Below are positions 1 through 64,000 of a stretch of 64,000 nt of DNA, one piece after another. The notes beneath the pieces were generated by a model, which was given only the letters and a program-made list of their open reading frames with translations, made no database searches and had not been told where the DNA came from. This stretch comes from Frateuria defendens (GTDB taxonomy: Bacteria > Pseudomonadota > Gammaproteobacteria > Xanthomonadales > Rhodanobacteraceae). The position numbers were made by a program, and so were the translations under genes. The DNA is taken from assembly GCF_001182895.1 (NCBI RefSeq), contig NZ_LFQR01000007.1:1-64000 (forward strand), written 5' to 3'. The first letter of the stretch is position 1, and each line of letters starts with the position of its first letter.

Positions 1-285
1 GGCGAGCGCGCGGCCGCCGAGTCGGTGGCGGCCGCGGCGCCGGCGGAGCAGGGCGCCTCGCCCGCGGCGGTGCCGTCCTGGCTACTGCTGGGCGGCAACA
101 GCGCGTCGCGCTACAGCCAGCGGGCGTCCGCCACGCTGGGCGAAGGCAACAGCGCGCCTCCGCTCTCGGCCTACCAGTTGCACCGGCCTTACGCGCCCGG
201 CAACGACGGCAGCTACCTGCTGCTGATCGACGCGCCGCGGGCGGCCGTGCGCCAGCCGCCGCGCCAGGCCGCTGCCGGCCAGTAA
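1..285 (+). CDS. C-terminal fragment of a protein upstream of mucD (possibly anti-sigma-E RseA)
   Basis: The frame is open from the first base of the window and ends at TAA 283-285, so the start is missing. The visible 94 residues are rich in Ala, Pro and Gln and contain no motif I recognise. In Xanthomonadales and pseudomonads the gene just upstream of mucD is usually the anti-sigma-E factor (RseA/MucA) or its partner, and a low-complexity periplasmic tail would fit. That identity rests on position only. Confidence 0.5.
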   Translation, partial: GERAAAESVAAAAPAEQGASPAAVPSWLLLGGNSASRYSQRASATLGEGNSAPPLSAYQLHRPYAPGNDGSYLLLIDAPRAAVRQPPRQAAAGQ

Positions 286-334
286 CCCGGTGCCGCGTGA
301 GGCTGCCGCGGTGCCTTTCCCCCGTTTTGTCTTC

Positions 335-363
335 GCCGGCCCGCGTCTCGATCGCGGGCCGGC
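335..363. repeat. Perfect GC hairpin upstream of mucD
   Basis: GCCGGCCCGCG (335-345) and CGCGGGCCGGC (353-363) form an uninterrupted 11-bp stem with a 7-base loop. There is no T-run behind it, so it is not a standard intrinsic terminator. It could attenuate read-through or stabilise an RNA end between the two genes. Confidence 0.55.
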
Positions 364-396
364 GCGTGTCAGCGCCATCGCACAAGGAGAACACCC

Positions 397-1842
397 ATGA
401 CCCGTCCGAAACTGCGCTCGCTCGCCGCCGGCATGCTGGTTGGCCTGGCCCTGGCCGGCGGCGTCCAGGCGCAGACGGCGCCTGCCGCCGCCACGCTGCC
501 GGACTTCACCGGCATCGTGCAGAAGAACGCGCCGGCCGTCGTGCACGTGGAGGCCAAGTACAGCGGCAAGCGTGCCAGCCGCGCGGCGACCACGCAGGAC
601 GACACGCCCGACGATCCGCAGGAGGAATTCTTCCGCCGCTTCTTCGGCATGCCGGCGCCGCCTTCGCCGGAAGACCAGCAGCGCACCTCGCTCGGCTCGG
701 GCTTCATCATTTCCGGTGACGGCTACATTCTCACCAACAACCATGTGGTGGACGACGCGGACGAGGTGACCGTGCGCCTGCAGGACCGCCGCACGCTGAC
801 CGCCAAGGTGGTGGGCAGCGATTCGCAGTACGACATTGCCCTGCTCAAGGTGGACGCGGGCAACCTGCCGGCGGTGAGCCTCGGCGATTCGCGCACGCTC
901 AAGCCCGGCCAGTGGGTGCTGGCGATCGGCTCGCCGTTCGGCTTCGATTACACGGTGACCCAGGGCATCGTGAGCGCGGTGGGCCGCAACCTCGGCAGCG
1001 GCGACCAGCCCTACACCTCCTTCATCCAGACCGACGTGCCGATCAACCGCGGCAATTCCGGCGGCCCGCTGTTCGACCTGCAGGGCCGGGTGGTCGGCGT
1101 CAACTCGCAGATCTATTCCAACACCGGCGGCTACCTCGGCGTGGCATTCTCGATCCCGATCGACGTGGCGATGAACGCGGTGCAGCAGATCAAGGCGCAC
1201 GGCTACGTCACGCGCGGCCAGCTGGGCGTGCAGGTGCAGGCACTGACCGACGACGTGGCCAAGGGCTTCGGCCTGCGCGACGGCAACGGCGCCGTCGTCG
1301 CCAGGGTCGACGCGGGGAGCGCGGCCGACAAGGCGGGCCTGCGGGCCGGCGACATCATCCTTTCCTACAACGGCCAGTCGATCGGCCAGCCCGGCGACCT
1401 GCCGCCGCTGGTCGGCCTGACCAAGCCGGGCACCAAGGTGCCGGTGGCGATCCTGCGCGACGGCAAGCGCCAGACCGTGGAGGTCACCGTGGGCGAGGCG
1501 CCGCGCGACAAGAAAGCCGGCGGCGGCAGCCAGCCGGCGCCGGCCAAGGGCGGTGCCTCCGCGCTGGGCTTCGCGGTCGAGGCGATCGACGCCGACACGC
1601 GCCAGCAGCTCGGCCTCAAGGCCGGCGAGGGCGTGGTGATCGGCCGCATCACCGGCCAGGTGGCGGCGCGCCAGGGCCTGCAGCCGGGCGACGTGATCCT
1701 GATGGTGGGCCAAAAGCGCATCGGCAGCGTGGCCGACTTCGAGGCCGCCACCCGCGGCGTGAAGCCGGGCAGCACCGTGCTGCTGCTGGTGCGCCGCGGC
1801 GACCAGAGCCAGTTCATCGGCCTGACCGTGCCGGGCAAGTGA
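397..1842 (+). CDS. mucD: Periplasmic serine protease MucD/DegP-like (HtrA family)
   Basis: This is a 481-residue HtrA protease/chaperone that degrades misfolded periplasmic proteins and dampens the sigma-E envelope-stress response. A signal peptide (about residues 1-26) ends in VQAQ. The trypsin-like domain carries the full triad: His116 in TNNHVVDD, Asp146 in YDIALLK and Ser221 in GNSGGPL. Two PDZ domains follow (about 260-350 and 385-475). The ATG has an AAGGAG ribosome site nine bases upstream. Its place behind a possible rseA and ahead of lepA is the usual Xanthomonadales order. Confidence 0.93.
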
Positions 1843-1936
1843 GCCCGGCCGTGCCGGTGGCCCGCAACGCAACGGCGGCCGCCGGCACGATACGGCCACG
1901 CATGCCGGCGGCCGCGATGACGCGGCGTTTCCATGC

Positions 1937-1942
1937 GATAAT
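1937..1942 (+). promoter_or_regulatory. Possible -10 element ahead of lepA
   Basis: GATAAT lies 66 bases before the lepA ATG in the 166-base gap after mucD. The -35 region at the right spacing is poor, so this is only a candidate. Confidence 0.25.
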
Positions 1943-2008
1943 GCAGGGTTCGTGTCGCCATCCCGGCGATACGCTGCCTTCGCGGCAGCAACACGACCTG
2001 CGCATGCC

Positions 2009-3799
2009 ATGGAACTGATTCGCAACTTCTCGATCATCGCCCACATCGACCACGGCAAATCCACGCTGGCGGACCGCATCATCCAGATCTGCGGCGGCCT
2101 GACCGAGCGCGAGATGGAAGCGCAGGTGCTCGACAACAATCCCATCGAGCGCGAGCGCGGCATCACCATCAAGGCGCAGTCCGTCTCGCTGCCGTACAAG
2201 GCGCGCGACGGCAAGACCTACCAGCTCAACTTCATCGACACGCCCGGCCACGTGGACTTCTCCTACGAGGTGTCCCGCTCGCTGGCCGCCTGCGAGGGCG
2301 CGCTGCTGGTGGTGGACGCCGCCCAGGGCGTGGAGGCGCAGTCGGTGGCCAACTGCTACACGGCGGTGGAGATGGGGCTGGAAGTGGTGCCGGTGCTCAA
2401 CAAGATCGACCTGCCCACTGCCGACCCGGAGAAGGTGAAGGGCGAGATCGAGGCGGTGATCGGCATCGACGCCTCCGACGCGGTGGCGGTCAGCGCCAAG
2501 ACCGGGCAGAACGTGGTCGAGGTGCTGGAGGCCATCGTCGCCCGCATCCCGCCGCCCAAGGTCCGCGACACCGACCGCCTGCAGGCGCTGATCATCGACT
2601 CCTGGTTCGACAACTACCTCGGCGTGGTGTCGCTGGTGCGCGTGATGCAGGGCGAGATCCGCCCCGGCGAGAAGCTGCTGGTGATGTCCACCGGCCGCAC
2701 CCACGAGGTGGGCGACGTCGGTGTGTTCACGCCCAAGCGCAAGAAGCTGGAGAAACTCGGCGCCGGCGAGGTGGGCTGGATCAACGCCTCGATCAAGGAC
2801 GTGCACGGCGCGCCGGTCGGTGACACCCTGACCCACGCGGGCAAGCCCGCCGAGCATCCGCTGCCGGGCTTCCAGACCATGCAGCCGCGCGTGTTCGCCG
2901 GCCTGTTCCCGGTCTCCGCCGACGACTACCCGGCGCTGCGCGAGGCGCTGGACAAGCTGCGCCTGAACGACGCGGCGCTGTTCTTCGAGCCCGAATCCTC
3001 CGAGGCGATGGGCTTCGGCTTTCGCTGCGGCTTTCTCGGCATGCTACACATGGAGATCGTGCAGGAGCGCCTGGAGCGCGAGTACGACCTCGACCTGGTC
3101 ACCACTGCGCCCACCGTGGTCTACGAGATCTTAAAGACCGACGGTGAGGTGGTGGCCCTGGACAACCCGGCCAAGCTGCCGGCTTCGCCGCAGGTGCAGG
3201 AGATCCGCGAGCCGATCATCGTCGCCAACATCCTCACGCCGCCGGACTACATCGGCAACGTGATCACGCTGTGCGAGGAGAAGCGCGGCGTGCAGCGCGG
3301 CATCCAATACATGGCCACGCAGGTGCAGATCAGCTACGAGCTGCCGCTGGCCGAGGTGGTGCTGGACTTCTTCGACAAGCTGAAATCGGTCTCGCGCGGC
3401 TACGCCTCGATGGACTACAGCTTCGAGCGCTTCGACGCCGGCCCGTTCGTGCGCGTGGACGTGCTGATCAACGGCGACCGCGTGGACGCGCTCTCGCTGA
3501 TCGTGCACCGCAGTCATGCCGACCGCCGTGGCCGCGACCTGGTCGAGCGCATGAAGGACCTGATCCCGCGCCAGCAGTTCGACGTGGCGATCCAGGCCGC
3601 CGTCGGCGCGCAGATCATCGCCCGCTCCACGGTGAAAGCATTGAGGAAGAACGTGCTGGCCAAATGCTACGGCGGCGACGTGAGCCGCAAGAAGAAGCTC
3701 TTGGAGAAGCAGAAGGAAGGCAAGAAGCGCATGAAGCAGGTGGGTCGGGTGGAGATCCCGCAGGAGGCCTTCCTGGCGGTGTTGCGGACGGATAAATAA
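2009..3799 (+). CDS. lepA: Elongation factor 4 (LepA), ribosome back-translocation GTPase
   Basis: The 596-residue product has the normal length for LepA/EF-4, a translational GTPase that binds stalled or misassembling ribosomes. The G1 motif AHIDHGKST lies near the N-terminus, with DTPGHVDF (G3) and NKIDLP (G4) in order. The C-terminal part carries the LepA-specific domain with [10 protein letters not shown] near the end. I chose the ATG that starts [10 protein letters not shown], because this matches family N-termini. The frame stays open 57 bases further upstream, but those residues look non-coding. lepB follows after a large inverted repeat. Confidence 0.97.
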
Positions 3800-3804
3800 G
3801 TGGA

Positions 3805-3894
3805 GCGGGGAACGGGGAGCGTGGCACGGGAAACAGGCGGCGCGAGGCGGATCGCCCGGCTCCTGTTCACCGTGCCCCGCTTCCCGTTCCCCGC
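3805..3894. repeat. Long imperfect inverted repeat between lepA and lepB
   Basis: The arms 3805-3837 and 3862-3894 pair at 29 of 33 positions and would fold into one long hairpin in RNA. The right arm reads CCCGTTCCCCGC, close to the CCCGATTCCCCATTCCC text after era (7009-7095), so both may belong to a dispersed Xanthomonadales repeat family. Confidence 0.7.
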
Positions 3895-3913
3895 CCTTCG
3901 ATAGGAGCAAGGC

Positions 3914-4804
3914 ATGGAATTCGATTTCTCGGCGATTCTGCTTGGCCTCACCGTGCTGTTCGGCGTGGTGTGGGGCCTCGATCGCCTGCTGCTGTACAAG
4001 AAGCGCAAGGCGCGGCTCGACGCCGAGGGCAAGGAATACCGCGACCCGGCGCCGGTGGACTGGGCGCGCTCGCTGTTCCCGGTGGTGCTGGTGGTGCTGG
4101 TGCTGCGCTCCTTCGTGGCCGAGCCGTTCCGCATCCCGTCCGGCTCGATGATGCCCACGCTGGACGTGGGTGATTTCATCCTGGTCAACAAGTTCGCCTA
4201 CGGCCTGCGCCTGCCGGCCTTCAACAACAAGTTCCTCGATCTTGGCGAACCCAAGCGCGGCGACGTGGTGGTGTTCCGCTTCCCGGGCTACTGGTGCGAG
4301 GACGGCGGCAAGCTGGTGCGCAGCGGCGACCAGAGCTGCATGGACCCGCACGCGCCGGTGCCGAACCAGAACTGGATCAAGCGCGTGATCGGCCTGCCGG
4401 GCGACACCATCGAGTCGCACGGCGACGAGCTGCTGATCAACGGCAAGCCGGTGCAGGCGGACGAGGTGGGGCCGTACGAAGGCGATCCGCGGCGCGACGA
4501 GTCCAAGCTGATGATCGACTACGGCGCCACCGTGTGGAACGAGCACCTGATCCGTGAGGACGGCCAGGTGGTCAACCACCTCACCGCGCGCATGTCGGCC
4601 TACAGCACGCCGTTCCCGCTGCCCAACGCCAAGGTGCCCTCCAAGGTGCCGTCGGGCTGTTACATCGTGATGGGCGACAACCGCTACAACAGCACCGACA
4701 GCCGCTGGTGGGGCTGCCTGCCGGAGCAGAACCTGGCCGGCAAGGCCTTCCTGATCTGGCTTAACTTCTACAGCCTCAAGCGGATCGGCACGCTCATCCA
4801 TTGA
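3914..4804 (+). CDS. lepB: Signal peptidase I
   Basis: The 296-residue inner-membrane protease removes signal peptides from exported proteins. Two N-terminal hydrophobic segments (about 5-25 and 53-68) flank a basic cytoplasmic loop. The catalytic Ser78 sits in PSGSMMPTL and the general-base Lys156 in NWIKRVIGLPGD. The signature GDNRYNSTDSR is present near the C-terminus. A GGAGC ribosome site precedes the ATG. lepA-lepB pairing is common in proteobacteria. Confidence 0.97.
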   Translation: MEFDFSAILLGLTVLFGVVWGLDRLLLYKKRKARLDAEGKEYRDPAPVDWARSLFPVVLVVLVLRSFVAEPFRIPSGSMMPTLDVGDFILVNKFAYGLRLPAFNNKFLDLGEPKRGDVVVFRFPGYWCEDGGKLVRSGDQSCMDPHAPVPNQNWIKRVIGLPGDTIESHGDELLINGKPVQADEVGPYEGDPRRDESKLMIDYGATVWNEHLIREDGQVVNHLTARMSAYSTPFPLPNAKVPSKVPSGCYIVMGDNRYNSTDSRWWGCLPEQNLAGKAFLIWLNFYSLKRIGTLIH

Positions 4805-4810
4805 GCCGAC

Positions 4811-4846
4811 TGCGATGCGGCGCACGTGACCGCGCGCCGCATCGCA
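4811..4846. repeat. Perfect 13-bp stem after lepB
   Basis: TGCGATGCGGCGC (4811-4823) pairs exactly with GCGCCGCATCGCA (4834-4846) around a 10-base loop. No T-run follows. It may protect the 3' end of the lepB message. Confidence 0.6.
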
Positions 4847-4861
4847 GGCAGAATCCGCAGG

Positions 4862-4881
4862 GGCGCCGCCGCGGCGGCGCC
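4862..4881. repeat. Perfect 20-bp all-GC palindrome
   Basis: GGCGCCGCCGCGGCGGCGCC reads identically on both strands. It lies between the hairpin at 4811-4846 and the DUF4845 start codon. Confidence 0.6.
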
Positions 4882-4934
4882 GGTGGTAGCAGGCGGAGAG
4901 TGGCGTCGCGCGAGCGCGGCATAGCGAGGGGACT

Positions 4935-5315
4935 ATGAAATCGAAGCAGACGGGCATTACCCTGATCGGGTTCCTGTTCATCCTGTTGGTCGTGGGCTTC
5001 TTCGGCTACATGGCGATGAAGCTGGTGCCGGCGTACACCGAATACATGGGCGTGACCAAGGCGATGAACCAGGTGGCCAGCGGCAGCATCGAAGGCCAGT
5101 CGCTCGAGACCATCCGCGCCGACCTGCTGCGCAAGATGGACTTCCAGTACGTCGACGACGCCACCATCCGGCCCAAGGACATCACCCTCTCGCGCGCCAA
5201 CAACGCGGCGGTGCTGCAGGTGTCCTACGACAAGGTGATCCCCTTCATGTACAACATTTCCTTCCTGCTGCACTTCGAGAAGAGCGTGCCGCTGCAGGGC
5301 AACGTGGGCCAGTGA
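4935..5315 (+). CDS. DUF4845 membrane-anchored protein
   Basis: The 126-residue protein has one N-terminal membrane helix (about residues 8-30) and a small periplasmic domain. The N-terminus ([15 protein letters not shown]) resembles a type IV pilin-like segment. DUF4845 genes are commonly found between lepB and rnc in gammaproteobacteria, as here. The ribosome site GAGGGG precedes the ATG, and rnc starts five bases after the stop, so the two are probably co-transcribed. No function is established. Confidence 0.85.
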
Positions 5316-5319
5316 TCCC

Positions 5320-5973
5320 TTGAAGCTGGACTACCGTTTCCGCGACCCCGCGCTGGCCGAGCTCGCGCTGACCCACCGCAGCATCGGCAAGCCGAACAAC
5401 GAGCGGCTGGAGTTCCTGGGCGATGCGCTGCTCGGCGCGGTGGTCGCCGAGATGCTCTACGAGGCCCATCCGCGGGCCAGCGAGGGCGAGCTCTCGCGCC
5501 TGCGCGCGCAGCTGGTGAACGGCCAGGCGCTGGCGGTGATCGCCCGCGAGCTGGAGCTGGGCGAGGAGTTGAAGCTCGGTCCCGGCGAGCTCAAGAGCGG
5601 CGGCTTCCGCCGCGATTCCATCCTCGCCGACGCCTTCGAGGCGCTGGTCGCCGCGGTCTACCTGGACGGCGGCTTCGACGCCTGCCGCGGGACGGTGCGC
5701 GGCCTGTTCGAGGCGCGCGTGGCGGCCCTGCCGCAGTCCTCCAAGGACGCCAAGACGCGCCTGCAGGAATGGCTGCAGGGCCGCGGCCTGCCGCTGCCGA
5801 GCTACGAGCTGAAGGCCAGCCACGGCGAGGACCACGCCAAGGTCTTCGAAGTGGTCTGCGTGATCGCCGAGCCGGCCACGCTCCAGGCGGAGGCCAGCGG
5901 CCCCAGCCGCCGCGCGGCCGAGCAGGACGCGGCCGAGAGCGTGCTGGCCCAGCTGGCGGTCCTGCCGCGCTAG
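5320..5973 (+). CDS. rnc: Ribonuclease III
   Basis: RNase III cleaves double-stranded RNA in rRNA precursors and in many mRNAs. The 217-residue product has the signature [13 protein letters not shown], holding the metal-binding Glu and Asp, and a second acidic cluster in [13 protein letters not shown]. The C-terminal double-stranded-RNA-binding domain (about 148-215) ends with the usual Ala-rich helix. No in-frame ATG is near, so translation appears to start at TTG 5320, which suggests modest expression or coupling to the gene upstream. rnc-era order is conserved. Confidence 0.95.
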
Positions 5974-6069
5974 GACCCCGATCCGGCGCGACAACCCCGA
6001 CGCGACGCCCCGCTGGCGTCCGCGCGGCCGTCGCGCCATGCTGTCACCCTGACCCCAAGAATCGCTTGC

Positions 6070-7008
6070 ATGAATGACGAACTCGAAACCGGCGCCGACG
6101 CCGCCGCGCTGCCGCGCGAGGATTTCCGCTGCGGCCTGGTGGCGCTGGCCGGCCGCCCCAACGTGGGCAAGTCCACCCTGCTCAACGCGCTGATCGGCTT
6201 TCGCCTGTCCATCGTCAGCCCGCGGCCGCAGACCACGCGCCACCGCATCCTCGGCATCGCCACCAGCGAGGCGGGGCAGATCCTCTACGTGGACACGCCC
6301 GGCCTGCACCGCGGCGCCAAGCGGGCGATGAACCGCAGCCTCAACCGCGCCGCGCGCGCGGCGATCGGCGAGGTGGACCTGGCCGTGCAGGTGATCGAGG
6401 CCGGCCGCTGGACCGACGAGGACGAGGCGCTGTACGCCGCGCTCGACGAGCAGAAGGTGCCGCGCCTGCTGGCGATCAACAAGGTCGACCTGGCCAAGGA
6501 CAAGGCGGCCCTGCTGCCGTTCGTGGCCGAGCTTTCCGCCACCCACGCCTTCGAGGCGGTGCACTACGTCAGCGCGCTCAAGCGCAAGGGCCTGGAGCAG
6601 CTGGAGCGGGACATCCTGGCGCGCCTGCCGGTGCAGCCGCCGGTGTTCGGCGAGGACGAGGTCACCGACCGCAGCGAGCGCTTCCTCGCCGCCGAGATGG
6701 TGCGCGAGCAGTTGATGCTGCGCCTCGACCAGGAGCTGCCCTACGCCACCACGGTGGAGATCGAGCAGTTCAGCGACCGCCCCGACGGCGTGGCCGAGAT
6801 CCATGCCGTGATCTGGGTCGAGCGCGACGGCCAGAAGGCGATCGTGATCGGGCAGGGCGGCGCCCAGCTCAAGGCCATCGGCACCTCGGCCCGGCGCATC
6901 ATGGAGAAGACCTTCGAGCGCAAGGTCTTCCTCAAGCTGTGGGTGAAGGTGCGCGAGGGCTGGGTGGACGACGAGACGGCGCTCAAGCGGTTCGGCTATA
7001 CGGATTGA
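6070..7008 (+). CDS. era: GTPase Era, 16S rRNA maturation factor
   Basis: Era binds the 3' end of 16S rRNA and checks small-subunit assembly. The 312-residue protein has G1 [10 protein letters not shown]3 DTPG and G4 NKVD, followed by a C-terminal KH domain whose core [11 protein letters not shown] is the RNA-binding loop. The ATG at 6070 adds about 20 residues ahead of the G domain, normal for the family. It sits between rnc and recO as in most gammaproteobacteria. Confidence 0.96.
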
Positions 7009-7095
7009 GGGGAAGGGTGAAGGGCGCTCGCGCCTGCTGCGCGCGCCCCATGCTCTTCACATTCCCCAATCCCGATTCCCCATTCCCTGCCTTGC
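7009..7095. repeat. Inverted repeat and CCCGATTCCCCATTCCC tract after era
   Basis: The repeat begins directly after the era stop. GGGGAAGGGTGAAGGGC (7009-7025) pairs imperfectly with GCTCTTCACATTCCCC (7052-7067). A pyrimidine tract with CCCAATCCCGATTCCCC follows. It resembles the lepA-lepB repeat in composition and may be a dispersed intergenic element. Confidence 0.5.
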
Positions 7096-7101
7096 AGCGC
7101 C

Positions 7102-7812
7102 ATGCGCCTCGACCAGCAGCCCGCCTACGTCCTCCACGCGCGGCCCTACCGCGAGACCTCGCTGCTGCTCGAATGCCTGACCCGCGACCAGGGTCGCCTC
7201 GGCGTGGTCGCGCGCGGCGTGCGCCGCGAACGCGCGCGCACGCCGCGCTCGCAGCTGGAGCCGTTCCAGCCGCTGGCGCTGGATCTCCTGCTGCGCGGCG
7301 AGCTGGCCACCCTGGTGGCCGCGGAAAGCAGCGGCGCGCCGCTGCGGCTGACTGGCGACGCCGGGCTGGCCGGGCTCTACCTCAACGAACTGGTGGTGCG
7401 CCTGACCGGCCGCCAGGACCCGTACCCGGGCCTGTTCGACGCCTATGCGCGCACGCTGCCGCGCCTGGTGGAAACCGCCGAGCTCGGCTGGTCGCTGCGC
7501 CGTTTCGAGCGCGACCTGCTGGAACAGCTCGGCTATGGCCTGCAACTGGATGCCGAGGCGGACAGCGGCGAGCCGCTGGATACGGCGGGCTGGTACCGCT
7601 ACGAAGTCGAGCGCGGCCCGGTGCGCTGCCCACCCGGCCGCGGCCACGCCCTGCGCGGCGAAGACCTGCTTGCACTGGCCGAAGACCGGCGCCCCAGCAC
7701 GCAGGGCCTGGCCGCGCTGCGGATGACGATGCGCGAGGTGATCCGCTTCTACCTCGGCGGCGGCGAGCTGCGCGCGTGGCGCGTGCTGGCCGGGGCGATG
7801 ACGCGCCGCTGA
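7102..7812 (+). CDS. recO: DNA repair protein RecO
   Basis: RecO loads RecA onto SSB-coated single-stranded DNA in the RecFOR pathway. The 236-residue protein starts with an OB-fold region (about 1-80, with AYVLHARPYRETSLLLE and GVVARGVRR typical of the family) and continues as the helical RecO C-terminal domain. It lacks the zinc-binding cysteines of some relatives, which is normal in proteobacterial RecO. Its stop lies three bases from the stop of the convergent response regulator. Confidence 0.93.
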   Translation: MRLDQQPAYVLHARPYRETSLLLECLTRDQGRLGVVARGVRRERARTPRSQLEPFQPLALDLLLRGELATLVAAESSGAPLRLTGDAGLAGLYLNELVVRLTGRQDPYPGLFDAYARTLPRLVETAELGWSLRRFERDLLEQLGYGLQLDAEADSGEPLDTAGWYRYEVERGPVRCPPGRGHALRGEDLLALAEDRRPSTQGLAALRMTMREVIRFYLGGGELRAWRVLAGAMTRR

Positions 7813-7815
7813 GCG

Positions 7816-8562
7816 CTATTCCGGCGCGCCCAGCGCTTGCAGCGTAGCCAGCAGCGTCTGGCGGAAGCGCGGCAGGCAGCCGTCGTCCTCCATGCCGCGC
7901 GCCAACTGGCGTTGCAGACGCATCGCCTGCACGGCCAGCGCGTCGGCGCCGCAGAAGCCGCAGGCGGAGCGCAGCCGGTGCAATCGTTCGGCGAAGCCGG
8001 TGGCATCGTCGCCGAGCCGGTCCAGCTCGCGGTGCAGCGTGGCCAGTTCCTCGCGCAGCAGGCCGCGCAGGGCGTGCAGGGTGGCGAGGTCGCCGCTGCT
8101 GGCCAGTGCCGCCTCATCGTCGAGCAGCGCCGCGTGCGGCCGCCCCTCGGGACGGACCAGGGCGACCACGTAGCGCAGGTCGTCCACCGTGCAGGGCTTG
8201 AGCAGCACCTCGCTGAAGCCGGCCTCGAGCAGTGCGCGGCGCTCGGCCTGCGAGCACTCCGCGCTGGTCGCCATGGCGAGGCTGGCGGTCGAGGCCGCGG
8301 CATCGTCGCCGCGCAGGCGGCCCAGCACCTCGCGGGCGCCGCCACCGGGCATGCGGCGGTCGAGCAGCAGCAGGTCGAAGCGCTCGCCGCGGGCCAGGGC
8401 CAGTGCGGCGCCGCCGTCGGCGCAGGTCTCGGCCGCGAGGCCGAGGTGGCGCAGCGCATCGCCGAGAAAGCGCCGGCTGGCCGGGTCGTCGTCGGCCACC
8501 AGTACGCGCAGTGCCGCGGCGGCTCCGGCCGCGAAGACGTCGCTGGAGGAGGGCGCTGGCAT
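7816..8562 (-). CDS. Response regulator receiver protein with C-terminal Hpt-like domain
   Basis: The 248-residue protein joins a receiver domain (about 18-130) to an Hpt-like helical bundle (about 150-245). The receiver has the acidic pocket VADDD, the phospho-acceptor Asp68 in LLLLDRRMPGG and the conserved Lys122 in LLKP. The Hpt-like part has ERLHRLRSACG around His195, close to the HxLKGS pattern of phosphotransfer domains. There is no DNA-binding or enzymatic output domain and no kinase gene nearby, so it probably relays phosphate for an unlinked hybrid kinase. It is transcribed divergently from the YdbH-like gene, with 46 bases between start codons. Confidence 0.75.
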   Translation of the reverse strand: MPAPSSSDVFAAGAAAALRVLVADDDPASRRFLGDALRHLGLAAETCADGGAALALARGERFDLLLLDRRMPGGGAREVLGRLRGDDAAASTASLAMATSAECSQAERRALLEAGFSEVLLKPCTVDDLRYVVALVRPEGRPHAALLDDEAALASSGDLATLHALRGLLREELATLHRELDRLGDDATGFAERLHRLRSACGFCGADALAVQAMRLQRQLARGMEDDGCLPRFRQTLLATLQALGAPE

Positions 8563-8608
8563 GACGTGGGTCCATGTCGTTCAGCCGAATTTGGCAGAAT
8601 GGCCGGAC

Positions 8609-10630
8609 ATGCGCTCTACATCAAGTCTCCCGCTGCTTTGCCTGGGTCTGCTGCTCGGCCTGCTGCCGATCATGCCGGCACGCGCCGATATCCAGCTGAC
8701 GGCCAAGGTCGTCGAGGTGCCGGGCGTGCGCCTGCAGGACGTGAACCTCCAAGTCGGCGACGACGGCCAGGGCGGCCTGCGCCTGCGGCTGCGCGCCGGC
8801 AAGGCCGACGTGCCGGCGATGGGCTGGCGGCGGCTGGCGCTCGGCCTGGACGGCACGCTGCAGCGCGACGCCGACCTGCGCTGGCTGCTCGATGGCGTCG
8901 TGCAGCTGAAGAACGCGCCGGGCGGGGCGCTGGGCAACACGCACCTCAGCCTGGCGGTGGACGAGTCGGCCAACACCCTGCAGCTGGACCTCGACCAGGA
9001 CAAGGCCACCGCGAGCGTGGCCATCCCGCTGGACCAGCCCAGCCATGCCCAGATCAGCCTGCAGAGCCTGCCGGCCGGCTGGCTGCAGGGGCTGCTGGGC
9101 ACGCTGTGGTCCGGGCGCGCCACCGGCGGCCGGCTCGACGCGAAGCTGGCGCTGGACACCAGCGAGGACGGCGTGCAGTCCTCCGGCGACTTCACCCTGC
9201 ACGGCGTCGGGTTCGACACGCCCAACGGCAAGCTGGCCGGGCAGGGCCTGAGCGGCAGCGGGCGGCTGGACATCGACACCACCGGCGAGGGGGCGCGCAT
9301 CGATTCGGATGCCCTGCTGCAGGGCGGCGAACTGCTGCTGGGGCCGCTCTACGCCCGGCTGCCCAACCATCCGGTGCAGCTCGGCCTGAGCGCCGGCGCC
9401 AAGGGCGGCGCGCTGGAACTGGACCGCCTGCGGGTGAGCGACGCCGACGCGCTGCAACTGGACGGCGCGCTGGCCTTCGATGCCCGCGGCGACCTCGCCA
9501 AGCTGCGCCTGGACCACTTCCACGCCGGCTTCCCCGCCGCCTACGAGCGCTATGGCCGCGGCTGGCTGGCCACGCTCGGCCTGCGCGACCTGCGCATCCG
9601 CGGCACCGTCGAAGGCGGCATCGACCTGCGCGCCGACGGCCCGCACAGCTTCGCCTTCAACACCGACGACCTCGACCTCGCCGCTGGCGACGGCCACCTG
9701 GCGGTGCAGGGCCTGCGCGGCGGGCTGGACTGGTCGGCGCGCGGCGAGCGGCCGGCCACCGGCCTGGCCTGGCAGCGGCTGCGGCTCTACCGTATCGAGC
9801 ACAGCGGGGCGCAGTCGCGCTGGCAGAGCCGCAACGGCCGGCTGGACCTGCAGCGGCCGGTGGAGGTGGCGGTGCTCGGCGGGCGCCTGCACCTGAACGA
9901 CCTCAAGTGGCAGCCGGCCGCCGCCAAGGGCGACCGCCTGACCGCCTCACTGGCCGTCACCGGCGTCGACATGGGCGCCTTCAGCAAGGCGATGGGCTGG
10001 CCGCCGTTCCCGGGCACGGTGGGTGGCGCGGTACCGGCCTTGCGCTGGGCGGACGATCGCCTGGAGCTGGACGGCGGGCTTTCGGTCAACGTCTTCGACG
10101 GCTTCGTCGACATCACCCGGCTCTCGCTGCAGCAGCCGTTCGGGTCGAGCCCGGTGCTGGCCGGCGACCTCAGCCTGCGCCAGCTCGACCTGGGCGCGAT
10201 CACCAGCGTGTTCGACTTCGGCAGCATCACCGGGCGGCTGGACGGCTCGGTGGGCGCGCTGCGGCTGGTCGACTGGAACCCGGTCGCCTTCGACGCCCGG
10301 CTGCTCGCCGGCGGCGGCGGGCGGATCAGCCAGCGGGCGGTGAACAACCTCACCAGCGTGGGCGGGGGCGGCATCGCCGGCGGCCTGCAGGGCGCCGTGC
10401 TGCGCATGTTCAAGACCTTCGGCTACCGGCGCATCGGCCTCAACTGCGTGCTGCAGGGGGCGGTATGCCACATGAGCGGTCTACAGGGCGATGGGGACGG
10501 CTACACTATCGTCGAGGGCAGCGGCTTGCCGCACCTGCAGGTGATCGGCCACCAGCGCGAAGTGGACTGGCCCACCGTGGTGCGCCGGCTCAAGGCGGCC
10601 ACGGAAGGGGCGGCGCCGGAGGTGCGCTGA
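8609..10630 (+). CDS. YdbH-like AsmA-family protein (inter-membrane lipid transport)
   Basis: The 673-residue protein begins with a signal sequence or anchor (about 1-26, ending ARADI). The rest is repetitive beta-rich text with alternating hydrophobic residues, as in the long beta-groove AsmA/TamB/YdbH proteins that span the periplasm and move phospholipids to the outer membrane. A YdbH assignment is favoured because the next gene encodes a small lipoprotein with a DUF1318 (YdbL) domain, mirroring the enterobacterial ydbH-ynbE-ydbL set. The frame is open upstream to 8189, but that stretch lies inside the opposite-strand regulator gene. The ATG at 8609 gives a clean signal peptide. Confidence 0.72.
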   Translation: MRSTSSLPLLCLGLLLGLLPIMPARADIQLTAKVVEVPGVRLQDVNLQVGDDGQGGLRLRLRAGKADVPAMGWRRLALGLDGTLQRDADLRWLLDGVVQLKNAPGGALGNTHLSLAVDESANTLQLDLDQDKATASVAIPLDQPSHAQISLQSLPAGWLQGLLGTLWSGRATGGRLDAKLALDTSEDGVQSSGDFTLHGVGFDTPNGKLAGQGLSGSGRLDIDTTGEGARIDSDALLQGGELLLGPLYARLPNHPVQLGLSAGAKGGALELDRLRVSDADALQLDGALAFDARGDLAKLRLDHFHAGFPAAYERYGRGWLATLGLRDLRIRGTVEGGIDLRADGPHSFAFNTDDLDLAAGDGHLAVQGLRGGLDWSARGERPATGLAWQRLRLYRIEHSGAQSRWQSRNGRLDLQRPVEVAVLGGRLHLNDLKWQPAAAKGDRLTASLAVTGVDMGAFSKAMGWPPFPGTVGGAVPALRWADDRLELDGGLSVNVFDGFVDITRLSLQQPFGSSPVLAGDLSLRQLDLGAITSVFDFGSITGRLDGSVGALRLVDWNPVAFDARLLAGGGGRISQRAVNNLTSVGGGGIAGGLQGAVLRMFKTFGYRRIGLNCVLQGAVCHMSGLQGDGDGYTIVEGSGLPHLQVIGHQREVDWPTVVRRLKAATEGAAPEVR

Positions 10631-10676
10631 GCGCCGACCGCCGCCGGCGCCCACCCGTCACGAAAGGAGTCCGCGT

Positions 10677-11282
10677 ATGCGCAAGCCATTGCTCGTGGTG
10701 CTGTTCACGCTGGCCGCGATGCTGGCCGGCTGCGTCACCATCAACGTCTACTTTCCCGAGGCCGCGGCGCAGAAGGCCGCCGACCAGTTCATCGGCACCG
10801 TGATCGACCAGGACGCCGACAAGGCCGCCAAGCCGGCGCCGCCGGCGGCGAAGAAGAACGGCGGCGGGCCGAACCCGGCCGCGATGCTGCTCGACCTGCT
10901 GGTGCCGGCGGCGCAGGCCGCCGAGACGCCCGACATCCGCATCCAGACCGCCGCCACCGAGGCCATCCACGGCCGCATGCGCCAGCGCTTCCAGGACGTG
11001 CTCAAGCCCCTGCTGGACAGCGGCGCGGTGGGCTTCACCCGCGACGGCCTGGTGGCCGTGCACGACGCCGGCAAGGTGCCGCTCGCCAGCCGCGCCCAGG
11101 CCGGCGCCGCGGTGGCCGACGAGAACCGCGACCGCAGCGCGCTGTACCGCGAGGTGGCCAACGCCAACGGCCATCCGGAGTGGGAGGCACAGATCCGCAG
11201 CACCTTCGCGCAGGGATGGATCGAGCGGGCGCACGCCGGCTGGTATTATCAGGACGCTTCCGGACGCTGGACGCAGAAATAA
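10677..11282 (+). CDS. DUF1318 (YdbL-like) lipoprotein with YnbE-like N-terminus
   Basis: The 201-residue product has a lipoprotein signal with lipobox LAGC and acylated Cys19, followed by VTINVYFPEAAAQKAAD. A Pro/Ala/Lys linker (about 50-65) leads to a DUF1318 domain ending RWTQK, similar to the WLRK end of YdbL. In Escherichia coli, YnbE is a small outer-membrane lipoprotein that caps the YdbH bridge and YdbL is a periplasmic chaperone for it. Here one polypeptide seems to carry both parts. It lies 46 bases behind the YdbH-like gene with an AAAGGAG ribosome site. Confidence 0.72.
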   Translation: MRKPLLVVLFTLAAMLAGCVTINVYFPEAAAQKAADQFIGTVIDQDADKAAKPAPPAAKKNGGGPNPAAMLLDLLVPAAQAAETPDIRIQTAATEAIHGRMRQRFQDVLKPLLDSGAVGFTRDGLVAVHDAGKVPLASRAQAGAAVADENRDRSALYREVANANGHPEWEAQIRSTFAQGWIERAHAGWYYQDASGRWTQK

Positions 11283-11352
11283 GCCGCGCCGGTCACCCGT
11301 TTACCTCTGCGCCCGGGTCGCCCGATCCGGGCGCATCCGTTTTGCGAGTCGC

Positions 11353-12663
11353 ATGAAAGCATTCGAAGCCACCATCACCGACCTCAGCCACGACGGCCGC
11401 GGCGTCGCGCGCATCGACGGCAAGGCCGTGTTCGTCAGCGGCGCCCTGCAGGGCGAAACGGTGCGGGCGAGCCTGCGCAAGCGCCACCGCAGCTTCGACG
11501 AGGCCGAGGTGGTGGAATTGCTGAGCCGCTCGCCGCACCGCGTCGAGCCGCGCTGCGAGCACTTCGGCACCTGCGGCGGCTGCGCGCTGCAGCACATGGA
11601 CGCGACGGCGCAGATCGAGGCCAAGCAGCGCGTGCTGGCCGACAACTTCGCGCGTATCGGCAAGGTGGAGCCCGAAAGCTGGCTGCCGCCGCTGGTCGAC
11701 GAGCCCTGGGGCTACCGCCGCAAGGGTCGCCTGTCGGTACGCGCGGTGGCGAAGAAGGGCCGCGTGCTGGTGGGCTTCCGCGAGGAAAGCAACCCGCGCT
11801 TCGTCGCCGACATCCGGCACTGCCACGTGGTGCACCCGGCGCTGGGGCCGAAGATCGGCCTGCTGGCCGAGCTGATCTCAGCCATGGATGCGGCGGCGGA
11901 CATCCCGCAGGTCGAGTTCGCCGCCGGCGACGACACCTTCGCGCTGGTGTTCCGCCACCTGCAGCCCCTGAGCGAGCGCGACAGCGCCGCGCTGGCCGCC
12001 TTCGGCCGGGAGCACGGCTTTGCCATCTACCTGCAGCCCGGCGGCGTGAGCAGCGTGCATCCGCTGTGGCCGGAGGCGCCGCGGCTGGCCTTCCGGCTGT
12101 CGGCGGGCGAGGGCGTGGATGAGGTGGAACTGGAGTTCCAGCCGCTGGACTTCGTGCAGGTCAACGCCGGCCTCAACCGCCGCATGATGGCGCGCACGCT
12201 GGAACTGCTCGACCCGCAGCCCACCGACCGCGTGCTCGACCTCTTCTGCGGCCTGGGCAACTTCACCCTGCCGATCGCCCGCCGCGTGGCCGAGGTGGCG
12301 GGGGTGGAGGGCGAGCACGGCCTGGTGGCGCGCGCGGGCGAGAACGCGCAGCGCAACGGCCTCGCCAATGCGCGCTTCCACGTCGCCAACCTGTTCGAGG
12401 ACCAGCGCCAGGCGAACTGGGCGCGCGAGCCGTGGGACAAGCTGTTGCTCGACCCGCCGCGCGCCGGCGCCGACCAGGTGCTGGCCTACCTGCCGCACAA
12501 GCAGACCCGGCGCATCGTCTACGTCTCCTGCCACCCGGCCTCGCTGGCGCGCGATGCCGGCATCCTAGTACACCAGCACGGCTTCCGGCTGGTGTCGGCG
12601 GGGGTGATGGACATGTTCCCGCATACCGCACACGTCGAATCCATCGCGCTGTTCGAACGGTAG
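11353..12663 (+). CDS. rlmD: 23S rRNA (uracil-1939-C5)-methyltransferase RlmD
   Basis: RlmD methylates U1939 of 23S rRNA using S-adenosylmethionine. The 436-residue protein begins with a TRAM domain (about 1-60). An iron-sulfur cluster site follows, with three cysteines in CEHFGTCGGC and a fourth in RHCHVVHP. The Rossmann methyltransferase domain has LDLFCGLGNFTLPIA, and the catalytic Cys lies in YVSCHPASLARD. Length and architecture match the family. Confidence 0.95.
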   Translation: MKAFEATITDLSHDGRGVARIDGKAVFVSGALQGETVRASLRKRHRSFDEAEVVELLSRSPHRVEPRCEHFGTCGGCALQHMDATAQIEAKQRVLADNFARIGKVEPESWLPPLVDEPWGYRRKGRLSVRAVAKKGRVLVGFREESNPRFVADIRHCHVVHPALGPKIGLLAELISAMDAAADIPQVEFAAGDDTFALVFRHLQPLSERDSAALAAFGREHGFAIYLQPGGVSSVHPLWPEAPRLAFRLSAGEGVDEVELEFQPLDFVQVNAGLNRRMMARTLELLDPQPTDRVLDLFCGLGNFTLPIARRVAEVAGVEGEHGLVARAGENAQRNGLANARFHVANLFEDQRQANWAREPWDKLLLDPPRAGADQVLAYLPHKQTRRIVYVSCHPASLARDAGILVHQHGFRLVSAGVMDMFPHTAHVESIALFER

Positions 12664-12721
12664 CGGGGACTTCGGGCATGCACGTCAACATCCAGGCAGC
12701 GCGAGCGCCGCGCGGAGAACC

Positions 12722-13252
12722 ATGGGCATAGAGATCGAACGGAAGTTCCTCCTCGCCGGCGAGAGCTGGCGCGACGCGGTGGAACACAGCGAGCCGATGG
12801 CGCAGGGCTACCTGGTGGGCGCGGCGGCGCTCGCCGCCGGCCATGCGCGCGCCTCGGTGCGCGTGCGCGTGGCGGGCGAGGCGGCCTGGCTCAACATCAA
12901 GTCGGCGCAGCTCGGCGTGGAGCGCGCGGAGTACGAGGTGCCGCTGCCGCTGGACGACGCGCAGGCGATGCTGGCCGCGCTGTGCGACGGCGTGCTGGAA
13001 AAGGTGCGCCACCACGTGCGCGTGGACGGCGCGCTGTTCGAGATCGACGAGTTCCTCGGCGCCAACGCCGGCCTGGTGGTGGCCGAGATCGAGCTGCCGG
13101 CGGCCGACGCGCCGTTCCCGCGGCCGGCCTGGCTGGGTCGCGAGGTGAGCGCGCTGGCGCGCTACTACAACGTCAACCTGATCGCGCATCCTTACGCGGC
13201 GTGGAGCGGGGCGGAGCGCCTCGCCGACGACGCCGGGAAGGAGGGCGCCTGA
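12722..13252 (+). CDS. CYTH domain protein (inorganic triphosphatase-like)
   Basis: CYTH proteins form a beta-tunnel that binds triphosphates. Bacterial members of this size are usually inorganic triphosphatases. The 176-residue product starts with the diagnostic ExExK signature (Glu4, Glu6, Lys8). Arg pairs in ASVRVRV and further Glu-containing strands (FEIDEF, VVAEIELP) complete the tunnel. Its TGA overlaps the nagZ ATG by one base, so the two are translationally coupled. Confidence 0.85.
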   Translation: MGIEIERKFLLAGESWRDAVEHSEPMAQGYLVGAAALAAGHARASVRVRVAGEAAWLNIKSAQLGVERAEYEVPLPLDDAQAMLAALCDGVLEKVRHHVRVDGALFEIDEFLGANAGLVVAEIELPAADAPFPRPAWLGREVSALARYYNVNLIAHPYAAWSGAERLADDAGKEGA

Positions 13253-14271
13253 TGCTGCTGATCGGCCTGGCCGGGCTGGAACTCGCCGAGCACGAGCGCG
13301 CCTGGCTGCGCGCGCCGGGCGTGGCCGGCGCGATCCTGTTCGCGCGCAACTTCGCCGACCGTGCCCAGCTGATGGCCCTGGTCGACGCCATCCGCGACGC
13401 CGGCGGCGAGGACATGCTGGTGGCAGTGGACCAGGAAGGCGGCCCGGTGCAGCGCTTCCGCGAGGGCTTCACCCGGCTGCCCGCCCTGGCGGCGATCGGC
13501 GCCGTCTACGAGCGCGACGCGGAGAACGCGATCCGCCTCGCCGAGGAACACGCCTGGATCATGGCGAGCGAGCTGCGCGCCAGCGGCATCGATTTCAGCT
13601 TCGCGCCGGTGGCCGACCTGGCGCGCGGCAGCGCGGCGATCGGCCCGCGCGCCTTCCACGCCGACCCCGCCATTGCCGGCGAACTGGTGCAGGCCTACGT
13701 GCGCGGCATGCACCTGGGCGGCATGGCGGCGGTGCTCAAGCACTTCCCCGGCCACGGCTCGGTGGCGGCCGACACCCATACCAGCCAGGCGATCGATCCA
13801 CGCCCGCTGGCCGTGATCCGCGAGGCCGACCTGCGGCCATTTGCCGAGGCGCTGGCGGCCCATGCCGAGGCGGTGATGATGGCCCATGTGGTCTATCCTG
13901 CCGTGGACGCGCGGCCGGCCGGCTACTCGCGGGTGTGGATCGAGGACATCCTGCGCGGCGAACTGGGCTTCCGGGGCGTTGTCGTCAGCGACGACATCAG
14001 CATGGCGGCGGCCGGCAGCGCCGGCGGCGTGGCCGCGCGCGTGCAAGCGCACCTGGCGGCCGGCTGCGACCTGGTGCTGGCCTGTTTCCCCGAGGTGGTG
14101 GCCGAGGCCATCGCCGCGCTGCCGCCCGGCCTCGAAGCCGGCGGCGCCGACCGCGTGGCCGCGCTGCGCGGTGCCATCGGCTCCACCTGGGAGGGGCTCG
14201 AGGACAACCCGCAGCGCGACCGTTTCATCGCACGCATCACGGCACTCGATGCCATCAAGGACCAAGCATGA
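13252..14271 (+). CDS. nagZ: Beta-N-acetylhexosaminidase NagZ (peptidoglycan recycling)
   Basis: NagZ is a cytoplasmic family-3 glycosidase that removes GlcNAc from GlcNAc-anhydroMurNAc peptides, and it influences AmpC beta-lactamase induction in other bacteria. The 339-residue product has AVDQEGGPVQRF, the signature KHFPGHGSVAADTHTS with the catalytic Asp/His loop, and the nucleophile Asp in VVSDDISM. The start overlaps the CYTH stop (TGATG), and the end overlaps the phosphoribosyltransferase start (ATGA), giving a tight three-gene unit. Confidence 0.95.
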   Translation: MLLIGLAGLELAEHERAWLRAPGVAGAILFARNFADRAQLMALVDAIRDAGGEDMLVAVDQEGGPVQRFREGFTRLPALAAIGAVYERDAENAIRLAEEHAWIMASELRASGIDFSFAPVADLARGSAAIGPRAFHADPAIAGELVQAYVRGMHLGGMAAVLKHFPGHGSVAADTHTSQAIDPRPLAVIREADLRPFAEALAAHAEAVMMAHVVYPAVDARPAGYSRVWIEDILRGELGFRGVVVSDDISMAAAGSAGGVAARVQAHLAAGCDLVLACFPEVVAEAIAALPPGLEAGGADRVAALRGAIGSTWEGLEDNPQRDRFIARITALDAIKDQA

Positions 14272-14819
14272 GCAGTACACAACTTCCTTCGTTGACCGAA
14301 GCGCTGGCCCAGTCGGACGTGTTGTTCGACCGCGCCGAGCTGGACACGGTGGTCGCCGACATGGGCCGCCGCATCGACGCGGCGCTGGACGGCGAGCGCG
14401 CGGTGTTCCTCACCGTGATGCACGGGGCGCTGATCTTCGCCGGCCAGCTGGCGCTGTCGCTGCGCACCGACGTCGAGTTCGACTACGTGCACGCCACCCG
14501 CTACCGCGGCGCCACCACCGGCAGCGAGCTGCACTGGCTGCGCGAGCCGCAGGCGGAGCTGGCCGGGCGCACCGTGCTGCTGGTGGACGACATTCTCGAC
14601 GAAGGCCACACGCTCAAGGCCGTGCGCGAGGACTGCCTGCGCCGCGGCGCGCGCCGGGTGCTGATCGTCACCCTGTGCCGCAAGCGCCACGACCGTCTGG
14701 CCGAAGGCATCGACGCCGACTTCAACGGCGTGGACCTGCCCGACCGCTACGTGTACGGCTACGGCATGGACTACCACGAGCAGGGCCGCAACCTGCCGGC
14801 GATCTACGCGCTGAAATAA
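14268..14819 (+). CDS. Hypoxanthine(-guanine) phosphoribosyltransferase
   Basis: This purine-salvage enzyme joins hypoxanthine or guanine to PRPP. The 183-residue protein has the PRPP-binding loop VLLVDDILDEGHT and the flexible-loop region near the N-terminus (VMHGALIFAG). The ATG overlaps the nagZ stop by four bases. With the methylthiopurine phosphorylase two genes downstream it makes a coherent purine-salvage group, since hypoxanthine is the product of methylthioinosine cleavage. Confidence 0.9.
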   Translation: MSSTQLPSLTEALAQSDVLFDRAELDTVVADMGRRIDAALDGERAVFLTVMHGALIFAGQLALSLRTDVEFDYVHATRYRGATTGSELHWLREPQAELAGRTVLLVDDILDEGHTLKAVREDCLRRGARRVLIVTLCRKRHDRLAEGIDADFNGVDLPDRYVYGYGMDYHEQGRNLPAIYALK

Positions 14820-14886
14820 GCCCTCGAAGCCGGGCCGCGTAAGAGGCGGCCCGGTACGTGTCTGCCTCGCCCCACGGGAATCGCGC

Positions 14887-15441
14887 ATGAAGATCCTCGG
14901 CATCTCCGGCAGCCTGCGCCGGGCCTCGTTCAACACCGCGCTGCTGCACGCGGCGCAGGAGCTGGCGCCGGAAGGCGTGAGCATCGCCATCCACGACCTG
15001 CATGGCCTGCCGCTGTTCGACCAGGACGTGGAAGAGCAGGGCGACCCGGCCCCGGTGGCCGCGCTCAAGCAGGCCATCGAGGAGGCCGACGGCGTGCTGC
15101 TGGCCTCGCCCGAGTACAACGGCGGCATCACCGGCGTGCTGAAGAACGCGATCGACTGGGCCTCGCGCCCCGGCCTCGGCCGGCCGGCATCGGTGCTGGC
15201 GGGGCGGCGCATCTGCATCGTCGGCGCCAGCCCCGGCATCACCGGCACCGTGCGCGCGCAGGACCAGCTGCGCCAGGTGCTGCGCCGCGCCGGCGCCGCG
15301 GCCGAGCCGCAGAGCGAGGTGCTGGTGTTCCAGGCACATACCAAGATCCTCGACGGCAAGCTGGTGGACGAGCGCACGCGCGAGGCGCTGGCGCGCCATT
15401 TGAAGAGCTACGTCGCCCTGCTGCAGGCGGGCGTGCGCTGA
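14887..15441 (+). CDS. NADPH-dependent FMN reductase (ChrR/ArsH-like flavoprotein)
   Basis: The 184-residue flavodoxin-like protein carries the FMN phosphate loop [12 protein letters not shown] and the motif [18 protein letters not shown], typical of the NADPH:FMN, chromate and quinone reductase family. Such enzymes reduce quinones, chromate or flavins with NAD(P)H in the cytoplasm. The natural substrate cannot be told from sequence. It sits 67 bases after the phosphoribosyltransferase and 26 bases before mtnP, so it is likely in the same transcript. Confidence 0.88.
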
Positions 15442-15467
15442 TTACCCCTCGAACGGAACGACACGAC

Positions 15468-16217
15468 GTGACTATCGACCTGGCCGTCATCGGCGGCAGC
15501 GGGCTGTACAAATTCCCCGGCCTCGAAAACGCCGCGCGCCAGCGCGTGCAGACGCCCTACGGGCCGGCCTCGGGCGACGTGGTGCTCGGCGACTTCGCCG
15601 GCTGCCGGGTGGCCTTCCTCGCCCGCCATGGCGAGGGGCACACGGTGCCGCCGCATCGCGTCAATTACCGCGCCAACGTCTGGGCGTTGCACAGCCTGGG
15701 CGCGCGGCGGGTGATCGGCGTCAACGCGGTGGGCGGCATCCGCGACGACATGGGCCCGCGCACCGTGGTGGTGCCGGACCAGGTCATCGACTACACCCAC
15801 GGCCGCTACACCAGCTTCTGCGACGTGGAAGGCGCCGAGGTGAAGCACATCGACTTCAGCGAGCCCTACACCGCCGCGCTGCGCCGCGCGTTGCTGGACG
15901 CGGCGGCCAGGGCGGGCGTGAAGGCACTGGACGGCGGCTGCTACGGCGCCACCCAGGGGCCGCGGCTGGAGACCCGCGCGGAGATCGCCCGCATGAAGCG
16001 CGACGGCTGCGACCTGGTCGGCATGACCGGCATGCCCGAGGCGGTGCTCGCGCGCGAGCTCGACCTCGACTACGCCTGCCTGGCCCTGGTCGCCAACTTC
16101 GCCGCCGGCTGCGGCGACGAGGCGGAAATCAGCATCGAGGAAATCTTCGCCCACCTGGCCGCCGCCACCGCCGAAGTGCCGCGGATCGTGGCGGCTTTGC
16201 TCGAGGCGCAGGCCTAA
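15468..16217 (+). CDS. mtnP: S-methyl-5'-thioadenosine / thioinosine phosphorylase
   Basis: The 249-residue purine nucleoside phosphorylase-family protein cleaves methylthioadenosine, or methylthioinosine, with phosphate. IGGSGLYKF binds phosphate, [18 protein letters not shown] is the family signature, and [12 protein letters not shown] contacts the ribose. Translation starts at GTG. In Pseudomonas aeruginosa the homologue next to nagZ is specific for methylthioinosine. The nearby nagZ and hypoxanthine phosphoribosyltransferase make this specificity likely here too, but it is not proven by sequence. Confidence 0.9.
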
Positions 16218-16252
16218 ATCGTCGGTCGTCGCGCATTACCCGGTTTTTCATA

Positions 16253-16282
16253 TTGCGCTTTACCCGTGAACATGCTGATACT
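16253..16282 (+). promoter_or_regulatory. Likely sigma-70 promoter of the cold-shock gene
   Basis: TTGCGC (16253-16258) and GATACT (16277-16282) are spaced by 18 bases. They would give a leader of about 85 bases before the cold-shock ATG, the usual arrangement for csp genes. Confidence 0.4.
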
Positions 16283-16304
16283 CTCCCCCGTGCCAGGGAG
16301 GCGG

Positions 16305-16340
16305 ACCAAGGAGAGTACGGGGTCGGCCCGGGGCCTTGGT
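16305..16340 (+). promoter_or_regulatory. Stem in the cold-shock mRNA leader
   Basis: ACCAAGG (16305-16311) pairs with CCTTGGT (16334-16340), enclosing a GC-rich loop. The stem lies 32 bases before the start codon, so it could be a temperature-sensitive leader structure. No experimental support can be read from sequence. Confidence 0.35.
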
Positions 16341-16372
16341 GCATCCAATTCCATGATTCAGAGGTTCACGCA

Positions 16373-16579
16373 ATGCGTTTCGGTACGGTCAAGTGGTTCA
16401 ACGACGCCAAGGGTTTCGGCTTCATCGCGCCCGAAGACGGTGGGGAGGATGTGTTCGTGCACTTCTCCGCGATCAACTCCAAGGGCTTTCGCAGCCTGCA
16501 GGAAGGTCAGCGTGTGAAGTTCGAGGTCACCCAGGGCCCGAAGGGCGCCCAGGCCTCTGGCGTCGAGATCGCGGGCTGA
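16373..16579 (+). CDS. Cold-shock domain protein (CspA family)
   Basis: The 68-residue protein is a single OB-fold cold-shock domain that binds single-stranded nucleic acids and melts RNA structure. RNP1 (KGFGFIAPE) and RNP2 (DVFVHFSAI) are intact. The frame is open 40 codons further upstream, but the family starts at [10 protein letters not shown]. It is a single-gene unit with its own leader and terminator. Confidence 0.95.
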
Positions 16580-16610
16580 TCGCCCGGGCTTCTTCGTAGT
16601 CGCACTGGGA

Positions 16611-16637
16611 AAACCCCGCCTTGGCGGGGTTTTCTTT
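16611..16637 (+). terminator. Intrinsic terminator of the cold-shock gene
   Basis: AAACCCCGCC and GGCGGGGTTT form a 10-bp stem with a TT loop, followed by TCTTTT. It lies 32 bases after the stop codon and also shields the convergent ABC transporter gene. Confidence 0.9.
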
Positions 16638-16667
16638 TGGGCGATGCCCGGCCGGGCGAAGGGCCGG

Positions 16668-18428
<1,761 letters not shown>

Positions 18429-18628
18429 GATCGGATGATTGGGGTAACTCTGCAGAGATTGGGATGGCGCGCGGCGGTTCAACCGCCGCGCGCCGCGGAC
18501 GCGGCCCATGGCCGGGCCCAGCGCGGTGTCCGTTTCGGCGTCCCTTGCGCACGCGGTGGCGGGGCGGCCCTGCGGCAGCGGCAGCGGCCGCGATGCGCGC
18601 CGCCGCCGCCCGGCCGGGCGCTCGGCGG

Positions 18629-20623
18629 TCAGCCGCCCGCGTGGCCCGTCTTCGCCGCCCAGCGGTAGAGCACGGCGATCACCGCGGCGAAGGCGATGCC
18701 GCCGATCCAGATCGCCGCCTCGGCAAAGCCGGGCCCGACCAGTGCCAGCGGCGCGCTCTTGCCGGAGAAGGCCACCAGCGCGGCGATCACCACGCCGATC
18801 ACGCTCTCGCCCACGATCAGGCCCGAGGCGAGCAGCACGCCGAGCTGCTTGGTGGCCTCGGGCCTCGCCCCCCGCCCGGCGCGGCGGTCGTAGAACCAGC
18901 CGACGATGGAGCCGACCACCACCATCAGCGTGCTGGTGGTGGGCAGGTAGATGCCCAGGCCCACGGCCAGCGGCGGGATGCGCATGGCGCGCGTGAAACG
19001 CCCCAGCAGCGCGTCCAGCACGATGATGCCCACGCCGATGCAGGCGCCCACCTGGATCAGGCTCCAGTCGATGTTGCCCTGGATCACGCCCTGCGCCAGC
19101 GCCGAGATCAGGCCCGCCTGCGGCGCGGGCAGGGCGGCGGGGCCGGCGCCCGGTACGCCGGCGAAGCCGTAGGCGCGGTTGAGCAGGTCCAGCACCGGCG
19201 GGATCACTGCCGCGCCGGCGATCACGCCGATCACCAGCGCCACCTGCTGGCGCCACGGCGTGGCGTCCACCAGCTGGCCGGTCTTCAAGTCCTGCAGGTT
19301 GTTGTTGGCGATGGCCGCCACGGTGAACACCACCGCGGTGACGAACAGCGAGAACGCCACCAGCGCCTTGCCGGTCTCCGGCGGCAGGTAGGGCTTCACG
19401 CCCGCCACCAGCAGCAGGGCCGCGCAGATCACCACCAAGATGCCCACGCCCGACAGCGGGCTGTTGGAGGAGCCGATCAGGCCGGCCATGTAGCCGCACA
19501 CGGTGGAGACGAAGAAGCCCATCAGCACCACGAAGGTCACGCCGCCGATGGCGAGCACGGCGACGCGATCGCCCAGGCCGCTGATCGAGCCGAAATAGCC
19601 GAGCAGCCAGGCGATCGGCACGAAGCAGGCCAGGGTGACCAGGCCGACGATGCCGATCGGGATGTCGCGCTCGGTGCGCGGCAGGGACGCGGCCTGGCCG
19701 GCCTTGCGCACGCGCGAGGCGGCCATCGCCGAGGCGAGGCCGCTGATCACCGGCTTGACCAGCTTGGCCAGCGTCCAGATCGCCGACACGCCGATCGCGC
19801 CGGCACCGACGAAGCGTACCTTGTGGCTCCAGGTCGACAGGGCCAGGTCGGAGGCCGCGCTGCCGAGGTCGCCCGCCAGCAGCGAGTAGTGCGGCACGCC
19901 CCAGCCCCAGCCGATCACCGCGCCCACCAGCATGGCGATGCCCACCGACAGGCCCACCAGGTGGCCGATGGCGAACAGCGCGAAGGAGAGGTTGAAGTCG
20001 AAGCCGCTCACCGCGCCCTTGTCGCCGACGCGGAAATACTTCACCACGTCGCTGGCGAACACCTGCGTCGCCACCACCACCGCGAACAGCGCGGACACCA
20101 CCGAGCCCCAGATCACCGCCAGCAGGCCGGCGCGGCTTTCCCCGGTCTCGCTGCCGGCGTCGTCGCCACCGCTGCCCACCTTGAGCACCTCGGCGCAGGC
20201 CACGCCTTCCGGATAGGGCAGGTCGGAGGTGGTCACCAGCGCGCGGCGCAGCGGGATGGAATACATCACGCCGAGGATGCCGCCCAGCGCGCACACGGCG
20301 AAGGAGATCCAGAACGGGAAGCCGGTCCACCAGCCGATCATGATCATGCCGGGCAGCACGAAGATGATCGAGGACAGCGTGCCGGCCGCCGAGGCGATCG
20401 TCTGCACGATGTTGTTTTCCTGGATGGTGGAGTCCTTGAAGCCACGCAGCAGCGCCATCGAGATCACCGCGGCAGGGATCGAGGTGGCGAAGGTGAGGCC
20501 GGCCTTGAGGCCGAAGAACACGTTGGCGGCGGTGAAAACCAGGGTGATCACGACGCCGATGACCAGGCCGCGGAAAGTGAGTTCGGTGCGCGAATCCGTC
20601 GCGCGCAATGCTTTGTCGTTCAC
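18629..20623 (-). CDS. OPT family oligopeptide transporter
   Basis: The roughly 664-residue protein is almost wholly hydrophobic with about 14-16 membrane helices. Its N-terminal text (ELTFRGLVIG, FGLKAGLTFATSIPAAVIS, TIQENNIVQTIASA, YPEGVACAEVLK) is diagnostic of the OPT superfamily, proton-coupled importers of short peptides or metal chelates. I chose GTG 20623, since GGAAGG lies five bases before it. Another GTG 33 bases upstream lacks a ribosome site. The downstream ABC gene lies in the same direction after a 200-base gap in which I see no gene. Confidence 0.9.
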   Translation of the reverse strand: MNDKALRATDSRTELTFRGLVIGVVITLVFTAANVFFGLKAGLTFATSIPAAVISMALLRGFKDSTIQENNIVQTIASAAGTLSSIIFVLPGMIMIGWWTGFPFWISFAVCALGGILGVMYSIPLRRALVTTSDLPYPEGVACAEVLKVGSGGDDAGSETGESRAGLLAVIWGSVVSALFAVVVATQVFASDVVKYFRVGDKGAVSGFDFNLSFALFAIGHLVGLSVGIAMLVGAVIGWGWGVPHYSLLAGDLGSAASDLALSTWSHKVRFVGAGAIGVSAIWTLAKLVKPVISGLASAMAASRVRKAGQAASLPRTERDIPIGIVGLVTLACFVPIAWLLGYFGSISGLGDRVAVLAIGGVTFVVLMGFFVSTVCGYMAGLIGSSNSPLSGVGILVVICAALLLVAGVKPYLPPETGKALVAFSLFVTAVVFTVAAIANNNLQDLKTGQLVDATPWRQQVALVIGVIAGAAVIPPVLDLLNRAYGFAGVPGAGPAALPAPQAGLISALAQGVIQGNIDWSLIQVGACIGVGIIVLDALLGRFTRAMRIPPLAVGLGIYLPTTSTLMVVVGSIVGWFYDRRAGRGARPEATKQLGVLLASGLIVGESVIGVVIAALVAFSGKSAPLALVGPGFAEAAIWIGGIAFAAVIAVLYRWAAKTGHAGG

Positions 20624-20871
20624 GTCTGCCTTCCGATGAGGGGTTCCCCGCGCCACGCATGGCGCCCCGCGTGGCGCGTCTTCGCGCGCCGACGCGGGAG
20701 GATAGCGTGGAACGGCGGGCGGCCACGATCCCTCGGCGGCCTCGCGCGCCGCCGGCGGGGCGTCGGGGGGAGCGGGCCGGAGCGTCGAAACGGCGGTGTC
20801 GGGGCGGCTGGCACGTCAGGCGGACATCGCGGACGCCGGCCCGCCGGGCGGGTTTTTCGCCTTGCCCGTCG

Positions 20872-21477
20872 TCAGTCGTCCAGGTCCAGCCGCCTCGCCA
20901 CGCTGCGGCCGCGGCTGAGATCGACGATGCGCGCCTCGGCCTCCGCCGCGTGCCGTGCGGGCAGCCGCAGCGCGAGGGTGGCGCCCTCGGCGTCGAAGTC
21001 CTCGCGCTCGATATGGGCGTCGAACTCCTTGAGGCGCGCCTTGAGCAGGGCCAGTTCGCCGAAATCGCAGTGCACGCCGAGCCGCGCCATCGGCACGATC
21101 GGCCGCCGCGCGGCGCGGCGCAGGCATTCGGCCGCGGTGCCGCCGTAGGCGCGCACCAGCCCGCCGGCGCCCAGCTTCACGCCGCCGAACCAGCGCGTGA
21201 CCAGCACCACCGCCTGGTCGATGCCCTGGCCTTCGATCGCCTGCAGGATCGGCCGGCCGGCGGTGCCGCCCGGCTCGCCGTCGTCGTTGAAGCGGTAGTC
21301 CTGGCCGATACGGTAGGCCCAGCAGTTGTGGGTGGCGGCGCTGTCGCTCGCTTCCCGCACGAAGGCCAGCGCCTGCTCGGGCGTCTCCACCGGCGCGGCC
21401 AGGGCGAGGAAGCGGCTCTTCTTGATCTCTTCCTGGTGCCGGCAGGGTTCGGCCAGGGTGGACAGGGTGTCGCTCAT
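20872..21477 (-). CDS. YigZ/IMPACT family protein
   Basis: The 201-residue protein has the UPF0029 N-terminal domain (KSRFLALAAPV, ATHNCWAYRIG, NDDGEPGGTAGRPIL, VTRWFGGVKLGAGGLVRAYGG) and the DUF1949 C-terminal domain. Eukaryotic IMPACT regulates GCN2. The bacterial role is unclear but is probably RNA- or ribosome-related. The ATG at MSDTLS is well placed against family N-termini. A 228-base gap separates it from the divergent transporter gene at 21706. Confidence 0.9.
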   Translation of the reverse strand: MSDTLSTLAEPCRHQEEIKKSRFLALAAPVETPEQALAFVREASDSAATHNCWAYRIGQDYRFNDDGEPGGTAGRPILQAIEGQGIDQAVVLVTRWFGGVKLGAGGLVRAYGGTAAECLRRAARRPIVPMARLGVHCDFGELALLKARLKEFDAHIEREDFDAEGATLALRLPARHAAEAEARIVDLSRGRSVARRLDLDD

Positions 21478-21705
21478 CGGTCGGGACGGGGACGGATACC
21501 GGGGGCATCCAGCACGGGAGGGCGGGGCAGCGATCGTATCGCATGCGCCGGCTGAGCGCCGCGCCCCGTCGGTCGTGCGGCGCGGCATGCGCGCATCGGC
21601 GACAGCGCTGGACCGGTTGGCGGAACGCCGCGCCCTGGGGCGCACGCCGTCGCCGCCGGCAGAAATCGTATGCTTGGGCGTCATGTCCTGATCCGGAGAG
21701 CAGCC

Positions 21706-22329
21706 ATGCGCGCAGCGGCCGGCCCGAACACCCCCGTTGGCCTGCGCCGCACCGTGCTGGTGGTGGCCCTGCTCAACCTGGGCTACTTCGGCGTCGAGTT
21801 CTCGGTGGCGCTGGCGATCGGCTCGGTGTCGCTGTTCGCCGACAGCGTCGATTTCCTGGAGGACACCTCGGTCAACCTGCTGATCCTGCTCGCGCTGGGC
21901 TGGAGCCTGAAGGCGCGGGCACGGGTCGGCATGGCGCTGGCCGGCATCCTGCTGGTGCCGGCGCTGGCCACGCTGTGGTCGATCTGGAACAAGCTGCACG
22001 CGCCGCTGCCGCCGGCGCCGCTGCCGCTGGGCCTGACCGGCCTGGGCGCGCTGGCCGTCAACCTCGCTTGCGCGCTGATCCTCGTCCGCTACCGGCGCCA
22101 TCGCGGCAGCCTGACCCGGGCCGCCTTCCTGTCGGCGCGCAACGACGCCTACGCCAACCTCGCCATCATCGCGGCCGGCGGCGTCACCGCGGCCACGCTC
22201 TCGGTCTGGCCCGACCTCGTCGTCGGCCTCGGCATCATGGCGATGAATGCGGACGCCGCCCGCGCCGTCTGGCGCGCCGCGCACGCGGAGCATCGCCGTG
22301 CGCGCTCGGCGGATTCGCCGCAGCCTTAG
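21706..22329 (+). CDS. Short CDF-like cation transporter
   Basis: The 207-residue protein has six predicted membrane helices and a metal-site motif ADSVDFLEDT in the second helix, as in cation diffusion facilitators. The fifth-helix counterpart reads NDAYANLAI rather than the usual HxxxD. The cytoplasmic C-terminal domain is absent, so it is much shorter than ordinary CDF proteins. Family and metal specificity are therefore less certain. The ATG has GGAGAG ahead of it. Its TAG stop falls inside the left end of the repeat at 22328. Confidence 0.72.
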   Translation: MRAAAGPNTPVGLRRTVLVVALLNLGYFGVEFSVALAIGSVSLFADSVDFLEDTSVNLLILLALGWSLKARARVGMALAGILLVPALATLWSIWNKLHAPLPPAPLPLGLTGLGALAVNLACALILVRYRRHRGSLTRAAFLSARNDAYANLAIIAAGGVTAATLSVWPDLVVGLGIMAMNADAARAVWRAAHAEHRRARSADSPQP

Positions 22330-22623
22330 AGCCTGTTCGCGATCTCCCGGATGGTGTCAGCGAGGGAAGGCGTGTTGTGTTGTTGAAGCCCGATCGCAGG
22401 CTGGCTGGCCGTTGGCTGGTGTTTCGTCCTCTTGCCGGCGCCCGCGAGAGAGTAGACCAAAGATGAAGAGCACCCGAGAGCGCTTCTCGCAGGGTCGCGG
22501 TCTGGCCGGCCCTTTGGGCCGGTGTCTCGCTCATCGGCCGATGAGCGAGTTACTTTCTCTTGCTTGCCGCAGGACACGCTCCATGGCCCCAGCCCGTCAG
22601 CGACAAGATCATGAACAGGCTCT
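22328..22623. mobile_element. 296-bp IS-derived (MITE-like) element with 18-bp terminal inverted repeats
   Basis: AGAGCCTGTTCGCGATCT (22328-22345) and AGATCATGAACAGGCTCT (22606-22623) are inverted repeats matching at 16 of 18 positions. GAGCCTGTTC ends of this kind are typical of IS5-group elements. There is no transposase inside. The interior has a GC hairpin (GCTCATCGGCCGATGAGC) and the AAGAGAAAGTAAC text (minus strand) often seen in dispersed Xanthomonadales repeats. No clear target duplication is visible. The whole 22330-22804 gap holds no convincing gene besides this element. Confidence 0.55.
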
Positions 22624-22804
22624 CAGCGCGCGCGCGACGAGCGAGCCGGGCAATGCGCCGTGACGCGGAGTGGGCCGGCTCGGTATCCTTGGCGGTCCGT
22701 ATGCCGGCGGCATCCGAGGGGATCATCATGGGTGGCGCGCCGCTCCCGGCGAACCACTCGCGACGGCCACCGGGCTGCGCCGGCTTTTCCACATGTGCGT
22801 CGAG

Positions 22805-23290
22805 ATGAGCGAAGAAATGTCCCCGGCGGCCGCGTTCTCGGCCGACGACGAACGGTACATGCGGCATGCGCTGCAACTGGCGGCGCATGCGCGCGATGCC
22901 GAGAACGAGGTGCCGGTGGGCGCAGTGCTGGTGCTGGACGGCGAGATCGTCGGGCTGGGCTGGAACCGCAACATCACTCTCAACGACCCCACCGCGCACG
23001 CCGAGGTGATGGCGATGCGCGCCGCCGGCGAGAAGCTCGCCAACCATCGCCTGGTCGGCGCCACGCTGTACGTGACGCTGGAGCCCTGCGCGATGTGCGC
23101 GATGGCGCTGGTGCACGCGCGCGTGGCCCGCGTGGTGTACGCCGCGACCGACCCCAAGACAGGCGCGGCCGGCAGCGTGTTCGACACCCTGATCTCCGAG
23201 CACCACAACCACCGCATCGCGGTGCAGGGCGGCCTGCTGGCGGAGGAAGCCTCGACGATGCTGCGCGAGTTTTTCCGCGCGCGGCGCTAG
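22805..23290 (+). CDS. tadA: tRNA-specific adenosine(34) deaminase TadA
   Basis: TadA converts A34 to inosine in tRNA-Arg(ACG), an essential step for wobble decoding. The 161-residue protein has the zinc site His65-Ala-Glu67 in DPTAHAEVMA and Cys95/Cys98 in LEPCAMC. The C-terminal helix EHHNHRIAVQGGLL matches the family. The frame is open 45 codons upstream. I chose MSEEMS because it gives the standard length; an ATG at 22793 is possible. Confidence 0.93.
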   Translation: MSEEMSPAAAFSADDERYMRHALQLAAHARDAENEVPVGAVLVLDGEIVGLGWNRNITLNDPTAHAEVMAMRAAGEKLANHRLVGATLYVTLEPCAMCAMALVHARVARVVYAATDPKTGAAGSVFDTLISEHHNHRIAVQGGLLAEEASTMLREFFRARR

Positions 23291-23320
23291 CGCTCGGCGC
23301 GCGCCGGCGATCCTGCTGCC

Positions 23321-23411
23321 GTGCAGGAGCGCGTCTTGCGCGCGACGGTGACGCGCGGCCGCCTCGCCCTGTGCAGGTTTTTCGCGCGCGCGGCGCGCTC
23401 CCGTCCTGCAA
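23321..23411. repeat. REP-like palindrome pair, degenerate
   Basis: GTGCAGGAGCGCGTCTTGCGCGCGAC (23321-23346) is a close copy of the REP unit seen intact at 52388. A decayed inverse copy lies at about 23371-23411, between tadA and the convergent sirtuin gene. Confidence 0.55.
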
Positions 23412-23420
23412 GGCCTTCCC

Positions 23421-24260
23421 TCAAAGCAGGAAGGCGAGGGCCTCGTCGCAGCGCCGTTCGAGCTTGAGGCTGAGCAGCGGGTCGGCGCGGGTGCGGCCGA
23501 GGTTGACCGCGGCGACCGGCTTGCCGGCGCGGGACGCGGCGTGCGCGAAGCGGTAGCCGGAGAACACCATCAGCGAGGAGCCGACCACCAGCATGGCGTC
23601 GGCGGCGTCCAGCGCCCGCATGGCCTCGCCCACGCGCTCGCGCGGCACGTTCTCGCCGAAGAACACCACGTCCGGTTTCAGGAGGCCACCGCAGTGCGGG
23701 CAGGGCGGCACGGCGAAGCGCTCGAAGTCGTGGCCGTCCAGGTCGGCGTCGCCGTCCGGCGCATCGGCGGCGTCGAGCGCCGCCCAGGCGGGGTTGAGGC
23801 GCAGCAGTTCGTCCTGCAGGGCGGCGCGCGGCAGGCGGCGCTCGCAGGCCATGCAGCGCACCTGGTCCAGCCGGCCGTGCAGGTCCACCACGCGGCGGTT
23901 GCCGGCGCGCTGGTGCAGGCCGTCCACGTTCTGCGTCAGCAGCAGCTCGACCTTGCCCAGCTCCTCGAGGCGATGCAGCGCGCGGTGGGTGGCGTTGGGC
24001 TCGGCGCGGCCGAAGCGGCGCCAGCCCACCAGGCTGCGCGCCCAGTAGCGGCGGCGCGTGTGCGCGTCGCCCATGAAGGCCTGGTAGGTCACCGGCTGCG
24101 CGCGCTTCCATTCGCCGTTGGCGTCGCGGTAGTCGGGAATGCCCGAGTCCGTGCTGCAACCGGCGCCGGTGAGCACGAACAGCCGGCGGTGCGCCGCGAT
24201 GAAGGCGGGCAGGTCCTCGTCGGCCGTGACGGCGGGCAGGGAGGAGTCGGTCATCGACAT
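23421..24260 (-). CDS. NAD-dependent protein deacylase, Sir2 family
   Basis: The 279-residue sirtuin removes acyl groups from lysines at the expense of NAD. It has the NAD-binding GAGCSTDSGIPDYR, TQNVDGLHQRAG, the catalytic His in VDLHGRL, and a zinc ribbon with CMAC and CPHC. KPDVVFFGENV is well conserved. The long insertion between the cysteine pairs is like SIRT4-type (class II) sirtuins. The start MSMTDSS was preferred over an ATG-less upstream extension; ATG 24254 is equally possible. Confidence 0.92.
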   Translation of the reverse strand: MSMTDSSLPAVTADEDLPAFIAAHRRLFVLTGAGCSTDSGIPDYRDANGEWKRAQPVTYQAFMGDAHTRRRYWARSLVGWRRFGRAEPNATHRALHRLEELGKVELLLTQNVDGLHQRAGNRRVVDLHGRLDQVRCMACERRLPRAALQDELLRLNPAWAALDAADAPDGDADLDGHDFERFAVPPCPHCGGLLKPDVVFFGENVPRERVGEAMRALDAADAMLVVGSSLMVFSGYRFAHAASRAGKPVAAVNLGRTRADPLLSLKLERRCDEALAFLL

Positions 24261-24345
24261 GAGCAGGCGAGCGGATTCCAAGGCATGGTCAGCGCGAGGC
24301 CTGATGATGGGCCAGCGCGGCCGCAAGCGCCACCGTGGGCGGCGG

Positions 24346-25782
24346 CTACGGGACGACCGCCCCCGGCTGCGGCCGGCTGAAGTCTTCCGGCGCCAGCTGG
24401 CGTGTCAGGCGGAATACGCCTTCGTGGACCTTGCGCGGCAGCACCACGTCGAGCACGGTGGTCTCGTGCGGGCCGAACAGGGCGATGAGGTCTTCGCCGG
24501 CCGCGCTGTCGGCCAGCCCGTGGTGCACCAGGCCGCCGAGGTCGCCGGGCTGCACGCGGGCCCCGTAGGGGCGGTGGTCGGCCGCGGCGGCGCGCAGCGT
24601 CTTGCGCGTGTTGCGCGGGTCGGGCACGCGGGCGTCGCCGGCCAGCAGGGCCCGGTTGAGGAACAGCGAAATAGTGGCCGCGCTGCGCGCGTTGGCCTGG
24701 CGGTCGAGCAGGAAGCCCTGCGGCATCAGGTCGGGATCGGCCGCGGCGCCGGCGGTGAGCAGGAAGCCGGCGCCCCGCAGCGGTTCGCCCGCCTCGTCGG
24801 CGAGCCGCACGATCAGCAGGCTGCGCGGGTCGTGGATGTGCACGCGCGGCGCGAACGGGCCGGCCGGCTCCAGCTCCACCTTGCCCGCGTCGCGCTCGGC
24901 GTTCTCCGCCGCGAAGGCATCGCACAGCGCGGTGTAGTCGCCGGCGCTGCGCACCGCGAGGCAGCGCAGGATCGTCTCCACCGTGGCCGCCGCCGCGCTG
25001 GCCAGGATGCCGTGCTGCTCGCCCGAGTGCGCCGCGCTGGCAACGAGCTTGAAGGCGCTGCGCGGCGCGCGCATCAGGTTGAGCGCCAGCGTGTCCGCCG
25101 CGGCGGCGCTTTGTGGGGCGGCCAGCACCGCATGGCTGGCGTTGAGGTTGGCGGCGGCGATGCGCACCACGCCGTCGGAGCCGTCCTCGCCGGTGTAGCT
25201 GTTGAGGTGGTCGTACAGCTTGCGGTCCGGGCGGTCGCCGGCGAGCACGAACAGGTACTGGCCATGCCGGGCGGGATCGTCGCCGTGGATGTGGTCGAGG
25301 TTGAGCGAGAGCGACTCGGGGCTGCCCAGTTCGAGCCAGTCGAGGATGCGCTCGCCCGGCTCCACGCCGTCGAACCAGGCCTTGAAGCGGCCCAGCATGC
25401 CTTTGCCGAGCTGGGCCAGCGCCGAGCCGAAGTTGGCTGGCGCCAGCATCACCAGGTGGCTGAGCCGGATGGTGCTGTAGCGGCCGGGCCGGTCGCGCTG
25501 TGCGCGCAGCCACTCGCGCACCAGCGGGCCGCCGGTGGAGTGGGTGATGCAGGCGAAGCTGGCGTCGGTGAGGTGCAGGTCGCGCAGGGCGTGGTCGAAG
25601 GCGCGCACCAGGTCGCCCATGGTCACGCGGTCGTCGAAGCTCACGTATTCGGAGAGCCACAGGTCGCGCAGCTCGATCGGCAGGCCGGCGGCGGCCGCGC
25701 GCTGTTGCAGCGCCTGCGGCATGCGGCCATAGGTGGCAGTGCTGGTGACGCTCCAGCCATGCACGAAAACCAGCGTGGTCAT
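24346..25782 (-). CDS. Lipase-like alpha/beta hydrolase
   Basis: The 478-residue protein begins with a strand and oxyanion region (LVFVHGWS). It has a nucleophile elbow THSTGG with Ser82, a variant of the usual GHSxG. A C-terminal region of about 180 residues looks beta-rich and contains RTL and PRKVHEGVFRL segments, which could be a lipid-binding domain. There is no signal peptide, so it is probably cytoplasmic or exported another way. A strong GGGGGAGG site precedes the ATG. Substrate unknown. Confidence 0.75.
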   Translation of the reverse strand: MTTLVFVHGWSVTSTATYGRMPQALQQRAAAAGLPIELRDLWLSEYVSFDDRVTMGDLVRAFDHALRDLHLTDASFACITHSTGGPLVREWLRAQRDRPGRYSTIRLSHLVMLAPANFGSALAQLGKGMLGRFKAWFDGVEPGERILDWLELGSPESLSLNLDHIHGDDPARHGQYLFVLAGDRPDRKLYDHLNSYTGEDGSDGVVRIAAANLNASHAVLAAPQSAAAADTLALNLMRAPRSAFKLVASAAHSGEQHGILASAAAATVETILRCLAVRSAGDYTALCDAFAAENAERDAGKVELEPAGPFAPRVHIHDPRSLLIVRLADEAGEPLRGAGFLLTAGAAADPDLMPQGFLLDRQANARSAATISLFLNRALLAGDARVPDPRNTRKTLRAAAADHRPYGARVQPGDLGGLVHHGLADSAAGEDLIALFGPHETTVLDVVLPRKVHEGVFRLTRQLAPEDFSRPQPGAVVP

Positions 25783-26012
25783 GATCCGCTTCCTCCCCCG
25801 AAGCAGGTCTGTCGCACCCTTGCACATCGGGTGATGCGCCGGGGCGCGGCATGCCGTGACGCCAGTGTCGCAAGCCTACGCCGTGAAGGGTGAGAACGGT
25901 GGCGGGATTCGGACGATGCGACGCTTGCCGTCGCGGCGAGTGCCGCGGATGCGGCGCGGCGGCTGCCGGCCCTGCGCGAGGCTGTGCCCGCGCGACGTTG
26001 TGCGGCGTGTTA

Positions 26013-26483
26013 CTACTGCGCGGCCAGCTGCCCGGCGGACTCGCGTGCCGGTGTGCTGTCGTAGCCGACCACTTCCAGCGGCAGGCCCCAGGGCGTGAGG
26101 AAGTCGACCGTGACCACCCGGCCCGGCGTCGCCGGCCGCGAATGCTCGATCGCCATCAGGTGGCGGCTGCGCAGCCAGGCCGCCATCGAACGGGCGTCGT
26201 CGGTGCGGAAGCGGACGCGCCCGCCGGTTTCGTCGCCGTTCGCGGCGGCGGTCTCGGCCAGTTCGAGCACCATGCCGTGCGCGCACTCCAGCAGCGCCGA
26301 GCCGGCAGGGCCGGCCTCGAGCGGCTCGCAGCCCATGACCTCGTGGAAGAACGTCACCGCCTGCTGCAGCTGCGGCACGTCGAGCCGCACGTAATCGTCG
26401 TCGCCGGCGTGCGCGGCGGGGGCCGCGGCGCCCAGCGCCAGCAGCAGGAAGAGAGCGAGTTTCAGTGATCCGTTCCGGAACAT
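26013..26483 (-). CDS. Exported VOC (glyoxalase-like) domain protein
   Basis: The 156-residue protein has a clear signal peptide (1-26, ending AHAG) and one vicinal-oxygen-chelate domain (VRLDVPQLQQAVTFFHEVMG, MVLELAET, VDFLTPWGLPLEVVG). VOC enzymes are normally cytoplasmic, so secretion is unusual. Metal ligands are not obvious, and it could bind rather than convert a ligand. The gene is divergent from ydcF-like 26739 across a 255-base gap. Confidence 0.72.
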   Translation of the reverse strand: MFRNGSLKLALFLLLALGAAAPAAHAGDDDYVRLDVPQLQQAVTFFHEVMGCEPLEAGPAGSALLECAHGMVLELAETAAANGDETGGRVRFRTDDARSMAAWLRSRHLMAIEHSRPATPGRVVTVDFLTPWGLPLEVVGYDSTPARESAGQLAAQ

Positions 26484-26738
26484 GATCCGGCACCTCGTTG
26501 AGCGGTGGCGCTAGAGTGGGCGCGCAAGGGGCGCTTTCCAATGGCCGCCCGGTGATTGATGTGTTTCCCGGTGGAAACGATGCTCCCGCGCCGTAGGTTC
26601 CGCGCCCGGAGTCGTTCCGGTTTGCCGCCGTGGAGCCGGCGTGGGCGAAGGCGAATCGCGGCGGCCGTCGCCTGCGCTGGCGATCGCCGCAGGCATCGGC
26701 GACCATCCACCGTTGCCCTCGCTCACCGGACGTGCGCC

Positions 26739-27512
26739 ATGACCTTGTTCGTGATCCTGCTGCTGGCCGTTGCCGCGCTGGTGCTGGCGCGCTGGCGCCG
26801 CCTGCGCGCCGCGGCCCCCGTGCCGGCGATCCTCGCCGCGCTGGGCCTGTTCGGCATCGGCTGCGGCCCCGGTGCGAACTGGCTGGCGGAGAGCCTGCAG
26901 GTGCCCTATGCCCGCGACATACCGCCAGTCTGGGCGGCGCGCAACGCCATCGTCGTGCTCGGCGCCGGCACGGTGCGGGCGGGCGGCGAGATGGAGCCGG
27001 CCTTCTTCATGCAGGGCCGCCTGCTGCGCGCGGCGGTGCTGTACCGGGACTGCAAGCACAGCGGGGGCGACTGCAAGCTGCTGCTGAGCGGCGGCGATGC
27101 GCAAGGCCACCACGTCGCCGAGGCGGTCGTCTATGCCGGAGCGCTGCGCGCGCTGGGCGTGCCTGGGCACGATTTGCTGCTGGAGCCGCGCAGCACCAGC
27201 ACCTGGCAGAACGCGCAGTTCAGCCGGCCGCTGCTGGCGGCCTATGCGCCGCAGCGCATCGTGCTGGTCAGTTCGGCCATTCACCTGCGCCGCAGCCTGC
27301 TGTACTTCGCCCATTTCGGCGTCGTGCCGCAGCCGGTGCACGGCGACTACGTGAAAGCGCTGTATTCGCCGCTCCCGCTGGGCTGGAACTTCTCCCTGGC
27401 CGACGCGGCGTTGCATGAATACATCGGCCTGCTGCGCTACCGCTACTACGGCTGGCGGGGCCTGAACGCGCCGAAGGCGCCGCCGCTGGCGACGCCTCCG
27501 GTTGAACGCTAA
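26739..27512 (+). CDS. YdcF family DUF218 membrane protein
   Basis: The 257-residue protein has two N-terminal membrane helices and a DUF218 domain with VVLGAG, KLLLSGGDAQG, EPRSTSTWQNAQF and VSSAIHLRR. DUF218 proteins (YdcF, SanA, ElyC) are linked to envelope integrity, and some bind nucleotide cofactors. The ATG at MTLFVIL gives a proper first helix; the frame is open upstream without features. It converges on the alcohol dehydrogenase gene with four bases between stops. Confidence 0.85.
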   Translation: MTLFVILLLAVAALVLARWRRLRAAAPVPAILAALGLFGIGCGPGANWLAESLQVPYARDIPPVWAARNAIVVLGAGTVRAGGEMEPAFFMQGRLLRAAVLYRDCKHSGGDCKLLLSGGDAQGHHVAEAVVYAGALRALGVPGHDLLLEPRSTSTWQNAQFSRPLLAAYAPQRIVLVSSAIHLRRSLLYFAHFGVVPQPVHGDYVKALYSPLPLGWNFSLADAALHEYIGLLRYRYYGWRGLNAPKAPPLATPPVER

Positions 27513-27516
27513 CCGC

Positions 27517-28575
27517 TCAGGCGGCCTGCTTGAGCGAGGCGATGTCCACCACGAAGCGGTAGCGCACGTCGCTCTTGAGCATGCGCTCGTAGGCCTCGTT
27601 GATCTGCGCCATGTCGATCGTCTCGATGTCGCTGACGATGTCGTGCTCGGCGCAGAAATCCAGCATCTCCTGCGTCTCGGCGATGCCGCCGATCAGCGAG
27701 CCGGCCAGCGAGCGGCGCTTGAAGATCAGGTTGAACACGGTGGGCGACGGATGCGGGTATTCCGGCGCGCCGACCAGGCACATGGTGCCGTCGCGCTTGA
27801 GCAGGTTGAGGAACGGGTCCAGGTCGTGCTGCGCGGCCACCGTGTTGACGATGAGGTCGAGGCTGCCGGCGTGCGCGGCCATCTGGGCCGGGTCCTTCGA
27901 CACCACCACCTCGTGCGCACCCAGGCGCTTGGCGTCGGCCTCCTTGCCGGGCGAGGTGGTGAACAGCACCACGTGGGCGCCGAGCGCGCTGGCCAGCTTC
28001 ACGCCCATGTGGCCCAGGCCGCCCAGGCCCACGATGCCCACCTTCTTGCCCGGGCCGGCGCCCCAGTGGCGCAGCGGCGACCAGGTGGTGATGCCGGCGC
28101 ACAGCAGCGGCGCCACCGCGGCGAGGTTGCTCTGGTGGGAGACGCGCAGCACGAAGTCCTGCTTCACCACGATCTTGTCGGAGTAGCCGCCGAAAGTGTT
28201 CTCGCCGCCGAACACGGGGCCGTTATAGGTGCCGGTGAAGCCGTTCTCGCAGTACTGCTCCAGCCCCTCGTCGCAGGAGGCGCAGTGCTGGCAGCTGTCC
28301 ACCATGCAGCCGACGCCCACGGTGTCGCCCACCTTGAACTTGGTCACCTTGTCGCCGACGGCGGACACGGTACCCACGATCTCGTGGCCGGGCACGCAGG
28401 GGTAGAGGGTGTTCTTCCACTCGTTGCGGGCGGTGTGCAGGTCGGAGTGGCAGACGCCGCAGTAGAGGATGTCGATCACCACGTCGTCCGGCAGCGGATC
28501 GCGGCGCTCGAAGCGGTGCGGGGCGAGCGGCGAAGCGGCGGACTGGGCGGCGTAACCGTGGGTGGCGATGGCCAT
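27517..28575 (-). CDS. Zinc-dependent NAD(P) alcohol dehydrogenase (YahK/CAD type)
   Basis: The 352-residue medium-chain dehydrogenase reduces aldehydes to alcohols, probably with NADPH. Catalytic zinc ligands lie in CGVCHSD and PGHEIVG, and the structural zinc uses the cysteine cluster CQHCASC with a further Cys after EQY. The nucleotide loop is GLGGLGHMGVK. AAGGAG precedes the ATG. The divergent AraC-type gene starts 176 bases away and is a good candidate regulator. Confidence 0.92.
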   Translation of the reverse strand: MAIATHGYAAQSAASPLAPHRFERRDPLPDDVVIDILYCGVCHSDLHTARNEWKNTLYPCVPGHEIVGTVSAVGDKVTKFKVGDTVGVGCMVDSCQHCASCDEGLEQYCENGFTGTYNGPVFGGENTFGGYSDKIVVKQDFVLRVSHQSNLAAVAPLLCAGITTWSPLRHWGAGPGKKVGIVGLGGLGHMGVKLASALGAHVVLFTTSPGKEADAKRLGAHEVVVSKDPAQMAAHAGSLDLIVNTVAAQHDLDPFLNLLKRDGTMCLVGAPEYPHPSPTVFNLIFKRRSLAGSLIGGIAETQEMLDFCAEHDIVSDIETIDMAQINEAYERMLKSDVRYRFVVDIASLKQAA

Positions 28576-28751
28576 GGAGGCTCCTTCGGTCAGGGGGAGG
28601 AACGAACGGCTGTCAGTATGGGCGGCGCCTGTCGAACGCCGGTAGCCGGATCCTGCGGGATCATTGCCCGATCCTGCAAAGCCGCCGAGCGGGGCTCGCC
28701 AGGCGGCGCAGGAATAGGCAAGCTTGCCGTATCGAGAACGAGCAAAAAGCC

Positions 28752-29690
28752 ATGGAACACAAGCCATTCCGAGACGGCGACCCCTCCCGCCTTACACGGC
28801 GCCGCGAGGAATTGACAGCCCTGATTGAACGATTGGCGCCGACGGAGGGCAGCCACTCCACGGCCTGGGGCGCGCTGAGCTGCTTCCGCGCCGACTCGCC
28901 CAGCGTGCCCATCTGCACCCTGTACGAGCCGGGCCTGGGCGTGATGCTGAAGGGCGCCAAGCAGATCCTGCTGGGGCCGGAGGCCTTCCTGTACGAGCCG
29001 GGGAGTTACCTGCTGACCTCGGTGGACGTGCCGGTGTCCGCACAGGTGCTGCGCGCCAGCCGGGCCGAGCCTTGCCTGTGCCTGACCTACCGCTTCGACC
29101 TGCAGCGCATCCACGAATTGCTGCCGGATGCCTTGCCGCCGCCCGCCGCCGCCTCGGCCAGCGTGCGCGGCATCGCGATGAGCCCGCTGGAGGGCGACCT
29201 GCTCGATCCGCTGCTGCGCCTCGTGCGTCTGCTCGACGCGCCGCGCGACCTCGCCGTGCTGGGGCCGCTGATCGAGCGCGAACTGATCTACCGCCTGCTG
29301 ACCGGCGAGCAGGGCGCACGGCTGGCGCAGATCGCGACCTCGAGCAGCCAGAGCCACCAGATCGCGCGGGCGGTGGAATGGCTGCGCCGGCATTACAACG
29401 AGCCGCTGCGCATCGAGGAGCTGGCCGGGCGCGTCAACATGGGGCCGTCCTCGCTGCATCACCATTTCCGCGCGATCACCGCGATGAGTCCGCTGCAATA
29501 CCAGAAGCAGCTGCGCCTGCAGGAGGCGCGCCGCCTGCTGCTGGGCGGCGAGTGCGACGTCGCCACCGCCGCGCACCGCGTCGGCTACGAAAGCCCCTCG
29601 CAGTTCAGCCGCGAATACAGCCGCCAGTTCGGCGCGCCGCCGCTGCGCGACGTGAGCCGGCTGCGGCTGGCGGGCGATGCGGTGGCCTGA
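28752..29690 (+). CDS. AraC family transcriptional regulator
   Basis: The 312-residue protein has an AraC_N cupin-like sensor domain (about 35-185) and a C-terminal pair of helix-turn-helix motifs (about 205-300) with LRIEELAGRVNMGPSSLHHHF, MSPLQYQKQLRLQEARRLL and VGYESPSQFSREYSRQFG. Such regulators often control the adjacent divergent oxidoreductase, here the YahK-type dehydrogenase at 27517. The inducer is probably an aldehyde or a related small molecule (inference). Confidence 0.92.
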   Translation: MEHKPFRDGDPSRLTRRREELTALIERLAPTEGSHSTAWGALSCFRADSPSVPICTLYEPGLGVMLKGAKQILLGPEAFLYEPGSYLLTSVDVPVSAQVLRASRAEPCLCLTYRFDLQRIHELLPDALPPPAAASASVRGIAMSPLEGDLLDPLLRLVRLLDAPRDLAVLGPLIERELIYRLLTGEQGARLAQIATSSSQSHQIARAVEWLRRHYNEPLRIEELAGRVNMGPSSLHHHFRAITAMSPLQYQKQLRLQEARRLLLGGECDVATAAHRVGYESPSQFSREYSRQFGAPPLRDVSRLRLAGDAVA

Positions 29691-29707
29691 GAGCGGCCGA
29701 TTGCCGG

Positions 29708-29804
29708 GTGCAGGAGCGCGCTTGGCGCGCGACCGCCACCTCGCGCTAAGGCCGCACCGTTCCGCGTTCTGCTAGAGCGTCGCGCGCAAGGCGCGCTCCT
29801 GCAG
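29708..29804. repeat. REP doublet (REPIN-like), inverted pair
   Basis: GTGCAGGAGCGCGCTTGGCGCGCGAC (29708-29733) faces its inverse GTCGCGCGCAAGGCGCGCTCCTGCAG (29779-29804) with 45 bases between. This head-to-head layout is the mobile REPIN form of REP sequences. It sits between the convergent AraC and aldehyde dehydrogenase genes. Confidence 0.85.
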
Positions 29805-29837
29805 GCGGGGCCGTTCCAGGCATGGAGGGCACGGCGG

Positions 29838-31268
29838 CTAGACGTCGTACACCACCAGCAGCCGCAGCTCGGTCATGTCCTCGATGGCGTAGCGCACGCC
29901 TTCGCGGCCGAGGCCGGAGCGCTTGCTGCCGCCGTAGGGCATGTTGTCCACGCGGAAGCTGGGCACGTCGTTGACGATCACGCCGCCTTGCTCCAGCTCG
30001 TCCCAGGCGCGCATCGCGTGGCCCAGGCTGTCGGTGAAGAACCCCGCCTGCAGGCCGTAGTCCGAATCGTTGACCTGCGCGAACGCCTCGTCGAGGGTCT
30101 CGAAGGGGGCGAGCAGGGCGAACGGGCCGAACGCCTCCTGCCGGTTGAGCTTCGCTTCGCGCGGCACCTCTTCCATCAGCGTGGCTTCCAGCATGTTGCC
30201 TTTTCGCCCGCCGCCGCAGAGCAGGCGGGCGCCGGCCTGGCGCGCTTCGCCGATCCAGCCGTGCAGGCGCTCGGCGGCGGCCTCGTCGATCATCGGCCCG
30301 AGGAAGGTTTCCTTCTTCTTCGGATCGCCGGCCTTGAGCTGTTTCACGCGCGCGACCAGCCGCTTCTTGAGTTCGTCGTAGAGCGCGGCGTGCGCGTAGA
30401 TGCGCTGCACGCTGATGCAGCTCTGGCCGGACTGGTAGAAGGCGCCGAACACCAGCCGCTCGATCACCCGGTCGAGCTGCGGCGCCTGGTCGGCGTCGAC
30501 GATGCAGGCCGCGTTGCCGCCCAGCTCCAGCGTGACCTTCTTGCGGCCCGCCTTGGCCTTGAGCGTCCAGCCGACCTGGCCGCCGGTAAAGGAGAGCAGC
30601 TTCAGGCGCTCGTCCTCCACCAGCGGCGCGGCGTGCTCGCCATCCACCGGCAGGATGGAGAAGGCGCCGCGGGGCAGGTCGGTCTCGGCCAGCACCTCGC
30701 CGATGATCAGCGCGCCGATGGGCGTCTTCTCGGACGGTTTCAGCACGAACGGGCAGCCGGCGGCGATCGCCGGCGCCACCTTGTGCGCCACCAGGTTGAG
30801 CGGGAAGTTGAACGGCGTGATGAAGGCCACCGGGCCGAGCGGCACGCGCCGGGTGTAGCCGCGGTAGCCGTCCAGCCGCGGCGCGATCTCCAGGTTCAGC
30901 GTCTCGCCGTTGACGCGCACGGCTTCCTCGGCGGCGATGCGGAAGGTCTCGATCAGTCGGGTGACTTCGCCGGCCGCGTCCTTGATCGGCTTGCCGGCCT
31001 CGATGCACAGCGCCTTGGCCAGTTCGTCACGGCGTTCCTCGAAGCGCGCGGCGCAGTGTTGCAGCACGCGCTGGCGCGCCCAGGGCTTGAGCGCACGCAT
31101 GGGCCCGACGGCCGCCACAGCGGCGGCGAGGGCTTTCTCCACCGCGCGCGCATCGGGCACCGCCACGCGCGCGGCGAGGCGGCCGCTGTACTTGTCGCGC
31201 ACATCCAGCTGCGCTTTCGCGGTGTGCGCCTTGTTGGCGAGGTAGTAGGGGTAGCTCTGCTTCAGCAT
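29838..31268 (-). CDS. NAD(P)-dependent aldehyde dehydrogenase
   Basis: The 476-residue ALDH oxidises an aldehyde to the acid. It shows FNFPLNLVAHKVAPAI, the catalytic Cys in SGQSCISVQR and the general-base Glu in LELGGNAA. The EAFGPFA motif and DNMPYGGSKRSGLGREG close the fold. The sequence belongs to the group containing lactaldehyde and non-phosphorylating glyceraldehyde-3-phosphate dehydrogenases, but the substrate is not fixed. AGGAG lies eight bases before the chosen ATG (MLKQSYP). Confidence 0.9.
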   Translation of the reverse strand: MLKQSYPYYLANKAHTAKAQLDVRDKYSGRLAARVAVPDARAVEKALAAAVAAVGPMRALKPWARQRVLQHCAARFEERRDELAKALCIEAGKPIKDAAGEVTRLIETFRIAAEEAVRVNGETLNLEIAPRLDGYRGYTRRVPLGPVAFITPFNFPLNLVAHKVAPAIAAGCPFVLKPSEKTPIGALIIGEVLAETDLPRGAFSILPVDGEHAAPLVEDERLKLLSFTGGQVGWTLKAKAGRKKVTLELGGNAACIVDADQAPQLDRVIERLVFGAFYQSGQSCISVQRIYAHAALYDELKKRLVARVKQLKAGDPKKKETFLGPMIDEAAAERLHGWIGEARQAGARLLCGGGRKGNMLEATLMEEVPREAKLNRQEAFGPFALLAPFETLDEAFAQVNDSDYGLQAGFFTDSLGHAMRAWDELEQGGVIVNDVPSFRVDNMPYGGSKRSGLGREGVRYAIEDMTELRLLVVYDV

Positions 31269-31415
31269 GGATCGCTCCTGGTCGATCCGACGCGGTGGCG
31301 AAGGCATCGCGGCAGCGCGTTCGGTAGCGACCGGCGAGCATGCGGCCGGGCGTGTTCAGGTGCCGTGAGAGCACGCGCGCGCCGAGAGCCGGCACGCAAC
31401 GGCGAAGGCCGCGGC

Positions 31416-32765
31416 CTATTCGTCGTCGGTGACGCGCAAGGACAGCTCGCCGTCGGCGAGACGCGCGCGCAGCGGGGTGCCGGCCGGCACGTGCTGCGCC
31501 GAGCGCAGCACCTTGCCCTGGCTGTCGAACACGATGGCGTAGCCGCGCTCCAGCGTGGCCAGCGGGCTGATCGCGTGCAGCGCGCGGCCACTGCGGTCGA
31601 GCGCGTGCCGCTGGCGTTCCAGGCGGTGCAGCATGGCCTGTTGCAGGCGCCGTTCCAGCGCCACGAGGTGCTGGCGCAGGCCGGCGAGGCGCAGGCCGGG
31701 CTGCCGCGCGAGCAGGCGGGCCTGCGCGCGTTCGAGCCGCAGGCTGCGCGCCTTCAGCTGCTCGAGGGCGATGGCGCGCAGGCGGCGTTCGAGATGGGCG
31801 AGCCGCTCGCGGTCGCGCTGCAGCCGCGCCTGCGGGCGCTGCGCCTGCAGGCGGGCGAACAGGTGATCCAGCCGCTGGCCCTGCGCCTGCCGGCGCCGCT
31901 CGAACAGCAGGCGCAGCCGGCTTTCCAGCTGGCGAAGGTGGCGACTCACCGCCTGCGCGTCGGGCACCAGCAGCTCGGCCGCGGCGGAGGGCGTCGGCGC
32001 GCGCAGGTCGGCCACGAAGTCGGCGATGGAGAAGTCGATCTCGTGGCCCACCGCGCTCACCACCGGCACCGCGCTGGCGTGGATGGCGCGCGCCACGGCC
32101 TCGTCGTTGAAGGCCATCAGGTCTTCCAGCGAGCCGCCGCCGCGGGTGAGCAGCAACACGTCGTAGCGGCCGCTGGCGGAGGCGCGCCGCAGCGTCGCCG
32201 CGATCGCCGGCGGCGCCTCACGGCCCTGCACCGGCACCGGCAGTACTTCCACATCGGCCAGCGGCCAGCGCCGCGCCATCACGCTCAAGACGTCGCGGAC
32301 GGCCGCGCCGGTGGCGGAGGTGATCACGCCGATGCGTCGCGCATGGCGGGGCAGGGGGCGCTTGCGGGCGGGGTCGAACAGGCCCTCGGCGTCGAGCCGG
32401 GCCTTGAGCTGTTCGAAGGCGCGCTGGAGGGCGCCTTCGCCGGCTTCCTCCATGTGCTCGGCCACCAGCTGGAACTCGCCGCGCGGCTCGTACAGCCCCA
32501 CCCGCGCACGCACCAGCACGTGCATGCCGTCCACCGGGCGAAAGCGCAGCCAGGTGCTCTTGGGCTTGAACATCGCGCAGCGCACCTGCGCGCCGCTGTC
32601 CTTCAGGGTGAAGTAGAGGTGCCCGGACGCGGGCCGCGCCACGTTGGACAGCTCGCCCTCGATCCACACCAGCGGCAGCGCATCCTCCAGCAGGTCGCGC
32701 ACCAGCCGGTTGAGCGTGCTGGGCGTGAGGACATGGCGGGGCGGGGCGTCGTCGGGAGCGTGCAT
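31416..32765 (-). CDS. xseA: Exodeoxyribonuclease VII large subunit
   Basis: XseA with XseB degrades single-stranded DNA to oligonucleotides. The 449-residue product has an N-terminal OB fold (about 10-105, [20 protein letters not shown]), the catalytic core with [12 protein letters not shown] and [18 protein letters not shown], and [19 protein letters not shown]. An Arg/Gln/Leu-rich coiled coil (about 270-400) precedes the C-terminal RGYAIV segment. xseB is not next to it. Confidence 0.95.
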
Positions 32766-33026
32766 GAGTCGGTCAGACTAGCACGCAAGCCCGGGCGCGA
32801 ACCATTGGCAGAACATTCGCTTGCGAGGTTTTTCGAAGGCGGATTCTCTGGCGGGCGAGACGGTCCACCGCATGAAGGAGGGCGTCCGTATCCGCAGGTC
32901 TTCGCAGCTGGCATAGTTGCGTGGCTCGCGGCAACTTCGATCAATGCCGCGAGGCTTGTCCACGCTCCGATCCTTCAACAAGCGGTCGCGCCGATGCGCG
33001 TCACCCTAACTTTGGCATCAGCGCCC

Positions 33027-33506
33027 ATGTACATGTCCCTTCGTCTTCTCGTCGCCATGGCTCTCCTGGTTGCATGTGGGCACCTATGCGCTGCTGCGCC
33101 GACGGTCACCCTTGCAAGTGGCGCCAAGGTCCAGCTGACCGACAACGCGTTGGCGCCGCTGCAAAAGCGATCCGTGACCGCTACGTCCCACGGCAAGACG
33201 GCGAGCTACGAGGGCTACGACCTGCTCGCCGTGCTCCGCGCAGCCGGGGTGGAGCCTGTCGAGTCGCTGCGAGGCAAGCACCTCGGCGCCACCGTCGCCG
33301 TGTCGGCGGCGGACGGATATCGGGTCGTGTTTTCCCTGGCGGAACTCGATCCCACGCTGGGCAACAAGCAGGTTTTCCTGGTGGATCGGGAGAATGGGCA
33401 GGCGCTGCCTTCGGGGGACGGCCCGTGGCGGCTTGTCGTGCCTTCGGATCGGCGGCCGGCGCGCTGGGTCAGGCAGGTCGTCTCGATGGTGATGTCCGGC
33501 CCTTGA
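33027..33506 (+). CDS. Small secreted molybdopterin-oxidoreductase-domain protein
   Basis: The 159-residue product has a signal peptide (MYMSLRLLVAMALLVACG..., ending CAAA). The body contains YEGYDLLAVLRAAGV, ADGYRVVFSLAELDP, VFLVDRENGQALP and GPWRLVVPSDRRPARWVRQV, features of the small periplasmic relatives of the sulfite-oxidase molybdopterin fold. The conserved Cys that ligates molybdenum in true enzymes is not visible, so it may bind another ligand. Upstream ATGs at 32994 and 33033 are possible. The gap 32766-33026 holds no gene I can support. Confidence 0.6.
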   Translation: MYMSLRLLVAMALLVACGHLCAAAPTVTLASGAKVQLTDNALAPLQKRSVTATSHGKTASYEGYDLLAVLRAAGVEPVESLRGKHLGATVAVSAADGYRVVFSLAELDPTLGNKQVFLVDRENGQALPSGDGPWRLVVPSDRRPARWVRQVVSMVMSGP

Positions 33507-33576
33507 GTCCCTCGGGAGGGGCCGGCCATCCATGCAGGCCAGGGCTGCCCCGCGGCGCGGGCCATGAGCCCGGCCC

Positions 33577-34062
33577 TCAATCGGCAATCGGCAGGCTCAA
33601 CGTCTCCTTCACCTCCTCCATCACGATGTAGCTCTTGGACTCGCGCACGTGCGGCAGGGTGAGCAGGGTGCTGCCGAGCAGCTTGCGGTAGGAGGCCATC
33701 TCGGAGATGCGGGCCTTGATGAGGTAGTCGAAGTCGCCCGACACCAGGTGGCATTCCAGCACGTTGGGCAGGCGCAGGGCGGCGCGGCGGAATTCCTCGA
33801 AGATGTCGCCGGACTTGTAGGCGAGGCTGATCTCCACGAATACCAGCAGGCTCGCCTTGACGTATTGCGGGTCCAGCCTTGCGTAGTAGCCGGTGATCAC
33901 CCCTTCGCGCTCGAGGCGGCGCACGCGCTCGGTGCAGGGGGTGGTGGAGAGGCCCACGCGCTCGCCGAGTTCGGTCATGGCGATGCGGCCTTCCTGTTGC
34001 AGGATGCGCAGGATGTGGCGGTCGATCTTGTCGAGTTCGCGGCGACGGTTGGGCGTGGCCAT
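33577..34062 (-). CDS. Lrp/AsnC family regulator of the D-alanine locus
   Basis: The 161-residue protein has an N-terminal helix-turn-helix ([30 protein letters not shown], about 10-40) and a C-terminal RAM ligand-binding domain (about 70-150) including the [13 protein letters not shown] motif. It is close to full Lrp or DadR in length. It is divergent from dadA with 155 bases between starts, so it probably senses alanine or leucine and activates dadA-ridA-alr. Confidence 0.92.
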
Positions 34063-34110
34063 GCAAAAGCTCCCGTGAAACGGATGTGCATTGGTGTTTT
34101 TGCCTGAAAT

Positions 34111-34155
34111 TTGATGGTATATCGGGCCTAAAAACCATACTTGTCACCATATACT
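34111..34155 (+). promoter_or_regulatory. AT-rich dadA control region with TATACT -10
   Basis: In otherwise GC-rich DNA, 34088-34165 is AT-rich and holds ATGGTAT (34114-34120) and two copies of ACCATA (34134, 34146), plausible Lrp-type half sites. TATACT at 34150-34155 is a good -10 element, but no matching -35 exists at 16-18 bases. This fits an activator-dependent promoter. Confidence 0.4.
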
Positions 34156-34217
34156 CGATAAAACATGCGGCACCGGCAACGGTGGCGGGTAAATACTCTT
34201 TCGGGGGAATCGAGGTG

Positions 34218-35471
34218 ATGCGGGTCCTGGTGCTGGGCAGTGGCGTGGTGGGCGTGAGCAGTGCCTGGTATCTGGCACAGGCCGGCTTCGAGGTGACCGT
34301 GGTGGACCGCGAGTCCGGCCCGGCGCTGGAGACGAGCTACGCCAACGCCGGCCAGATCTCGCCCGGCTACGCCTCGCCGTGGGCGGCGCCGGGCGTGCCG
34401 CTGAAGGCGGTCAAGTGGCTGTTCCAGCGTCATGCGCCGCTGGCGATCAAGCCAACCTTGAACCTCGAACAGTACCGCTGGCTGGCGCAGATGCTCGGCC
34501 AGTGCACCGCCGAGCGCTACGCGGTGAACAAGGAGCGCATGGTGCGCCTGTCCGAGTACAGCCGCGATTGCCTGGACGCGCTGCGCGCGGAAACCGGCAT
34601 CGACTACGAAGGCCGCCAGCTCGGCACCACCCAGCTCTTCCGCACCCAGCAACAGCTCGACGCCGCGGCCAAGGACATCGCCGTGCTCGAGGAGTCGGGC
34701 GTGCCCTACGAGCTGCTGGACCGCGCCGGCATCGTGCGCGTGGAGCCCGCGCTGGCCGGCGTGATCGACACCCTGGCCGGCGCGCTGCGCCTGCCCAACG
34801 ACCAGACCGGCGACTGCCAGCTGTTCACCACCCGCCTCGCCGCGATGGCCGCCGAACGTGGCGTGCGCTTCGAGTACGGCCGGCGCATCGAGCGCCTGCA
34901 GGTGGACGGCGGCGCGGTAAGCGGCGCGTGGATCGACGGCAAGCTGGAAACCGCCGACCGCTACGTGGTGGCGCTGGGCAGCTACTCGCCGCTGCTGCTC
35001 AAGCCGCACGGCATCCGCCTGCCGGTGTACCCGCTCAAGGGTTACTCGCTGACCCTGCCGATCACCGATCCGGCGATGGCGCCGACCTCGACCATCCTGG
35101 ACGAGACCTACAAGGTGGCGATCACCCGCTTCGACCGGCGCATCCGCGTGGGCGGCATGGCCGAGGTGGCCGGCTTCGATCTCTCGCTGCCGGCGCGCCG
35201 GCGTGCCACGCTCGACAAGGTGGTGGGCGACCTCTACCCGCGCGGCGGCGACCTGGCGCAGGCCAGCTTCTGGTGCGGCCTGCGCCCGGCCACGCCGGAC
35301 GGCACGCCGGTGCTCGGCGCCGCGCCGCTCGAGGGCCTCTACCTCAACACCGGCCACGGCACGCTGGGCTGGACCATGGCCTGCGGCTCGGGCCGCTACC
35401 TCGCCGACGTGATGGCCGGGCGCAAGCCCGACATCAGCGGCGAGGGCCTGGACCTGTCGCGCTACGGCTGA
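34218..35471 (+). CDS. dadA: D-amino acid dehydrogenase small subunit DadA
   Basis: DadA is an FAD enzyme that oxidises D-alanine and other D-amino acids to keto acids and ammonia, passing electrons to the respiratory chain. The 417-residue protein starts with the FAD loop [16 protein letters not shown]. It has the family text [25 protein letters not shown], and ends with [19 protein letters not shown]. The ATG follows GAGGT. It is followed by ridA and alr in the same direction. Confidence 0.95.
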
Positions 35472-35510
35472 AAACGCTTCACCCGCACCAACCGCAACAC
35501 GAGGAAAGCC

Positions 35511-35864
35511 ATGACCATCCAACGCCTGCACAGCGATGCCCGCTACAGCCAGATCGTGATCCACCGCGGCGTCGTCTACCTGGCCGGCCAGGTGGCCGAG
35601 AACCTCGACGGCGGCATCGAGCAGCAGACCCGCGAAACCCTGGCCGCGATCGAGCAGCTGCTGGCCGAGGCCGGCACCGAGGCCGCGCGCATCCTCTCCG
35701 TCACCGTCTACCTCAAGGACATCGACGCCCATTTCGAGGGCATGAACAAGGTGTGGGACCAGTGGCTGCCGGCCGGCAGCACGCCCGCGCGCGCCACGGT
35801 CGAGGCCAGGCTGTGCGAGCCGGAGATCCTGGTCGAGATGTCGGTGGTCGCCGCGCTGCCCTGA
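35511..35864 (+). CDS. RidA family enamine/imine deaminase
   Basis: RidA proteins hydrolyse reactive 2-iminoacids to keto acids and protect PLP enzymes from 2-aminoacrylate damage. The 117-residue protein has [33 protein letters not shown] and [18 protein letters not shown], the last carrying the catalytic Arg of the family. Its place between dadA and alr is functionally sensible, because DadA produces iminopropanoate and Alr is a PLP enzyme. Confidence 0.9.
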
Positions 35865-35941
35865 TCGCGTCATGGCCCGGCCATGCGCCGGGCGCCTTGC
35901 CCGGACACTCTTTGAAACCCTCATTGCCATACCTCTCCGCC

Positions 35942-37012
35942 ATGCGTCCTGCCCGTGCCCTGATCGACCTCGATGCCCTGCGCCACAACTACTGCCTGGC
36001 GCGCGAACTGGACGGCGGCAAGGCGTTGGCGGTGGTCAAGGCCGATGCCTACGGCCACGGCGCGGTAGCCTGCGCTCGGGCGCTGGAAGGCGAGGCCGAC
36101 GGCTTCGCGGTGGCCTGCATCGAGGAGGCGCTGGAACTGCGCCGGGCCGGCATCGAGGCACCGATCCTGCTGCTCGAAGGCTTCTTCGAGGCCGACGAGC
36201 TGGCGCTGATCCAGGCCCACGGCCTGTGGACCGCGGTGGCCTCGTGGTGGCAGCTCGAAGCCATCGAGCGGGCGGCGCTTGAGCGCCCGCTGCAATGCTG
36301 GCTCAAGCTCGACTCGGGCATGCACCGGCTGGGCTTCGACCCGCGCGACTACGCCGCCGCCTTCGCCCGCCTGAGCGCCGTGCCGCAGGTGGACAAGGTG
36401 GTGCTGATGACTCATTTCGCCCGCGCGGACGAACTGGACAGCCCGCGCAGCGCCGAGCAGGGCGCGGTGTTCGCGCAGGCCGCGGCCGGGCTGCCGGCCG
36501 AGAGCAGCCTGTGCAACTCGCCCGCGCTGCTGGGCTGGCCGCAGCTGTGCAGCGACTGGGTGCGTCCCGGCCTGATGCTCTACGGCGCCACGCCGTTCGA
36601 CCGCACCCAGCCCCAGGCACAGCGCCTGCGGCCGGTGATGGCTGCGGAGTCGAAGATCATCAGCGTGCGCGAGCTGGGCGCCGGCGAGCCGGTGGGCTAC
36701 GGCGGGCGCTTCGTCACCGCGCGGCCCACGCGGGTGGGCGTGGTGGCCTTCGGCTATGCCGACGGCTATCCGCAGCAGGCGCCGGACGGCACGCCGGTGA
36801 GCATCGACGGCCGTCCCGGCCGGCTGATCGGCCGCGTCTCGATGGACATGCTGACGGTGGACCTCACCGACCACCCCGAGGCCGGGCTCGGCAGCCGTGT
36901 GCAGCTGTGGGGCGACGAGGTGGACGTGGCCGCGCTGGCCACGCATTGCGGCACCAGCGCCTACGAGCTGCTATGCCATCTCAAGCGGGTACCGCGCGTC
37001 TACAAGGGCTGA
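35942..37012 (+). CDS. alr: Alanine racemase (catabolic, DadX type)
   Basis: The 356-residue PLP enzyme interconverts L- and D-alanine. Lys33 in [11 protein letters not shown] binds PLP, and the catalytic Tyr lies in [18 protein letters not shown] and LWGDEV are typical of the C-terminal domain. It is the last gene of the dadA-ridA-alr set, after a 77-base gap. In this context it probably feeds D-alanine to DadA as well as to cell-wall synthesis. The name dadX would also be apt. Confidence 0.95.
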
Positions 37013-37100
37013 GCCTGCTTCGCATGCCGATCGTCCGGCGATCGTCGGGCTGTGGGTAAGCGGCCACGCGGGACACCGGCCGCGCGAGCGGCGCGGTGGG

Positions 37101-38558
37101 TCAGTCGGCGGCCTGCTCCGACGCCGCCCGGGCACGTCGCCGGCGCCGCAGCCGCCAGGTGCGGATGCCGAGGTTGAGCGCGAACCACGCGCACAGCACG
37201 GCCAGCGGCCAGGCCAGCACCGCCGGCCACAGGATGGCGATCGCCGCGAGCGCGGCCAGCACCAGCGTGCCGGTCAGCAGCGGGCCGGTCTCGGTGTCGC
37301 CGAGCACGCGGCGGTCGGTGAGCGCGGCGCCCACGGTGTTGGCCAGGCGCAGCGCACCGGCCGCGGCGCGGCTGGAACTGCCGCCGATGGGATGGAAGCG
37401 GGGCGGGCGCGCCGCGCTGCGCTGCACGCGCTCGCGCTGCGGATGCCGTCGCCGCGGTGCCAGCACGATCTCGGTGGCGTTGCCGAGGTCGCGCTCGTAT
37501 TGCGCGGCGAGGCCGGAGGCGAAGCCGGCATCCTCGATCGCCACGTCGATCTCGTAGTTGTTCAGCCAGCTGGCGATGTTGAGGTTGGAGGAACCCACCC
37601 GCGCCCACTGCCCGTCGGCCACCGCCGTCTTGGCGTGCAGCATCGAGCCGTTCCACTCGAACACGCGGATGCCGGCCTTGAGCAGCGGCCGGTAGCCCGA
37701 GCGCGAGAAGCCGGCCACCAGCGGGATGTCGCTGCTGCCCGGCACCAGCAGGCGCACGTCCACACCGTCGCGTGCGGCGGCGGCCAGCGCCTGCACGTAG
37801 GGCGCCACGCCGACGAAATAGGCGTCGGTGAGCCACAGCGTCTTGCGCGCCATGGTCGCGATGGTCTGGTCCAGGCGGTACATGCCGGCGCTCGAGGGCT
37901 GCGTGGCGATCACCCGCAGCGCCACCTCGCCGGCCGCGGCGGGCGGCGCCGCGTCGAAGGCCGGCAGCGGCGTGCCGCAGGCGGCCCAACTCTGGGCGAA
38001 GGCGTGTTCCAGCTCGGCCACCGCCGGGCCGCGCAGGCCCACGCCGGTGTCGCGCCACGGCGGCACGTGGCGTTTGGGGTCGCCCAGCCATTTGGCGCTG
38101 AGGCAGACGCCGGAGAGAAAGCCCAGCTTGCCGTCGACCACCAGCAGCTTGCGGTGGTCGCGGCTGATCCAGCCGAAGGGCCGGCCGAGCTGCGGCGGGT
38201 TGAACACCCGCACCTCGCCGCCGGCCGCGCGCAGCGGGCGCCAGAAGGCGCGGCCGGACTGGCCGAGGCAGCCCATCCAGTCGCCGATCACCGCCACCCG
38301 CACGCCGGCCGCGGCGCGTTCGGCGAGCGCGTCGCGGAAAGCGCGGCCGACCTCGTCGTCGCGGATGATGTAGTTCTCCAGCAGCACCCGCCGCGTGGCG
38401 CCGCGGATCGCCGCGAGCCAGGCCTCGAAGTGGGCGGCGGCGTCGATCAGCAGCTGCGCCGCATTGCCGCCGATCAGCGGCGCACCGGCCGCGCGCACCA
38501 GCGCCCGCTCGGCGAGCAGGCGGCTATGTGTGCGCGGATTGAACGGGGCGGGGTGCAT
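37101..38558 (-). CDS. Phospholipase D-family protein, cardiolipin synthase B-like
   Basis: The 485-residue protein has two HKD motifs, SRDHRKLLVVDGKLGFLSG and LHAKTAVADGQWARVGSSN, which form one active site for phosphatidyl transfer. There is no N-terminal membrane anchor. Instead two hydrophobic helices lie near the C-terminus (about 435-475), followed by an Arg-rich tail. This layout resembles ClsB-type cardiolipin synthases. The ATG at MHPAPFNPR was chosen; upstream codons look non-coding. Confidence 0.85.
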   Translation of the reverse strand: MHPAPFNPRTHSRLLAERALVRAAGAPLIGGNAAQLLIDAAAHFEAWLAAIRGATRRVLLENYIIRDDEVGRAFRDALAERAAAGVRVAVIGDWMGCLGQSGRAFWRPLRAAGGEVRVFNPPQLGRPFGWISRDHRKLLVVDGKLGFLSGVCLSAKWLGDPKRHVPPWRDTGVGLRGPAVAELEHAFAQSWAACGTPLPAFDAAPPAAAGEVALRVIATQPSSAGMYRLDQTIATMARKTLWLTDAYFVGVAPYVQALAAAARDGVDVRLLVPGSSDIPLVAGFSRSGYRPLLKAGIRVFEWNGSMLHAKTAVADGQWARVGSSNLNIASWLNNYEIDVAIEDAGFASGLAAQYERDLGNATEIVLAPRRRHPQRERVQRSAARPPRFHPIGGSSSRAAAGALRLANTVGAALTDRRVLGDTETGPLLTGTLVLAALAAIAILWPAVLAWPLAVLCAWFALNLGIRTWRLRRRRRARAASEQAAD

Positions 38559-38661
38559 GCGAGGGAGTGTAGAGCCTGGCCGCGGCCTGCGCGTGCCCGA
38601 GCCCGCCTGCGGCAGCCGCGGCGGATGCACGTCGCGCAGGGCTTCTGCGATGATCGGGGGC

Positions 38662-40605
38662 ATGAGCGCCCAGCCACGCTTCACTTCCGCCGACGACTGC
38701 GCGCGCTACCTCGCCGAGAAGCTGGGGTCCCACCTGCGCGTGGCCGCGCCGCTCGGGCTGGGCAAGCCGCACGGCTTGCTCAACGCGCTCTACTACCTCA
38801 CCGCCGCGGACGCGACGCGCTCGCTGACGCTCTACACCGCGCTGTCGCTGGTGCGGCCGCGCCCACGCCCGGGGCTGGAGGCGCGCTTCCTGCAACCCTT
38901 CCTCGACCGCCATTTCGGCAGCGAGGCCGAGGACCCCGAATACGCCGTGGACCAGCAGCGCAACGCGCTGCCCGGCAACGTGGCGGTGCACGAGTTTTAT
39001 CTGCAATCCGGCGCGCTGCTGCATGCGGCCCGCGCCCAGCGCGACTACATCAGCCAGAACTACACCCACGTGGCGCGCGACCTCGCCGGGCAAGGCATCA
39101 ATCTGCTGGTACAGCTGGTGGCGCGCCGCGAGACGGCCGCGGGCGTGCGCTACAGCCTCTCGTGCAACCCCGACCTCACGCTGGATTTCCTCGAAGAGTC
39201 GAAGCGCGCCGGCCAGGCCCGGCCGCTGTGCGTGGCGGTGGTGCATCCGGCGCTGCCCTACCTCACCGGCCACGCCGAGGTGGCGGCGGATTTCTTCGAC
39301 GTCGAGCTCGCGCCCTCGCAGTCCCCGCGCCTGTTCGCCGTGCCGCGCCAGCCGGTGCGCCTGGCCGAGCATGCGCTGGGCCTGCATGCCAGCGCGCTGG
39401 TGCGCGACGGCGGCTGCCTGCAGGTCGGCATCGGCGCGCTGTCGGACGCGCTGGTGCACGCGCTCGGCCTGCGCCAGCAGGACAACGCGGCCTGGCGCCG
39501 TGGGCTGGAAGCGCTGGACGGGGAAGGGCGCACTCGTGCGCTGGCCGGGCGCCTGGGCGGCCTCGACCCTTTCCGGGTTGGCCTCTACGGCGCCAGCGAA
39601 ATGGTGATGGACGGCTTCGTGCACCTGGCCCGCGCCGGCATCCTCAAGCGGCGCAGCTGGGACAACCTGGCGCTGGAACGCGCCGCCGCCGAGGGCCGGC
39701 TGCATCCGGACACGCCGGGCGGGCACTACCTGCGCGGCGCCTTCTTCCTCGGCTCGCGCGAGCTCTACGAGTGGATCGCCGCCACCGAGGCGACCGATCC
39801 CGACGCCATCGACATGGGCCCGGTGTCCAACGTCAACCAGCTCTACGGCGACCACCAGGCGCTGGCCGCGCTGCAGCGGCGCGGCGCGCGCTTCTTCAAC
39901 ACCTGCATGATGGCGACCCTGCTCGGCGCGGCGGTATCCGACGGCCTGGAAGACGGGCAGGTGGTGAGCGGAGTGGGCGGCCAGTACAACTTCGTGGCGA
40001 TGGCCCACGAGCTGCCGGACGGGCGCTCGGTGCTGATGCTGCGCGCCACCCGCGAGGCGGGCGGCGCCACGCACACCAACATCCGCTGGAGCTACGGCCA
40101 CGTCACCATCCCGCGCCATCTGCGCGACCTGGTGGTGACGGAATACGGCGTGGCCGACCTGCGCGGCAAGAGCGACAGCGAGTGCATCGAGGCGATGCTC
40201 GCGATCTGCGACGCGCGCTTCCTCGACGCGCTGGCGGCCGAGGCCAAGGCGCACGGCAAGCTGGCGCCGGGCTTCGCCATTCCCGAGGCCTGGCGCCGCC
40301 ATCGCCCCGAATATTTGCGCGAGGCGCTGCGCCCATTGCGCGACGAAGGGCGGCTGCCGGACTTCCCGCTGGGTAGCGACTTCACCGCCGTGGAGCAGCG
40401 CCTGCTGCCGGCGCTGGAATGGCTCAAGACCTCCGCCTCGCACTGGCGCGGCCGCCTCACCCTGCTGCGCGCGCTGTACCGGCCCGGCGCCGAGCGGGAC
40501 GGCGAGGCGGAGGCGCTGGATCGCATGGCGCTCGCCGCGCCCGGCAACCTCGCCGAGCGCCTGCAGCGCCGCCTGCTGCAGGCGGCGTTGCGCCGCGCCG
40601 TGTAA
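38662..40605 (+). CDS. Acetyl-CoA hydrolase/transferase family protein
   Basis: The 647-residue protein belongs to the CoA-transferase superfamily: LRVAAPLGLGKPHGLLNALY at the start, LQVGIGALSDALVHAL centrally, and MGPVSNVNQLYG, VVSGVGGQYNFVAMAH and VTEYGVADLRGKSDSECIEAML in the C-terminal half. Members move CoA between acetate and other acids or hydrolyse acyl-CoA. The protein is longer than standard acetate CoA-transferases, with an extra C-terminal tail (about 560-647). The stop codon lies within a REP sequence. Confidence 0.85.
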   Translation: MSAQPRFTSADDCARYLAEKLGSHLRVAAPLGLGKPHGLLNALYYLTAADATRSLTLYTALSLVRPRPRPGLEARFLQPFLDRHFGSEAEDPEYAVDQQRNALPGNVAVHEFYLQSGALLHAARAQRDYISQNYTHVARDLAGQGINLLVQLVARRETAAGVRYSLSCNPDLTLDFLEESKRAGQARPLCVAVVHPALPYLTGHAEVAADFFDVELAPSQSPRLFAVPRQPVRLAEHALGLHASALVRDGGCLQVGIGALSDALVHALGLRQQDNAAWRRGLEALDGEGRTRALAGRLGGLDPFRVGLYGASEMVMDGFVHLARAGILKRRSWDNLALERAAAEGRLHPDTPGGHYLRGAFFLGSRELYEWIAATEATDPDAIDMGPVSNVNQLYGDHQALAALQRRGARFFNTCMMATLLGAAVSDGLEDGQVVSGVGGQYNFVAMAHELPDGRSVLMLRATREAGGATHTNIRWSYGHVTIPRHLRDLVVTEYGVADLRGKSDSECIEAMLAICDARFLDALAAEAKAHGKLAPGFAIPEAWRRHRPEYLREALRPLRDEGRLPDFPLGSDFTAVEQRLLPALEWLKTSASHWRGRLTLLRALYRPGAERDGEAEALDRMALAAPGNLAERLQRRLLQAALRRAV

Positions 40606-40663
40606 GGAGCGCGCCTCGCGCGCGACCGCGGCGCATGCAGGCATGTCGCGCGCAAGGGGCGCC
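40603..40663. repeat. REP doublet overlapping a stop codon
   Basis: TAAGGAGCGCGCCTCGCGCGCGAC (40603-40626) and the inverse GTCGCGCGCAAGGGGCGCC (40645-40663) form a short REPIN. Its first bases provide the TAA stop of the CoA-transferase-family gene. Confidence 0.8.
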
Positions 40664-40735
40664 GACATGCGGGGTCGGGTATCCTAGATAGCTGCGGCGG
40701 CCCTCGGCGCGCCTTCTCTTCGATCGACCCCTGCC

Positions 40736-41995
<1,260 letters not shown>

Positions 41996-42142
41996 CAAAA
42001 ACCGCCTGGAGGCGCGGGGCGGGGGGCGCTACCCTGTCGGCCGCGCCGGCGCATGCCGGTGCCGGCGAGGTACGGTAGCGAGTCGAGCGGAGAGGTGAGC
42101 GGTGCAAAGAAGGGATGCGGCGGCAGGCCGGCAGGGGCAGCC

Positions 42143-42976
42143 ATGACGTTCGGGTCGCCGGGACGCATCGCGCTCGCCTACGTGGTCGTCGCCGCACTGT
42201 GGATCGGGCTGTCCGACCGCCTGCTGGACAGGTCGCTGCTCGACGCCGATGCCCTGTCGATCGCGCACAGCGTGAAGGGCTGGCTGTTCGTGCTGTTCAC
42301 CGGCGCGCTGCTGTACGCGCTGGCCGCCCGCCACGCGCGCCGTCTCGCCCGGGCCCGGCAGGGCGAGGCCCCGCGCTTCGCGTCCGCGGATTCACCCGCG
42401 GAGCAGGCCCTGCTGGCACTACGGACGACCCTCGGCGCGCGCCACCGCGACACCTTGCTGCATACCGACCGCGTGGCGCGGGTGACGGTGGGGCTGGCGC
42501 GCCGGGCCGGCGTGCAGGCGCAGGAGCTCGAACGCATCCGCATCGGCGCGGTGCTGCACGACGTCGGCAAGATCGCCGTCCCCGACCACATCCTGATGAA
42601 GCCCGGCCGGCTGGACGCGGAGGAGCTGGCCCAGATGCGCCGGCATCCGGAACTCGGCCGCGAGCTGCTGCTGCAGATCGACGCTCTGCGCGACTTCACC
42701 GATATCGCCTATTGCCACCACGAGCGCTGGGACGGCAGCGGCTATCCACGCGGGCTCCGCGGCCACGCGATCCCGATGGGGGCGCGCCTGCTCAGCGTGG
42801 TGGACGTATGGGATTCGCTGGTCTCCCGGCGCCCCTACAAGATGCCGTGGACGGAGCGCCGCGCGCTGGCCTACCTGCGCGACGGCGTGGGCAGCCAGTT
42901 CGACCCCCAGGCCGTGGCGCTGTTCCTGGCCCATTACACGGAGCTGAAGACGCTCGCGTTCGGCGCGCCGGACTGA
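42143..42976 (+). CDS. Membrane-anchored HD-GYP domain protein (cyclic-di-GMP phosphodiesterase)
   Basis: The 277-residue protein has two membrane helices (about 10-28 and 45-62) and a complete HD-GYP domain. HDVGKI, HPELGRELL, the HHE with DGSGYPRGLRGHAIP, and the RLLSVVDVWDSL end are all present, so all metal ligands appear intact. Enzymes of this type degrade cyclic-di-GMP. There is no separate sensor domain beyond the membrane part, so input is probably membrane-derived or partner-derived. GCAGGGG precedes the chosen ATG. Confidence 0.9.
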   Translation: MTFGSPGRIALAYVVVAALWIGLSDRLLDRSLLDADALSIAHSVKGWLFVLFTGALLYALAARHARRLARARQGEAPRFASADSPAEQALLALRTTLGARHRDTLLHTDRVARVTVGLARRAGVQAQELERIRIGAVLHDVGKIAVPDHILMKPGRLDAEELAQMRRHPELGRELLLQIDALRDFTDIAYCHHERWDGSGYPRGLRGHAIPMGARLLSVVDVWDSLVSRRPYKMPWTERRALAYLRDGVGSQFDPQAVALFLAHYTELKTLAFGAPD

Positions 42977-42977
42977 C

Positions 42978-43709
42978 TCACGTCTCCCGCAGCAGGTCCG
43001 CCAGCGCCATCGCCGGCACGCCGCGCCAGCCCGCCGCGTCGGACGATGCGGCGGCCAGCCGCACGGCCTCGTCGAGGAAGGCGCGGCGCGGCACTTCTTC
43101 GGCGCCCAGCATCAGCAGGTGCGGGTTGCTTACCTGGGCGTCGATCAGCGGGAAGCCCCAGCGGCGCAGCAGGGCGGCCAGCGCGCAGAGCGCGAGCTTC
43201 GAGCCGCCGCTCTCGTGGCTGAACATCGACTCGCCGCAAAACAGCCGGCCGACCGCGACGCCATAGATGCCGCCGACCAGGCGCGTGCCGTCCCACACCT
43301 CCACGCTGTGCGCGTGGCCGAGCTCGTGCAGGGCGGCGTAGGCCTCCAGCATCGACGGCACGATCCAGGTGCCAGCCTGGCCCGGCCGCGGCGCGGCGCA
43401 GGCCTCCACCACCGCGCGGAAGGCGCGGTCCACGGTGATCGACCAGGGCTTGCCGGCCAGCCGGCGGCGCAGGCTGCGGTTGGGGCGCAGGCGGTCAGTG
43501 CGGAACACGCAGCGCGGGTCGGGCGACCACCACAGCAGCGGCTCGTGCTCGCCGAACCACGGGAAGATGCCGCGCCGGTAGGCAGCCAGCAGCCGGCGCG
43601 GCGAGAGGTCGCCGCCGAAGGCGAGCAGGCCGTTGGGATCGTCCAGCGCCTGCTCGGGATCGGGAAAGCGCTCCGGCGCGTCGTCGTCGAGCAGGGCGAG
43701 GCGGATCAT
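42978..43709 (-). CDS. aat: Leucyl/phenylalanyl-tRNA--protein transferase
   Basis: Aat adds Leu or Phe to proteins with N-terminal Lys or Arg, marking them for ClpS/ClpAP (N-degron pathway). The 243-residue product has LLAFGGDLSPRRLLAAYRRGIFPWF, WWSPDPRC, GLVGGIYG-like text (LVGGIYGVAVGRLFCGESMFS) and LIDAQVSNPHL. The ATG overlaps the stop of the upstream acyltransferase by four bases. Its stop lies one base from the HD-GYP stop. Confidence 0.96.
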   Translation of the reverse strand: MIRLALLDDDAPERFPDPEQALDDPNGLLAFGGDLSPRRLLAAYRRGIFPWFGEHEPLLWWSPDPRCVFRTDRLRPNRSLRRRLAGKPWSITVDRAFRAVVEACAAPRPGQAGTWIVPSMLEAYAALHELGHAHSVEVWDGTRLVGGIYGVAVGRLFCGESMFSHESGGSKLALCALAALLRRWGFPLIDAQVSNPHLLMLGAEEVPRRAFLDEAVRLAAASSDAAGWRGVPAMALADLLRET

Positions 43710-44845
43710 CGCCCGGCGACCGCATAGGGGCTGTGCGCGGCGAGGTCCTCCGCGTACTCGTCGACCGCCACGGCCTCGCGGGCCAGCGCATCGCGCACCG
43801 CCTGGCGGAAACGTTCGTCCACCAGGTAGTGGCGCGAATGCGTGCGCGTCGGCAGGAAGCCGCGCGCCAGCTTGTGCTCGCCCTGCGCGCCCGGCTCGAA
43901 GCGTTGCAGCCCCTCGGCGATGGCGTAGTCGATGCCGCGGTAGTAGCACAGCTCGAAGTGCAGGCCGGGCACTTCCGCCTCGGCGCCCCAGTAGCGCCCG
44001 TACAGCGCCTCGCCGCCGCGCAGGAACAGGGCCATCGCCACGATGCGCCCGCTGTCCTCGCGCGCCAGCGCCACCTGCGCCGCCTCGCCCAGCGTGCCCA
44101 GGCGGGTGAAGAAGGCGGCGGTGAGCGCGGCGTGGTTGCCCTTGGCGTCAAAGGTGGCGGCATAGAGCGCATGCACGCGGCGCCACTCCTCCAGCGAGAG
44201 CGTGCGGCCCGCGCGCCATTCCAGCGCGAGGCCGCTGGCGGCGACCTGCCTGCGCTCGTGGCGGATGTTCTTGCGCTTCTTGTGGTTGAGCGCGGCGAGA
44301 AAGTCGTCGAAATCGCGGTAGCCGCGGTTGTGCCAGTGGAACTGTACGTCCGAGCGCGCCAGCCAGTCGTCGTCGAAGGCTTCCGCCTCGTCCGGCAGCA
44401 GGAAGTTGGCGTGCACCGAGGACAGGCCGAGCCGCTCGGCCTCCCCGCGCATCGCCTCCGCCAGCGCCCGTTGCAGCAGCGGCGTGCGTACGTCGCGGCC
44501 GGCGAGCAGGCGCGGCCCCGGCACGGGCGAATAGGGCACCGCGTTGAGCAGCTTGGGGTAGTACTCGCCGCCGGCGCGCTCCCACGCGCTGGCCCAGCTC
44601 CAGTCGAACACGAACTCGCCGTGCGAGTTGCCCTTGAGGTAGAGCGGCGCCGCGGCGATCAGCCGGCCCCGCTCGTACAGGCCCAGATGGTGCGGCTGCC
44701 AGCCCCAGTCGGGACGGATAGAGCCGCTGCGCTCCAGCGCGTGCAGGAAGGCATGGGCGAGGAAAGGGTTGCCGTCGGCCCGCAGCGCATCCCAGTCGGA
44801 GGCGGGGATGTCTTCGATCCGGGGATGGAAACGGGCCTCGATCAC
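43706..44845 (-). CDS. GNAT/FemAB-like acyltransferase (DUF482)
   Basis: The 379-residue protein belongs to the DUF482 group of GNAT-fold proteins, annotated as peptidoglycan-related acyltransferases. It has SDWDALRADGNPFLAHAFL, LYLKGNSHGEFVFDWSWASAWERAGGEYYPKL, PVPGPRLLAG and GLQRFEPGAQGEHKLARGFLP. I chose GTG 44845 (reading MIEARFHP), as relatives start at this point. TTG 44863 would add six residues. The pairing with aat through a four-base overlap suggests shared expression. Confidence 0.82.
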   Translation of the reverse strand: MIEARFHPRIEDIPASDWDALRADGNPFLAHAFLHALERSGSIRPDWGWQPHHLGLYERGRLIAAAPLYLKGNSHGEFVFDWSWASAWERAGGEYYPKLLNAVPYSPVPGPRLLAGRDVRTPLLQRALAEAMRGEAERLGLSSVHANFLLPDEAEAFDDDWLARSDVQFHWHNRGYRDFDDFLAALNHKKRKNIRHERRQVAASGLALEWRAGRTLSLEEWRRVHALYAATFDAKGNHAALTAAFFTRLGTLGEAAQVALAREDSGRIVAMALFLRGGEALYGRYWGAEAEVPGLHFELCYYRGIDYAIAEGLQRFEPGAQGEHKLARGFLPTRTHSRHYLVDERFRQAVRDALAREAVAVDEYAEDLAAHSPYAVAGR

Positions 44846-44964
44846 GCGCTGGACTGGCCTCAAGCGATGCGTGGGAACGACTTCGAGTCATCCTACTACC
44901 GCGCCGCATGGACGCATGCGGCGCATAACTATAGAGGAGAGCGGCCGGGCCGCCCTCCCGTGGC

Positions 44965-46047
<1,083 letters not shown>

Positions 46048-46215
46048 TCAAGGCGCCGCGGCGGGCGACGAGGCCGCGGCCCGCCCCGCGCATCGGCGCC
46101 TGGCGTGCCGGAAGGCGGCTGAAGCAGGGCTGTGGGCCGGACGCGGGCCGGGCCCCGCGCCTGCGCGCCGTAGTTTAAAGTCACGTCCACACGACATCCC
46201 GAGGAAGAGCGATTG

Positions 46216-48540
46216 GTGGCGCGCAGCGCGAACGTCAAGAACGATAAGGCCAAGCCGGGGCTGAGCGAGGAGCTCAAGCGCCGGCTGCGCGAAGCCGGCG
46301 CGCTGCTGCTGCTGCCGCTGGCCCTGTACCTGCTGGTGTGCCTGTTCAGCTACAACGACCAGGACCCGAGCTGGGGCCATGCCGGCGCCACCGACCACGT
46401 GCGCAACTTCGGCGGCGCGGTGGGGGCCAACATTGCCAACCTGCTGCGCTACATCTTCGGGCTGGTGTCGTACTGCTTCCCGCTGCTCTTGATCCTGCTC
46501 GGCGTGCAGGTGCTGCGCCAGCGCGGCGAGCGCAGCGTGCAGCCGTGGGAGCCGTCGCTGCGGCTGATCGGCTTCGTGTTCTTCTTCATCACCGCGCCGG
46601 CGCTGCTGTACCTTGAGTTCAACCGCACCCCGGTGCTGCCGCAGGGCGTGGGCGGCATCGTGGGGCAGTGGGTGGGCCACGGCGTGCTGCACGCCTTCGG
46701 CGATACCGGCGCGCCGCTGCTGCTGCTGGCGATCTTCCTGGTCGCGGTGACCCTGGCCACCGGCCTGTCCTGGTTCAAGGTGATGGACTGGACCGGCATG
46801 GGCGTGCTGTGGCTGGCCGCCTGGCTGCGCGGCAAGCTGCGGCAGGCGCCCGAAGCGCTCAAGGCGCAGCAGGCGCGCGCCGAGCGCGAGGTGGTCAAGA
46901 AATCCGAGGCGGTGCGCCAGGCCAAGCGCGAGCCGGTGCGCATCGAGGCCCCGGCGGCGCCGGTGGCCAAGAGCGAGCGGGCCAAGGTGGAGACGCAGAT
47001 CCCGCTGTTCACCGGCGCCTCGCAGCCGGGCGAGCTGCCGCCGCTGTCGCTACTGGACGAGGCGCCGGAGCAGGGCCCGGGCTATTCGGAAGAGACGCTG
47101 GAGGTGCTCTCGCGCCAGGTGGAGTTGAAGCTCAAGGACTTCCGCATCGAGGCCAAGGTGGTGGGCGTCTACCCCGGCCCCGTCATCACCCGCTTCGAGC
47201 TGGAGCCCGCCGCCGGCGTGCGCGGCTCGCAGGTGTCCAGCCTCGACAAGGACATCGCGCGCGGCCTCTCGGTGGTGAGCGTGCGCGTGGTGGACGTGAT
47301 CCCGGGCAAGAACGTGATCGGCCTGGAGATCCCCAACGCCAAGAAGCAGATCGTCTACCTCTCCGAGATCCTGCGATCGGACAAGTACGACCAGATGAAG
47401 TCCCCGCTCACCCTCGCGCTCGGCAAGGACATCGGCGGCCGCCCCACGGTGGCGGACCTGGCCAAGATGCCGCACCTGCTGGTGGCCGGCACCACCGGCT
47501 CGGGCAAGTCGGTGGCGGTGAACGCCATGGTGCTTTCGCTGCTCTACAAGGCCAGCCCGAAAGACGTGCGGATGATCATGATCGACCCGAAGATGCTGGA
47601 GCTTTCGGTGTACGAGGGCATCCCGCACCTGCTGGCGCCGGTGGTCACCGACATGAAGGAGGCCGCCAACGCGCTGCGCTGGTGCGTGGCCGAGATGGAG
47701 CGCCGCTACAAGCTGATGGCCGCGGTGGGCGTGAGGAACCTCGCCGGCTTCAACAAGAAGGTGCGCGACGCGGAGAACGCTGGCCAGCCGTTGCTGGACC
47801 CGCTGTTCCGCCCCAGCCCCGAGATGCCCAACCTCGCCGCCGAGCCGCTGGAGCCCTTGCCCTACATCGTGGTGATCATCGACGAGTTCGCCGACATGAT
47901 GATGATCGTCGGCAAGAAGGTGGAAGAACTCATCGCCCGCCTGGCGCAGAAGGCGCGCGCCGCCGGTGTGCATCTGGTGCTGGCCACGCAGCGCCCGTCG
48001 GTGGACGTGATCACCGGCCTGATCAAGGCCAACATCCCCACCCGCATCGCCTTCCAGGTGTCCAGCAAGATCGACTCGCGCACCATCCTCGACCAGTCGG
48101 GCGCGGAGACCTTGCTCGGCCACGGCGACATGCTCTACCTGCCGCCCGGCACCGCCACGCCCGACCGCGTGCACGGCGCCTTCGTGGACGACCACGAGGT
48201 GCACAACGTGGTCAACTGGCTCAAGGCCCAGGGCGCGCCGCAGTACATCGAGGGCGTGCTGGAGGAGGTGCAGGCCACCGCCGACGGCAAGTTCATCAAC
48301 GACTCGGGCCTGCCGCAGGACGGCGAGGAAGGCGGCGACGGCGATACGCAGCTCTACGACAAGGCCGTGGCCATCGTCACCCAGACGCGCCGCGCCTCGA
48401 TCTCGGGCGTGCAGCGCCACCTGCGCATCGGCTACAACCGCGCCGCGCGGCTGATCGAGCAGATGGAGCAGGACGGCGTGGTCAGCGCGCCCCAGCACAA
48501 CGGCAACCGCGAGGTGTTGGCCCCGCCGCCGCCGAAATGA
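46216..48540 (+). CDS. ftsK: DNA translocase FtsK
   Basis: FtsK pumps DNA at the septum and helps resolve chromosome dimers. The 774-residue protein has four or five N-terminal membrane helices (about 30-210), a short charged linker, and a RecA-type motor with Walker A GTTGSGKS (425-432) and [10 protein letters not shown] as Walker B. A C-terminal winged-helix gamma domain carries [27 protein letters not shown], which reads KOPS sites. The linker is short compared with Escherichia coli. GTG 46216 sits behind GAGGAAG; TTG 46213 is adjacent. Confidence 0.96.
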
Positions 48541-48597
48541 CGACGGCGCGGGGCAGGGGGCATCGCCCTGGCCGCCGCGCCGCCGATGTGTCCCGCG

Positions 48598-49347
48598 TCA
48601 GACCTGGGCGATGCCGCCGTCGATGAACAGCTCGCCGCCCGCCATGAAGCTGCTGTCCTCGCTGGCGAGGAACAGCACGCCGCGGGCCACCTCGTCGGCC
48701 TGCGCCATGCGCCCCAGCGGAATGGCCTGCGCCAGGTGGTCCTTGGCCTGGCTGACCTGTTCGGCCGTATAGCCGCTGGCCTGCAGCACGTTCGTCTCGG
48801 TGGGGCCGGGGCTGACCACGTTGACGCGGATGCCGCGCCCCTTGAGATCCAGCGTCCACGAGCGGGCGAACGAGCGCACCGCCGCCTTCGAGGCGCTGTA
48901 CAGGCTGCTGGCCGGAAAAGCCTTGATGCCGGCGATGGAGCCGTTGAGCACCACCGTGCCCCCGGGCCCCATCAGCGGCAGTGCCAGCTGCACGGTGAAC
49001 AGCACGCCTTTGACGTTGACGTCGAACTGCCGCTGGTACTGCTCGTCGGTCAGATCCTCCAGCATGCCGTTGACGACCAGGCCGGCGTTGGCGAACACCA
49101 CGTCGACGCGGCCGTGGGCCGCCTGCACGGTCCGGTAGAGGCGTTGCAGGTCGTCGATCCTGGCGACGTCGGCCTGCACGGCGGTGGCGCGGTCGCCGAT
49201 AGCCGCCACGGCCTCGTCCAGCTCCGCGGTGCGTCGGCCCGCGATGTAGACATGGGCGCCCTCGGCGGCGAACTGCCGGGCTGCGGCCAGGCCGATGCCG
49301 GAGCTGCCGCCGGTAATCACCACCACCTTGTCGATGAAGCGTTGCAT
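48598..49347 (-). CDS. Short-chain dehydrogenase/reductase
   Basis: The 249-residue classical SDR has the cofactor loop TGGSSGIGLA, NAG in VVFANAGLV, catalytic Ser in LNGSIAG and YSASK, and the PGPTETN loop. It probably oxidises or reduces an alcohol/ketone with NAD(P)H. The substrate is unknown. It follows the tetR gene in the same direction, with a palindromic operator in the 64-base gap. Confidence 0.9.
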   Translation of the reverse strand: MQRFIDKVVVITGGSSGIGLAAARQFAAEGAHVYIAGRRTAELDEAVAAIGDRATAVQADVARIDDLQRLYRTVQAAHGRVDVVFANAGLVVNGMLEDLTDEQYQRQFDVNVKGVLFTVQLALPLMGPGGTVVLNGSIAGIKAFPASSLYSASKAAVRSFARSWTLDLKGRGIRVNVVSPGPTETNVLQASGYTAEQVSQAKDHLAQAIPLGRMAQADEVARGVLFLASEDSSFMAGGELFIDGGIAQV

Positions 49348-49363
49348 GTTGCTTTCTCCTTAT

Positions 49364-49379
49364 TTGACTGATCGTTCAA
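49364..49379. promoter_or_regulatory. Probable TetR operator ahead of the SDR gene
   Basis: TTGACTGATCGTTCAA is an imperfect palindrome (TTGAxxGATCxxTCAA) 17 bases before the SDR start codon. The same TTGACTGATC half recurs upstream of the tetR gene, so it is likely the binding site of that regulator. Confidence 0.6.
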
Positions 49380-49411
49380 TAAAAGGGTAAATAAAAAGCG
49401 CCGGACGGCGC

Positions 49412-49993
49412 TCAGCGGGCCAGGCTGCGCAAGGCCAGCTCGGCGATGCCGCGCAGTTCGCCGGCACTGGCGCCGCCGCGCGCGGCCACCTTCATGCCCA
49501 TCAGCGTGGTGGCGATGAAGCGCGCCGACGCCTTGATGTCCAGCGCGGCGTCGATCTCGCCGAGCGCCTGTGCCTCGCCGAGGGTGCGTTCGAGGAAACG
49601 GCCGAGCACCAGCCCGCTTTCGTGGGTGATCTGGCGGACCTGCGCGTCCGCGGTACCGAATTCGCAGATGGCCCCGACGCCCAGGCAGGCGGCGGTTTCG
49701 GCCCTGGCATGGTGCTCGGTGAAATAGCGCAGCATCGCCTCGATCGCCTGCAGCGGCGAGCCGCTGCCGCGCCCCGCGCCGATCAGGTCCGCCACGCTGT
49801 GGGCGCTGTAGCGCCGCAGCGCTTCGAGATAGAGCGAGCGCTTGTCGCCGAAGGCGCCGTACAGGCTTTGCCGGCCAATGCCCATCGCCGCCACGAGTTC
49901 CTCCGTCGAGGTGCCCTCGAAGCCATGTTCGCGGAAGACATGGATGGCGGTGTCGAGGACCTGGTCCCGGTCGAAGTTGCGTGGGCGTGCCAT
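49412..49993 (-). CDS. TetR family repressor
   Basis: The 193-residue protein has a TetR helix-turn-helix at residues 8-55 (VLDTAIHVFREHGFEGTSTEELVAAMGIGRQSLYGAFGDK is the family signature region) and a helical ligand domain after it. A Cys-containing segment TAACLGVGAICEF lies in the ligand domain. It probably represses itself and the SDR gene through the two TTGACTGATC sites. Confidence 0.92.
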   Translation of the reverse strand: MARPRNFDRDQVLDTAIHVFREHGFEGTSTEELVAAMGIGRQSLYGAFGDKRSLYLEALRRYSAHSVADLIGAGRGSGSPLQAIEAMLRYFTEHHARAETAACLGVGAICEFGTADAQVRQITHESGLVLGRFLERTLGEAQALGEIDAALDIKASARFIATTLMGMKVAARGGASAGELRGIAELALRSLAR

Positions 49994-50012
49994 GGCGTCA
50001 TGCTGGCAGTTA

Positions 50013-50028
50013 AGGATAGATCAGTCAA
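50013..50028. promoter_or_regulatory. Second TetR-type operator, ahead of tetR
   Basis: Read on the minus strand, TTGACTGATC (from 50028 to 50019) continues into TATCCT. It matches the first ten bases of the site at 49364-49379 and lies 25 bases before the tetR start codon, so autoregulation is likely. Confidence 0.55.
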
Positions 50029-50110
50029 TAACTATGGCGGCATGGCCGGTGCGCTTCATGCTGCGCCTCTCGCCGCGGCCACGACGGGCCGCGGCGAGAG
50101 GCGCGCCCGC

Positions 50111-50701
50111 TCAGTGGTGGATCGCGTTCCACTGCAGGATCGCGCGGTTCTCGCGGTCGAAGCCCAGCTTGCTCACCGAAGCGGTGCCCAGCACCAGGTG
50201 CGCGCCCATCTGCGCGGAACCCGCGATCCAGCAGCTGGCCAGCACGCGCAGGATGTGCGCGTGGGCGAACAGCGCGATGCGGCCGCGCGTTCCCAGCAGG
50301 CGCTCGATCAAGGATTCGGCGCGCGCCTGGATCGTGGCGGCGTCCTCGCCCTGGGGGATCGGGGAGCTCCACACCGACCAGCCGGGCGTCTCCTTGCGGA
50401 TGTCCAGCGTCTTGCGGCCCTCGTAGATGCCGTAGTTCCACTCCAGCAGGCGCGGCTCCAGCTCGGCGCGGTCGCCCAGCCCCGCCAGGCGGCAGGTCTC
50501 CCGGGCGCGGCCGAGCGGGCTGCACAGCACCAGGTCGAAGGGCTGGCGTTCCAGCAGCGGCTTGAGCGCCTCGGCCTGGCGGCGGCCGTTGTCGGTCAGC
50601 GGGATGTCGGTGCGGCCGGTGTGCTGGCCGGACAGGCTCCACGCGGTTTCGCCATGGCGGATCAGCCAGATTTCGGGACGGTTGTCGGAAGGTAAGCTCA
50701 T
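50111..50701 (-). CDS. Histidine phosphatase family protein (phosphoglycerate mutase-like)
   Basis: The 196-residue protein has the phosphohistidine motif LIRHGETAW (His16), PLTDNGRRQAEAL, SPLGRARET and a second catalytic His in FAHAHILRVL. Proteins of this kind dephosphorylate sugars, nucleotides or phosphoproteins. The substrate cannot be read from sequence. The ATG at MSLPSD gives the normal start. It is divergent from lolA. Confidence 0.9.
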   Translation of the reverse strand: MSLPSDNRPEIWLIRHGETAWSLSGQHTGRTDIPLTDNGRRQAEALKPLLERQPFDLVLCSPLGRARETCRLAGLGDRAELEPRLLEWNYGIYEGRKTLDIRKETPGWSVWSSPIPQGEDAATIQARAESLIERLLGTRGRIALFAHAHILRVLASCWIAGSAQMGAHLVLGTASVSKLGFDRENRAILQWNAIHH

Positions 50702-50948
50702 TGCTGGGATGCGGGTCCGGATCGGTGGATGGAAAGCCCTGTCGCCGCCGTGCAGGCGGCTCGTGTCGCGGCAGGCGCGAAGAGGGCAGGCGTGAGGTAC
50801 GCCGCCCGTCAAACTAGCACGCGGCGGGCGCACGGCTCACCGGCGCGGAGGGATGCTCGGCGCCGCGCCGCGCGCTTACACTAGCCGCCATTAAGCCCGC
50901 GCCGCGCACACTGCGCGGGCCATGACCCGCCTTCGCACAGGGAATCCG

Positions 50949-51611
50949 ATGAAGCGTCTGTTGCTCGTTCTCGCCACCGCCATGCTGGCACTGGGCCTCT
51001 CCGCGCACGCGCAGACCGCCGGGCCGGCGCGGGCGCGGCTCAACGCCTTCGCCAGGGACCTGCACTCGCTCAGCGGCCGCTTCCAGCAGGCCCTGAGCGG
51101 CGGCGAGGGCCAGCCGCCCAAGGCCAGCTCCGGCACGCTGGCCCTGCAGGCGCCGCGGCAGTTCCGCTGGGAAACCACGGCGCCCTACAAGCAGACCATC
51201 GTGGCCGACGGCAGCCGCGTGTGGCTGTACGACCCGGAGCTGGAGCAAGTCACCGTGCGCGTGCAGAGCACCGAGGAATCGCATAGCCCGCTCACCGTGC
51301 TCACGGACTTGAAGCAGATGGACCGCGACTTCAAGGTGAGCGAGCAGGGCGAGCACGACGGCCTGGTGTGGCTGCGCCTCACCTCCGCCGCCAAGGACCC
51401 GCAGTTCGACTACGCCGACCTGGGCTTCGACGCCAGTGGCCTGGCCCGCATGCGCTTCCGCGACCAGCTCGGCGCCGTCACCGACATCCGCTTCAGCGGC
51501 TGGCAGCGCAACATCGAGATCCCGCCGGCCAGCTTCAACTTCGTGCCGCCCAAGGGCGCCGACGTGATCGGCGACCTGCCGGTGATCACCACCCAGCCGA
51601 TCAAGGACTAG
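50949..51611 (+). CDS. lolA: Outer-membrane lipoprotein carrier LolA
   Basis: LolA shuttles lipoproteins from the LolCDE complex through the periplasm to LolB. The 220-residue product has a signal peptide (1-22, ending AHAQ), FARDLHSLSGRFQQ, GTLALQAPRQFRWET, QTIVADGSRVWLYDPELEQVTVR and FNFVPPKGADVIG. ftsK-lolA-rarA adjacency is ancestral in gammaproteobacteria, but here four genes separate or flank them. The upstream ATG at 50922 would add nine unlikely residues. Confidence 0.95.
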   Translation: MKRLLLVLATAMLALGLSAHAQTAGPARARLNAFARDLHSLSGRFQQALSGGEGQPPKASSGTLALQAPRQFRWETTAPYKQTIVADGSRVWLYDPELEQVTVRVQSTEESHSPLTVLTDLKQMDRDFKVSEQGEHDGLVWLRLTSAAKDPQFDYADLGFDASGLARMRFRDQLGAVTDIRFSGWQRNIEIPPASFNFVPPKGADVIGDLPVITTQPIKD

Positions 51612-51666
51612 GGGAAGCCCGCCCCATGCGCCCTGCCGGCAGCCCGCGCCCGAGCAGGCCCTAGCC

Positions 51667-52341
51667 ATGCTGCGCCAGCTGCCGCGCTGGGCCTGGATCG
51701 GCGGCGGCCTGCTGGCCTTCGTCGCCGGCGGCATCAACACGGTCGGCTACCTGTGCTTCCGCCACCAGCCGATCACCCACCTGACCGGCACCAGCACGGA
51801 GATCGGCATCGCCCTGGCCCGCGGCGACGGCGGCGAGGCGTTGCACTGGGTGCTGGCGCTCGGCGCCTTCCTGGCCGGGGCGGTGACGAGCGGCTTCATC
51901 GTGCAGCAGCACACGCTCAAGCTCGGGCGCCGCTACGGCGTGGTGCTGATGATCGAGTCGCTGGCGCTGTTCCTCGCCACGCCGCTGATCCACCAGGGCC
52001 GCGACCTCGGCATCTACTTCGCCTCCGCCGCCTGTGGGCTGCAGAACGCGATGGTGAGCACCTACAGCGGCGCCACCTTCCGCACCACCCACCTCACCGG
52101 CATCTTCACCGACCTCGGCATCTACCTCGGCCAGCGCCTGCGCGGGCTGGAGGTGGACATGCTGCGCATCCACGTCTGCCTGCTGGTGGCGGGGCACTTC
52201 ATCGCCGGCGCCGCGGCCGGCGCACTGGGCTTCGCGCTGTGGCGCGAGCGCGTGCTGCTGGTGCCGGCGGTGCTCACGGGCGTGGTGGGGCTGGGCTACG
52301 CGGTCTACCGCCATTACCGCCTGCCCGGCAACGGGGCTTAG
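51667..52341 (+). CDS. YoaK/DUF1275 membrane protein
   Basis: The 224-residue protein has about six membrane helices. Its text (FVAGGINTVGYLCFRHQPITHLTGTSTEIG, CGLQNAMVSTYSGATFRTTHLTGIFTDLGIYLGQRL) is characteristic of DUF1275. Function is unknown. The conserved Thr-His-Leu-Thr-Gly pair near both ends of the helices suggests a twofold internal repeat. It lies between lolA and rarA, which are usually adjacent. Confidence 0.88.
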   Translation: MLRQLPRWAWIGGGLLAFVAGGINTVGYLCFRHQPITHLTGTSTEIGIALARGDGGEALHWVLALGAFLAGAVTSGFIVQQHTLKLGRRYGVVLMIESLALFLATPLIHQGRDLGIYFASAACGLQNAMVSTYSGATFRTTHLTGIFTDLGIYLGQRLRGLEVDMLRIHVCLLVAGHFIAGAAAGALGFALWRERVLLVPAVLTGVVGLGYAVYRHYRLPGNGA

Positions 52342-52387
52342 CGCCGGCGATCGAAGACAGGCCGAGGCACCACTTCGTGCCCCGCCA

Positions 52388-52470
52388 TGTAGGAGCGCGC
52401 CTTGCGCGCGACCGCGATGCTGCAGCGTTGCCGCTGCGCTGTCTTGTCGCGCGCAAGGCTCACTCCTACA
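52388..52470. repeat. REP doublet (REPIN), best-preserved copy
   Basis: TGTAGGAGCGCGCCTTGCGCGCGAC (52388-52412) faces GTCGCGCGCAAGGCTCACTCCTACA (52446-52470) across 33 bases. Both arms themselves contain GCGCGCC...GGCGCGC-type palindromes. It sits between the DUF1275 gene and rarA. Confidence 0.88.
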
Positions 52471-52536
52471 ACAGCGCAGTCGCGTTTCATGCGTGGGGTG
52501 CTTAGGCATGCGCGGGCGTCGAGCTATCATCGGCGC

Positions 52537-53877
52537 ATGGCTTCCTCCCATCCCCAATTATTCGCCGAGCCCGAGGACCTGAAGCCGCTGGCCGAGCGCA
52601 TGCGGCCGCGCACCCTGGACGAGATCGTCGGCCAGCAGCGCGTGCTGGCGCCCGGCAAGGCGCTGCGCCGCGCGCTGGAAGCCGGGCGCGTGCATTCGAT
52701 GGTGCTGTGGGGGCCGCCGGGCTGCGGCAAGACCACGCTGGCGCTGCTGGTGGCGCACTATGCCGATGCCGACTTCCGCGCCATCTCCGCCGTGCTTTCG
52801 GGCCTGCCCGAGGTGCGCAAGGCGCTGGCCGAGGCGGAGGCGAACTTCGCCCAGGGGCGGCGCACCGTGCTGTTCGTGGACGAGGTGCACCGCTTCAACA
52901 AGGCGCAGCAGGATGCCTTCCTGCCGCACATCGAGAAGGGCGTGATCATCTTCATCGGCGCCACCACCGAGAACCCTTCCTTCGAGCTGAACTCGGCGCT
53001 GCTCTCGCGCTGCCGCGTGCACGTGCTCGAGGCCGTATCGGCGGAGGACATCGTGGCGGCGCTCCGGCGCGCGCTGGCCGACCGCGAACGCGGCCTCGGC
53101 AACCTCAAGCTCGAGGTGGGCGACGAAGCCCTGCACCTGATCGCCCGCGCTGCCGACGGCGACGTGCGCCGCGGCCTCACCCTGCTGGAGATCGCCGGCG
53201 AACTGGCCGAGCAGGATACCGAAGGGCGCGGCCACATCGGCGAGGCCACCCTGGAACAGGTGCTGGCCGACCGCACGCGCCGCTTCGACAAGGGCGGCGA
53301 GCAGTTCTACGACCAGATCTCGGCGCTGCACAAATCCGTGCGCTCCTCCGACCCGGACGCCGCGGTGTATTGGCTGGCCCGCATGCTCGACGGCGGCTGC
53401 GACCCGCTCTACATCGCCCGGCGCCTCACGCGCATGGCGGTGGAGGACGTCGGCCTGGCCGAGCCGCGCGCCTGGCGCATGGCGCTGGACGCCTGGGACA
53501 CCTACGAGCGCCTGGGCAGCCCCGAGGGCGAGCTGGGCCTCGCGCAGCTCGCCATCTGGCTGGCCGTGGCGCCCAAGAGCAACGCCGCCTACATGGCCTA
53601 CAACCAGGCCCGCGCGGTGGTGGGCCAGAGCGGCACGCTGGAGGTGCCCATGCACCTGCGCAACGCGCCCACCAAATTGATGAAGGACCTCGGCTACAAG
53701 AAGGGCTACCAGTACGACCACGACGTCGAGGGCGGCATCGCGCTGGACCAGCAATGCCTGCCCGACGCGCTGGACGGCCTGGTGCTCTACGAGCCGGTGG
53801 AGCGCGGGCTGGAACTGAAGCTGCGCGAGAAACTGCAGGCCCTTCGCGAGGCGCGGCGGGAAGCGCGGCGCAAATGA
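52537..53877 (+). CDS. rarA: Replication-associated recombination protein A
   Basis: RarA (MgsA) is an AAA+ clamp-loader-like ATPase that acts at stalled replication forks. The 446-residue protein has Walker A GPPGCGKT (59-66), Walker B VLFVDEVHRFNKAQQD, the sensor TTENPSFELN and the C-terminal tetramerisation region (MAYNQARAVVGQSGTLEVPMHLRNAPTKLMKDLGYKKGYQY). Starting at MASSHPQL gives the usual length. Confidence 0.96.
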   Translation: MASSHPQLFAEPEDLKPLAERMRPRTLDEIVGQQRVLAPGKALRRALEAGRVHSMVLWGPPGCGKTTLALLVAHYADADFRAISAVLSGLPEVRKALAEAEANFAQGRRTVLFVDEVHRFNKAQQDAFLPHIEKGVIIFIGATTENPSFELNSALLSRCRVHVLEAVSAEDIVAALRRALADRERGLGNLKLEVGDEALHLIARAADGDVRRGLTLLEIAGELAEQDTEGRGHIGEATLEQVLADRTRRFDKGGEQFYDQISALHKSVRSSDPDAAVYWLARMLDGGCDPLYIARRLTRMAVEDVGLAEPRAWRMALDAWDTYERLGSPEGELGLAQLAIWLAVAPKSNAAYMAYNQARAVVGQSGTLEVPMHLRNAPTKLMKDLGYKKGYQYDHDVEGGIALDQQCLPDALDGLVLYEPVERGLELKLREKLQALREARREARRK

Positions 53878-54056
53878 GCGCGCGGGACGACCTGGCGAGG
53901 GCTTGCGGCGGCGGCAGGGCGCCTGGGCTCTTCGCCACGCGCGCCGCGCCTCCCGCAGACGCCGCGCCGGCGTTGCGCGCAGCGGCGTGCATGTCGCGCC
54001 GCGGCGCACGATGATCGCCATCGCCCGCTTCGCCCAGGCTTTCCAAGGAGACTTTC

Positions 54057-55097
54057 GTGGTCGACCGCCGTGACTTCCTCAAGCTCGCCGGGCTCGGCGC
54101 CGCCGCCTCGGGCCTGCGCCTCGGGCCGGCGCAGGCCGAGGGAGTGGAGGTGCCCAGACCACCCGGCGCGCGGGTGATTTCCACCTGGGATTTCGGCGTG
54201 GCCGCCAACCAGGCGGCGTGGAAGGTGCTGCTCGCCGCGGGCGGCGCGGCGCTGGATGCGGTGGAAGCGGGCGTGCGCGTGCCCGAGGCCGCCCCGGACA
54301 ACCCCACCGTAGGCCTGGGGGGCTACCCGGACCGCGACGGCCGCGTCACGCTGGACGCCTGCATCATGGATCACCAGGGCAACTGCGGCGCGGTGGCCGC
54401 CATGGAGCACGTGGTGCATGCGGTGTCGGTGGCACGCCGGGTGATGGAGAAGACGCCGCACGTGATGCTGGTGGGCGACGGCGCCCTGCAGTTCGCGCTG
54501 GCGCAGGGCTTTGAGAAGACCAACCTGCTCACGCCCGCCTCGGAGAAGGCCTGGCGCGAGTGGCTGAAACAATCGCACTACGCGCCCGAGGCCAACATCG
54601 AGAACCGCGCCTACCGCGCGGCGCACGGGCCGGGCGGCGCGGCCAACCACGACACCATCGGCATGCTGGCGCTGGACGCGCACGGCAACCTCTCCGGCGC
54701 CTGCACCACCAGCGGCATGGCGTGGAAGATGCACGGGCGCGTCGGCGACAGCCCGATCATCGGCGCCGGCCTCTATGTCGACAACGAGGTCGGCGGCGCC
54801 ACCTCTACCGGCGTGGGCGAGGAGGTGATCCGCAACGTGGGCAGCTTCGCCGTGGTCGAGCTGATGCGCCAGGGCCGCACGCCGGCGGAAGCCTGTCGCG
54901 AGGTGGTGATGCGCATCGTGCGGCGCAAGCCCGAGCGCGCCCGCAGCCTGCAGGTGGGCTTCCTGGCGATGAGCAAGCGCGGCGAGGTCGGCGCCTTCGC
55001 GATCCAGCAGGGTTTCAGCTACGCCGTATGCGATGCGGCCCGGCAGGACCGCCTGCTGCCCGGCGCCAGCCTGTACCGCGACGAGCCGCCGGCATGA
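54057..55097 (+). CDS. N4-(beta-N-acetylglucosaminyl)-L-asparaginase, Tat-exported
   Basis: The 346-residue Ntn-hydrolase cleaves the GlcNAc-asparagine bond of glycoproteins. A twin-arginine signal (RRDFLK, residues 4-9, then a hydrophobic stretch) indicates export of the folded protein. The autocleavage site is Asp199-Thr200 in NHDTIGMLALD, with Thr200 the new nucleophile. GGATSTGVGEE is the second family motif. The GTG has AAGGAG eight bases upstream. The last four bases overlap cutC. Confidence 0.9.
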   Translation: MVDRRDFLKLAGLGAAASGLRLGPAQAEGVEVPRPPGARVISTWDFGVAANQAAWKVLLAAGGAALDAVEAGVRVPEAAPDNPTVGLGGYPDRDGRVTLDACIMDHQGNCGAVAAMEHVVHAVSVARRVMEKTPHVMLVGDGALQFALAQGFEKTNLLTPASEKAWREWLKQSHYAPEANIENRAYRAAHGPGGAANHDTIGMLALDAHGNLSGACTTSGMAWKMHGRVGDSPIIGAGLYVDNEVGGATSTGVGEEVIRNVGSFAVVELMRQGRTPAEACREVVMRIVRRKPERARSLQVGFLAMSKRGEVGAFAIQQGFSYAVCDAARQDRLLPGASLYRDEPPA

Positions 55098-55828
55098 CCC
55101 CGCGCGCCGCCCCGGCAGGCCTGGAAGTCGCGGCCGATTCGCTGACCTCGGCACTGGCCGCGCAAGAGGGCGGGGCGATGCGGGTGGAGCTGTGCGGCGG
55201 GCTGGACAACGGCGGGCTGACGCCCTCGTTCGGCAGCATCGCGCTGGCGCGTGAGCATCTGCGCATCCCGCTGCACGTGCTGATCCGGCCGCGCGCCGGC
55301 GACTTCGTCTACAGCCCGCTGGAGATCGAGGCGATGCGCCGCGACATCGAGCAGTGCGTGCGGCTGGAGTGCGACGGCATCGTCGTCGGCGCGCTCACGC
55401 CGTCCGGCGAGGTGGACCTGGTAACGATGCGTGCGCTGATCGAGGCCGCCGGGAGCTTGAGCGTCACCTTCCACCGTGCCATCGACGTCAGCCGCGACCC
55501 GCTGTGCGCGCTGGAAGACGTCGCCGCGCTCGGCTGCGCCCGCGTGCTCACCTCGGGCGCCAGCGCCACGGCGATCGAAGGCGCCGGGCTGATCGCCGAA
55601 CTGGTGTACCGCGCCGGCGAACGGCTGGTGGTGATGCCGGGCGCGGGTATCGACGAGCACAACCTGGGGCCGCTGCGCGCCGCCACCGGTGCGCGCGAAT
55701 TCCACGCCTCCGCCCGCTCGCCGGCGCAGGGCGCGGCGCCGTTCCTGCCGGGCCTGGACGCCGCAGTGCCGCGCACCGACGCGGCCCGCGTGCGGCGCAT
55801 GGCGGCCATGCTCCACGGCGGCGGTTGA
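55094..55828 (+). CDS. cutC: CutC family protein
   Basis: CutC is a TIM-barrel protein once linked to copper tolerance, though the copper role is disputed. The 244-residue product has LEVAADSLTSALAAQ, RVELCGGLDNGGLTPSFG, HVLIRPRAGDFVYS, IVVGALTP and TFHRAIDVS, all family signatures. It overlaps the asparaginase gene by ATGA, so the two are translated together. Confidence 0.93.
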   Translation: MTPRAAPAGLEVAADSLTSALAAQEGGAMRVELCGGLDNGGLTPSFGSIALAREHLRIPLHVLIRPRAGDFVYSPLEIEAMRRDIEQCVRLECDGIVVGALTPSGEVDLVTMRALIEAAGSLSVTFHRAIDVSRDPLCALEDVAALGCARVLTSGASATAIEGAGLIAELVYRAGERLVVMPGAGIDEHNLGPLRAATGAREFHASARSPAQGAAPFLPGLDAAVPRTDAARVRRMAAMLHGGG

Positions 55829-55936
55829 AGCCGCCCCGCGCCGCCGCCACGGCCGGCGGCGCCATGCCGCGGCCGCCCTTGCCGTTGCCGCCGCCGCAGG
55901 CATAGATTCGCCGCACCACACGGGGAGGGACGTGTC

Positions 55937-57902
<1,966 letters not shown>

Positions 57903-57993
57903 CCCCGGCCGCATCGGCGCGCCCGGGCATTCCTGCTAGCATGGCCCGCGCACGCCGCCCCGCGGCCTGCCTTTGGGGATATGCAAAGACCAC

Positions 57994-58083
57994 GGAGAGA
58001 TGGCCGAGTGGTTTAAGGCAGCAGTCTTGAAAACTGCCGTAGGTGCAAGCCTACCGTGGGTTCGAATCCCACTCTCTCCGCCA
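57994..58083 (+). tRNA. tRNA-Ser (anticodon UGA)
   Basis: The 7-bp acceptor stem GGAGAGA pairs with TCTCTCC. The D-loop has the usual GGCCGAGTGG, and the anticodon loop is CTTGAAA with TGA. The variable arm is long (class II), the T-loop is GGTTCGAATCC, and CCA is encoded. It reads the UCA and UCG serine codons. tRNA-Ser genes are common integration targets, and an atypical region starts just after it. Confidence 0.97.
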
Positions 58084-58091
58084 AAACGGCA

Positions 58092-58117
58092 AAAAAGCCC
58101 TATTTCTAGGGCTTTTT
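58092..58117 (+). terminator. Intrinsic terminator of tRNA-Ser
   Basis: AAAAAGCCCTA and TAGGGCTTTTT pair around a TTTC loop, followed by GTTG. It lies nine bases after the tRNA. Confidence 0.85.
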
Positions 58118-58320
58118 GTTGCCTGAGGACAGGCGCGTCACCCCACATATCGCTCCACAAATGAGCCAATATGCGCATCCTGAATTACCTGCGCCTTGCC
58201 CCATCTCGCCAGCGACTGCCTTCCTGGCAGGCCCGTGAGACGGGTAGGACCGAAATCACCAGAAGCCTTGGGACAAGAGACATCCTGATTCCCCCACCTC
58301 ACGCATCTAAGGTTGCGAGG

Positions 58321-59117
58321 CTATAGGACAGGGGGGCGTACGCGATAGGTGCCATGCAGGGCGTTCTTGATGTTGCCCAACACCGTATTGACCCACCAGA
58401 AGATGGGGCCTCGCTGGGTGGGCCGCCGCCGGTGACCAGCGGGACGTGGGTGCAGTCCGCTTCAAGCACGCCGGGAAGCCGTTCAACCCGTCGCTCACCA
58501 CCGCCGCGCCAGGCACAGATGATGCCTCGCCCGCGACGCCAGTACCGTCTTGCGGAATCCCGGTATCGCGTCCATCCGCATGGCGATGGGATGACCCTCC
58601 CGATTGCATTGCACGGCCGCCACAAACGGCGTCTTGCCGGGACTGCCGCGCCCGGTGCCGCCGCCGTGGCGTTCCCCACCCCAGTAGGCATCGTCCACCT
58701 GCACGATCCCGCCCAGCGCCTGGTCGCTGTCACGTTTGACCATGGCCTGCCTCAACTTGTGCTTGAGCGGCCAGGCTGTGTTGTACGACACCCAGTTGCC
58801 GGCGCAGGGCCAGCGCCGAGATGACGTTCTTGTGCTGGGTCATCAGGTAGATCGCCAGGAACCATGTGCCAGGGGCAGCCGGGTCCGTGCGAACAGGGTG
58901 CCGCTGGTCAGCGATACCTGGCGCTTGCAGCGGTTGCACTGGTACGCATCCCGCTGCGCGAGGTGGCAGTGCCCCGTGTGGCCACAGTCCGGGCAGTGGA
59001 ATTCACCGGGCCAGCGTGCCTTCGCCACGTTTCGCGGCACTGCGCTTCGGTACCGTAACGATCAAGAAAGGTCATCAAGCTCATGCCCGCCTGAAATTGC
59101 ACCCGATTCTTCTTCAC
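58321..59117 (-). pseudogene. Frameshifted IS1595-family transposase
   Basis: Reading the minus strand from 59117, parts of one transposase appear in successive frames. The order is the start (MKKNRVQFQAGMSLMTFLDRYG), a zinc ribbon (CPDCGHTGH, CNRCKRQ), FLAIYLMTQHKNVISAL, then SYNTAWPLKHKLRQAM and GGIVQVDDAYWGGER with the catalytic-domain acidic residues. HVPLVTGGG and, in a further frame, WVNTVLGNIKNALHGTY close it. At least five frame changes are needed. It ends at a TAG at about 58321. No terminal repeats were found, so the element is an old relic. Confidence 0.82.
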
Positions 59118-59301
59118 GACGCTTCCTCCGCCTGTTCAGACGGTTGCAGCGTCTACGCTTGCCGTATCACAGGCTGCAACAAGTGGGGGAATCCGGTCGG
59201 CCGTTGCGAAGCAGCCATGACGTGGCTTTGGTGTCACAGCAGCGGGCGTGGCGGATACCAGCTACGATTGGAGCAATTCGCTGTTCCTGAAAAGGAAAAA
59301 C

Positions 59302-61149
59302 ATGAGATTCCGGTTGGACAAGATTACGATTAATAACTTCAAACGTATCGAGACGCTAGAAGTCGATCTCCAGCCCATCACTGCTCTTGTGGGTGGTAAC
59401 ACCAGCGGCAAAAGCAGTGCACTCCAAGCGGCGCAGCTCGGCGTGTCAATTCTGCAATCCGCGTTCCGTGGAAGGAAGGTGAACGGAGCCTTCGACTTCG
59501 TGAGTACCGTTGCGAACGATTCAATCGTCTTCAGACCAACTGCTCGACTGCTCGACTTGCGACGCGGCGAACCCGCAACGCAAAGCCTTGGCTTTTCAAT
59601 AGACTATCGCGGCGTGGATCTGGATGCGAACACTGACAAGCAGCTGACCATCGAGGTCCACCGCGGAAAGAATGCCAACATCGCCATTACTCGTACTGGC
59701 GATAATGACTTAGCGGGGGCGCTCGCAGACCTTGATCATCCCTTTTCGATACTCACTCCAGGCCTGTCAGGCATCCCGCTGCGAGAAGAATGGCGAACCA
59801 AGGGTGCAATAGATGCCGCCGTCATGCACGGCGACGCAAATCTCTACCTCCGAACCGTGCTCGATCACCTGTTCACTCGTGACTTGGACGAGATGGCGAG
59901 GACAGCTTGGCGCCGAGGTAAGGACATCGCTATTCTTCCCGCAGACAGTGGCTGGAAGACGTTTTCCACACTCCTAGATCGCTGCTATCCGGGCAGCCGG
60001 GTTATCGTTGACCATAACCCGCAGCACGATAGGCATGTCAAGGTTGAAGTTGAGTTTGGGGGAGTATGTGTCACCCTCGATATGGCCTCAACGGGGATGC
60101 TTCAGGTCATCCAGATCATCGCCTACACCTGCTTTTATGCGCCGCCTCTCCTCCTTCTTGATGAACCTGACGCGCATTTACATGCAGATAGCCAAGGACG
60201 CCTTTACGAAGCGCTCAAAGGGGTAGCTGCCCTAACGCAGACACGCATCCTCTTTGCAAGCCACTCGCCTCAGCTGATCCAGCGCCTCATGTACGACCCG
60301 AATGCGGCAGTTGTCTGGATGAGCGATGGTGCGAAAGTCCCGGTTGACGTTGCCCAGCGTCCAGCCATCCCAATTTTGATGGCGCTGGGCGCGCTCTCTG
60401 CCGGTGCCGATGCGTTCGATCCGGCGCGGCCGATGATCCTCATGACAGAGGACAAGCTGACGAAGCCGGTGACCATACTGGCAAAAGCTAACGGAGCGCC
60501 GGACAACCTAGCTGTCCTCTCTTACAACGGCTGCGGGAATCTTCCCGCGGCCAGGCTGCTGGCGAGCATAATTACCGACATGCGGCCAGATGCGCGAATC
60601 ATCATTCACCGGGATCGCGACTTTCGGACGGAACAGGAAATGCAGTTCGAGCTGTCTACCGCCGTAGCCGAACGACAGCGCAATGGCGTCGCACGAGTTG
60701 AAGAGGTCTTTACGCCGCTCAATGACGTAGAACATTCGTTTGCCCAACCAGCTCATCTCAAGGCCGTATTCCAAGAGATCGATCCCGAGCTGATTGACGC
60801 TGCTATCACAGATGTCGTTGAACTTAGGCGCGACGATCTGGTCAACGCTGCGCGGATTGCCCGCGAGCAGATTCGCTCGACACTCTATGACGTTCCGCGA
60901 AAGCGCGGAAAGCCTGAATGGGCAGGATCGGGAATGCCGGACAACCCGCCGCAGATCAATAGCTTCCTTCCTGCGAATGGTCTAATACCCGTGTCGTTCG
61001 CACACGCTCACGGCAAGATGCTTATGGACGGACTGCGCCCTAAAATTCATCACCACGTTGGAGGAGCGTCGCAGACATCGGACTCGCGGATATACACGGG
61101 CACGGATCACCTTCGTACGCCGACTTGGACGGATATATTTCAGCCGTAG
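59302..61149 (+). CDS. OLD-like AAA ATPase-TOPRIM protein, candidate phage-defence effector
   Basis: The 615-residue protein has an ABC/SMC-like ATPase: Walker A GGNTSGKS (31-38), signature-like ASTGM (262-266), Walker B LLLLDEPDAH (Asp287/Glu288) and the switch His321 in ASHSP. The C-terminal half has a TOPRIM-like metal site: Glu383-Asp384 in MTEDK, Asp438/Asp440 in HRDRDF and Asp475/Glu477 in NDVEH. This layout is that of OLD-family nucleases and of fused PARIS AriA-AriB proteins. GC content and codon use are clearly lower than in neighbours. AAGGA precedes the ATG. Function is inferred, not shown. Confidence 0.78.
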   Translation: MRFRLDKITINNFKRIETLEVDLQPITALVGGNTSGKSSALQAAQLGVSILQSAFRGRKVNGAFDFVSTVANDSIVFRPTARLLDLRRGEPATQSLGFSIDYRGVDLDANTDKQLTIEVHRGKNANIAITRTGDNDLAGALADLDHPFSILTPGLSGIPLREEWRTKGAIDAAVMHGDANLYLRTVLDHLFTRDLDEMARTAWRRGKDIAILPADSGWKTFSTLLDRCYPGSRVIVDHNPQHDRHVKVEVEFGGVCVTLDMASTGMLQVIQIIAYTCFYAPPLLLLDEPDAHLHADSQGRLYEALKGVAALTQTRILFASHSPQLIQRLMYDPNAAVVWMSDGAKVPVDVAQRPAIPILMALGALSAGADAFDPARPMILMTEDKLTKPVTILAKANGAPDNLAVLSYNGCGNLPAARLLASIITDMRPDARIIIHRDRDFRTEQEMQFELSTAVAERQRNGVARVEEVFTPLNDVEHSFAQPAHLKAVFQEIDPELIDAAITDVVELRRDDLVNAARIAREQIRSTLYDVPRKRGKPEWAGSGMPDNPPQINSFLPANGLIPVSFAHAHGKMLMDGLRPKIHHHVGGASQTSDSRIYTGTDHLRTPTWTDIFQP

Positions 61150-61302
61150 GTGGTTGGAAGACCTTTTGACGTGAAGGTTTTGACTTTCTGCACTGCTGCG
61201 GCCGCAGCCTATCACCCATGAACCGCCCCGGCTTTCTCGGAGGCTCCATACTTTGAGAGGATGGAGTGATGAGTATCGTAGCGTTGCGGTAAGGCTGATG
61301 TT

Positions 61303-62193
61303 TTACCGACTTGGCGTTGAGCCTCGGCGAGCTTCCACGATCGCTTTGCTTGCCTGAATCTGCCCGAGCGGGAACCAGTATCGCCCATCCGGCGTATCAA
61401 GCGAACGATAGTCCGCACAAACCAGGTAGTCCGTATAGGACTTCCTTGCGTGTTCGAGATAGCCAAGTTTCGCGTAAAGCAACTTATACATGCTGTCCAG
61501 GCCTGCGCATCCATCTGCCGGCAACACGTCATAGTTCAGATGGAAATGCTTTCGAGGCACGCCATCCGCTTCTACTAGTACTTCCAGTGCGATCTGATTG
61601 GCTCCAAAAGCGAAGGTGTCAGACTTCGAGTCGACTTCGTAGGCTTGTAGGCCATACGAAATCGACTTCGTGCCCTTGATGTTCAGTTTGGTCAAATTGA
61701 AATTGGTATAGACACGCCCGTCACTGCCACTGGCGTTCGTTACCTCCTCCATGTCTCCCGGCATCAAGGTGCCGTTCGACTCGAGATACTTATTCATGTT
61801 GTCAATCTTGAACTGAGCGTGCTTGTCATAGACAAGTGTAAGGCGAACGTTCGTGAGGACGGTTTCGCCCATATTCGTCAAGGACATCTGTACGGGGATG
61901 AGAATCTTGTCCTTGATGTTGATTTTCGACCCTGCGGCAACGAAAACCTGAGAGGTTTCGTCTTGTTCAAGCCGGTCGTTGCCAAACTTTAGTGCCACTT
62001 CGGCAGATTTTAGGGACCCACCAGATCTTAGGCTCCAGGATGTGGTGGCCCAAGTGACTCCGGCGCCCACAACGATACCTATGACAGTGATAATGGCACC
62101 CACAAGCCCCCAGTTTGTCTGGCTCTGGGCGGATGATGCGTATTGCGCGTGTTTAGCGCTCGTATTCTTCTTTCGTTTGTTCTTTCTGCTCAT
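61303..62193 (-). CDS. Hypothetical single-pass membrane protein of the island
   Basis: The 296-residue protein starts with a very basic tail (RKNKRKKNTSAKH), then one membrane helix (about residues 28-50). A large extracytoplasmic domain follows, with many Asn/Thr/Lys residues and beta-like text (VRLTLVYDKHAQFKI, ISYGLQAYEVD). A Cys is present in DGCAGLD and another in VCADY. I recognise no family. GGGGGAG lies three bases from the chosen ATG. The gene converges on the AAA-TOPRIM gene and shares its lower GC content. Confidence 0.7.
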   Translation of the reverse strand: MSRKNKRKKNTSAKHAQYASSAQSQTNWGLVGAIITVIGIVVGAGVTWATTSWSLRSGGSLKSAEVALKFGNDRLEQDETSQVFVAAGSKINIKDKILIPVQMSLTNMGETVLTNVRLTLVYDKHAQFKIDNMNKYLESNGTLMPGDMEEVTNASGSDGRVYTNFNLTKLNIKGTKSISYGLQAYEVDSKSDTFAFGANQIALEVLVEADGVPRKHFHLNYDVLPADGCAGLDSMYKLLYAKLGYLEHARKSYTDYLVCADYRSLDTPDGRYWFPLGQIQASKAIVEARRGSTPSR

Positions 62194-62537
62194 ACACTCC
62201 CCCAAGTGCTGCTGAAAGTTCGACACCCTCCCCGCTTTCAGTAGCGGTCGGGTTTAGAGTCCAGGGTTGATCATAGCTAGGTTTGACGTCGCCCGTCGTG
62301 CCGCCGTGTCTTGTTTGCTCGCCGCTGGCCAGGAATGAAGAGGCATTGCGGCGTCGATGGCCGCCTATCGGGTGAGCGGGATTGCAACCCCCAGCCCAGT
62401 CCCACAGAATGCGTGCTGGAGTGCCGGCCCAGCGCGGACAGCGCGGCGCAGCGAGGCATCCGTATCCCGATCATTGCGGCCCCGTGTTCCAGCCGGACGC
62501 GGCCGGGGCTGCGTCGCCCAAGAGCTCATCTGATTCC
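62194..62537. other. Gap at the right edge of the island, no gene seen
   Basis: This 344-base stretch lies between the membrane protein and the small AT-hook protein. Composition returns to GC-rich at about 62300. I see no convincing gene, no tRNA-Ser fragment that could mark a right attachment site, and no transposon end. Confidence 0.5.
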
Positions 62538-62819
62538 ATGGCCCTACCTCATGACCCATTCCGGCGCTTCCAGGAAGAGCTTGCCGCCCTCGACAAGGAA
62601 ATCGCCAAGCGCTCCGACAAGACGCCCGAAGAGATCCGCATGGAGGGCGCGAAGGCCGAGTTCCTGGCCTTGAAGCAACGCCACAAGCTGACCATTGCCG
62701 ACGTGGTGGCCTTTTTCCCGGAGGAGGAGGGCATTGCCTACCTACAGTCGCTGATCGCGGCGGCGGAGGCCAAGCCCAAGCGGGGGCGCAAGCCGAAGCA
62801 GGCGGACGAGGGCGAGTGA
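62538..62819 (+). CDS. Small H-NS-like DNA-binding protein with AT-hook
   Basis: The 93-residue protein has a charged coiled-coil-like first half (about 8-50, EELAALDKEIAKR). A middle part resembles the linker of H-NS proteins, and a C-terminal KRGRKPKQ is an AT-hook that binds the minor groove of AT-rich DNA. It lacks the classical H-NS C-terminal TWTGQG-type domain. The assignment is tentative. It could be a small xenogeneic silencer or nucleoid protein. Confidence 0.6.
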   Translation: MALPHDPFRRFQEELAALDKEIAKRSDKTPEEIRMEGAKAEFLALKQRHKLTIADVVAFFPEEEGIAYLQSLIAAAEAKPKRGRKPKQADEGE

Positions 62820-62855
62820 GGCGTTGGCGTTTCGGCTGAGGCTGAGGTTGGGGCG

Positions 62856-62880
62856 GTCGCGCGCGAGGCGCGCTCCTACA
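62856..62880. repeat. Single REP sequence overlapping a stop codon
   Basis: GTCGCGCGCGAGGCGCGCTCCTACA is an inverse copy of the REP unit at 52388. On the minus strand its TGTAG supplies the TAG stop of the pseudouridine synthase gene. Confidence 0.8.
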
Positions 62881-63739
62881 ACGCCAGCTGGCTGGTGAAG
62901 GTTCTGGCTTCGCCGGTGAGGGGGTCGAGGAAGGCCAGCTCCTGCGCCAGTAGTTTCAACGGCCGGGCGTAGTCGTCGGGCGCCTCGTCTTGCAGCGAGG
63001 GGTAGAAAGGATCGTTGAGGATGGGGGCGCCCAGCGCCGCCATGTGCACGCGCAGCTGGTGCTTGCGGCCGGTGTGCGGGTGCAGGGCGTAGCGCCAGTG
63101 CGAAGTGCCGCGCTCGATCACGTCGAGGCGGGTTTCGCTGTTGGTCGCGCCGGGCGCTTCGCGCATGCGGAAGAACGGCTCGCCCGGCTCGATGCGGCTG
63201 CGGCGCACCAGCGGGAACGCCTGCTGCGGCAGCGGCGGCGCCAGGGCCTCGTAGCGCTTGCGGATGCGCCGTTCGGGGAACAGCGCCTGGTAGGCGGCGC
63301 GCGTGGCGGGGTTGGCGGAGAACAACACCAGGCCGGCGGTGGCGCGGTCGATGCGGTGCAGCGGCACCAACTGCGGGTTGTCGAGCTGGCGGATGAGTCG
63401 CGCCAGCAGGGTTTCGCGCACGTAGCCGCCGGCCGGCGTCACCGGGAGGAAATGCGGCTTGTCGGCCACCACCAGGTGCGCGTCGGCATGCAGCACCGTG
63501 GCCTCGAACGGGATCTCCGGCTCGTCGGCCACTTCGCGGAAGTAGCGGATGCGCGCGCCTTCGCGGTAGGGCGTATGCGGCGCGATGGGCTGGCCCGCGC
63601 CGTCGAGCACGCGGCCGCGCGCGATGCGGTCCAGCCATTGCTCGCGGCCGATGGCGGGGAAGTGCGCGGCCAGGCCGTCGAGCACCGTGGCCCACGGGCC
63701 GGGCGGCAGGTGCAGGGTGCTGGCGATGGGCTGGGTCAC
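62876..63739 (-). CDS. RluA family pseudouridine synthase
   Basis: The protein converts uridine to pseudouridine in rRNA or tRNA. The catalytic Asp is in PLHRIDRATAGLVLFS, and KRYEALAPP and HPHTGRKHQLRVHMAALGAPILNDPFY complete the family motifs. The N-terminal region (about 1-75) is S4-like without being a clear S4 domain. GTG 63739 gives 287 residues and starts where relatives begin (MTQPIASTLHLPPG). The frame is open further upstream to 63832, so the start is uncertain. Confidence 0.88.
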   Translation of the reverse strand: MTQPIASTLHLPPGPWATVLDGLAAHFPAIGREQWLDRIARGRVLDGAGQPIAPHTPYREGARIRYFREVADEPEIPFEATVLHADAHLVVADKPHFLPVTPAGGYVRETLLARLIRQLDNPQLVPLHRIDRATAGLVLFSANPATRAAYQALFPERRIRKRYEALAPPLPQQAFPLVRRSRIEPGEPFFRMREAPGATNSETRLDVIERGTSHWRYALHPHTGRKHQLRVHMAALGAPILNDPFYPSLQDEAPDDYARPLKLLAQELAFLDPLTGEARTFTSQLAL

Positions 63740-63828
63740 GGCGGGGCGGGCGGCGAGGCAGGCGGCGGGGAAGGGCGATTGTAGTGCGGCGGGTCGTCCG
63801 GCATGGGCGGCCGATTGAGCACAGGCTC

Positions 63829-63849
63829 GCACGAAGCCTTCGTGCGGGC
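63829..63849. repeat. Short perfect hairpin
   Basis: CGCACGAAG and CTTCGTGCG form a 9-bp stem with a single-base loop, followed by GGCTGGATATTTCG. It lies upstream of the pseudouridine synthase start. Its role is unknown. Confidence 0.4.
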
Positions 63850-63912
63850 TGGATATTTCGCCATGGGCCTTGCACGGAACCGTGGCGAGGCTGTCGTGTG
63901 TTGGGCAGCGTG

Positions 63913-64000
63913 ATGAAGTTTGCCTCCATCCGTCGCGTCTGGGTGATCCACCCGCCGGACGTGCTGTCCGCCTCGCTGCTCATGCCCCGTATCCGGCCAC
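63913..64000 (+). CDS. Possible start of a truncated CDS at the window edge
   Basis: ATG 63913 (or GTG 63910) opens a frame of 29 codons that runs off the end of the window. The text RRVWVIHPPDVLS resembles the N-termini of AmiR/NasT-type ANTAR response regulators, but the fragment is too short to support that. Confidence 0.3.
   Translation, partial: MKFASIRRVWVIHPPDVLSASLLMPRIRP

Follow-up and report, generated by a model that had tools for sequence, protein, structure and literature searches.

The locus and its two genes

The window, a 64,000-nucleotide stretch of the Frateuria defendens genome (4.19 Mb, 99.9% complete), carries at 8609-11282 a two-gene locus whose products, P0001 and P0002, have the positions and the lengths of 673 and 201 residues given by an earlier sequence-only reading. 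The genes lie on the same strand with 46 bases between them. The best-scoring named relatives of P0002 are from Rhodanobacter, Frateuria, Dyella and Fulvimonas. The features of the locus are as follows.

8609-10630, + strand: P0001, YdbH-like beta-groove protein of 673 aa (open reading frame; C-terminal profile match to YdbH; all-beta model of the relative L033)
8609-8686, + strand: apparent cleavable Sec signal, P0001 residues 1-26, ending MPARA with D after the cut (read from the sequence)
10076-10444, + strand: P0001 residues 490-612, matching the classical YdbH C-terminal part (hhalign probability 96.9, E 1.5e-10)
10677-11282, + strand: P0002, fused lipoprotein and DUF1318/YdbL precursor of 201 aa (open reading frame, Pfam)
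10677-10730, + strand: lipoprotein signal peptide, residues 1-18 (lipobox LAGC; codon of the lipidated Cys19 at 10731-10733)
10731-10808, + strand: N-terminal lipoprotein module, residues 19-44, CVTINVYFP plus helix (near invariant; helix pLDDT 94 in L033)
10884-10904, + strand: hydrophobic patch MLLDLLV, residues 70-76 (hydrophobic columns kept; best 9-mer hydropathy 2.38)
10911-10919, + strand: A79-Q80-A81, signal-peptidase-I-like site, predicted cut after A81 (conservation among fused relatives)
10989-11279, + strand: DUF1318/YdbL domain, residues 105-201 (Pfam; fold match to 28oj)

Immediately upstream of P0001, on the opposite strand (7816-8562, - strand), a gene encodes receiver and Hpt domains in a single protein (Pfam), and downstream of the pair lies an RlmD/TrmA-type RNA methyltransferase gene (11353-12663, + strand). 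An rlmD-type gene is found just downstream in 34/71 distant fused loci, in 4/6 split-labelled loci and in 0/23 classical trio loci, counts in which loci with short flanks may conceal additional cases.

A groove protein distantly related to YdbH

P0001 had been described as AsmA/YdbH-like. The description holds for the C-terminal ~120 residues, and there at the level of profile-profile comparison only, in which a profile of 46 P0001 homologues was aligned by hhalign with one built from 19 classical YdbH proteins; a Pfam search of P0001 itself gave no match, PF11739 (YdbH) included. PF11739 weakly touches (E <= 0.01) 2/31 P0001 homologues and strongly matches 8/8 classical controls, and no classical YdbH protein was recovered by an iterated HMM seeded with P0001 (E 1e-5). 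Both HMMs match L255 and L267, which come from elsewhere in the phylum, and intermediates between the P0001 family and YdbH therefore exist. The model of the close relative L033, a chain of 858 residues with the lipoprotein included (mean pLDDT 86), is long and mostly beta; it also has short helices, and the helical DUF1318 domain comes last. A known structural relative of the groove part was sought with Foldseek/VIA, where the best rows were ApoB100 (rmsd 13.6) and barrel proteins (rmsd 6 or more), none of them clear.

The P0001 family also appears to differ from classical YdbH at its N-terminus. By a rule of thumb for cleavage, and with start codons uncertain, an [AV]xA site follows the N-terminal hydrophobic core in 110/129 P0001 homologues as against 6/19 classical YdbH proteins. 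From its sequence, P0001 looks secreted rather than membrane-anchored, unlike classical YdbH with its long transmembrane segment.

P0002 joins a small lipoprotein to a YdbL-type protein

P0002 genuinely fuses a small lipoprotein to a YdbL-type protein, and its gene adjoins a YdbH-like gene. Its lipobox, LAGC, places the lipidated residue at Cys19, as the sequence-only reading had it, and the equivalent position is Cys in 148/148 aligned fused relatives (the alignment rows are cut at that Cys). The segment after Cys19 is conserved, CVTINVYFPEAAAQKAADQF, and leads into a low-complexity linker rich in Pro, Ala, Lys and Gly, corresponding to the Pro/Ala/Lys linker already noted. The assignment of the C-terminus to DUF1318/YdbL was borne out for residues 105-201 by PF07027 (77.6 bits, E 1.1e-21), well past the curated cut-off of 27. 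The fold was compared using the model of the close relative L033 in place of P0002: its DUF1318 domain superimposes on 28oj, a YdbL crystal structure deposited as a probable chaperone-like protein YdbL, with Z 8.1 and rmsd 1.8 over 86/87 residues at 30% identity, and Foldseek gave a target TM of 0.80 for the L033 model against the YdbL structure.

The N-terminal half is a different matter. It had been read as a YnbE-like acylated N-terminus, a reading open to refutation by the lack of any relation of residues 19-40 to YnbE, and at the level of sequence no such relation was detected: PF13617 (YnbE) does not match P0002 at E 10, and hhalign of the first 28 mature residues against a YnbE profile gives a probability of 0.03% (global) or 1.1% (local). 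Homology to YnbE by sequence was accordingly rejected, the common TIN letters being too short to count. A further suggestion, that an N-terminal strand extends the beta-groove, found no support in AlphaFold2 models of L033, in which VTINVYF is coil both in the lipoprotein alone and in a single chain linking groove protein and lipoprotein (CVTIN at pLDDT under 50 in the latter). This is a weak test: the two proteins were joined into one chain by reading the stop between the in-frame L033 genes as Gly, and the link contains the lipoprotein signal peptide. The helix after VTINVYF is the same in the lone lipoprotein (pLDDT 94) and in the linked model, and so the partner adds no visible contact. 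Position, size and the YdbL neighbor favour the same job as YnbE for this module.

Distribution of the fused form

P0002 is the sole DUF1318 protein of the Frateuria defendens genome, where neither PF13617 (at E 0.001) nor PF11739 has a match; the separate ynbE and ydbL genes that would have spoken against a fusion are thus not found elsewhere in that genome. The fusion is not special to this genome, nor is it universal among relatives, a point the sequence-only reading had raised: DUF1318 occurs in 44 of 61 relatives, fused in 42/44 and accompanied by a separate YnbE in the other two (G043 and G053), which carry YnbE and YdbL as distinct genes. In a sample of 274 genomes of the class, DUF1318 was found in 77, PF13617 in 25 and both in 24. 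The 53 genomes with DUF1318 only comprise 50 with the fused form, two with fused variants (G101, G241) and one (G322) with an apparently frame-broken fusion, its locus L292 carrying the rule label "split" and being excluded from the four split lineages described below. DUF1318 is present in 122 of 398 genomes of the phylum, only part of which were classified. The fusion is old and common.

Altogether 179 fused loci were collected, some genomes appearing twice through overlapping collections; 13 are identical in mature sequence, leaving 166 unique. A groove gene adjoins the fused gene in 168/179 loci (duplicate genomes included). For the exceptions, 10 of 11 genomes were searched and 10/10 carry a groove gene elsewhere.

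Several other arrangements were seen. L294 and L296, labelled "other" by rule, are counted as fused with variant N-termini (CATTNAYFP and CTTNKRYFP). L260-L265 are lipoproteins of another type that match DUF1318 weakly; they start C..PL(L/V)E(V/I)..VDERTA(L/I)ENQ and lack the CVTINVYFP motif. L302 (G138:C39), which looks unrelated, is an additional DUF1318 match in a genome with a fused gene. Three genomes without DUF1318 were searched for the groove gene; two have neither a groove nor a fused gene, and G006 keeps a diverged groove gene (L321, 712-2902, E 5e-74) with an rlmD-like gene directly downstream of it. Between these two G006 genes there is no room for a lipoprotein-DUF1318 gene, and the locus is a natural loss of that gene.

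Split forms within the fused family

In four lineages (L268, L270, L271 and L269/L304, the last pair from one genome) the two modules of the fused protein occur as two adjacent genes. The lipoproteins have 36-46 mature residues, start CVTINIYFP and match no Pfam family above its cut-off; the DUF1318 gene that follows has its own signal peptide, for example MKRFMAVGLLLVGLMAAMLVQA, with ADMEINTP after the cut (the cut position is a reading from sequence). In a groove-protein tree of 49 rows, which takes fused rows from elsewhere in the phylum as its root and omits the too short L285, the split forms are one clade with support of 100 (SH-aLRT), nested inside the fused forms. A DUF1318 tree of 78 rows and 115 columns, with 21 classical YdbL rows as outgroup, also places the four split forms inside the fused set, with 97 at one enclosing node, though not as a monophyletic group. 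Because both trees nest them in this way the split forms look like later splits; in this subfamily the fused gene seems to be the older state, separated afterwards on one or a few occasions. Splitting inside a fused family is also what one would expect of halves that were already functioning separately.

An invariant [AV]-x-A site between the two halves

What is new here is a strictly kept [AV]-x-A between the halves of every fused protein. Among 148 aligned fused proteins, position -3 is Ala in 148/148 and -1 is Ala in 147/148, the remaining row having a gap. The fold alignment leaves out L034, L106 and L104 for their odd ends, and about 30 further rows were set aside as redundant. Over the 166 unique fused sequences, -3 is A in 164 and V in 2, -1 is A in 165 with one gap (L041, where the gap is misplaced, since the protein reads PAAYAD), and [AV]-x-A is found in 166/166. 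An alignment-free count gives the same picture: [AV]xA lies within 11 residues before the DUF1318 anchor in 161/165 sequences, where shuffled linkers lead one to expect 56.7, and in 50/52 of the non-redundant set against 15.1 expected (L300 has no anchor, and L099 and L301, both in the non-redundant set, fell outside the 11-residue range but read AMA and ANA in their alignment rows). The variants L294 (AYA) and L296 (THA) also fit a rule of small residues at -3 and -1, their sites lying after a longer hydrophobic stretch and farther from the DUF1318 domain.

Outside the site the linker is variable and is predicted to be disordered. In the 858-residue L033 model the site (A736, A738) falls within residues 707-740, at pLDDT under 50, and in the model of the lone lipoprotein it occupies residues 61-63 within a stretch (30-65) that is likewise under 50. 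For 53 sequences under 60% identity the entropies at -3, -2 and -1 are 0.23, 2.84 and 0.0 bits. That the AxA is a functionless relic of an ancestral YdbL signal peptide, as the presence of signal peptides at the same place in classical YdbL genes might suggest, is very improbable in light of these values, for the linker has otherwise changed freely and the AxA is invariant across the same 53 sequences.

Signal peptidase I recognizes its substrates by the residues at -3 and -1, and the small residues at these positions, the free -2 and their recurrence in all 166 unique sequences suggest a cut. The position of [AV]-x-A moreover coincides with the end of the signal peptide of the split DUF1318 relatives. 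An internal translation start for the YdbL half was also considered and was rejected, since only 19/53 sequences have a Met in the 25 residues ahead of the site.

The stretch that precedes the site has some of the character of a signal core. Its best 9-mer has a mean hydropathy of 1.81, against -0.65 for the rest of the linker, and lies below the 2.31-3.67 of the signal peptides of the four split forms; it holds Asp in 27/53 non-redundant fused sequences, and a basic residue upstream of it is absent in 9/53. Such a patch falls short of a true signal core, and it follows a stretch already exported, so that its orientation towards the protease would be unusual: a normal signal core spans the membrane with its N-terminus inside, and a cut here would need the membrane surface or another enzyme. 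The site might instead be kept because the groove protein or a trafficking factor binds it, or because a different protease cuts there. Invariance speaks for selection without naming the factor, and the preceding patch, LLD.L.VP, is partly conserved too; the free -2, the replacement of the -3 residue by V (or by T in L296) and the identical site in the true signal peptides of the split forms all fit signal peptidase I. A rhomboid-type site is expected to keep a large residue four positions before the cut, and P, A, S or V is found there. On balance this alternative seems rather improbable.

Proposed processing of P0002

The sequence-only reading had envisaged that fusion leaves the chaperone permanently tethered at the outer membrane. 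YdbL acts as a chaperone, and an intact P0002 would hold its YdbL-like half beside the groove protein. Such a tether would agree with the single open frame from lipobox to DUF1318 in P0002 and in the 179 loci (duplicates included), with the age of the fused state and with a linker of sufficient length. It leaves unexplained, though, why invariance within a linker predicted to be disordered is restricted to -3 and -1 and why the site coincides with the signal-peptide end of the split forms, in which the YdbL-like protein is untethered. An invariant AxA at the joint argues against a permanent tether; we consider an intact fusion unlikely, if somewhat less so than a binding motif or a different protease, and the YdbL half is probably released.

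The likeliest reading of the sequence comparisons, to which we would assign a probability of roughly 0.58, is that P0002 is a polyprotein precursor cut after A81, which would give products of 63 and 120 residues. P0002 would be exported by Sec and receive its lipid at Cys19. In E. coli, the Lol +2 rule has Asp at that position decide the membrane destination of a lipoprotein; the +2 residue of P0002 is Val, not Asp, which would send it to the outer membrane. A protease, most likely signal peptidase I, would then cleave after A81, which would leave a 63-residue outer-membrane lipoprotein (VTINVYF plus helix) that may dock the groove protein, and would free the 120-residue YdbL-like protein into the periplasm, one to one with the lipoprotein. 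The sequences themselves show the fusion and how widely it occurs, its partner gene, the naturally split forms and the invariant AxA in a linker predicted to be disordered; we infer the cut, its protease and the docking, and, by analogy with YdbH-YnbE, the lipid-transfer function. On this reading the locus encodes another, widely distributed counterpart of the YdbH-YnbE-YdbL system.

Should the cut be real, a common envelope lipid-transfer system would come from a polyprotein that fixes a one-to-one ratio of its products, and signal peptidase I would work on an unusual internal site. A wider proposal is more tentative and falls somewhat short of even odds. It holds that in many Gammaproteobacteria, and in some lineages elsewhere in the phylum, a single polyprotein supplies both the outer-membrane lipoprotein and its chaperone, with signal peptidase I cutting inside a chain already exported, and that a groove protein with no inner-membrane anchor forms a bridge held from the outer membrane only, which would have to obtain its lipid by touching the inner membrane or with the help of some further partner. 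A groove protein of that kind would call the simple continuous-bridge picture into question.

Comparison with known systems

The fused form is not mentioned in the parts consulted of the YdbH/YnbE/YdbL literature (PMC11784454, PMC8593681, PMC12977461, PMC10900882); the main 2024 PNAS paper on YdbH-YnbE lies outside this comparison, and absence from print is not claimed. A literature search, judged by titles, returned nothing relevant on bacterial polyproteins with internal signal peptides, and for DUF1318 a single match, unrelated by its title.

One precursor that yields two envelope proteins, with signal peptidase implicated, is FbcH, the cytochrome b/c1 precursor of Bradyrhizobium. The internal signal of FbcH follows transmembrane helices and has the normal orientation, whereas that of P0002 is weak and comes after an exported lipoprotein stretch.

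The closest known system is the YdbH-YnbE-YdbL intermembrane phospholipid bridge of E. coli, in which groove protein, small lipoprotein and DUF1318 protein come in the same order. The DUF1318 domain has the YdbL fold in both, and P0001 shares the C-terminal part of YdbH. The lipoprotein and the DUF1318 protein are separate in E. coli but fused in Frateuria, the N-terminal module of P0002 has no detectable sequence relation to YnbE, and the P0001 family is shorter than classical YdbH, mostly beyond the reach of PF11739 and apparently secreted rather than membrane-anchored. Pfam searches for YnbE or YdbH consequently miss the fused system: 53/77 DUF1318-bearing genomes of the class sample have no PF13617 match. 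The split pairs of CVTIN lipoprotein and DUF1318 protein (L268, L270, L271, L269/L304) have the same modules and the same partner family as the fused form, from which they differ in being two genes, the DUF1318 gene with a full signal peptide of its own. The existence of both split and fused forms amounts to a natural experiment on the way YdbL and its lipoprotein act together.
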